Origin: Cytophagales bacterium
GTDB lineage: Bacteria > Bacteroidota > Bacteroidia > Cytophagales > Spirosomataceae
Assembly (NCBI GenBank): GCA_013298025.1
Contig: JAAFJE010000035.1
Coordinates: forward strand, 1 to 34,804
Length of the DNA: 34,804 bases
Direction of reading: 5' to 3'
In this document: positions 1 to 34,804 of the stretch, in pieces
How the letters are laid out: every line of letters starts with the position of its first letter
How positions within the stretch are numbered: position 1 is the first letter of the stretch
Translations under genes and position numbers: made by a program
Notes under the pieces: model-generated
What the model saw: only the letters and a program-made list of their open reading frames with translations
The model's database searches: none
What the model was told of the DNA's origin: nothing

Positions 1-233
1 AATGGAGTAGCAAAAAAACGAGTTAGGCGACGGTAATGAGAATTAGCTAAGGTATCATTCTTATCTGTAATCACACCAACTTGATTTTTAAGTTTGTTGA
101 GATTTACATTTTCTTTAACAATGATACTACAAATAATAACAAACAAGGTTTTTAACAATGTTTGTTGGCTTTTGGGTAAATCAGTCTTAAATTTGTCCAA
201 AAGCGAGACTAGAAGTTGTTGTTGGGTTTTCAC
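1..233 (-). CDS. Transposase, N-terminal part (IS4-like), runs off the left edge
   Basis: Read on the minus strand, an open frame runs from a GTG at 231-233 to the window edge and gives about 77 residues with no stop. The visible part is an N-terminal region with a helix-rich stretch (LLVSLLDKFKTDLPKSQQ) and ends in the pattern SHYRRLTRFF. This resembles the xYRRLQRFF signature found near the start of many IS4-type DDE transposases. The catalytic DDE core would lie outside the window. The GTG start is a guess: no ATG exists in this frame after the upstream in-frame TAA, and the start lies in the loop of a strong hairpin. The family call is from memory of the motif and is moderate; that it is a transposase is more likely than not. 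Confidence 0.55.
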   Translation of the reverse strand, partial: MKTQQQLLVSLLDKFKTDLPKSQQTLLKTLFVIICSIIVKENVNLNKLKNQVGVITDKNDTLANSHYRRLTRFFATP

Positions 234-262
234 ACATTCACAACAACTTTTTTCTCGCTTTT
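199..262. repeat. Inverted repeat/hairpin spanning the transposase start
   Basis: The arms 199-222 and 239-262 share AAAAGCGAGA and AAGTTGTTGT, separated by a four-base mismatch, so the transcript can fold into a stem of about 20 pairs. The proposed GTG start of the minus-strand transposase lies in the loop. Such a structure could block translation of transposase from read-through transcripts, as known for IS10 and IS50, or could belong to the element's end. The role is inferred. Confidence 0.6.
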
Positions 263-348
263 ATTCATTTTGTCCAGTAATCAGACAGTTTTCGGTTAAA
301 TCTATCGCCTATTTTGCTTAATCTCACTGGCATTGCTACAAAAAATCC

Positions 349-357
349 TATCTTTGC
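349..357 (+). promoter_or_regulatory. -7 promoter element of valS
   Basis: TATCTTTGC matches the Bacteroidota -7 consensus TAnnTTTG. No good TTTG lies at the usual 19-21 base distance upstream. Transcription would begin near 364, which places the valS start at the ATG at 435 rather than at the earlier in-frame ATG at 333. Confidence 0.5.
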
Positions 358-434
358 AAACTAATTTTAAGCGTAGTAAAGTTGATAAACGAAGACCTAC
401 AGGCTTCGTTTTGTTCCTTTCATTTCATAGCACT

Positions 435-3068
435 ATGATTTCAAAAACGTATTCGCCCCAAGACATCGAAGCCAAATGGTACGAGTATTGGCTTGAGCAC
501 AAGCATTTTGCTTCTAAGCCAAACCCTGAAAAAGAACCGTATTGTATTGTGATACCTCCACCAAACGTCACAGGGGTATTGCACATGGGCCACATGCTCA
601 ACAATACTATTCAGGATGTACTCATTCGCAAAGCCCGTATGGAAGGCAAAGAGGCTTGTTGGGTGCCTGGCACCGACCACGCTTCTATTGCTACTGAAGC
701 GAAAGTCGTGGCGATGTTGAAAGAAAGAGGTATCGAAAAAAAGGATATTACTCGTGAGGAGTTTTTGAGTTATGCCCACGAATGGAAGGATAAATACGGT
801 GGTATTATCCTCGACCAATTGAAAAAACTGGGTGCTTCTTGCGACTGGGACAGAACTCGTTTTACGATGGAGCCCGATTTGTACGAAGCCGTAATTGATA
901 CCTTTGTGCGTTTGTACAACAAAGGACAAATTTACCGTGGCGTTCGGATGGTCAACTGGGACCCCCAAGGCCGCACGGCTTTGTCTGATGAGGAGGTAAT
1001 TGAAAAAGAAGTTCAGGCAAAATTATACCATATCAAATACCCCGTGGTAGGCGAAGCAGGCGTATTCTTGACCATCGCTACAACACGCCCTGAAACCATT
1101 ATGGCGGATGCCGCTATTTGCGTAAATCCTAACGACGAACGCTACGTGGCTTTTCATGGAAAAATGGTACAAATTCCCTTGCTCGGTCGTGAGATTCCTG
1201 TGATTACCGACGAGTATGTGACGATGGATTTTGGTACGGGTTGCTTGAAAGTAACGCCTGCCCACGATTTGAACGACTACGAATTGGGCTTAAAACACAA
1301 GTTGCCTGTCATTGATATTTTGAATGACGATGGTTTCTTGAATGAAAACGCCGTTTTGTATGTAGCACAAGACCGTTTTGCCGCTCGTCGTGCCATTGTG
1401 AAGGACTTGGAAGAAGCAGGTTTCCTAGAGAAAATGACTGAGTACAAGTCTATTGTAAAAACCTCCGAGCGTACAGGTGCGGTAATCGAGCCAAAATTGT
1501 CGTTACAGTGGTTCTTGAAAATGGATGAGGTGTCAAAGCCTGCCTTAGCCAATGTAATGAACGACAACATCAAGTTGTACCCTGCCAAATTCAAGAATAC
1601 GTACCGTTCTTGGATGGAAAATGTACACGATTGGTGTATCAGTCGCCAGTTGTGGTGGGGGCAGCAGATTCCGGCGTTCTATTTGCAAGATGGCACGGTA
1701 ATCGTGGCTAAAAATAAAAGAGAAGCTCTTCGCAAGGCACAACACGACTTGCAGTTGTTTGCCCTAACCGAAGAAGATTTAACCCAAGACCCCGATGTAC
1801 TCGATACGTGGTTCTCGTCGTGGTTATGGCCGATTTCTGTTTTTGATGGTATTAAAGACCCTGAAAACGAGGAGATTAGTTATTATTATCCGACCAACGA
1901 CTTGGTAACGGGGCCAGATATTTTGTTCTTCTGGGTTGCCCGCATGATTATCGCTGGCTACGAATGGCGTGGCGAATTGCCTTTCAGCAATGTATATTTG
2001 ACAGGTATTGTACGGGATAAATTAGGCAGAAAAATGTCTAAATCGCTAGGAAACTCGCCCGACCCACTCGATTTGATTGAAAAATATGGCGCCGATGGCG
2101 TGCGTTCGGGCTTGTTGTTTTCTGCTCCTGCGGGCAACGACTTGCTTTTCGACGATAAACTATGCGAACAAGGACGTAATTTCTCAAATAAAATTTGGAA
2201 TGCTTTCCGTTTGGTTAAAGGTTGGGAAATAGCCGACCTAGCACAGCCGTTGGGCAATGAATTGGCGGTAAAATGGTTTAATTCAAAAATCAATCAAGTA
2301 TTGATTGAAGTACAAGACCATTTCACAAAATTCCGTATTTCGGATGCCCTTTTGGCGATTTACAATTTGGTTTGGGACGATTTCTGCGGACAATACCTCG
2401 AAATCATCAAACCAGCTTTCGGTTCGCCAATCGACCAAACGACGTATCAGCAAACCATTGATATTTTCGAGAAACTGATGGCGTTGATGCACCCTTATAT
2501 GCCATTTATTACAGAAGAAATTTGGCAGACCATCAGCGAACGTCAGGTTGGCGAAAGTATTTGTCGCAGTAGTTTCCCTGTAGCCGGAGCGATTGATGCA
2601 CAAGTCTTAGCCGATTTCGATATTTTATTTGGCATTGTTTCCAAAATTCGTGAAACCCGCAATACCAAACAAATTTCGCCTAAAACCGAATTGCCTTTGG
2701 CTATCAAGACCGATACGCCAGCACGTTATCAGGCTTTAGAAAGTATCATTGCCAAGTTGGGCAACACAGAAAGCATCAGCTACGTAAGCGAAAACGTAGA
2801 AAATGCCATTACGTTTGTGCTTAAATCCGATTCATTCTTCATCAATTTGGCAGGTGAACTAGACGTAGAAGCCGAGCTTGCCAATGCCGAAAAAGAACTG
2901 GCTTATAACCTAGGCTTTAAGAAATCGGTAGAAGCGAAATTGTCGAACGAGCGTTTTGTCAACAACGCCAAACCCGAAGTGGTAGAAAAAGAACGCCAAA
3001 AATTAGCCGATGCCGAAGCCAAAATCAAAGCGTTGGAAGAAAGCATTGCTCGCCTGAAAGCTGTGTAA
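435..3068 (+). CDS. valS: Valyl-tRNA synthetase
   Basis: Cytoplasmic class I aminoacyl-tRNA synthetase that charges tRNA-Val and edits misactivated threonine. The 877-residue protein has the HIGH-type motif HMGH at residues 50-53 after PPPNVTGVL, the editing domain (TTRPETIMAD), the class I tail of the catalytic domain, KMSKS at 533-537, an anticodon-binding domain and a C-terminal coiled-coil arm (from about residue 815) typical of ValRS. An in-frame ATG at 333 would add 34 residues, but those lie around a likely -7 element and do not resemble ValRS; the MISKTYSP start is preferred. It converges on fabI, with a shared hairpin terminator between them. Identity is very secure. Confidence 0.98.
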   Translation: MISKTYSPQDIEAKWYEYWLEHKHFASKPNPEKEPYCIVIPPPNVTGVLHMGHMLNNTIQDVLIRKARMEGKEACWVPGTDHASIATEAKVVAMLKERGIEKKDITREEFLSYAHEWKDKYGGIILDQLKKLGASCDWDRTRFTMEPDLYEAVIDTFVRLYNKGQIYRGVRMVNWDPQGRTALSDEEVIEKEVQAKLYHIKYPVVGEAGVFLTIATTRPETIMADAAICVNPNDERYVAFHGKMVQIPLLGREIPVITDEYVTMDFGTGCLKVTPAHDLNDYELGLKHKLPVIDILNDDGFLNENAVLYVAQDRFAARRAIVKDLEEAGFLEKMTEYKSIVKTSERTGAVIEPKLSLQWFLKMDEVSKPALANVMNDNIKLYPAKFKNTYRSWMENVHDWCISRQLWWGQQIPAFYLQDGTVIVAKNKREALRKAQHDLQLFALTEEDLTQDPDVLDTWFSSWLWPISVFDGIKDPENEEISYYYPTNDLVTGPDILFFWVARMIIAGYEWRGELPFSNVYLTGIVRDKLGRKMSKSLGNSPDPLDLIEKYGADGVRSGLLFSAPAGNDLLFDDKLCEQGRNFSNKIWNAFRLVKGWEIADLAQPLGNELAVKWFNSKINQVLIEVQDHFTKFRISDALLAIYNLVWDDFCGQYLEIIKPAFGSPIDQTTYQQTIDIFEKLMALMHPYMPFITEEIWQTISERQVGESICRSSFPVAGAIDAQVLADFDILFGIVSKIRETRNTKQISPKTELPLAIKTDTPARYQALESIIAKLGNTESISYVSENVENAITFVLKSDSFFINLAGELDVEAELANAEKELAYNLGFKKSVEAKLSNERFVNNAKPEVVEKERQKLADAEAKIKALEESIARLKAV

Positions 3069-3108
3069 GTATTGCTTTGAAGGGCTGATTTGTCTAATTT
3101 CTTCATAA

Positions 3109-3146
3109 AAAAAGAGCGGTCGTCATCCATGATTACCGCTCTTTTT
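3109..3146. terminator. Bidirectional terminator between valS and fabI
   Basis: A perfect 12-bp stem (AAAAAGAGCGGT paired with ACCGCTCTTTTT) with a 14-base loop and A/T runs on both sides. It lies between two convergent genes and can act in either direction. Confidence 0.85.
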
Positions 3147-3194
3147 ATGGAAAATAAGATTTTTCAACGGCTTTTTACAGCCACATCTACCAAA

Positions 3195-4007
3195 CTATTG
3201 TTCCATTTTCTCCACAATTTCTTCCGAAATACCTACACCAGAGAAACCACCATCATGGAATAAATTTTGCATGGTTACTTTGCGTGTGAGGTCAGAGAAC
3301 AAAGTAACAACGTAGTCGGCACAATCTTCGGCGGTAGCATTGCCTAGCGGCGACATCTGGTTGGCGTATTCGTAAAACGCATTAAAACCACTGATACCCG
3401 TTCCGGCAGTAGTTTTGGTTGGCGATTGCGAAACGGTATTGACACGCACACCTTTTTTCTTGCCATAGCGATAGCCGTAGCTGCGAGCAATAGATTCGAG
3501 CATGGCTTTTGCTTGTGCCATGTCGGTATAGTCTGGGAATGAGCGTTGGGCAGCGATATAAGAAAGTGCTACCACCGAGCCACCTTCTTCGATAGCGTCG
3601 ATTTTTTCGGCTACTTGCAACATTTTGTGAAACGAAAGAGCCGATACATCCAACGATTTCAAAAACCAATCATAGTTTAGGTCGCCATACTCACGTCCTT
3701 TACGAATGTTGGTACTCATCCCAATCGAGTGCAAAACGAAATCTACTTTTCCACCCAAAAACTCCATCGACTCCTTGTAAAGTTTTTCTAAATCTTCTAA
3801 CGAAGTGGCATCAGCAGGGATGATTTTTGCCTCACATTGTTCGGCTAATTTGTTGATTTCGCCCATACGCATTGCAATAGGAGCGTTGGTGAGGGTGATA
3901 GTAGCCCCTTCTTCTTTAGCACGAAGTGCTACTTTCCAAGCAATAGAGTTTTCGTCTAATGCACCAGAGATAATCCCTTTTTTACCTTTTAATAAACCGT
4001 AAGCCAT
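3195..4007 (-). CDS. fabI: Enoyl-[acyl-carrier-protein] reductase (NADH), FabI
   Basis: Last step of each fatty acid elongation cycle: reduces trans-2-enoyl-ACP using NADH. It is a short-chain dehydrogenase of 270 residues, the usual FabI length. Visible marks are the FabI-type nucleotide-binding start (KKGIISGALDENSIAW, residues 9-24), the aspartate-alanine pair PADAT, the LHSIG strand (92-96), and the FabI active site: Tyr150, Tyr160 and Lys167, with the Tyr-x6-Lys spacing and the ten-residue Tyr-Tyr spacing of FabI. SQSPTKT follows, where the substrate-binding loop begins. It stands alone on the minus strand, not in a fab cluster. Identity is secure. Confidence 0.96.
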   Translation of the reverse strand: MAYGLLKGKKGIISGALDENSIAWKVALRAKEEGATITLTNAPIAMRMGEINKLAEQCEAKIIPADATSLEDLEKLYKESMEFLGGKVDFVLHSIGMSTNIRKGREYGDLNYDWFLKSLDVSALSFHKMLQVAEKIDAIEEGGSVVALSYIAAQRSFPDYTDMAQAKAMLESIARSYGYRYGKKKGVRVNTVSQSPTKTTAGTGISGFNAFYEYANQMSPLGNATAEDCADYVVTLFSDLTRKVTMQNLFHDGGFSGVGISEEIVEKMEQ

Positions 4008-4310
4008 TTTGATTGCTAAATGTTTTAATTGAATGTTGACCGAAACTAATCAAATTTTATCAGTATTTTCGTAAAAATGCTAGAATTATTGAGCAAAGTA
4101 TCCCGAAGAAAAGACCTTTTTTTTATCTTTTACAAAACAACGAGAGAAAGGATATAATGATTTTTTATGAATACAAATAATTGACAATCAGTTTTTTCAA
4201 TAAAAAATACCATATACGCAATATTGCCCTGTGATGTACTGAATGGCGGTCAACTGCCATACAAAAGTAAGGAGATTTTAGAAATCTTTATATATTAAAA
4301 ATAATCAAGC
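4008..4310. other. Intergenic region between divergent fabI and GNAT genes
   Basis: About 300 bases, A+T-rich, with no credible ORF. It should carry the promoters of both flanking genes, but I see only imperfect matches to the Bacteroidota -7 element, such as AAAATTTG on the minus strand upstream of fabI. No RNA gene or repeat was recognised. Confidence 0.5.
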
Positions 4311-4787
4311 ATGAATATCCGTAAAGCTACCTTAACCGATTTGCCTGCTGTACTCGATTTGTACGCCCATGTTTTAGACAAAGGACTTGTACTGAGCTTG
4401 CCAGCGGCAGAGGCACTTTGGCATAAAATGCAAACGTATCCCAACTATCACGTATTTGTTGCCGAAACCGAAACCGACATTTTGGGTACATTTGCCTTGC
4501 TTATTATGGACAACCTCGCTCATCTAGGCACGCCGTCGGGCATTGTAGAAGATGTGGCCGTGCGAGCCGACAGCCAAGGTAAGGGCATCGGCAAAGCCAT
4601 GATGCAATTTGCCCTCGACTACTGCCAGCAAGCCGGATGCTACAAGATGATACTGTCGAGCAATCAACGCCGCCACGAGGCCCATGCCTTTTATGAATCG
4701 TTGGGTTTTGCCAAGCATGGCTTTAGTTTTCAGGTGCATACCCAACACCCCCAAGCCAGCACAATCGAAAATATAAGTGCCGACTAA
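4311..4787 (+). CDS. GNAT family N-acetyltransferase
   Basis: Cytoplasmic acetyl-CoA-dependent acetyltransferase of 158 residues, the size of a single GNAT domain. It opens with the usual IRKATLTDLPAV strand-helix, has the beta4 strand IVEDVAVRADSQGKG and the acetyl-CoA pyrophosphate loop Q-x-x-G-x-G (QGKGIGKAMM), then beta5 (KMILSSNQRR) and the closing AHAFYESLGF element. The substrate cannot be told. It may be a monocistronic gene, as a hairpin terminator lies about 95 bases downstream. Confidence 0.88.
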   Translation: MNIRKATLTDLPAVLDLYAHVLDKGLVLSLPAAEALWHKMQTYPNYHVFVAETETDILGTFALLIMDNLAHLGTPSGIVEDVAVRADSQGKGIGKAMMQFALDYCQQAGCYKMILSSNQRRHEAHAFYESLGFAKHGFSFQVHTQHPQASTIENISAD

Positions 4788-4835
4788 CAAGACTTACTTA
4801 ATTCGCTTAATCATAGGAAAAAACAAAATTCTTAC

Positions 4836-4866
4836 TTGCTTTTTGATAAAAAAAATATTAATTTTG
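4836..4866 (+). promoter_or_regulatory. Candidate promoter upstream of the rimP interval
   Basis: TTG at 4836-4838 and TAATTTTG at 4859-4866 are 20 bases apart, which fits the Bacteroidota primary sigma consensus. Transcription would begin near 4873, just before a hairpin with a T-run, so the first product may be attenuated before rimP. Confidence 0.45.
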
Positions 4867-4880
4867 TCGCCATACGAAAG

Positions 4881-4912
4881 AAAGAGGGGTCAGTTAATCC
4901 CTCTTTTTTATT
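4881..4912 (+). terminator. Hairpin with T-run after the GNAT gene
   Basis: AAAGAGGG (4881-4888) pairs with CCCTCTTT (4899-4906) around a ten-base loop and runs into a T tract. It can end the GNAT transcript. Because a candidate promoter lies just upstream, it might also act as an attenuator before rimP. Confidence 0.75.
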
Positions 4913-4927
4913 TACCAAAGTATTTAG

Positions 4928-4944
4928 CATCAGCAATGCTGATG
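4928..4944. repeat. Short perfect dyad upstream of rimP
   Basis: CATCAGCA and TGCTGATG flank one central base. It may be a protein-binding dyad or a small hairpin in the rimP leader. No binding protein can be named. Confidence 0.4.
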
Positions 4945-5086
4945 TAGTTTGTAGCTAGTTAAGCCGATAATCAGGCACGGCAAATCATCCAAACCGTTTA
5001 CGACTCATAGCCTCATCCATTCTTTTGCAACTGCATTGGGACTACTGCTTAATAAAGCTAAATACTGCAATTCGATTCGTCAGATT

Positions 5087-5557
5087 ATGTTGAAAGAACA
5101 GATACAAAACTTGCTAGAACCACTCTTAGAAAATGATACCTATTTTGTAGTGGAGCTACAGGTAAAAGCCCTGAAAACTCGTACCAATATCACCATTTTG
5201 TTGGATTCAGACGAGGGCATTAAAATTGAAGAATGTGCCCAAATTAGTCGCAAATTGGCCAATGAAATCGAAGCAAGAGAGCTTATCCAAACAGCGTATA
5301 ATTTAGAAGTTTCTTCGCCGGGTATCGACCAGCCACTTACGTTGTTGCGTCAATACCATAAAAATGTAGGCCGAAAACTAAAAGTAGAGCTTACGGCTGG
5401 AGGCGAGCATCTAGGCGAATTATTGGAGGTACAAGAAGCGGGGATTTTGTTGCAAGAAGAACCCCAAAAGAAGCTCAAAAAAGGCGAGGTGCTAGAGCCA
5501 ATCTTGATTCCATTTACTCATATTGATAAAGCAAAAGTACAAATATCGTTTAAATAA
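5087..5557 (+). CDS. rimP: Ribosome maturation factor RimP
   Basis: Assembly factor for the 30S subunit that helps mature the 5' domain and central pseudoknot with S12. The 156-residue protein has the two-domain layout of RimP: an N-terminal alpha/beta domain with the signature ECAQISRKLANEIE and LEVSSPGIDQPL (the conserved VSSPGxDRPL block), and a C-terminal Sm-like beta barrel ending near DKAKVQISFK. An in-frame ATG at 5036 would add 17 residues unlike the family, so the ATG at 5087 is preferred. The order rimP-nusA-infB is the standard cluster, which supports the call. Confidence 0.94.
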   Translation: MLKEQIQNLLEPLLENDTYFVVELQVKALKTRTNITILLDSDEGIKIEECAQISRKLANEIEARELIQTAYNLEVSSPGIDQPLTLLRQYHKNVGRKLKVELTAGGEHLGELLEVQEAGILLQEEPQKKLKKGEVLEPILIPFTHIDKAKVQISFK

Positions 5558-5603
5558 TGGATAAAAACCTAGCGGGGACTTATTCGTTGAAAATTAACAG
5601 AAA

Positions 5604-6851
5604 ATGAACAGTGCAGAGTTAATAGCGTCGTTTGCGGATTTTGCCAAAGAAAAAAGCGTTGACCGCCCGACGATGATTAAAGTGTTGGAAGAGGTCTTCC
5701 GTACAATGATTCGTAAAAAGTACGGCACAGATGCAAACTTCGACGTTATCATCAACCCTGAGAGCGGGGACTTAGAGATGTGGCGTACCCGTGAGATTGT
5801 AGATGACAACTCAGAAGATATTTGGGATTACGATAAAATACCTTTGGCAGAAGCACAAAAAATTCAGCCCGACTTTGAAATTGGCGAAGAAGTAGCCGAA
5901 TTGGTGAAACTCGAAGATTTCGGTCGTAGAATTGTACAAACGGCCCGCCAAACCTTGATTCAAAAGGTAAAAGACCTCGAAAAAGAAAGCCTTTACGATA
6001 AATACAAAGATTTGGTAGGCGATATGGTTTCGGGTGAGGTGTATCAAATCGTGGGAAAAGAGCTGATTATTACCGATGGCGAAGGAAATGAATTAACTTT
6101 GCCTAAAAACGAAATGATTTCTAAAGATCGCTACAAAAAAGGCGAGCCTGTGCGTGCAGTGATTCATCGAGTAGAGATGAACAACGGTACACCCAAAATT
6201 GTACTTTCTCGTACTTCGCCCGTGTTCTTGGAAAGGTTGTTTGAACAGGAAATTCCTGAAATTTACGATGGCCAAATCATGATTCGTAAAGTGGTGCGTG
6301 AGCCAGGCGAGCGTGCCAAAGTAGCCGTCGAATCTTACGACGACCGCATCGACCCAGTGGGTGCTTGCGTCGGGATGAAAGGCTCTCGTATTCATGGTAT
6401 TGTAAGAGAATTACAAAACGAAAACATCGACGTAATCAACTATACCGAAAACTTGGAATTGTTGGTGGCCCGTGCTTTGAGTCCAGCCAAGGTGAGTTCG
6501 ATGAACATCGACAAAGAACGCAAACGCATTGCCGTATATCTTCAACCAGACCAAGTGTCGTTGGCCATTGGTAAAGGAGGGCAAAACATCAAGCTGGCGG
6601 GCAAATTGGTTGGCTATGAGCTAGATGTATATAGAGATATTAAACAAGAAGAAGTAGATGATGAAGATGTGGACTTGACAGAGTTTTCTGACGAAATCGA
6701 AGATTGGATTTTGGAAGAGTTGCATCGCATCGGGCTTGATACCGCCAAACAGGTATTGAAGCTCAGTAACGAAGAGCTTGTGCGTCGTACAGAGTTGGAG
6801 GAAGAGACAGTCAACGAGGTACTAGCCATCTTACGCTCAGAATTTGAATAA
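5604..6851 (+). CDS. nusA: Transcription termination/antitermination factor NusA
   Basis: Binds RNA polymerase and nascent RNA and modulates pausing, termination and antitermination. At 415 residues it is typical of a NusA without the acidic repeats of gammaproteobacteria. Visible parts are the N-terminal RNA polymerase-binding domain (to about residue 130), an S1 domain (about 135-200, GDMVSGEVYQIVGKELIIT), and two KH domains with GACVGMKGSRI and the KH2 loop SLAIGKGGQNIKLA. An acidic spacer follows, then a short C-terminal helix-hairpin-helix-like tail (WILEELHRIGLDTAKQVL). It follows rimP by 46 bases and very likely shares its transcript. Confidence 0.96.
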   Translation: MNSAELIASFADFAKEKSVDRPTMIKVLEEVFRTMIRKKYGTDANFDVIINPESGDLEMWRTREIVDDNSEDIWDYDKIPLAEAQKIQPDFEIGEEVAELVKLEDFGRRIVQTARQTLIQKVKDLEKESLYDKYKDLVGDMVSGEVYQIVGKELIITDGEGNELTLPKNEMISKDRYKKGEPVRAVIHRVEMNNGTPKIVLSRTSPVFLERLFEQEIPEIYDGQIMIRKVVREPGERAKVAVESYDDRIDPVGACVGMKGSRIHGIVRELQNENIDVINYTENLELLVARALSPAKVSSMNIDKERKRIAVYLQPDQVSLAIGKGGQNIKLAGKLVGYELDVYRDIKQEEVDDEDVDLTEFSDEIEDWILEELHRIGLDTAKQVLKLSNEELVRRTELEEETVNEVLAILRSEFE

Positions 6852-6871
6852 TATTGATTGAGTGAATGAAA

Positions 6872-6984
6872 GAATGATAGAATAGTCGTAGAAATGTTGA
6901 GTAAACCTTTTTGAAAAAGAAGGCGTTATATCCTAAAACTCAATGTGGCATGTCATTTACTCAATAAAAACTATTCTATCATTC
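6872..6984. repeat. Nested inverted repeats between nusA and infB
   Basis: The 233-base nusA-infB gap holds an outer perfect 15-bp inverted repeat (GAATGATAGAATAGT at 6872-6886 with its complement at 6970-6984). Inside it are a second 9-bp pair (TTGAGTAAA at 6897-6905 with 6956-6964) and a small central hairpin (CCTTTTT/AAAAAGAAGG). Together they can fold as one long branched stem. It lacks a terminal T-run, so a leader or processing structure is more likely than a simple terminator. Confidence 0.65.
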
Positions 6985-7084
6985 AGGTAATCTACGATGG
7001 TTGAAAAGCCTTACTAGATGATGTGCATAATGATTCATTCACAATTAAAATCAAGTATTATTATAGAAAAGTATCAAAAAAAGT

Positions 7085-10000
7085 ATGGCAGAAGATAAAA
7101 TGATGCGTTTGAGCCTTGTGGCAAAGCAGATTAACGTGGGAATCTCAACCATTGTCCAATATCTCTCTGCCAAAGGTCATAAGGTCAATAACGACCCGAA
7201 TACCAAATTGAATTTTGAGCAGCTCAAATTACTCGCAAAGGAATATCGTGCTGATAACCTACTCGAAAGCTTACAAGCAGCCGCTTCGGTGCCTGCCAAG
7301 CCTGTAGAAGAGGTGGCTACGCCACCCAAAAAGAAAGACGATGATATGCCTTTGTATTTTAGAGCTGGAACTGATGCTCCTGCTGTGACAGCTAAAGCAG
7401 AGGATAAAACCAAGGAAAAAAGTAGCCCAGAACCAGAGAAAATTGTTGGAAGAGCAGAGGTTACATTCAAGGTTTTAGGAAAGATTGAACTAGACGAGAA
7501 AGGAATGCCTGTTTCTCCAAAACCTGTGGCAGCAACACCTGCACCTGCCCCCAAGGTTGAAGAGCCCCCAGTTGTAGAAAGCGTAAAAGAAGAGATTAAA
7601 GCCGAGCCTGTACTTGTGGCTGTACCCGAAGTGCCTGCTACGCCCGCTCCTGTTGCCGAAGTTAAACCCGAACCCACCCCTGCACCAGTGCCAGAGGTGA
7701 AAGTAGCCGTGCCTTCGCCTGTAGTGGTAGCGAAAGAGGAAACTCCTGCTCAGGAGGTAGTTGTTGAAAAAGAAATAATCCAAGAAACCCAACCGAAACC
7801 TACCATAGTTGAGGAAGTAAAACCTGTTGTTGAAGTGAAAAAACACCCCGAGTCTCAGTCGGATAAGAAAGCTGAACTTCCTAAAGTATCTGACCAACCT
7901 AAAGGTCAGCAACAAAACCAAGCGCAGCATCAGCACCCCAAACAGAATCAACATAACCAGCAGCACAACCAGCATCGCCACCAGCAGCACCCAAACCAGC
8001 AGCAAGGGCAAAAGCCTAATCATAATCATTCAAACCAAAATAAATCTCAAAATCCTGTGCAACAGTCACAACAGCCTAAGCCACAGCCGAAGCGTTATGA
8101 TGAAGTTCCAGCCAATAAAGATATTGAATTAATTGAGGCTAAGGGCGAAACATTGAAAGGGCTGACGGTGCTAGGTAAAATTGAATTACCTGTAGAACAG
8201 TCTCGTTCTAATAACAACAAAAACAAGAAAAAACGTAAACGAATCAAATCGGCAGAGAAAGTAACAGAAGCTGAAATTCGTAACGAAAAAGGTGCTCCTC
8301 GTCCTAAAAAAGATGAGAACCAAAGTGGTGGTAATACCTCCAACAACAATAACAACAACAGTAATAACAACAACAATAACAATAAGGATGCCAAGAAACC
8401 CCACCACAACCAAGGGGGGAATCACCAGCATAACAATAATAATAACAACAACAACGCCAACAACAATAATAATAATAACAAGAAGAAGCCTAAGAAAGAG
8501 GAGAAGGAGGAATTGTCAGACAAGCAAATCCAAGAGCAAATTAAGGCTACGATGGCGCGCTTGCAAGGACAGACCAACAAGCCTAGCTTTGGGGCAAAAG
8601 AACGCCGTGAAAAACGGAAAGTTCGTGCCGAAAAAGAGGAGCTTCGCCAAATGAAAGAGGAGGAAGAAGCAAAAACCCTCAAAGTTACCGAATTTATATC
8701 GGCTAGCGAGTTAGCGTCGCTGATGGATGTTTCTGTCAATGATGTTATCTCTACTTGTATGAGCTTGGGTATGTTTGTGTCTATCAACCAACGCCTCGAA
8801 GCCGATGTGATTGTTATTATTGCCGAAGAGTTTGGTTTTGAAGTGCAGTTTGTATCTGCCGAAGAAGAAATTGAAGCAGCCCTCCAAGAGGCACAAGATG
8901 ACCCTGCCACGCTAGAATTTCGTGCCCCTATCGTAACTATCATGGGTCACGTTGACCACGGTAAAACGTCTTTGCTCGACTACATTCGTCGTGCTAAAGT
9001 GGCCGCTGGCGAAGCGGGTGGTATCACGCAGCACATTGGTGCTTATTCGGTAAAACAAGAGGATGGTCGTCGTATTACGTTCCTCGATACCCCTGGTCAC
9101 GAGGCATTTACCGCCATGCGTGCTCGTGGGGCAAAAGTAACCGACGTGGCGATTATTGTTATCGCTGCCGACGATGCCGTGATGCCTCAAACAGAAGAAG
9201 CTATCAACCACGCTATGGTAGCGGGTGTTCCTATTGTATTTGCTTTCTCTAAAGTGGATAAGCCAGGTGCTAATACCGATAGAGTAAGAGAACAATTGGC
9301 GGCTCGTAATATCTTGGTAGAAGAATGGGGTGGTAAATACCAATCGCAAGAAATTTCTTCTAAATCAGGACTCGGTGTAAACGAATTGCTTGAAAAAGTA
9401 TTGCTCGAAGCCGAAATGCTCGAATTGAAGGCTAACCCTAACAAAAGTGCTGTGGGTACTGTGATTGAAGCATCGCTCGACAAAGGTCGTGGTTATGTGG
9501 CAAATATCTTGGTGCAAGCAGGTACACTTCGAGTAGGCGATATGATGTTGGCTGGGGCACACTATGGCCGTGTGAAAGCTATGTTCGACTACCGTGGTAA
9601 GAAACTCAAAGAAGCAGGCCCCGCAACGCCTGTGCAGGTGCTTGGCTTGAGTGGTGCTCCGGCGGCTGGCGATAAGTTGAATGTAATGGAAAATGAGCGT
9701 GATGCCCGTGAAATTGCTAACAAACGTGAGCAAATTATCCGTGAACAATCGCTCCGAAGCCGTAAACATATTACCCTCGAAGAAATTGGTCGTCGTAAGG
9801 CTATTGGTACATTCAAAGAACTCAACGTAATTGTGAAAGGTGACGTGGACGGTTCGGTAGAGGCGTTGTCAGATTCGTTGTTGAAACTTTCTACAGAAGA
9901 AGTACAAGTACGAATTATCCACAAAGGTGTTGGACAAGTTTCCGAATCCGACGTATTGTTGGCTTCTGCTGCCGATGCCGTTATTGTGGCGTTCCAAGTG

Positions 10001-10426
10001 CGTCCGAGTACCAATGCTCGTCGTTTGGCAGAAACAGAACAAATCGAGATTCGTACTTATTCTGTAATTTACCAAGCTATCGACGAAATCCGTGATGCAA
10101 TGGAAGGCTTGTTGGCACCAACATTTGAAGAGTCGGTAACAGCCAATATCGAGGTGCGTAATGTGTTCAAAATCTCGAAAGTCGGTACTGTGGCTGGTTG
10201 CTACGTGCTTGATGGTAACGTGAAACGAAACAACAAAATTCGTGTTATCCGTGATTTCGTGGTGGTTCACGAGGGCGAAATTTCTGCCTTGAAACGTTTC
10301 AAAGACGATGTTTCTGAGGTGAAATTTGGCTACGAATGTGGTCTTTCTATCAAAAACTTCAACGATATTCAAGAAGGCGATATTATCGAATGCTTTGAAT
10401 TGAAAGAAGTGAAAAGAACTTTGTAA
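7085..10426 (+). CDS. infB: Translation initiation factor IF-2
   Basis: GTPase that places initiator tRNA on the 30S subunit and promotes subunit joining. The 1113-residue protein starts with an IF2N-like fold ([21 protein letters not shown]). A long Pro/Glu/Val-rich then Gln/His/Asn-rich linker follows, with poly-Asn runs at about residues 418-466, and a second IF2N-like segment ([19 protein letters not shown]) comes before the G domain. G motifs are GHVDHGKT at 621-628, DTPGH at 668-672 and SKVD at 722-725, where most IF-2 proteins have NKxD. Domains II-IV follow to the C terminus. It is the third gene of rimP-nusA-infB. Confidence 0.97.
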
Positions 10427-10461
10427 GAATAAAGATATACAACAGCCTAGTGCCTAGTTGT

Positions 10462-10495
10462 CGAAAAGCTGGATTTGCAAAAATCCGGCTTTTCG
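10462..10495 (+). terminator. Strong hairpin after infB
   Basis: A 15-bp stem (CGAAAAGCTGGATTT with AAATCCGGCTTTTCG, one G-T pair) closes on a GCAA tetraloop. The following T tract is weak (CATCTTTG), and that stretch is also one base from a -7 promoter element for the next gene. Confidence 0.75.
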
Positions 10496-10520
10496 CATCT
10501 TTGACGAAAATCGCTCTTTT

Positions 10521-10796
10521 ATGAATACGCAACCCAACAATCCTTTGCATGGTATAACACTCGAAAATCTCTTGCTACACCTGGTCCATTATTATGGTTG
10601 GCCAGAACTGGGCAGGCGTATCAATATTCGCTGTTTTACCTACGACCCTAGCATCAAATCGAGCCTGACATTTTTACGCAAAACGCCTTGGGCAAGAGCC
10701 AAAGTAGAGGAGTTATACCTCGAAAGCTTGCGCACAATCGAGCAAAAAAGTACAATCTATGAAAGCACAACCCCCAAGAAAGGAACAGTTCTTTGA
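10521..10796 (+). CDS. VF530 family putative DNA-binding protein
   Basis: Small 91-residue protein of the VF530 (DUF2132) family. Nearly the whole conserved core is present: [33 protein letters not shown] and [18 protein letters not shown], followed by a short tail. The family is described as DNA-binding from structure; its cellular role is not known. The ATG at 10521 is chosen because the family core begins a few residues later and an upstream TTG start would run through the infB terminator. Its last 38 bases overlap the start of the pseudouridine synthase gene in another frame, which suggests translational coupling. Confidence 0.88.
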
Positions 10797-11640
10797 AGTA
10801 ACAGCCCCTTCTGAATTGATGGCTTTTTTGATAGCCAATATGCCCAACAAAAGCCGTATGAACATCAAAACCTTGCTGCGAGATAAGCAGGTGTATGTCG
10901 ATGGCAAGGCGATTTCTCAATACAACCATCCGCTAGTACCCGCACAAATTGTAGAAATAAAAACCCTAAAGTTTCGTCAGGAAAGCCCTATCAAGGGCCT
11001 CACCATTGTGTATGAAGACCCCTATCTGGTGGTTATCAACAAAGAGGCTGGAATGTTGTCTATTGCTACCGAAAAAGAAAAGGAACAAACGGCTTATTCG
11101 TTGTTGAGTGGCCACGTGAAGAATGCCAACCCTCACGGGCGTATTTTTGTGGTGCATCGCCTCGATAGAGATACTTCGGGCTTGATGATTTATGCAAAAT
11201 CTGAAAAAATTCAGGCACAGCTTCAAGAGGCTTGGCAAGAAACCAAAGAACGGGTGTATTTGGCCGTAACACAAGGGGCTATTCATCCGCCATCAGGTAC
11301 GGTAGAATCGTATTTGTTTGAAAGTAAGGCTTTTATTGTGTATTCTTCGCAAAACCCGTCAAAAGGACATAAAGCCATTACGCATTACCAAACACTCAAA
11401 GCCAATCAACGCTATGCTTTAGTACAGGTTACGTTGGCAACAGGGCGTAAAAATCAAGTGAGGGTACACCTCCAAGATTTGGGGCATCCTGTAGTAGGCG
11501 ATGCCAAATATGGAGCAACCGAAAATCCGCTCAAACGCCTCGGTTTGCACGCTTGGAAATTGGCTTTCAAACATCCTATAACGCAGGAAATGATGCACTT
11601 TGAAACGCCTATTCCTCGTAAATTTGCGGCACTTTTTTAG
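10759..11640 (+). CDS. RluA family pseudouridine synthase
   Basis: Converts uridine to pseudouridine in rRNA or tRNA. The 293-residue protein has an N-terminal S4-like RNA-binding segment (about residues 12-70, [16 protein letters not shown]) and the RluA catalytic domain with [16 protein letters not shown]. Asp136 is the catalytic aspartate. Later conserved blocks are [22 protein letters not shown] and [11 protein letters not shown]. The exact target base (RluA, RluC or RluD type) cannot be read from the sequence. The start lies within the VF530 gene, giving a 38-base overlap. It is followed by about 140 bases without a clear terminator. Confidence 0.93.
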
Positions 11641-11783
11641 AATAACACTAAAAACATAAACGAAATTGCACGTAATTTTGTCGTACAAAAAGAGGTACAT
11701 TTTTTAGTTAAAGTATAAATAATTGACATTTAGTTGTTTGGTAAGTTTTATTTATCAAATCATGCTCATTAAATATTAGCAAC

Positions 11784-12101
11784 ATGGATATATATGTAGG
11801 AAGTATTCCTTTTAAAATGACCGAAAATGACATCAAAGCGCTATTTGAGCCTTTTGGTGAAGTGGCTTCGGTAAAAATTGTTATCAATCATATTACACGC
11901 CAAAACAAAGGTTTTGGTTTTGTACAAATGACCAATAACCAAGAGGCTTTGGCGGCTATTAAGGCCCTCAATGGCTCGGAAATAGAAGGTAGAAAAATTT
12001 TGGTTTCTAAATCAGAACCCAAAAAAGAGGCAACACCTGCCAAAAAAACGGGGGGCTATTTCAAAGGTATTGGCTCGAAAAAAAGAGGTGGTACTCGCTG
12101 A
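11784..12101 (+). CDS. RRM-domain RNA-binding protein
   Basis: A 105-residue protein that is almost all one RNA recognition motif. RNP2 is IYVGSI (residues 3-8) and RNP1 is KGFGFVQM (42-49), with the aromatic residues that stack on RNA present. The last 25 residues are a basic tail rich in Lys, Gly and Arg (KKTGGYFKGIGSKKRGG), as in many small bacterial RRM proteins. Such proteins in cyanobacteria and Bacteroidota bind RNA, and some respond to cold; a cold role here is only inference. The gene appears to have its own transcript. Confidence 0.92.
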   Translation: MDIYVGSIPFKMTENDIKALFEPFGEVASVKIVINHITRQNKGFGFVQMTNNQEALAAIKALNGSEIEGRKILVSKSEPKKEATPAKKTGGYFKGIGSKKRGGTR

Positions 12102-12161
12102 TAATAAGGTTTTTAGTCAATATATTGTCGTTTGTTTTAAACAAAAACCTTTCAAAAGTAT

Positions 12162-13289
12162 ATGTTTACGTCGTCCGAAAAAACACGCTACCAAAAACAC
12201 TTATTGTTGCCACAAATTGGCTTAGAAGGGCAAACCAAACTCAAAAATGCCAGTGTATTGGTGGTCGGGGCTGGGGGCTTGGGCTGTCCGGTGTTGCTGT
12301 ACCTAACCGCCGCTGGTGTAGGGAAAATTGGAATTATCGACAACGATACGGTCGATTTGAGCAATTTGCAACGACAGGTGCTGTACCAAACAGAAGACAT
12401 CGGCAAGCCTAAAGTAATGGTAGCGGCTAGTCGTCTCGGACAAATGAACGATAGCATCGTGCTTGAGCCAATCAATCAGAAACTCAAGCATAACAATGCC
12501 GCAACGCTGTTTCCGCATTACGACATCATTGTCGATTGTACCGACAACTTTACGACAAGGTATTTAATCAATGATTGTTGCGTACAATACCAAAAGCCTT
12601 TTGTCTATGGGGCTATTCACCAGTTTGAAGGGCAGGTTTCGGTATTTAATTACCGAGATGCCCAAGGTGTATTGGGTCCAACGTACCGTTGTTTGTTTCC
12701 CGAACAGCCTTCTGAACTAGAAATTCCGAATTGTGCGGCTATTGGCGTATTGGGTATTTTGCCGGGTACATTGGGCTTGTATCAGGCCAATGAGGTGGTA
12801 AAAATGATTACAGGCATTGGAAAAGTGCTGAGTGGGGTGTTTATGATGGTGGATTTATTGGAAAATACAACCCAAAAAATCAAGGTAAAACGCCGTGCCG
12901 ATGCCGAACAATTGGCACAAAAAGAGGAACGCAATACACCCGAAATGCCCACTTGCCAAACCCAATGGGACGATACCATGACGGCAGAAGACCTCTACGA
13001 AAAGCTTCAAAATCAAGAAGAACTATATTTGCTCGATGTTCGTAACATAGACGAATACGAAATTTGCCATTTGCCCAATGCCATTCTTATTCCGATGAAT
13101 CAAGTACCGAATAATATCAAGCAAATCCCCCGTGACAAACCCGTTGTGGTGTATTGTCATCATGGTATTCGTTCGGCATCGGTGATTCAATACCTCGAAC
13201 AAAACCACCAATTCAATAACCTGATTAATCTGGAAGGGGGTATCAATAGTTGGGCTACAGACATAGATTCGTCGATGCCTTTGTACTAA
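12162..13289 (+). CDS. MoeB/ThiF-type adenylyltransferase fused to a rhodanese domain
   Basis: E1-like enzyme that adenylates the C terminus of a small sulfur carrier, with a sulfurtransferase domain that could supply sulfur. Visible in the 375 residues: ATP loop GAGGLG (36-41), NLQRQ (68-72), DCTDNF (125-130), the catalytic-type cysteine C191 (PNCAAIGVLG), and a C-terminal rhodanese domain (about 275-375) with its active loop CHHGIRS from C332. The usual zinc cysteines are degraded: the first CxxC reads TYRC (T174, C177) and the second pair is not visible. No molybdopterin or thiamine genes are nearby, so the partner (MoaD, ThiS or other) is unknown. Confidence 0.9.
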   Translation: MFTSSEKTRYQKHLLLPQIGLEGQTKLKNASVLVVGAGGLGCPVLLYLTAAGVGKIGIIDNDTVDLSNLQRQVLYQTEDIGKPKVMVAASRLGQMNDSIVLEPINQKLKHNNAATLFPHYDIIVDCTDNFTTRYLINDCCVQYQKPFVYGAIHQFEGQVSVFNYRDAQGVLGPTYRCLFPEQPSELEIPNCAAIGVLGILPGTLGLYQANEVVKMITGIGKVLSGVFMMVDLLENTTQKIKVKRRADAEQLAQKEERNTPEMPTCQTQWDDTMTAEDLYEKLQNQEELYLLDVRNIDEYEICHLPNAILIPMNQVPNNIKQIPRDKPVVVYCHHGIRSASVIQYLEQNHQFNNLINLEGGINSWATDIDSSMPLY

Positions 13290-13337
13290 AAAAAGATATT
13301 TGTCGTTCTGTAAGAAATTAATCCAATTTTTTAAAAT

Positions 13338-14057
13338 ATGACACTTCTCAAATCTTTTTTGACCTATCTTTTGCTTGTTATCAGTGTGGTGAGCCTAGCT
13401 CAAAACAAACAAGAAATGAGCCTCCAAGCTTTCAATAAGGTGAATTTGCAAGGCATCATGAGCGTCGAATTGGTCAAGGGTGCAGCCAATAAGGTAACAG
13501 CCGAAGCCCTCAATGGGGCTAATATCGAAGACCTAACGGTGTCGGTAGCTGGAGGCGAACTTTCGGTAAAGACCAAAATCTTCAAACAATTGACCGACAA
13601 AGACCAAAAGAAAAACAACAAAGCAAACAAAGAATTTAAAGTAAAAATCGAATACACAGGCGACCTCACGGTGCTATCGGCAGGCAGAGGTGCCGACGTT
13701 GTGGCAAAAAACATAGCGGCCAATCGCCTGAGTATTGAGGCTAGTTCGGGGGCTATTGTCGAAAGTAGCATTAGCGTAAATGCCCTAGAAATAAGCAGTA
13801 CGCAAGGAGCAAAAGTAGTGCTTTCGGGCAAAGCCAGCTTTCAGCAGGCCAAAGTAAACACCGGAGGCGAGCTAGAAGCCTTTTCACTCAATAGCGAAGA
13901 AATAGAAGTAAGAGCCAATACGGGTGGCATTGCTCAGGTAAATGCAAGTAAATCGCTTGATGCCTCGGCGGCTACAGGGGGCGTGATTACCTACAAAGGC
14001 TCGCCTGCCCAACGCAACGTAAAAAGCTCCTTGGGCGGAGAGGTACACAGCAATTAA
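13338..14057 (+). CDS. Exported GIN-domain (DUF2807) protein
   Basis: A 239-residue protein with an N-terminal signal peptide (hydrophobic residues about 4-20, ending LAQ) and then a repetitive, Ser/Gly/Ala-rich beta region. Pieces such as FNKVNLQGIMSVELVKG and alternating small residues with ASSGA, NTGGE and TGGVI turns match the GIN domain, a right-handed beta-helix head found in many Bacteroidota exported proteins. Function is unknown; it likely acts in the periplasm or at the surface. A hairpin terminator follows at once. Confidence 0.85.
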   Translation: MTLLKSFLTYLLLVISVVSLAQNKQEMSLQAFNKVNLQGIMSVELVKGAANKVTAEALNGANIEDLTVSVAGGELSVKTKIFKQLTDKDQKKNNKANKEFKVKIEYTGDLTVLSAGRGADVVAKNIAANRLSIEASSGAIVESSISVNALEISSTQGAKVVLSGKASFQQAKVNTGGELEAFSLNSEEIEVRANTGGIAQVNASKSLDASAATGGVITYKGSPAQRNVKSSLGGEVHSN

Positions 14058-14096
14058 ATTGCAACCAAAAGCGAAGTGAACTTGTTCTATAGATAA

Positions 14097-14125
14097 AAAC
14101 CCGTATGCTAGAAGCTAACGGGTTT
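14097..14125 (+). terminator. Hairpin after the GIN-domain gene
   Basis: AAACCCGT (14097-14104) pairs with ACGGGTTT (14118-14125) around a 13-base loop. The downstream T tract is short, so it may work together with the second hairpin 40 bases later. Confidence 0.6.
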
Positions 14126-14164
14126 CCGGTTTCACTCTCAAAATTAAATTTTGAATCTTTGAAG

Positions 14165-14188
14165 AAAGGGGCGTAAGCCTCTTTTTTT
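14165..14188 (+). terminator. Terminator at the GIN-gene/mazG junction
   Basis: AAAGGGGC and GCCTCTTT form an 8-bp stem with a GTAA loop and run into seven Ts. The T-run overlaps the stop codon of the convergent mazG gene. It fits ending plus-strand transcripts. Confidence 0.75.
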
Positions 14189-15002
14189 ATAGCTGTTTGG
14201 CTTCATTCCAGTAAATATCCATTTCAGCTAAGGTCATATCTTGCAGGGATTTTCCCTGTTCTTTGGCTCTTTTTTCGATGTGTTGAAAACGTTTGATAAA
14301 CTTTTTGTTGGTTCTTTCTAAAGCGGTTTCCACATTGATATTAATAAATCGGGCATAATTGACCAGCGAAAACAAGACATCGCCAAATTCGGCTTCTGCT
14401 TTTTCGGTGTCGATGGCCTTTGCGTCGGTAGCATTAAACTCGGCTTTAAATTCCTGCAATTCTTCCTCTACTTTTTCCCAAACTTGTGCCTTTTCTTCCC
14501 AATCGAATCCTGCTCCTCGTGCTTTTTCCTGAATACGCATGGCTTTTACCAAGGCAGGAAGTGATGAGGGTACACCAGCCAAAACCGACTTATTGCCCTC
14601 TTTCATTTTGAGTGCTTCCCAGTTTTGCTTTACTTGTTCTTCGTTTTCTACTTTGGTATCTCCGTAAATATGCGGATGCCGATGAATCAGTTTTTCACAA
14701 AGGCTATGAATTACGTCGGCAATATCGAAAGTGTTGGTTTCAGAAGCAATTTTAGCGTAAAAAATTAAATGTAGAAAAATATCACCGACTTCTTTTTTTA
14801 TTTCGGTCATATTGCCTTCAACAATGGCATCAGACAACTCGTAGGTTTCTTCGATGGTCAAATGCCTGAGCGATGCGATGGTTTGTTTTTTATCCCAAGG
14901 GCAACCTGCACGCAACTCGTCCATAATCGTCAAAATGCGGTCGAATGCCCATAGTTGTTCTTTTCTTCTTTCGGGCAAAGCCTCAAAATCTTTCCTTTCC
15001 AC
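14187..15002 (-). CDS. mazG: Nucleoside triphosphate pyrophosphohydrolase MazG
   Basis: Hydrolyses (d)NTPs to monophosphates and pyrophosphate; in E. coli it also lowers ppGpp. The 271-residue protein has the tandem MazG layout. The first domain shows CPWDKKQT (34-41), the metal-binding EExxE helix TIEETYELSDAI (E51, E52, E55) and EVGDIFLHLIFYA. The second domain shows EKVEEELQEFKAEF and EFGDVLFSLVNYARF, again with the E-x-x-D pattern. The order of these motifs and the length match the family. It lies downstream of the peroxiredoxin-like gene on the same strand but has its own likely promoter. Confidence 0.95.
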   Translation of the reverse strand: MERKDFEALPERRKEQLWAFDRILTIMDELRAGCPWDKKQTIASLRHLTIEETYELSDAIVEGNMTEIKKEVGDIFLHLIFYAKIASETNTFDIADVIHSLCEKLIHRHPHIYGDTKVENEEQVKQNWEALKMKEGNKSVLAGVPSSLPALVKAMRIQEKARGAGFDWEEKAQVWEKVEEELQEFKAEFNATDAKAIDTEKAEAEFGDVLFSLVNYARFININVETALERTNKKFIKRFQHIEKRAKEQGKSLQDMTLAEMDIYWNEAKQL

Positions 15003-15025
15003 AATGCCTAGGTTTTTATTTTCTA

Positions 15026-15057
15026 CAAATTTACTGGCTTCTTTATAAAATACCCAA
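15026..15057 (-). promoter_or_regulatory. Promoter of mazG
   Basis: On the minus strand TTG (15057-15055) and TAAATTTG (15033-15026) are 21 bases apart, a good match to the Bacteroidota consensus. The start would lie about 17 bases before the mazG ATG. Confidence 0.55.
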
Positions 15058-15211
15058 TGTAATTTAGGACTTTTTTGTTTTTTGAGTATTGTTACTCAGA
15101 TATATACAAAAAAAAGACATTTGCTATTTTTCATTTTCCTCCTAAAATACAGGAATAATACAATGAAAAAATATACAAATGTCAGATTATCAACAGATTA
15201 TACAAGGGTAT

Positions 15212-15865
15212 TTAAAAGCTCTTCCATTTAATAGCACAACCTACCGAGCGTGTAGTGTTTATCAACACGGGACGATTGCTTAAAAGACTGTTGAGGGCAT
15301 CTTCCACAAAACGTTGCGAAACACTGCTGGCATCTTGGGTGTTATCGTCTATAGCACCTTTGTATTCTAGCACAAAGCGGTCGCCTTCTCTTTTTACAAT
15401 GTAGGCAGTGGGCGTTCTACTTGCCCCAAAGGCTTTGGCTACTTCTTGGGTTTCGTCTTGAAGGTACGGAAACGCCTGTCTTCTCGTTTGGGCAGCCACT
15501 TTCATATTGGCAAAAGAATCTTCCTCGTATTCGTTGGGGTCGTTCGAGTTGATGGAAATAACCCCATAGCCTCTGCTGACAAAATTGTTGTGCAACGAAG
15601 CAATGCGTGCGTCGTAGGCTTTCGAGAAAGGACAGTGGTTGCTTGTAAAAATGATGATATAGCCTTTGGCATTGCGGTTGTCGCTCATAGACACCATGCT
15701 ACCGTCGATATTCTTCAAGCGGAAATCACGCACGGTTTGCCCAATGGCATAACCTCCGTCGTTGCCCGATACTTGGGCTTTGGTAAGTACGGGCTTGAAG
15801 AGCAACAAGCTCAATAGCCCAAGTACATAGCCATGTGTTTTGATGAAATGAATGAATGTTTTCAT
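15212..15865 (-). CDS. Exported peroxiredoxin-like (PRX_like1) thioredoxin-fold protein
   Basis: A 217-residue protein with a signal peptide (about residues 10-30, LGLLSLLLF then TKAQ) and a thioredoxin fold of the AhpC/TSA class. The PRX_like1 marks are all present: VRDFRLKNIDG, FTSNHCPFSKAYDARI with Cys78, AINSND-like ISINSNDPNEYEED, YLQDETQEVAKAFGASRTPTAYIV, and the C-terminal SVGCAIKWK with a second cysteine. The lone Cys78 in a CPF context suggests a peroxidase or redox role in the periplasm; the substrate is unknown. An upstream in-frame ATG at 16036 would add 57 non-conserved residues ahead of the signal peptide, so the ATG at 15865 is used. Confidence 0.88.
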   Translation of the reverse strand: MKTFIHFIKTHGYVLGLLSLLLFKPVLTKAQVSGNDGGYAIGQTVRDFRLKNIDGSMVSMSDNRNAKGYIIIFTSNHCPFSKAYDARIASLHNNFVSRGYGVISINSNDPNEYEEDSFANMKVAAQTRRQAFPYLQDETQEVAKAFGASRTPTAYIVKREGDRFVLEYKGAIDDNTQDASSVSQRFVEDALNSLLSNRPVLINTTRSVGCAIKWKSF

Positions 15866-16353
15866 AAATATTGATAATGCTATCAAAATGCCATAAAATA
15901 AGTTTTGTACTCTCAATTGCGTTTGTGGCAAACAAGCAAGTAAGGATTTTGTTGAGGAAATATACAGAAATCTTGGGAGATTGCCAACGAGAACGCCATC
16001 AAATTGCTTTAACCATAGCTGAAAAATGTTTAACAACGAAGAAATAGAGGATTGATAATTACTTGCAGGTTTTCCCTATTCTTTTATGTATAAAACGATG
16101 GCGTACTTTAAAAGCGTATAGTATGAGCAAAATATTACCTAAAAGACAACCATTATCAGGCTTTCCCCTATGGCTTTTTACTGAAATTTTATGCGAATAT
16201 ACTAGGCTTTTGGCAATGATTGATGAGGCTTGCAGGGGCATATTGGGTTGCCAAGCCTACAAGTGCATACAAGGATATGAGGGCGTTTTGGCATAGAACC
16301 TTCAAAAGCCTTGATTTCTAATAGGTTAACATGAAAAAAAACTCATTAAATCA
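15866..16353. other. Long intergenic region before rplU
   Basis: About 490 bases between the divergent peroxiredoxin-like gene and the rplU promoter. Short open frames exist on both strands (16063-16296 plus, 16059-16241 minus), but they shadow each other, lack family features and look like chance. No RNA gene, repeat or clear operator is visible. Confidence 0.45.
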
Positions 16354-16385
16354 TTTTAGATTATCACAAAAAAAAATTATCTTTG
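16354..16385 (+). promoter_or_regulatory. Promoter of rplU-rpmA
   Basis: TATCTTTG (followed by C) at 16378-16385 is an excellent -7 element, and TTTTAG at 16354-16359 lies about 20 bases upstream. The leader before rplU would be about 75 bases. Confidence 0.6.
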
Positions 16386-16466
16386 CATCCCTTTTGAATA
16401 GTTTTGGCTCTTGAATAGGGCTAATCGCTTGATACAAAAGTTTTTATATTTTAAAATATTCATAAA

Positions 16467-16778
16467 ATGTACGCAATCGTAGAAATCGCTGGTCAGCAAT
16501 TTAAAGTAGAAAAAGACCGTTTCGTTTACACGCATCGTTTGGCGGGTGAGGAAGGCGCTGCACTGGTTTTCGACAAGGTTCTTCTTGTTGATAATGACGG
16601 AGACATCAAAGTGGGTGCTCCTGTAGTAGCTGGTGCTAGTGTATCTGGCAAAATTTTAGCTCACGTTCGTGGCGAGAAAGTTATCGTTTTCAAAAAGAAA
16701 CGTCGTAAAGGCTACCAAAAGCAAAACGGTCACCGTCAGAACTTTACAAAAGTTTTAATCGAAGAAATTACATTTTAA
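16467..16778 (+). CDS. rplU: 50S ribosomal protein L21
   Basis: Large-subunit protein that binds 23S rRNA. The 103 residues match L21 along the whole length: [20 protein letters not shown] at the start, [18 protein letters not shown] in the middle and the basic [20 protein letters not shown] motif near the end. It is followed by rpmA 55 bases later, the usual pairing. Confidence 0.98.
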
Positions 16779-16833
16779 TCTAAACGAGCAAGTTATATTT
16801 TTATCATAACTTTTCGGAAAATCTTTAAACACA

Positions 16834-17097
16834 ATGGCACACAAGAAAGGCGTCGGTAGTTCGAAGAACGGTCGTGAATCACACAGCAAACGCTTAGGCG
16901 TTAAGATTTTTGGTGGACAACCTGCTATAGCAGGCAACATCATCGTTCGCCAAAGAGGTACTGCTCACAATCCTGGTAAAAACGTAGGTGTTGGTAAAGA
17001 CCACACGTTGTTTGCTTTGATTGATGGTACAGTGCAGTTCAAAAAAGGATTGAAAGGACGTTCTTTCGTGGACGTTCTCCCTGTAGCAGAAGCATAA
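16834..17097 (+). CDS. rpmA: 50S ribosomal protein L27
   Basis: Large-subunit protein whose N terminus reaches the peptidyl transferase centre. The 87 residues begin [20 protein letters not shown], so the mature Gly/Lys-rich tail starts at residue 2 with no cleavable leader as in Firmicutes. The core includes [20 protein letters not shown] and [16 protein letters not shown]. It forms an operon with rplU that ends in a strong terminator. Confidence 0.98.
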
Positions 17098-17125
17098 CAG
17101 CTTGTTGCTCAACTAGCTTGGAAGC

Positions 17126-17158
17126 AAAAAACGGACTTGGCGACAAGTCCGTTTTTTT
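17126..17158. terminator. Terminator after rpmA, shared with the convergent SDR gene
   Basis: A perfect stem (ACGGACTTG at 17131-17139 with CAAGTCCGT at 17144-17152) on a GCGA tetraloop, flanked by A and T runs, so it can act both ways. The T-run holds the stop codon of the minus-strand SDR gene. Confidence 0.9.
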
Positions 17159-17795
17159 ATGCAATTTGGTCAGATTCTATGGTTGTAATGCCTTTTGTAC
17201 CAAGTTTGGCTTGCGCTATGAGCGTGGCTACGATGCTTTCGGCAGCTACGCCACGGTATTTTCGTAACTTTCCTACCAGCAAAGGATTCAGCAAGGGCAT
17301 GAGGGTCATGGCTATTTTTTCTCCTAATCGGCGTTCTTGACGCTCGCCCATAATCAACGAAGGGCGTACCAATACCAACGAATCGAAGGCTAAACTCTTG
17401 AGTTTTTCTTCTAAATCGCCCTTGGTGCGTAAATAAAAATTGCTCGCTTGTGCATTTGCCCCTACCGACGACACCAATACAAACTGCTTGATGCCTTGTT
17501 GTTTGGCAATTTTTGCTACTTCAAACGGATACAAACAATCTATTTTATACTGTGCCGCTTGGCTACCAGCCTTGCGTAGGGTTGTACCCATAGCACAAAA
17601 AAGCACATCGCCTTGCACTAAATCAATCGAGGGGTTGTCGAAATCGAACAACTGTTGTTTGAGTTTAGGATGCGACAAGGGCAACGAACGCCGAACCAAA
17701 ATATGTACTTCGTCGAAGGTATCGTCACGCAACAAGGCTTCTGTGAGCATACTGCCAATAAGACCAGTGGCTCCGATGACTAAGGCTTTTTTCAT
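17157..17795 (-). CDS. NAD(P)H-binding atypical SDR (TIP30/YwnB-like)
   Basis: A 212-residue Rossmann protein. It opens with KALVIGATGLIGSMLTEALL (dinucleotide loop GATGLIG at 8-14), has VRRS and FDFDN after the second strand, a DVLFCAMGTTLRKAGS block, and the catalytic-type pair as LVSSVGANAQASNFYLRTKGDLE (Y-x3-K). These blocks and the length match TIP30/HTATIP2-like atypical short-chain dehydrogenases. The substrate is unknown; such proteins often serve as redox or repair chaperones. It converges on rpmA with no gap beyond the shared terminator. Confidence 0.88.
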   Translation of the reverse strand: MKKALVIGATGLIGSMLTEALLRDDTFDEVHILVRRSLPLSHPKLKQQLFDFDNPSIDLVQGDVLFCAMGTTLRKAGSQAAQYKIDCLYPFEVAKIAKQQGIKQFVLVSSVGANAQASNFYLRTKGDLEEKLKSLAFDSLVLVRPSLIMGERQERRLGEKIAMTLMPLLNPLLVGKLRKYRGVAAESIVATLIAQAKLGTKGITTIESDQIA

Positions 17796-17871
17796 TTGGA
17801 AGAAAAATCAATAAGGTTGAGAAATCTGATGAGTACGCTACTTCATTTATTCCTTTGGGCTGTCATCTGCG

Positions 17872-18609
17872 TTATCCCAACAAGTCCCATTTAATGCCCC
17901 ATTTTGCCAAACGATAACGCAGCGAAACCCGCAATACGCCTAAGCCATATTTGCTGCTACGCATAAAATTGATAGAGGAAGCTTCTTCAAAATATTTCGT
18001 CGGACACGTCACTTCTGCGATTTCAAAACCATGCCAAAAGATTTGAGCTATCATTTCGTTATCAAATACAAAGTCGTCGTCGCAACGTTCAAATGGCACT
18101 TTTTGCAATACTTCTCTCGAAAAGGCACGATAACCTGTATGGTATTCAGAGAGTTTTTGACGCAACAAAATATTTTGGAAAAGGGTTAAAAAACGGTTGG
18201 CTACGTATTTGTACATGGGCATTCCGCCTTTCAACGCTCCCATGCCCAATATTCTCGACGCAAATACCACAGGGTACAGCTCGTTGCCAATAATCGAAAT
18301 CATTGCCGTAAGCAACAAAGGCGTGTACTGGTAGTCGGGGTGCAGCATAATCACAATGTCGCCATTCAATTCGAGGGCTTTTTTATAGCAAGTTTTTTGA
18401 TTGCCTCCGTATCCTTTGTTTTGGTCGTGGCGAATAACGTGCTTGATGCCCAGTGTTTTAGCTACTTCTACGGTATTGTCTGGGCTGTGGTCGTCAACCA
18501 AAATTACCTCATCGACAAGGTCGAAAGGAATTTCTTTATAAGTACGTTCAAGGGTTAGGGATGCCTTGTATGCAGGCATTACAACGATAACTTTTTTGTT
18601 GTTATACAT
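17872..18609 (-). CDS. Family 2 glycosyltransferase (dolichyl-phosphate-sugar synthase-like)
   Basis: Transfers a sugar from a nucleotide donor, probably to a polyprenyl phosphate carrier or cell-surface glycan. The 245-residue protein has the GT-A fold: KVIVVMPAYKAS at the start, DEVILVDDHSPDNT with the nucleotide-binding aspartates, NKGYGGNQKTCYKKAL, and MLHPDYQYTP where the metal-binding D-x-D stands. YHTGYRAFSREVL and FDNEMIAQ are typical of this GT2 group. There are no C-terminal membrane helices, so it acts at the cytoplasmic face. The ATG at 18609 is preferred; the ATG at 18654 would add 15 unconserved residues. Confidence 0.92.
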   Translation of the reverse strand: MYNNKKVIVVMPAYKASLTLERTYKEIPFDLVDEVILVDDHSPDNTVEVAKTLGIKHVIRHDQNKGYGGNQKTCYKKALELNGDIVIMLHPDYQYTPLLLTAMISIIGNELYPVVFASRILGMGALKGGMPMYKYVANRFLTLFQNILLRQKLSEYHTGYRAFSREVLQKVPFERCDDDFVFDNEMIAQIFWHGFEIAEVTCPTKYFEEASSINFMRSSKYGLGVLRVSLRYRLAKWGIKWDLLG

Positions 18610-18757
18610 CTTGAGAATTGTTTCTGTATAGTAAACCGCCTTGTGGCAAGGCACAAATAAGCTACAAATTTCTAAACAAAATATTTACCAAACATATATT
18701 TCGGTCTTTATTGTGCGTATTTCGCTTAAATTTACCTAAAATTTTGGCTTAAACCTT

Positions 18758-21700
18758 TTGTTTGACCCTCGAAAATACCCCAAATACGTGATAGATTATT
18801 CTTTAGAAAGTATCTTAAAAAATTATGCCAAACGACTGACCAACCTTAGTACCAAGAATAAGTCGTTGTTGTTGCTCCAGTTGTCGCAGGAGCAGTTTAT
18901 GGATTTGCACGAACTTGATTTTATACAAAAACAGCCCTCTTTTGCTTTGATAGAGCAATTGATGGCACAAAAAAGTAGCATTATCTTGGGCGATGTACAT
19001 GACCCTCGCTACCAACGCAGCAACGAAGTGAGCAAAAAACTTCATAAAATTGCCCGTACCGAGAAGTTTATTGAGGACGAAAGAGGAGCACAAGATTTGT
19101 ACGTAGGCTACCCGATTGTGCAGGGGAAGTTTATGGATGGCACGGTGGTGCGTTGTCCTTTGCTTTTTTTTCCTGTGACTTTATTGCAAAAAGTACAAAA
19201 TCTTCATTTGCCAACCGAAGCCGATTTTGGAGCAAAACTAAAATGGTTTTTGCAAAAAAGAGAAGAACCCGTAACCTTCAATCGGAGCTTTTTGTTGGCT
19301 TATGCCTATTTCAACCAAATGAAAATTTTTGATAATTTGTTGGAATACAGCTTTGAAGATTTTCCTAAAAATGCCTTAGATTTCAGAACGCAACTCTACG
19401 AGCTATTGAAGGTTTCGCCGATTAATCTTAATTTTAATACAGAACTATTCAAAAATCAGTTGATTAATTTTGAAAAAAAGACCAAGCAAGCTTTGGAAGA
19501 AGAAGAACGCAACGGCGAATTGAAGCTCTATCCGCAGGCCATTTTAGGCATATTTCCACAGGCAAGTTCTTTTTTAGGACCAGATTATGACTTTTTATTG
19601 GAAACCCTCGCTCAACATTCGCCTAATATTTCTTCTTGGTTTATGCCACAGTTGATACCCAACACAGGGGCGAAAGTTCGAGAAGAAAAATTGATTACCC
19701 CCTTTTTGTTGGACGCTTCGCAGGAGCAAATTGTAAGAGAAGTAAAGCAGGGCAAATCGTTGGTTGTGCAGGGACCTCCGGGTACAGGCAAATCGCAGTT
19801 GATTTGTAACCTTGTCGCCGACTTTACGGCAAGAGGCAAAAATGTGTTGGTGGTTTCGCATAAAAGAGCAGCGTTAGATGTGGTTTTTCAACGTCTTCGC
19901 CAAATAGGCATGGGTAATTTTGTGGGCAATGTCCACGATTTTAAGCAAGACCGACAGGCATTATATGCCCAAATTTTACAACAAATAGATTCGGTAGATG
20001 CTTATAAAAAAGAAAACCTCAGCCTCGACAGCATTTTCTTGGAGCGTACTTTCGATGCCGAAAGTCGTAAAATTGATAAATTGGTAGAGGAGCTACAAAG
20101 CTTCAAAGATGCCTTATTCGATACTTCTTTGTGTGGTATTTCGGCAAAAGAGCTTTACCTTACCAGCAATCCGAATGCTCCGACCATCGACCTTCGGGCG
20201 TATAGCACGCAATGGCAGAGTGCCGAACTCCATGCTTTTGTGAAAAAACTTCAACAATACGAGCAGTACGAACAGCATTTGGCAGAAGATTCTTTTGGTG
20301 CATATTTTTGGAAAAAACGCCTGTCGTTTCAGCATTTTTCTTTTGAAATATTAGCCCCAATGCAACAGCACATCCAAGCCACTTGGCAGGCGTTGCAGCA
20401 AGTTCAAGCACATTTGCAAACGTACTTCGATAGCGAATTGAGCTTTACTCAGTGGGCACAATTGGCACAAGATAGCCATTTGATAGCCCAATGGCAGCAA
20501 AAAGTTACCAACGAAAAAGCGTGGAAAGCACTACTCCGCAAAAGAAAAGAACACCGTGCCATACGCAAGCATCAAGTACAACAACTGTTCGAGCAGGTAA
20601 AGCATTGTTTTGAAAACCAAGGCATCGAAACTACGCTCTTGCGTGAAGAACTACCCGTATTTGCTAGTAAAATAGCCACGGCACTCGAAGCCAAGCACAA
20701 GGCGATAGGAGGAATGATGTGGACGTTTTTTTCTAAAGAAAAAAAATCTTTACAAACGCTCTGTGCCGCCAATGGCCTCACCCTTACGAACGACGATTTG
20801 GCGAAACTCCAGCGTCGCATAGAGCAACGCATCCAACTAGAAGCATGGTGGCAAAAATGGGGACATTTGTTCGATGTACCCCAAACCTCCGAAGCACCGT
20901 GGTTGGGCAAGGGCTTTCGCTGGTTCGAGCGGCATTTTCAGGGTTTGTTGCAAGCCATTGAAGCCGACGAATTATGGGAAAGAACAGCCCTAAAACAATG
21001 GTGGAATATAGACGATGCCACTTGGACTGAAACAACAACCTTGCTCGAAGCCATGCAATCGGCGTTGGCAACGCTTACGCCACTTGTGCCTATCATTCAA
21101 CAATACCTATCAGGCGAGCAGTTGCAACAGTTAACAACCCTCAAAACAACACAGCTCAAGAGCATTTTTACTTATATAGAACGCCATTTCGATGCCCTGT
21201 GCGCGTGCGATACCCTTGTGGGAACTTATACCAATGCCGAACGCCAACTATGGGCTTTATTGGCGGAATTGCCTAGCACTACGCAACGCAACGAATGCTT
21301 GGTCAATAGCATGAAATTGGCTTGGTTGGGGCAAATAGAACAGCAATATCCTATTTTGCGAGGAGCAAGCTCTTTGAAATTGAGCCAGTTAGAAAACGAT
21401 TTGCAAGAAGCCATTAAGCAAAAACAAGCCCTGAGCCAAGCTATTTTGCAAATGAAATTGCGAGAACAAACCTACCGTTATCTCGAAACCAATCGTTTGC
21501 ATCATGTGGTTACGTATCGAGAATTGAAACATCAAGTAACCAAAAAACGAAAAATATGGTCGGTACGCAAACTGATGGCAGAGCTTTCGGCAGAAGTGTT
21601 CAACCTGATTCCGTGTTGGTTGGCTTCGCCCGAAACGGTTTCAGCCATTTTTCCTCTAAGCACCCAAAGCCTAGCGGTAGCCGATAAAAGTTACCAAGAT

Positions 21701-22858
21701 GCCCAAGCCGTGCATTTCGACTTAATTATTTTCGATGAAGCATCGCAGTGCTTTGCCGAACAAGGCTTTCCTTCGGTTTTTAGGGCCAAACAAATGGTGA
21801 TTGCAGGTGATGCCCAGCAATTACCTCCTTCCGATTTGTACAGGGTTCGTTTAGAGGACGATACCCTAGCACATCCAGCTTTGGAAGTAGAGTCTTTTTT
21901 GGACTTAGGTTGCCAGTTTTTACCCCAATACCAATTGCAAGGACATTACCGCAGCCGCTCGCTTGATTTAATTGATTTTTCTAACCAATACTTTTATCAA
22001 AACTCCCTTCAAATGATTCCGGCGTGGTCAGACCTCAATCATGCCGAACCAGCCATTCAGTACATCAAAACGGAAGGCATTTGGCAACATAATTGTAATG
22101 CCATTGAAGCCGAAAAAGTAGTAGCGTTGGTGGCAAAACTACAAAAAGAACAGCCTGATAAATCAATTGGGATTGTCACGTTCAACTACAAACAACAGCA
22201 GTTGATTTGGGATTTGTTGGAAACACAAGGGTATTTGCAGACCCAAGAAGCAGAACCGCTTTTTGTCAAAAATATCGAAAATGTACAGGGCGATGAGCGT
22301 GATATTATTATTTTTTCGGTAGCTTACGCACCCGACCAAGAGGGCAAATTTACCATGAATTTTGGGGCATTAAACAACGCCAAAGGCGAAAACCGCCTCA
22401 ATGTAGCCATTACCCGAAGCCGAGAGAAAATTTGGATTATAACAAGTATCATGCCTCAGCAGTTAAGAGTAGAAGACAGCCAACACGATGGACCTAAAGT
22501 ATTGAAAAAATATTTGGAATACGCCAAAAAAGTATCCGACCGATTGTATCGGCCTACGGTGAAGCAATCGAAACATTATTGGGCCAATTGGTTGTTGAAA
22601 GAGCAATTGAAACAGCACTCGCACCATTACGTAACCGAACTGCCCTTTGCTGATTTGGCTGTAAAAAAACACAATGTATATGAGCGTTTGATTTTGACCG
22701 ACGACGACCATTTTTACGATAGTCTTTCCGTCAAACAAACCTATGTGTATCATCCCTTGGCATTGCAGCAAAAAGGTTGGACTTACGAACGGCTGTACAG
22801 TCGGCAATTTTGGAAAAAGCCATTAGAACCGCTCTGGACAGACTTAGAGAAAAAATAA
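18758..22858 (+). CDS. Large SF1 (Upf1/DNA2-like) helicase with long internal insertion
   Basis: A 1366-residue ATP-dependent nucleic acid helicase of the AAA_11/AAA_12 type. Walker A is GPPGTGKS (339-346), motif II is DEAS (993-996) in IIFDEASQCFAEQGFP, motif III is IAGDAQQLPPSD, followed by HYRSRS, the motif V block NVQGDERDIIIFSVAY, and motif VI NVAITRSREK (from about 1215). About 500 mostly helical, Gln-rich residues separate the Walker A region from motif II. The N terminus (LTNLSTKNKSLLLLQL) resembles DUF4011-type helicases. The tail (about 1270-1366, GWTYERLYSRQFWKKP) looks like a worn MTES_1575-type nuclease-like domain; that part is inference. The start is uncertain: TTG at 18758 is used because no ATG occurs until residue 48. 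Confidence 0.85.
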   Translation: MFDPRKYPKYVIDYSLESILKNYAKRLTNLSTKNKSLLLLQLSQEQFMDLHELDFIQKQPSFALIEQLMAQKSSIILGDVHDPRYQRSNEVSKKLHKIARTEKFIEDERGAQDLYVGYPIVQGKFMDGTVVRCPLLFFPVTLLQKVQNLHLPTEADFGAKLKWFLQKREEPVTFNRSFLLAYAYFNQMKIFDNLLEYSFEDFPKNALDFRTQLYELLKVSPINLNFNTELFKNQLINFEKKTKQALEEEERNGELKLYPQAILGIFPQASSFLGPDYDFLLETLAQHSPNISSWFMPQLIPNTGAKVREEKLITPFLLDASQEQIVREVKQGKSLVVQGPPGTGKSQLICNLVADFTARGKNVLVVSHKRAALDVVFQRLRQIGMGNFVGNVHDFKQDRQALYAQILQQIDSVDAYKKENLSLDSIFLERTFDAESRKIDKLVEELQSFKDALFDTSLCGISAKELYLTSNPNAPTIDLRAYSTQWQSAELHAFVKKLQQYEQYEQHLAEDSFGAYFWKKRLSFQHFSFEILAPMQQHIQATWQALQQVQAHLQTYFDSELSFTQWAQLAQDSHLIAQWQQKVTNEKAWKALLRKRKEHRAIRKHQVQQLFEQVKHCFENQGIETTLLREELPVFASKIATALEAKHKAIGGMMWTFFSKEKKSLQTLCAANGLTLTNDDLAKLQRRIEQRIQLEAWWQKWGHLFDVPQTSEAPWLGKGFRWFERHFQGLLQAIEADELWERTALKQWWNIDDATWTETTTLLEAMQSALATLTPLVPIIQQYLSGEQLQQLTTLKTTQLKSIFTYIERHFDALCACDTLVGTYTNAERQLWALLAELPSTTQRNECLVNSMKLAWLGQIEQQYPILRGASSLKLSQLENDLQEAIKQKQALSQAILQMKLREQTYRYLETNRLHHVVTYRELKHQVTKKRKIWSVRKLMAELSAEVFNLIPCWLASPETVSAIFPLSTQSLAVADKSYQDAQAVHFDLIIFDEASQCFAEQGFPSVFRAKQMVIAGDAQQLPPSDLYRVRLEDDTLAHPALEVESFLDLGCQFLPQYQLQGHYRSRSLDLIDFSNQYFYQNSLQMIPAWSDLNHAEPAIQYIKTEGIWQHNCNAIEAEKVVALVAKLQKEQPDKSIGIVTFNYKQQQLIWDLLETQGYLQTQEAEPLFVKNIENVQGDERDIIIFSVAYAPDQEGKFTMNFGALNNAKGENRLNVAITRSREKIWIITSIMPQQLRVEDSQHDGPKVLKKYLEYAKKVSDRLYRPTVKQSKHYWANWLLKEQLKQHSHHYVTELPFADLAVKKHNVYERLILTDDDHFYDSLSVKQTYVYHPLALQQKGWTYERLYSRQFWKKPLEPLWTDLEKK

Positions 22859-22882
22859 ACAGCTTGTAAACCCCATTTGACC

Positions 22883-23758
22883 ATGAAAAATGTCCTGATT
22901 TTATTGAGAATACCTTTTTCTTTGTTTCTGATGCCCGTGTATTGGTTTGCACTAAGCCAAGCTCCAGTATTCGATTGGAAACTTGCCCTTGGCGTTTTTG
23001 TATTGCTACATGGGTTGATTTATCCAGCTTCAAATGCCTACAACAGCTATTACGACAAAGACGAATCGCCCATTGGCGGTTTAGAAAATCCGCCGCCTGT
23101 GAGCAAGGCTTTGTATTATACCGCTTGGGGGCTAGACCTACTGGCCATCATTTTGGCGTATTGGTGGAGTGGTTGGGTATTGGCATTGGCTTTGTGGATA
23201 TACAGCACGGTTTCAAAGGCGTATTCAAATGATAAAATTCGGTTGAAAAAATACCCGATACTCAGTTGGTTGGTTGTAGGCATTTTTCAAGGAGGTTTTG
23301 TTTATCTCAGCATTATGCAGGCACTCGGAAACCTTTCGCTGACAGATTTGGGGCAACAACAATATTGGTTGCCAGCGTTGTTGAGTACGCTCAATTTATT
23401 GGGTTTTTATCCGATGACTCAAATTTATCAACACCAAGAAGATGCCCAACGAGGCGATTTAACCATGAGTCGTTTGTTGGGCATCAGAGGAACGTTTGTA
23501 TTTACGGCCCTTGTTTTTGCCTTGGTGAGCGGGGGTTTTTATCTTTTTTTTCAAGAAAAACAGCTTTTAGGGTATCCAACTTTTGCTTGGTATGTGCTTT
23601 TTTTGAGTCCTGTGTTGCTTTTCTTTCATGTATGGTTGATAAAAGTTTGGAAAAATCCGGCCGAAGCCAACTTCAAAAACACCATGTTGCTGAATATGTC
23701 GGGTTCTATCTGCCTTAATTTGTTTTTTATGTTTATTTTTTTTGAAAAAAATTTCTGA
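22883..23758 (+). CDS. UbiA-type prenyltransferase family membrane protein
   Basis: Integral membrane prenyltransferase of 291 residues with about eight hydrophobic helices. The first Asp-rich motif is NAYNSYYDKDES (N54, D58, D60) and the second is the weaker YQHQEDAQRGD, both on the cytoplasmic side in this family and binding Mg-prenyl diphosphate. The acceptor is not known; menaquinone (MenA) and haem O enzymes belong to the family, but this protein does not clearly match either. It starts 24 bases after the helicase gene and may be co-transcribed. A TTG six bases earlier is less likely as the start. Confidence 0.87.
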   Translation: MKNVLILLRIPFSLFLMPVYWFALSQAPVFDWKLALGVFVLLHGLIYPASNAYNSYYDKDESPIGGLENPPPVSKALYYTAWGLDLLAIILAYWWSGWVLALALWIYSTVSKAYSNDKIRLKKYPILSWLVVGIFQGGFVYLSIMQALGNLSLTDLGQQQYWLPALLSTLNLLGFYPMTQIYQHQEDAQRGDLTMSRLLGIRGTFVFTALVFALVSGGFYLFFQEKQLLGYPTFAWYVLFLSPVLLFFHVWLIKVWKNPAEANFKNTMLLNMSGSICLNLFFMFIFFEKNF

Positions 23759-23851
23759 TTTAATGTATTCTTAATGTTTTTGAAAATCAAATAATTATAA
23801 AAAAGTTATATTTTTTTAGAAAAAAAGTTTCAATTTTTTTTACCAAAACAC

Positions 23852-23882
23852 TTGCACAGTAAACTTCAAACGCCTAATTTTG
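23852..23882 (+). promoter_or_regulatory. Promoter of tRNA-Gly
   Basis: TTG at 23852-23854 and TAATTTTG at 23875-23882 are 20 bases apart, a close match to the Bacteroidota consensus, and lie about 25 bases before the tRNA 5' end. Confidence 0.7.
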
Positions 23883-23907
23883 CATCACAATTCAACGGAA
23901 ACGTTAA

Positions 23908-23983
23908 GCGAAAGTAGCTCAGCTGGTAGAGCGCAACCTTGCCAAGGTTGAGGTCGCGGGTTCGAACCCCGTCTTTCGCTCCA
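23908..23983 (+). tRNA. tRNA-Gly (anticodon GCC)
   Basis: A complete cloverleaf: acceptor GCGAAAG/CTTTCGC, D stem GCTC/GAGC, anticodon stem CAACC/GGTTG with loop TTGCCAA (anticodon GCC at 23941-23943), T arm with TTCGAAC, discriminator T and an encoded CCA end. It reads Gly codons GGC and GGU. Confidence 0.97.
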
Positions 23984-23988
23984 CTTGG

Positions 23989-24009
23989 AAGCACCTCTAG
24001 GTGCTTTTT
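23989..24009 (+). terminator. Hairpin between tRNA-Gly and tRNA-Leu
   Basis: AAGCACCT and AGGTGCTT form an 8-bp stem with a two-base loop as written (in practice a few inner pairs open), then TTTT. It could end the tRNA-Gly transcript or mark a processing point. Confidence 0.6.
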
Positions 24010-24040
24010 AAGTTTTAGCAGAGGAGGTAATCCGACGCAA

Positions 24041-24126
24041 GCCAGGGTGGTGGAACTGGTAGACACGCAGGACTTAAAATCCTGTGAGCCGCAACGCTCG
24101 TACGGGTTCGATTCCCGTCCCCGGTA
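24041..24126 (+). tRNA. tRNA-Leu (anticodon TAA)
   Basis: A class II tRNA of 86 bases with the Leu-type D region (TGGTGGAACTGGTAGACACGC), anticodon stem CAGGA/TCCTG with loop CTTAAAA (anticodon TAA at 24075-24077), a long variable arm (GAGCCGCAACGCTC) and a T arm with TTCGATT. The CCA end is not encoded (ACAT follows), unlike tRNA-Gly. The acceptor GCCAGGG against CCCCGGT leaves an A-C mismatch at the fourth pair and a G-T first pair, which is unusual. Confidence 0.93.
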
Positions 24127-24151
24127 CATCAATGGCAAATTAAAGTCAAAT

Positions 24152-24197
24152 AAAAAGAGTGTAAATAGCTAAATTTCAGCCGTTTACACTCTTTTTT
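24152..24197 (+). terminator. Terminator after tRNA-Leu
   Basis: AAAAGAGTGTAAA (within 24152-24165) pairs with TTTACACTCTTTT (24183 onward) around a 17-base loop and ends in a T-run. Confidence 0.85.
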
Positions 24198-24730
24198 GTT
24201 TCTTTTGGATTCTTTTGTTTTGATGTTGTTTTCTACAAAAGTGTTGAAAAATTGTAGATTTTTTCAATATTTAACCAAAAGTACTTATCAACTTGATTTT
24301 TTGAAGGGTTTGGGCGTATCCAGTAAAACCGTCCCCAAACCGTCCCCATAAAAAAAACTCCACAGAGAAGGCTTTCTATTGAATTGCCATGAGCTAGATT
24401 TGCTCTACTAGCAAGTTGTAAAAGGTCTCATACCAATAAAATCCCTGACTTATTCATTTACAAGAATAGCCTTAATCAGGCTCAAAAGTAGCGTACCTAA
24501 TGTCGCAGTGATACCATTGAGGAAATAATTTTTTCATCACAAAGCCAACGCATAGGACTCCTTACAAACGAAAAAGGCGAGGGGAGGGGTAGTTCTACTG
24601 AAAAGCAGGACGTAGCAGGACAGTGATAATCAGGCGGTTGAAGGGTTTTGAGGAAAAGTATAGAAAAACGGAGTAAAAAGATTATTAAAACATGAATCTT
24701 AGAAATAAATCACTTTTTTTTGCCTAACTA
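24198..24730. other. Gene-poor stretch between tRNA-Leu and the rplK promoter
   Basis: More than 500 bases with no convincing gene. It holds a short direct repeat (ACCGTCCCCA twice at 24328-24348) and a possible 38-codon minus-strand ORF (24233-24349) with no recognised family. secE and nusG, which stand before rplK in many bacteria, are absent here. The position behind a tRNA gene would suit an old integration site, but no copy of the tRNA 3' end was found. Confidence 0.4.
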
Positions 24731-24761
24731 TTTGTATATTAATAAGAAAGCCGTAATTTTG
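24731..24761 (+). promoter_or_regulatory. Promoter of the rplKAJL operon
   Basis: TTTG at 24731-24734, exactly 19 bases, then TAATTTTG at 24754-24761: a full match to the Bacteroidota housekeeping consensus. Transcription should start near 24768. Confidence 0.85.
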
Positions 24762-24767
24762 CAGTCC

Positions 24768-24968
24768 GTTTCGGTAGCAGCTTACGAAAAGGCTTGTGAA
24801 AGACCTAACAAAAAGCTGTAAATCAGAAAGTTCAGTTACAAACTTTCTTTATCGAAACACCCGACTTCAATCAGGTAGGGAACGCTTCCACCCCAACTGG
24901 CAGAGAGAGGTCACGCTATGACGACGTTTCGTCGATTCAATACCAAACTTTAAAGACATTACAAAGAA
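24768..24968 (+). promoter_or_regulatory. Structured 5' leader of the rplK operon
   Basis: The roughly 200-base leader can fold from its first base. GTTTCGGTA (24768-24776) pairs with TATCGAAAC (24850-24858) and encloses two hairpins: CAGCTT/AAGCTG (24778-24783, 24813-24818) and AGAAAGTT/AACTTTCT (24825-24832, 24841-24848), which makes a three-way junction. Smaller hairpins lie further on, including CGACG-TTT-CGTCG near 24920. In E. coli L1 binds the L11 leader to repress the operon; a similar use here is inferred and not shown. Confidence 0.55.
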
Positions 24969-25406
24969 ATGGCAAAAGAAATAGCTGGCTACGTTAAGTT
25001 GCAGTGCAAAGGTGGTGCGGCAAACCCTTCACCGCCAATCGGTCCTGCATTGGGTTCTAAGGGTTTGAATATCATGGAGTTCTGTAAGCAATTCAATGCC
25101 AGAACACAAGATAAACCAGGTATGATTTTACCTGTGTTGATTACATACTACAAAGATAAATCATTCGACTTCGTAGTAAAAACTCCTCCTGCTCCAATCT
25201 TGTTGTTGGAAGCTGCTAAATTGAAATTAGGTTCTGCTCAGCCAAACTTGAAAAAAGTAGGTTCTGTAACTTGGGATCAAGTACGTACTATTGCTGAGAC
25301 TAAAATGCCTGACTTGAACTGCTTCACAATTGAATCGGCGATGAGCATGGTAGCTGGTACAGCACGCTCAATGGGTATCACAGTAACAGGAGAAAAACCT
25401 TTCTAA
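24969..25406 (+). CDS. rplK: 50S ribosomal protein L11
   Basis: Component of the ribosomal GTPase-associated centre. The 145 residues match L11 throughout: [20 protein letters not shown] at the start, [35 protein letters not shown] and the C-terminal RNA-binding part ending [10 protein letters not shown]. It is the first gene of rplK-rplA-rplJ-rplL and has its own consensus promoter and leader. Confidence 0.98.
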
Positions 25407-25507
25407 TTTGAAAATTTGATCATTTGAAAATTTGAAGATTGGTTTTTCCAACTTCGTTTCAAAAATCACGCTGTTTTCAAATTAGCACATTTTCAAATTT
25501 TCAAATT
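25405..25507. repeat. Giant inverted repeat filling the rplK-rplA gap
   Basis: The arms 25405-25436 and 25476-25507 are 32 bases each. They share AATTTGAAAATTTGA at the outer ends and ATTTGAA at the inner ends, with a few mismatches between. A further hairpin (GAAG and TTGG with CCAA and CTTC) caps the loop, so the whole spacer can fold as one long stem. The left arm begins within the rplK stop codon, and the right arm ends 10 bases before the rplA ATG. Confidence 0.8.
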
Positions 25508-25517
25508 GAAAAGAATA

Positions 25518-26216
25518 ATGGCTAAGTTAACAAAGAAACAAAAAGAGGCTCTCTCAAAATACGACAAGTCGCAAGCGTACTCGCTTACGAAGGCGGCTGA
25601 GATTTTGAAAGAGATTTCATATACGAAATTCGATGCTTCAGTTGACATCGACGTTCGTTTGGGTGTTGACCCACGTAAAGCAGACCAAATGGTTCGTGGT
25701 GTGGTAGCACTTCCTCATGGTACTGGTAAAGAAGTACGAGTATTGGTACTTTGTACACCAGACAAAGAAGAAGATGCTAAAGCAGCAGGTGCCGATTTCG
25801 TAGGCTTGGACGAATACATCCAAAAAATCGAAAAAGGTTGGACAGACGTTGACGTAATCATCACGATGCCAACTGTAATGGCTAAAATCGGTCGTTTAGG
25901 TCGTATTTTGGGTCCTCGTGGCTTGATGCCAAACCCTAAGTCTGGTACTGTGACTTTGGAAGTTGGCCAAGCTGTAAAAGAAGTAAAAGCTGGTAAAATC
26001 GACTTTAAAGTTGACAAAACTGGTATCATCCATACTTCTATCGGTAAGGTTTCTTTCGACCCTACCAAATTAGCTGAAAACGCACAAGAATTAATCAACA
26101 CTTTGTTGAAATTGAAGCCTTCTTCAGCGAAAGGAACTTACGTGAAGTCAATCAACTTGTCTTCTACGATGTCTCCTGGTGTTCAAATTGACAAAGCAAC
26201 AGTTAACGGTTTGTAA
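25518..26216 (+). CDS. rplA: 50S ribosomal protein L1
   Basis: Forms the L1 stalk of the large subunit and represses translation of the L11-L1 mRNA in bacteria where this is known. The 232 residues begin [12 protein letters not shown] and carry [30 protein letters not shown], the [18 protein letters not shown] signature and a [10 protein letters not shown] tail. An ATG four codons earlier is possible but the chosen start is the family start. A hairpin-filled gap of about 110 bases separates it from rplK. Confidence 0.98.
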
Positions 26217-26218
26217 TC

Positions 26219-26752
26219 ATGACAAGAGAAGAAAAAGCAGCCATCATTGGTGAGTTGAGCGAAAAGTTCGCTGCTACTCCATACTTCTACATCACTGATA
26301 CCGGAGGGTTGACCGTTGCAGAAGTAAACGCATTCAGAAGACTTTGTTTCCAACGTGGTTTAGAATACCGTGTTATCAAAAATACTTTGATTGCTAAAGC
26401 ACTTGAAACTACAGGTGTTGACTACAGTTCTTTCAAAGGAACAGTATTTAAAGGTTTGTCGGGTGTGATTTTCTCTCCAGAGAATCCTAAATCTCCTGCC
26501 AAACTTATCAAAGACTTCAAAAAAGAAGCTGGTAAAGATAAAATCCGTTTCAAAGGTGCTTCTATCGAAGGTGGTTTATTCATCGGAGAAGACCAATTGG
26601 CAGCCCTTGAAAATGTGAAGTCTAAACAAGAGATGATTGGCGACATCGTTGGATTGTTGCAATCTCCTGCGAAAAACGTTGTTTCTGCTCTTCAAAGCGG
26701 TGGAAGCAAATTGGCAGGTATCTTGAAAACTTTATCAGAGAAAGAAGGATAA
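26219..26752 (+). CDS. rplJ: 50S ribosomal protein L10
   Basis: Base of the L7/L12 stalk that binds 23S rRNA and anchors L7/L12 dimers through its C-terminal helix. The 177 residues show the L10 N-terminal domain (MTREEKAAIIGELSEKF, GLTVAEVNAFRR, EYRVIKNTLIAKAL) and the Leu/Ala-rich C-terminal helix. It begins two bases after the rplA stop codon, so translation is probably coupled. Confidence 0.97.
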   Translation: MTREEKAAIIGELSEKFAATPYFYITDTGGLTVAEVNAFRRLCFQRGLEYRVIKNTLIAKALETTGVDYSSFKGTVFKGLSGVIFSPENPKSPAKLIKDFKKEAGKDKIRFKGASIEGGLFIGEDQLAALENVKSKQEMIGDIVGLLQSPAKNVVSALQSGGSKLAGILKTLSEKEG

Positions 26753-26827
26753 TTTTAGCCCAAGGCTTCCAAGTACAATAACGCATATAATAATCAAAAT
26801 CGTAAACAATTAAAATCTCTTAATAAA

Positions 26828-27208
26828 ATGGCAGATTTAAAAGCATTCGCTGAACAATTAGTAAATTTAACAGTTAAAGAAGTTAACGAATTAGCCGCTA
26901 TCTTGAAAGATGAGTATGGTATCGAGCCTGCTGCTGCTGCTCCAGTTGTAGTTGCTGGTGGTGGTGCTGGTGAAGCTGCTGAAGCTCCTGTTGAAAAAAC
27001 TGCTTTCGACGTAGTATTGAAAGCTGCTGGTCCTAACAAATTGGCCGTAGTTAAATTGGTTAAAGACTTGACTGGTCTTGGTTTGAAAGAAGCGAAAGAA
27101 GTAGTTGACAGCGCTCCAAAAGCTATCAAAGAAGGCGTTTCTAAAGAAGAAGCTGAAGGCTTGAAAAAATCTTTAGAAGAAGCTGGTGCTGAAGTTGAAG
27201 TTAAATAA
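26828..27208 (+). CDS. rplL: 50S ribosomal protein L7/L12
   Basis: Stalk protein that recruits translational GTPases. The 126 residues have the dimerising N-terminal helices ([20 protein letters not shown]), an Ala/Gly/Pro hinge and the C-terminal domain with [21 protein letters not shown] and [15 protein letters not shown]. In most bacteria rpoB and rpoC follow; here a strong terminator and an unrelated island follow instead. Confidence 0.98.
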
Positions 27209-27232
27209 TTAACGCAATATACAGTCCTTTTC

Positions 27233-27271
27233 AAAAGAGTCGTAGCACACCGCTACGGCTCTTTTGTTTTT
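27233..27271 (+). terminator. Terminator after rplL
   Basis: AAAAGAGTCGTAGC (27233-27246) pairs with GCTACGGCTCTTTT (27252-27265) with one G-T pair and a five-base loop, and is followed by GTTTTT. It can end the ribosomal operon. Confidence 0.85.
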
Positions 27272-27292
27272 AGGAGGAAATGGATTTCATGC

Positions 27293-27321
27293 GTAGCGTT
27301 GTGGCATTCCCACGGCGTTAC
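27293..27321. repeat. Wobble-paired palindrome after rplL
   Basis: GTAGCGTTGTGG and CCACGGCGTTAC surround CATTC. Nine pairs are Watson-Crick and three are G-T, so it folds better as RNA than as DNA. It may be a scattered intergenic repeat of the genome and lies near the left edge of the accessory region. The rest of 27,272-27,504 shows nothing recognisable. Confidence 0.5.
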
Positions 27322-27504
27322 ACTACAACTTTGATGTTCTAAGCCTTTGTGAGCGTTTTTACATACCAGCAAAAGCATACTATTTTTACCTCAATACATT
27401 GCTTGTGTGTAAATTATCTTGTTAATAATTCATTTGGTTTCTACTATTTTAATTTGAAATAATGCTAAATGTAAGTGTCTTAATGCCAAAATTAAGAGCG
27501 GCTG

Positions 27505-28851
27505 TTAATTATTTACTATAACCAGTAATTGAGGACTTTTTGCTCTGTACCGAAAATCATTGAGAATCAAAACAATAGGGGTATCATTTGGAATTGGGAA
27601 ATCATACTGTAGAGAAATCTCTTCTTCTCTGTTATTGCTATTAAGAATGAAACTCGATTCAATAATAGGTTCATATTCATTATTTCCTACTCTAATCTTA
27701 AAACATGAGGAGTGAGTTTGGTTAATAATTATTGACTCATATCCTTCATATTCAATATTTAAGCTTATTGTTTTAGTATCAGAATTGAAGCCAAATTGCA
27801 GTTTCATCTCAGAATAGTCAAATGATTCTCCATGTTTTTTAATATTCAAAAGCTCAATTACCAAATCGTCCATACCTAAAACATAAGGATTTACCTCATA
27901 CCATTTTCCACATTGGCGTTCGAGAGTTGGTTGCATTACTTTTTGTAACCATAAAGTATTCTGATAAGCCTTAATGATACGAAGAATAGCTTCCCATTCA
28001 TCATCTATTGTTTGAAAATTTTTATTGTAGTCAACCAATAATGCTTCATAAGCATTACAACCTACTTTTCTTAATGTTTTTTCATTTGTTTTTTTACTTT
28101 CAATTTGCTCGATACCACTCCCTTTCACATAATCAGGTACAATTGTTTTTAAATAATCAAACGCATCAAGAGTCTTCCCTTTGTTATGTTCGATCCATAA
28201 AAATGGAGTTGAGTTTTGCTCAAAATGTAAAATCAACCAAAATTCAAAAGCTATACAAGAATAAGCTAAATATATTTCATCCTTTTTATATATATGATAT
28301 TCTTTATCAAAATCAGCAAACTCTTTCTTTTTGTGAGGAGTGTAATGATGTATTAAATCCCAGAATTCAACTATTTCTTCGGTAGTAATTACCGTTTTCA
28401 GCCATTGAAGATAATCATAAATGGACAAAAAATATCGATTGCTATCTGAAATATATCCAGATTTAAGTTTTTGTAAGATGTGATTTTGATGTTCATTTTT
28501 TATAAGGTTCTCAGACTCAAAAAATGGAGTACTATTTTCTTCTAAAATGAAAGCATTTCTTTTATCATTATCAGAAACTATCCAAATTTTGGTGTAATTA
28601 TATTTTGCTTTTTTTGATTCTTCAATGGCTTTTCCTAAGTTTCCAACCAATTGTATTTCTATACCTGCTAAATTATTTTTTAGCCAAGGGTTTTCTTTTA
28701 TTCCTTGGAAATAACTTTCCTCTGTTTCTCCTTCAACTAATAGCAAAATATTTTTACCAAGTATATGTGGACTTTTTTCTTCTATTAGTCCTTCTTCCAC
28801 TGTTAAATATTTAGCCTTACGATTTTTATCTTTTCTACAATTACTTTTCAT
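27505..28851 (-). CDS. RloB-like TOPRIM protein with extra C-terminal domain (AbiLii-like)
   Basis: Second gene of an RloA-RloB type defence pair. The 448-residue protein has the TOPRIM-like RloB core: ILLLVEGETEESYFQGI with the conserved acidic residues at 40-44, WIVSDND with the D-x-D at 94-96, and AFEFWLILHFE (201-211), the hallmark block of RloB. NPYVLGMDDLVIELL (321-335) looks like the usual RloB end. About 105 further residues (344-448) form a beta-rich tail I cannot place. The ATG at 28851 is chosen because it overlaps the RloA gene by 11 bases and is followed by family-like sequence. RloB-type proteins act as toxic effectors with their ATPase partner in abortive infection (AbiL); that role is inferred here. 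Confidence 0.82.
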   Translation of the reverse strand: MKSNCRKDKNRKAKYLTVEEGLIEEKSPHILGKNILLLVEGETEESYFQGIKENPWLKNNLAGIEIQLVGNLGKAIEESKKAKYNYTKIWIVSDNDKRNAFILEENSTPFFESENLIKNEHQNHILQKLKSGYISDSNRYFLSIYDYLQWLKTVITTEEIVEFWDLIHHYTPHKKKEFADFDKEYHIYKKDEIYLAYSCIAFEFWLILHFEQNSTPFLWIEHNKGKTLDAFDYLKTIVPDYVKGSGIEQIESKKTNEKTLRKVGCNAYEALLVDYNKNFQTIDDEWEAILRIIKAYQNTLWLQKVMQPTLERQCGKWYEVNPYVLGMDDLVIELLNIKKHGESFDYSEMKLQFGFNSDTKTISLNIEYEGYESIIINQTHSSCFKIRVGNNEYEPIIESSFILNSNNREEEISLQYDFPIPNDTPIVLILNDFRYRAKSPQLLVIVNN

Positions 28852-30187
28852 ATTGAAGTTCAAGGCTTTGATAAAGAGAAGACTTATTGATATTAGGTAT
28901 TGCTTCAAACTCACCACGTAAATATCTTTTAGAGTTTGCAACATCACCCCTTAATCCTCGAATATCGGAGATTGCATAGATTTCAGTTGCTCCTATGAAA
29001 TCTTTTTGAACTAAATTAATTTGGTCATCATCAAGTATATCTAATAGGGTAATATCATGCGTAGTAAAGATAAGTTGTGACCCTTTAGTGTTTACTTTAG
29101 GGTTTGCTAATAATGAAATTAATGTTTGTGTTAAATAAGGATGAAAGCTTTTATCAAATTCATCAACAACCATTAGACTACCTGATTTTATCAATTGGAT
29201 TAAATCAGAAAACACAGCTATAAATTTTTGAGTACCTTCTGATTCTTCTTTTAGAGAAATGTTACGAGTTCCAATCTCATTTGTACCGTTGAAAAGTCTA
29301 TGAACAGCTTGCATTTCCATTTTTAAAGCATCGACTAAATCGTCACGTTTCTTTTTTTCTGTATCTGATAGTTCATTTTCAGATGTATTTTCAAAAATAA
29401 TATTTTTAGGTAATTTGTCTGATTTTGAAGAAGTTAATTCTAATACTCCTGTGTCAATATTTCTAAGAGCATTATTTAATATTTTCATATCAGTGCTGTT
29501 TTTTTCACTCGCTACCTTTACAAAAAACTTTGTTTGAATATCATTGTATCCTTCAGTAAAATCGCTAATACGGAAACCTGATTTAAAAAAATGAAAAATT
29601 GGGTCTAAAAATGTATTATTTTCATTAATAGATTTGGAAAGAAAAAGAACATTGGTTCGAGTACGTTCTTCTATTGGCTTACGTAAACCTTTAAAATCAG
29701 ATCCATAAGAAATGGGTTGATTTGCATGACGAGTATAGAGCTTTCTTGTTGTCGTTTTGCCAGTTTCTGTTGTAATATAATAGTGTAATTCTTCTTTTAA
29801 AACCTCGTCTTTATTAAACTCTATAATGTACAAGTACCTTTTATTATCATTCGCTAGAAAATCTATTTCAAATAAAGTTGGAGCTTGAACGTAATTAGTA
29901 TCAAAGATGAAAGTTTCATTTGCTAGTAACTTATCGCCTTGAGTAAAGCGATGGGAATTTAAGACAAGCCATTCAATTGCTTTGAAAGCTTTTATTATAT
30001 TTGATTTACCAGCACTATTTTTCCCATAAATAGCTGAGAGTGTTAGTAAATTTAGGTTTTTATACTGAGGAATATTAAATAATGAGTTCTTCCTTTCTAC
30101 AACTTTTACTCGTTCTGAGGGGAGCATAGATAAAGTTTGTCGCTCTTTTATAGAACGGAAATTTGTTACTGAGAATTCAATCAACAT
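28841..30187 (-). CDS. RloA-like AAA15/AAA21 ATPase (AbiLi-like)
   Basis: ATPase of the ABC/SMC-like AAA15 group, 448 residues. Walker A is GKNSAGKS (55-62) after MLIEFSVTNFRSI, the signature-like segment is EESEGTQKF, Walker B is LMVVDEFDKSFHP and the H-loop is FTTHD. An inserted helical region (about residues 170-290) lies between the ATP-binding halves. Such proteins serve as sensors or regulators in OLD-like, AbiL, PARIS and related systems. The coupled downstream RloB gene identifies the pair as RloAB/AbiL-like. The start codon lies two bases from a long perfect palindrome that overlaps the promoter region. The A+T-rich codon use differs from the ribosomal genes next door, which suggests transfer. 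Confidence 0.85.
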   Translation of the reverse strand: MLIEFSVTNFRSIKERQTLSMLPSERVKVVERKNSLFNIPQYKNLNLLTLSAIYGKNSAGKSNIIKAFKAIEWLVLNSHRFTQGDKLLANETFIFDTNYVQAPTLFEIDFLANDNKRYLYIIEFNKDEVLKEELHYYITTETGKTTTRKLYTRHANQPISYGSDFKGLRKPIEERTRTNVLFLSKSINENNTFLDPIFHFFKSGFRISDFTEGYNDIQTKFFVKVASEKNSTDMKILNNALRNIDTGVLELTSSKSDKLPKNIIFENTSENELSDTEKKKRDDLVDALKMEMQAVHRLFNGTNEIGTRNISLKEESEGTQKFIAVFSDLIQLIKSGSLMVVDEFDKSFHPYLTQTLISLLANPKVNTKGSQLIFTTHDITLLDILDDDQINLVQKDFIGATEIYAISDIRGLRGDVANSKRYLRGEFEAIPNINKSSLYQSLELQYEK

Positions 30188-30189
30188 CG

Positions 30190-30238
30190 CATATTGTGTT
30201 TAAATTTACCTATTATGTGTAAATTTAAACACAATATG
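30190..30238. promoter_or_regulatory. 20-bp perfect palindrome at the RloAB promoter/start
   Basis: CATATTGTGTTTAAATTTAC (30190-30209) is repeated exactly inverted at 30219-30238, with a nine-base spacer. The near arm ends two bases before the RloA start codon. Each arm holds TAAATTTA, one base from a -7 element, and a TTG lies in the far arm, so promoter and palindrome overlap. It could be an operator for a repressor, or an RNA hairpin that hides the ribosome-binding site. No regulator gene is adjacent. Confidence 0.75.
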
Positions 30239-30367
30239 TGTGAATTGCTAATGAAATTCTCAAGGTATTTTAACACTCAACACTTTTTGTTGTTACCAGT
30301 GGAGAAACTGGTAATTTCTTCATCTGCCTTGCTTCAAACCTTTTGTTTTTATCGCTATCTCAATTAG

Positions 30368-30492
30368 CTTTACGGAAGTTTGACGATGCCCCCAGTATCG
30401 GTAAAAGCACACAACGAATTAGACAAAGCGGTAGATTTACCGCAGACCTTTTTACGATAGAAAAAGTGAAGAAATCAAAAAAGACAAAATAA
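30368..30492 (+). pseudogene. Remnant of an MmeI-like DNA methyltransferase C terminus
   Basis: One frame reads LYGSLTMPPVSVKAHNELDK followed by AVDL, close to the LYDPLTMPPxLxKAHxxLDKAVD block near the end of MmeI-like (type IIL) and related SAM-dependent DNA methyltransferases. Right after, a shift to the next frame reads ADLFTIEKVKKSKKTK and a stop, which resembles the family's final TADLF plus Lys-rich tail. The bases between (the usual RPQPF...LFELYEKY) are missing. The segment is therefore a deleted, frameshifted gene tail. Nothing of the catalytic domain remains upstream, and the preceding 30,239-30,367 shows only a small hairpin (TTACCAGT/ACTGGTAA at 30,293-30,314). Confidence 0.65.
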
Positions 30493-30545
30493 ATACTGCC
30501 TTGAGGCTGGTCGGGAGGCGAGTCTTGGATAAAAAATAGATAGCA

Positions 30546-30980
30546 ATGATTTCAGATAGAAATGAACTTGTAAGTGTTGCCCTGAATTGGGAGAAAAAAT
30601 ATGGTGTAATGCCTTCTATTACATCTACTATATCAGAGTATGATGCTGTTCTTTTGCTTGGAGTAGATGAAAAAGACATTAGCTCAATTTTGAATATGCC
30701 CAATAAAACAGCCGTTACAAAAGGCTTTGATTTTAAATACAATGGAATTAGATACCAAGTCAAAGCAAATCGCCCAAGTGGCAAAAAAGGAAGTAAGGTT
30801 TCAAAAGTGGCAAATGCAAGTAATTTAGAATGGGATTTTTTAATATGGATTTTGTACAACACAAAATTTGAAATAGAGGAAGCTTGGATTTGGGACGTAA
30901 AACAATATGCAACTAGATTTCCAGACTTAAAACAACGCATTCATCCTGATCATATTAGAGAGGGAGCAAAATTGTATTAA
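30546..30980 (+). CDS. Small PD-(D/E)XK-like protein, likely restriction-associated
   Basis: A 144-residue protein whose middle reads GFDFKYNGIRYQVKANRPSG (D62, Q71, K73). A G-x-D strand, a turn and then Q-x-K is the arrangement of PD-(D/E)XK nuclease cores in which Gln replaces Glu. The rest is a helical N terminus (LNWEKKYGVMPSITSTISEYDA) and a Trp-rich region (WDFLIWILYN, EEAWIWDV). I recall similar conserved uncharacterised proteins next to restriction-modification genes but cannot name the family with certainty. It follows the decayed methyltransferase tail by 54 bases, so it may be the surviving nuclease or accessory part of that system. Confidence 0.65.
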   Translation: MISDRNELVSVALNWEKKYGVMPSITSTISEYDAVLLLGVDEKDISSILNMPNKTAVTKGFDFKYNGIRYQVKANRPSGKKGSKVSKVANASNLEWDFLIWILYNTKFEIEEAWIWDVKQYATRFPDLKQRIHPDHIREGAKLY

Positions 30981-30993
30981 TCACACTACATTC

Positions 30994-31025
30994 AGCCATT
31001 GCCTGTGTTTTCACTGGCAATGGCT
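30994..31025. repeat. Hairpin after the small PD-(D/E)XK gene
   Basis: AGCCATTGCC and GGCAATGGCT form a perfect 10-bp stem, extended by GTG/CAC around a TTTT loop. No T-run follows, so it is a weak terminator at best. Confidence 0.6.
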
Positions 31026-31090
31026 CTACGCCCCACGTTGAAGTCCCCCCACAAAATTGTCAGAACCAACAGCTACAAATTTGTTTAAAC

Positions 31091-31274
31091 TTGCCACAGC
31101 TTGCAGGAAGGAAACATCATTCGTTTTTTTCTTGCCACAGCTTGCAGGAAGGAAATATCGTTTGTTATTTAGTTGTCGCAGGTTGCAGGAAGGAAATATC
31201 ATTCGTTTTTTTCTTGCCACAGTTTGCAGGAAGGAAACATCGTTTGTTATTTTCTTGCCACAGCTTGCAGGAAG
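31091..31274. repeat. 41-bp tandem repeat, about 4.5 copies
   Basis: Units start at 31091, 31132, 31173, 31214 and 31255 (the last partial). The common core is TTGCCACAGCTTGCAGGAAG followed by GAAA. Units 1 and 3 share one tail type (ATCATTCGTTTTTTTC) and units 2 and 4 another (ATCGTTTGTTATTT), so copies alternate as an 82-bp double unit. The period is not a multiple of three; short ORFs across it are not genes. Confidence 0.9.
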
Positions 31275-31276
31275 TC

Positions 31277-31661
31277 TAAAATACTCATGGCATGAATGAT
31301 ATTTCATTGGGAGAAGGGACAAATTCCTGTCATTCATGCCATGAGTGGCAAGGTAAAATACTCATGGCATGAATGATATTTCATTGAGAGAAGGGACAAA
31401 TCTCTGTCATTCATGCCATGAGTGGCAAGGTAAAATACTCATGGCATGAATGATATTTCATTGGGAGAAGGGACAAATTCCTGTCATTCATGCCATGAGT
31501 GGCAAGGTAAAATACTCATGGCATGAATGATATTTCATTGGGAGAAGGGACAAATCTCTGTCATTCATGCCATGAGTGGCAAGGTAAAATACTCATGGCA
31601 TGAATGATATTTCATTGAGAGAAGGGACAAATTTCTGTCATTCATGCCATGAGTGGCAAGG
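31277..31661. repeat. 77-bp tandem hairpin repeat, five copies
   Basis: Units begin at 31277, 31354, 31431, 31508 and 31585. Each holds a perfect 17-bp inverted repeat (ACTCATGGCATGAATGA with its complement) around a 30-base loop and a short linker (GGCAAGGTAAAAT). The only visible differences are within a four-base pair set in the loop: GGGA/TTCC, GAGA/TCTC, GGGA/TTCC, GGGA/TCTC and GAGA/TTTC. All of these can pair with G-T allowed. The copies are full repeats with no unique spacers, so this is not CRISPR. Confidence 0.93.
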
Positions 31662-31754
31662 GCATGAAGCCTGCTATAAGCAACAAAATCGCCGAAGTGT
31701 TAGATTAAGAACTCAAATAAAAATATTAACTTACAATACTAAAATTTGAGCAAA

Positions 31755-31835
31755 ATGACGAAAAAAAGCTATTCTAACTTTACTCATCACAGCACTATAA
31801 AACAGACGTTTAAAATGAAATATGTAGCCCAATAG
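31755..31835 (+). CDS. 26-residue ORF abutting the DUF3883 gene
   Basis: ATG at 31755 gives a 26-residue basic peptide rich in Lys, Ser and Thr, and its TAG stop touches the ATG of the DUF3883 gene with no gap. It may be a small coupled gene, an upstream leader peptide, or the stub of a deleted gene. Just before it (31,662-31,709) a frame reads MKPAISNKIAEVLD and stops, which looks like another gene tail. Confidence 0.3.
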   Translation: MTKKSYSNFTHHSTIKQTFKMKYVAQ

Positions 31836-32609
31836 ATGGAAAAGAAAGGGAATAAACACGCAAACTACGAGATACTTAACCTTATAGGCTATGGCTTGTC
31901 TAAATTTAATGATGAATTTATAAAAGCATTTGGATTTAACACGAAAACGGCTTTCTATAAATATTGCGTAGCAATCGGGATTTCAGATACGGTTGGAACA
32001 GTAAAAAATAGAATGGATTTATTTGATTGTTTTTTTCCAGACAATAGTAGAAAAGGCTGGTGGCAAAAAGGCGATGCCTATATCCATAGAAAGCTATTGA
32101 TTGATAGCCTTTTCGGAAACGAAACTGTTACAGGATATTCAAATATTGTAAAACTGTATTTGAAAGAAAATTATAAAGTACAAGAGCTTGATGTAGAAGT
32201 CAAACCTATTGTAAAATCAAGATTTAAGAAATTGCAGGAAACAGGTTTAGAAGCCGAATTATATTTTATGAACAATTTTAATACAATAGAACATTTTAAA
32301 GATGGTTTCTTAGAAGATGCGAGATTGTTTGGAGATGGTTATGATTTTCAAATTAGTGTAAATGAACATTTGTATTTAGCAGAGATAAAAGGAATTAGAG
32401 AAAAAAAAGGAAGGTTTAGAATGACTGAAAATGAATATAATAAAGCATTAGAATATAAAAATGATTATTTTATTACTTTGGTTTTGAATATGAATGATTT
32501 ACCCACTTTTTTGACTATTGAAAATCCAGTGAATAATCTCAAGTTTAAGAAAGAAGAAAGGGTATCGAAGCCCATAATTGAATACCATTTAATAAATGAG
32601 ATATGTTGA
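31836..32609 (+). CDS. DUF3883-domain protein, PD-(D/E)XK nuclease-like
   Basis: A 257-residue protein. The C-terminal part is a DUF3883-like nuclease fold: GDGYDFQIS (D170), LYLAEIKG with the E-x-K pair (E183, K185), then GRFRMTENEYNKALEY and YFITLVLN, the usual series of this domain. The N-terminal 130 residues are helical (NLIGYGLSKFNDEFIKAFGF) and unplaced, perhaps a DNA-binding or partner module. DUF3883 domains are frequent in restriction and defence proteins, which suits the neighbourhood; cleavage by this protein is inferred. The gene starts right behind a 26-codon ORF and overlaps the next ORF by seven bases, so the three may be translated together. Confidence 0.75.
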   Translation: MEKKGNKHANYEILNLIGYGLSKFNDEFIKAFGFNTKTAFYKYCVAIGISDTVGTVKNRMDLFDCFFPDNSRKGWWQKGDAYIHRKLLIDSLFGNETVTGYSNIVKLYLKENYKVQELDVEVKPIVKSRFKKLQETGLEAELYFMNNFNTIEHFKDGFLEDARLFGDGYDFQISVNEHLYLAEIKGIREKKGRFRMTENEYNKALEYKNDYFITLVLNMNDLPTFLTIENPVNNLKFKKEERVSKPIIEYHLINEIC

Positions 32610-32860
32610 TTAATAACTATAAAGTAACGAAATCTATTTTTATTAAAAAGCAAGAGCTAAGAATCGTAGTTTTTTCTTCAAAAGAGAAAATAGAATACAT
32701 TTTCACAGGGGAAGAAGTGTTTTCGGGAGATTATTGGAATTCAATTTTTATTGGTAACGAATTGTTTGATTTGAATTTATGTAAATACCCAAATCATAGA
32801 TTATCTCTTTATCGGGTAAATAATAATATCGCAGATTTTGAAAATATGATTCGTCTTTGA
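32603..32860 (+). CDS. Hypothetical 85-residue protein, coupled to the DUF3883 gene
   Basis: Starts within the last codons of the DUF3883 gene (ATGTTGA overlap), which suggests translational coupling. The protein is rich in beta-forming stretches (LRIVVFSSKEKIEYIF, WNSIFIGNELFDLNL) and has no known motif that I recognise. It ends about where the truncated NgoFVII-type gene begins, so its C terminus may itself be a product of the rearrangement. It could be an immunity or accessory partner of the nuclease-like protein, but nothing shows this. Confidence 0.5.
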   Translation: MLINNYKVTKSIFIKKQELRIVVFSSKEKIEYIFTGEEVFSGDYWNSIFIGNELFDLNLCKYPNHRLSLYRVNNNIADFENMIRL

Positions 32861-32864
32861 AAAG

Positions 32865-33251
32865 AGCGGATTAAATCAATGGAACGCTGGCGGACGAAAA
32901 CGAGATATGGGCGAAGTGTATATTCCGATTCCGTCGGAAATTCACAAACAATTCCCAGGTTTTTTCCCAAGCCGTGATGTTCATTTCAACCTGACCATTC
33001 CAACAGGCGAGACATTCAACGCAAAAGTATGTCAAGACAATTCCAAAGCCTTAATGACAGACCCAAACAAAGCTTTGTCGGATTGGCTTTTAAGGCGAGT
33101 TTTCAATCTAAAAGAAGGCGAGCTTGCTACTATTGAAAAGATGAACGAACTTGGTTTCGACAGCGTAATTATTCAGAAGGACAACAATGGAAATTACAAA
33201 ATAGACAAGGCGAAGTCGAACAGTTACGAAAAATTCATAAGTAATGAGTAG
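32865..33251 (+). pseudogene. 3' remnant of an NgoFVII-type restriction endonuclease
   Basis: The open frame carries SGLNQWNAGGRKRDMGEVYI and then PIPSEIHKQFPGFFPSRD, FNLTIPTGETFNAKVCQDNS, KALMTDPNKALSDWLLRRVF and LKEGELATIEKMNELGFDSV. This run of blocks is the C-terminal region of NgoFVII-like restriction enzymes, where a B3-like DNA-recognition domain follows a phospholipase D-type nuclease domain. The nuclease half with its HKD motif is absent, because the frame is closed by a TGA just upstream. An ATG at 32907 would give 114 residues but would cut into the conserved block. It is best read as a decayed gene, although a stand-alone DNA-binding fragment might still be made. Confidence 0.72.
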
Positions 33252-33277
33252 GCAAACTTTTATCGTTTTTCTGCCTT

Positions 33278-33306
33278 TGCTCGTGCCATCACGGGCATTT
33301 TATTTT
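33278..33306 (+). terminator. Terminator after the NgoFVII remnant
   Basis: TGCTCGTG and CACGGGCA (one T-G pair) form an 8-bp stem with a CCAT loop, followed by TTTTATTTT. Confidence 0.75.
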
Positions 33307-33358
33307 AAAAGCACACATATAAATGAGATAGAAGGTTAAACTATGAACAGAAAAACGA

Positions 33359-34375
33359 ATGAGTAAAGAAATAAGCCTACAAAAAGAAGAATACGAAAGT
33401 ATTTTGAAGCAAGCGGTTGAGCAAATTCGTACAACTAGAATAATTGTAGCCAAACAATTAAATAGTGCCGCACAATCTATTTATTGGAATCTTGGTAAGT
33501 TGATTTTTGAAAAACAATTGGCCGAAGGCTACGGTAGTGCCGTGGTCAATCAACTTTCGGTTGACCTCAAAAAAGAATTTCCCGATATGGGCTTATCGCC
33601 CCGCAATTTGTGGGATATGAAACGGTTTTATGAGCGTTACTATCAAGCAGACTTAAAACTGCGACAGGCTGTCGCAGTTTTGCCATGGGGACATAATTTG
33701 TTGCTACTCAACAAAGTTCAATCAATCGAAGCTGTACTTTTTTACGCCAACGAAGCCATAACCAAAGGTTGGAGCAGAGATTGGCTACTCAATGCCATCA
33801 AAATGGATAGTTTCAGCCATCATCAAACTCAAATTAAATCGCACAATTTTAACGAAACACTTGCTACCATTGATGCCGATTATGCCAACGAGGTGTTTAA
33901 AGACCGTTATAATCTTGGCTTTTTGGGCATTACCGAGAAAGTAAAAGAAACCGAATTAGAAAAACGATTGGTAGAAAAAATCAAAAACTTTGTTTTGGAA
34001 TTAGGCAAAGGCTTTACGTTTATTGGCAATCAATACCGCTTAGAATACAATAACAAAGAGTATTTTGTGGATATGCTTTTTTTTCATCGTGGTTTACGAA
34101 GTTTGGTGGCGGTTGAATTGAAAATAGGTAGTTTTAAAGCTGAATATGTAGGCAAAATGAATTTATACCTGTCGCTGCTTGATAAATTGGAGAAAGGCGA
34201 AACCGAAAATAATTCTATCGGAATAATTCTTTGTGCCGATAAAGACCATTTAGACGTAGAAATTGCCCTCCAAGACATCAACAAACCTATTGGCGTAGCA
34301 GAATATCAGCTTTTATTACCAAAAGACCAATTACAAGACTTGTTAGTCAATGAAATAAAAGCTTATAATAAATAA
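33359..34375 (+). CDS. DUF1016/YhcG-type PD-(D/E)XK nuclease-domain protein
   Basis: A 338-residue protein of the YhcG family. The N-terminal DUF1016 region holds SAAQSIYWNLGKLIFEKQL and LSPRNLWDMKRFYERY, and then LPWGHNLLLLNKV. The C-terminal PD-(D/E)XK domain shows YRLEYNNKEYFVDMLFFHRG, SLVAVELKIGSF with D238, E253 and K255, and GKMNLYLSLLD. All catalytic-type residues are present, so it may be active. Such genes are often carried between the subunit genes of type I restriction systems and in mobile islands, but no hsd gene is seen here. A seven-codon ORF (33343-33366) overlaps its ATG and may be a gene scar or a coupling peptide. Confidence 0.9.
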   Translation: MSKEISLQKEEYESILKQAVEQIRTTRIIVAKQLNSAAQSIYWNLGKLIFEKQLAEGYGSAVVNQLSVDLKKEFPDMGLSPRNLWDMKRFYERYYQADLKLRQAVAVLPWGHNLLLLNKVQSIEAVLFYANEAITKGWSRDWLLNAIKMDSFSHHQTQIKSHNFNETLATIDADYANEVFKDRYNLGFLGITEKVKETELEKRLVEKIKNFVLELGKGFTFIGNQYRLEYNNKEYFVDMLFFHRGLRSLVAVELKIGSFKAEYVGKMNLYLSLLDKLEKGETENNSIGIILCADKDHLDVEIALQDINKPIGVAEYQLLLPKDQLQDLLVNEIKAYNK

Positions 34376-34413
34376 TGTAAATTAATCTGAAACAGGATTG
34401 GCAGAATGAAAAG

Positions 34414-34629
34414 ATGAAAAAGATATTTTTAATTCTAACAACACTATTAGTAATTGTAGTATTGTTTGTCAAAATAGTTCGTAATCAAGCTATTGAAACG
34501 AACAGGAAATTAGATGATTACTTAAAGAGCCTCCATTTAGAACTTACAGGAAATATAAGTTCTATAAAAGACTTAGGTCATGGAGTGTATAGAATTTTTT
34601 TAGACGTTACAAGTTCTAATATGGACTAG
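34414..34629 (+). pseudogene. Short membrane-anchored protein, apparently truncated by an insertion sequence
   Basis: A 71-residue frame begins with one hydrophobic segment (IFLILTTLLVIVVLFVKIV, residues about 4-22), as an N-terminal anchor or signal, followed by a soluble part that ends abruptly at SSNMD and a TAG. The next bases begin GGTGTAGGACAAG and lead into the transposase end, so the gene probably continued past this point before insertion. Family not recognised. Confidence 0.5.
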
Positions 34630-34646
34630 GGTGTAGGACAAGTTTG

Positions 34647-34804
34647 TCATGCTGCCTTTTTTATTTGGTTGACCAGCTCCTGCCATTGATTATTTTTCAA
34701 TTTAATTCTAAGATTAACTATTTGTTGAGCACCTTTTAAAGTCCATCTCTGCCCCGATAGTTTCAATCTTTTTTGAATAACCTCTTTGTTTGCAGATTCT
34801 ATCG
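34647..34804 (-). CDS. Transposase, C-terminal part (ISKra4-like), runs off the right edge
   Basis: Read on the minus strand, the frame gives about 52 residues that end at the TGA at 34647-34649. It contains ESANKEVIQKRLKLSGQRW, then LKGAQQIVNLR and a short basic tail. The pattern E-S-A-N-K-x-V-x-Q-x-R-x-K-x-S-G-x-R-W followed by G-A-Q-x-x-x-N-L-R is the C-terminal hallmark of ISKra4-type DDE transposases, with ISLre2-like families as an alternative. The element's outer end should lie near 34,629-34,631. The rest of the element is outside the window. Confidence 0.72.
   Translation of the reverse strand, partial: IESANKEVIQKRLKLSGQRWTLKGAQQIVNLRIKLKNNQWQELVNQIKKAA

Follow-up and report, generated by a model that had tools for sequence, protein, structure and literature searches.

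The window analysed here is one whole contig (C29, 34,804 nt) of the 5.44-Mb assembly of a Cytophagales bacterium. At positions 31277-31661 it carries a run of near-identical, hairpin-forming repeats among putative defence genes, which raises the question whether a new defence or RNA element is found here, or whether the repeats belong to a known class. Repeat analysis with TRF gave five contiguous units of 77 bp, arranged head-to-tail (96% matches, no indels, score 728), in agreement with the original prediction made from the letters of this DNA. Each unit has the perfect 17-bp inverted repeat that had been described. The arms are ACTCATGGCATGAATGA / TCATTCATGCCATGAGT; 30 nt separate the two arms of a unit and 13 nt separate neighbouring hairpins. 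A second tandem array with a unit of 41 bp lies directly upstream of the hairpins and had been overlooked, as had the further copies of the hairpin described below. Diverged relatives of the 41-bp unit adjoin the same hairpin family, in the form of paired or single arms, on the contigs C8, C16, C45 and C51. These relatives are also tandem and are built on a CCTGCAA-TTGCAGG palindrome. The features are collected in Table 1.

Table 1. Positions of the two tandem arrays, of the genes on either side of them and of the transposase gene on contig C12; positions are those of the window unless a contig is given.
Feature	Position	Strand	Details
Second tandem array	31090..31274	.	about 4.5 units of 41 bp (TTGCCACAGCTTGCAGGAAGG...), directly upstream of the hairpin array; TRF
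REPIN-like unit 1	31277..31353	.	arms 31283-31299 and 31330-31346
REPIN-like unit 2	31354..31430	.	arms 31360-31376 and 31407-31423
REPIN-like unit 3	31431..31507	.	arms 31437-31453 and 31484-31500; identical to unit 1 in sequence
REPIN-like unit 4	31508..31584	.	arms 31514-31530 and 31561-31577
REPIN-like unit 5	31585..31661	.	arms 31591-31607 and 31638-31654
144-aa ORF	30546-30980		one side of the array; weak restriction-enzyme match
NOV_C/DUF3883 gene	31836-32609		other side of the array
REP-associated tyrosine transposase (RAYT / TnpA-REP, HUH Y1 family)	C12:59588-60163		191 aa

The genome was searched for the paired cores CATGGCATGA...TCATGCCATG at a distance of 4 to 64 nt. The cores occur at 26 exact places, of which five are the array and 21 lie outside the window, and the reversed control pattern did not occur in the genome. 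When the surroundings of all 21 other places were fetched and C or G was permitted at the outer core base, 30 pairs were obtained outside the window. In the array unit, an arm of 13-17 nt (ACTCATGGCATGA...) occurs twice in inverted orientation, and this doublet is present at no fewer than 30 dispersed places in the genome. All but one of the 30 pairs fall outside ORFs of at least 150 aa, taken mechanically from six frames, though such ORFs cover 71% of the bases examined. The spacing between the 10-nt cores ranges from 5 to 41 nt and the total length from 29 to 69 bp; in 21 of the 30 pairs the stem ends exactly three pairs beyond the core. The long forms (59-69 bp) have the arms at their very ends, and the compact forms are hairpins of 33 nt with a 3-nt loop. 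Between the genome copies the outer stem ends co-vary (ACTC/GAGT, ACTG/CAGT, ACGC/GCGT and AAGG/CCTT). The array resembles a local accumulation, in tandem, of one small palindrome family of the REP/REPIN kind that is dispersed in the genome, and the dispersed copy number of some 30-40 is low for REPs. Canonical REPs are marked by a GT[AG]G foot. When both strands were checked, this motif was found near the hairpin foot of none of the 30 elements, which places all of them outside the canonical GTAG definition.

Other palindromes accompany some of the pairs. Within 500 bp of the 30 pairs, the CCAAGTT palindrome was present at five and the core of the 41-bp unit at three, and several single arms have these neighbours too. 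Among the pairs the enrichment is modest, since random positions in the same loci reach 8% for the CCAAGTT palindrome and 4% for the 41-bp core. In the bacterial interspersed mosaic elements (BIMEs), one REP is repeated in alternating orientation. As in BIMEs, several palindromes (the 41-bp unit, CCAAGTT, GCAGTC and this hairpin) lie together at some intergenic sites, but the mosaic units here are unrelated palindrome families. A different family of 15-3-15 hairpins, AACGTCGGGGAGGTT-tta-AACCTCCCCGACGTT, was also seen in the genome (L053 17968-18790 and L058 13885).

The arm itself was looked for in the genome contigs of other species. Among 257 billion bases, 24 stretches matched the 17-mer, which is near the chance expectation that we estimate at about 30, and in none of the 24 was the partner core present within 80 nt. 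At the DNA level, a 591-bp region gave only short and weak matches in 58 other genomes, the best with an E of 0.006 over 21 bases.

The genome has five matches to Y1 transposases. The gene on C12 listed in Table 1 encodes a RAYT that scored 28.1 bits against the Pfam model Y1_Tnp (cut-off 23) and 74.6 bits, below the cut-off of 80, against the NCBIfam model REP_Tyr_transpos. Its sole PDB match at E 0.001, and hence the only solved structure matched by its sequence, was the E. coli TnpA-REP 4er8 (E 5.7e-6). Hairpins of the family lie 17 bp upstream of its start codon and 8 bp downstream of its stop codon. Both of them (ACTGATGGCATGACT-ttg-AGTCATGCCATCAGT and ACTCATGGCATGACT-ttg-AGTCATGCCATGAGT) combine a 15-bp stem with the loop TTG, and beyond these flanks lies an additional half copy. 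The arms of the window unit diverge from those beside the RAYT after 13 nt, and the 30-nt spacer of the window unit was not seen beside the C12 RAYT. The Y1 genes on C34 and at C12:128943 have their own flanking palindromes (CCAAGTT and GCAGTC; CTTGTTGGAG), as expected of REPtrons; at the remaining two no clear flanking palindrome pair was seen.

From these findings the array is very probably an ordered tandem cluster of REPIN-like elements that are cognate to the C12 RAYT. It was considered whether the unit could instead be a MITE-like element with terminal inverted repeats that depends on an ordinary DDE transposase and shares its stem with the RAYT-flanking hairpins by chance. The long forms with arms at their very ends fit such an element, and the nearest size class is indeed that of MITEs, given as 70-300 bp with 15-30-bp TIRs by Di Nocera et al. 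(PMC3733652). The compact forms with 33 nt and a 3-nt loop, however, are too small for a MITE body, and they flank the Y1 transposase on both sides. We regard a MITE-like origin as unlikely.

The assignment to REPIN-like elements was followed in the relatives of the C12 RAYT. At E 1e-20, 46 of 150 genomes from the same bacterial family had a homologue, and the motifs NHFH (HUH motif) and YIHQNP (Y motif) were invariant in all 12 RAYTs that were aligned. Thirty RAYT loci were fetched and all were scanned for perfect arms of at least 10; 23 of them, including the own locus, were examined for flanking hairpins. A 15-bp stem with a 3-4-nt loop and an (A/G)TG(G/C)CA(C/T)-like core was observed at seven of the 23, in six cases on both sides of the gene. 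Counted without the own locus, core-bearing hairpins of 33-34 nt are present at 6 of 22 homologous loci, all of them from other genera, where the proteins are 50-54% identical to the C12 RAYT. Hairpins with other cores were found at four loci (L098, L100, L102 and L105) and marginal ones, with 12 of 15 pairs, at two (L088 and L106). At the other ten of the 23 loci, no hairpin with 12 of 15 positions paired was present within 260 bp.

The 17 core-bearing hairpins from the seven loci were aligned; not included were three core-less hairpin-like stretches at L090 and L092, as well as the marginal hairpin of L088. In the alignment 98.8% of the cells are paired, a fraction that is partly given by construction because the hairpins were picked for pairing. 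The shared core, the length and the position beside homologous genes are not products of this selection. Nine of the 15 stem pairs are changed on both sides, compared to a mean of 6.1 in shuffled alignments, and only 6 of 500 shuffles reached this number. For single cells the difference was larger: 57 are changed on both sides, compared to a shuffled mean of 16.2, and none of the 500 shuffles reached 57. The covariation score was 0.594, against 0.189 for shuffled and at most 0.123 for slid alignments. The number of further pair types (17) was not above that of the shuffles (mean 18.7). The stem co-varies between genera. The original prediction had proposed that a folded single strand is selected or templated; this is supported by the stem across the genera, with its nine doubly changed pairs, and not by the loop of the array, which is treated below. 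In the same alignment we noted that each 15-nt arm beside the RAYTs is close to palindromic in its own sequence, as in TCATG-G-CATGA, which gives the 33-mer two levels of symmetry.

To see how closely RAYT and hairpin go together, a covariance model was built from the 17 hairpins and matches were counted on both strands at E 0.01, with at most 150 candidates per genome scored. In the 12 genomes where the RAYT matched best, the model gave 44, 23, 41, 41, 45, 117, 30, 23, 3, 1, 28 and 1 matches. The 16 genomes without a RAYT at E 1e-20 had 0, 0, 2, 0, 2, 14, 4, 0, 14, 0, 0, 2, 6, 11, 0 and 0. Hairpin copies were more numerous in the genomes with RAYT (p = 2.3e-4); with only the five RAYT genomes that are outside the model, the association had a p of 0.058. 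When 150 genomes were drawn, at least five matches at E 1e-4 were obtained in 9 of 19 genomes with a RAYT above 160 bits and in 22 of the 131 others (Fisher p = 0.005, with both cut-offs chosen after the tables had been seen). Six of these 22 hairpin-rich genomes have a RAYT that is weaker but still found at E 1e-20, and the other 16 have none. Twelve of the 16 were rechecked: five had no RAYT match at E 0.001 and seven had weaker matches only. A simple presence/absence coupling holds only in part. We conclude that the coupling of RAYT and hairpin exists but is loose; the exceptions could be due to loss of the RAYT, use of the hairpins by related RAYTs or incomplete assemblies.

The array could also be read as a structured, repeated RNA, either a small RNA array or a set of mRNA-stabilising or terminating hairpins, that is selected for its RNA fold. 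REPs can act as RNA too. Single array units fold as RNA far more strongly than their shuffles on both strands (z -5.9 to -6.9 in six sequences), and for copy 1 the fold of the + strand is more stable than that of the other strand (-32.7 vs -27.9 kcal/mol). On the other side, the + strand has no T-run after the hairpin, and an Rfam scan of the window at gathering thresholds matched two tRNAs and nothing on the array.

The variation among the five copies bears on the same question. It had been taken as pairing-preserving, with two loop segments that stay complementary in every copy, and hence as a sign of selection. Three unit columns vary, namely 34 (G/A), 49 (T/C) and 50 (C/T), which correspond to the positions 31310, 31325 and 31326 in copy 1, and all changes are transitions. 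With the columns paired as 34-50 and 35-49, all five copies have G-C, A-T or G.T at these places, so that the claim of complementarity is upheld as far as the pairs are concerned. However, a G.T wobble is required in four of the five copies (at column 49 in copies 1, 3 and 5 and at column 50 in copy 4), and only copy 2 has a loop with full Watson-Crick pairing. Column 49 lies opposite a constant G and its pairing cannot fail, and the permutation was done with 34-50 as the sole informative column pair. Of the 120 permutations of the observed bases, 36 keep all five copies paired (p = 0.3). Minimum-free-energy folds were calculated for the copies 1, 2, 4 and 5, copy 3 being identical to copy 1. 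The named four-base pairing of the loop was present in copy 2 only, and in the best folds the loop bases pair differently from copy to copy. Since the permutation is not significant and the copies fold the loop differently, the loop variation is no evidence for selection, and loop covariation was rejected as a sign of it. An RNA selected for its fold is unlikely as the explanation of the array.

The array lies between two nuclease-like genes, as the original prediction stated, but a role as nuclease target, decoy or CRISPR-like array for the neighbouring DUF3883, NgoFVII-like or AbiL genes is extremely unlikely, with inter-hairpin sequences that are the same in all five copies, 21 further exact stem pairs at other loci, one of them beside the RAYT gene, and a PADLOC analysis of eight nearby ORFs (best 25 rows per protein) in which the sole Cas-labelled row was a generic PD-(D/E)XK profile on a DUF1016 protein. 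Because the sequences between the hairpins show no differences, a CRISPR array was rejected. The array probably does not represent a new system, be it for defence or of RNA type. The defence genes beside it seem incidental, and the REPIN-like explanation does not need a role for them. The proposal of a recombination substrate or nuclease target comes near to the reading preferred here, with the difference that the likely enzyme is the HUH/Y1 RAYT on another contig and neither the DUF3883 protein nor the restriction-like neighbours.

Several other observations were made on the genes of the window. An AbiL-type pair, consisting of an AbiLi ATPase and an AbiLii/RloB-like protein, is located at 27505-30187 on the minus strand. 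An ORF of 114 aa at 32907-33251 matches only the positions 264-375 of a type II restriction enzyme model that is 376 long, and is probably the end fragment of an NgoFVII-like enzyme. At 25506-27208, the genes for the ribosomal proteins L1 and L10 come, together with a small ORF at the place of L7/L12, before the defence island and not before rpoB. The linkage of rplL and rpoB is the usual arrangement. In this assembly it seems to be broken, since the sole rpoB match lies on contig C42 (C42:8104-11973, L133), after unrelated genes, and the defence island follows the L7/L12 position.

The REPIN-like reading was compared with the systems known from the literature. According to Bertels and Rainey (PMC3116915), a REPIN is an inverted REP doublet that forms a hairpin with compensatory changes, and ordered clusters are tandem, near-identical REPINs including their flanks, with four REPINs in the largest. 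The elements here correspond to a REPIN in their inverted conserved ends with a variable spacer, their intergenic dispersal and the presence of the same family beside a RAYT. Like the clusters of Pseudomonas fluorescens SBW25 in that study, they consist of a short conserved end that is doubled in inverted orientation around a variable spacer, they are predicted to form a hairpin, they show compensatory changes, they form ordered tandem arrays of near-identical units including the flanks, and the RAYT of the genome is flanked by the same family. Unlike in SBW25 as described there, a GTAG-type foot is absent, the dispersed copies number some 30-40 and not hundreds, the tandem cluster lies away from the RAYT, and it has five units, whereas the largest SBW25 cluster has four REPINs and one REP. 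Reiteration of REPs in tandem together with flanking DNA is also described by Di Nocera et al. (PMC3733652).

The absence of the foot has precedents. Quentin et al. (PMC6006769) describe the TnpA-Y1 subclass 2.6, Bertels group 5, as mostly from Bacteroidetes, with the Y motif YIH[QN]NP and the HUH motif NH[LIV]H, and its REPtrons as lacking GT[AG]G and having 'atypical', weaker flanking structures that are repeated in the genome. The C12 RAYT resembles this subclass in its Y motif YIHQNP, in its flanking structures without GT[AG]G and in the copies elsewhere in the genome. It differs from that description in that its hairpin stems are near-perfect over 15 bp, the loop has 3-4 nt and the core recurs. 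Since its HUH motif is NHFH and not NH[LIV]H, we did not file it in subclass 2.6, which it resembles in its working; the same study gives NH[IFV]H for subclass 2.4. In the E. coli REPs the stem is bulged and GTAG is required, according to Corneloup et al. (PMC8266576), and neither was seen here. Different RAYTs tolerate GTAG changes to different degrees in that study, which makes a foot-less system plausible.

For the array itself, we infer the following course. The C12 RAYT would recognise the folded single strand, most likely during its exposure on the lagging-strand template, and would nick and move this hairpin strand. One copy of the hairpin may have been seeded next to the palindromic array of 41-bp units. 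Slippage or unequal recombination at this site could then have multiplied this copy, together with the 13 nt between the hairpins, to the five near-identical units. In this way, a puzzling array that might have been a new element of defence or RNA type is placed in a known class, and its sequence ties it to one particular transposase gene.

The hairpins beside the RAYTs of the family are of more interest than the array. The aligned hairpins from seven genomes provide a testable consensus for REPs that are called only 'atypical' in the literature consulted. A hairpin consensus for these foot-less REPs was not found in the literature searched, mostly outside the subscription journals, and it is possibly new. 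More tentatively, a large RAYT clade of this bacterial family might follow a recognition rule without a foot. The substrate would be a hairpin of 33-34 nt with a 15-bp stem and a 3-4-nt loop, in which the stem may drift as long as it stays paired and the near-palindromic core is fixed, as (A/G)TG(G/C)CA(C/T) or, in sister RAYTs, as other cores. RAYT lineage and hairpin would co-evolve, and opening of the 3-nt loop to a spacer of about 25-40 nt would give the long doublets, which could be multiplied in tandem as in the window. The sets of RAYT and hairpin with differing core and stem are ready substrates for this question of foot-less REP recognition. More distant RAYTs have the same hairpin geometry with other cores, for example at L141, L136/L144 and L134, and others among the 25 loci examined for this show none. 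At one locus with a distant RAYT (L114 2130-2624, genome G088), about eight hairpins with the arms ACTTCCCGAAAGT and ACTTCTCGAAAGT follow 3' of the gene, in part with a period near 126 bp, and form a tandem REP cluster beside its RAYT.
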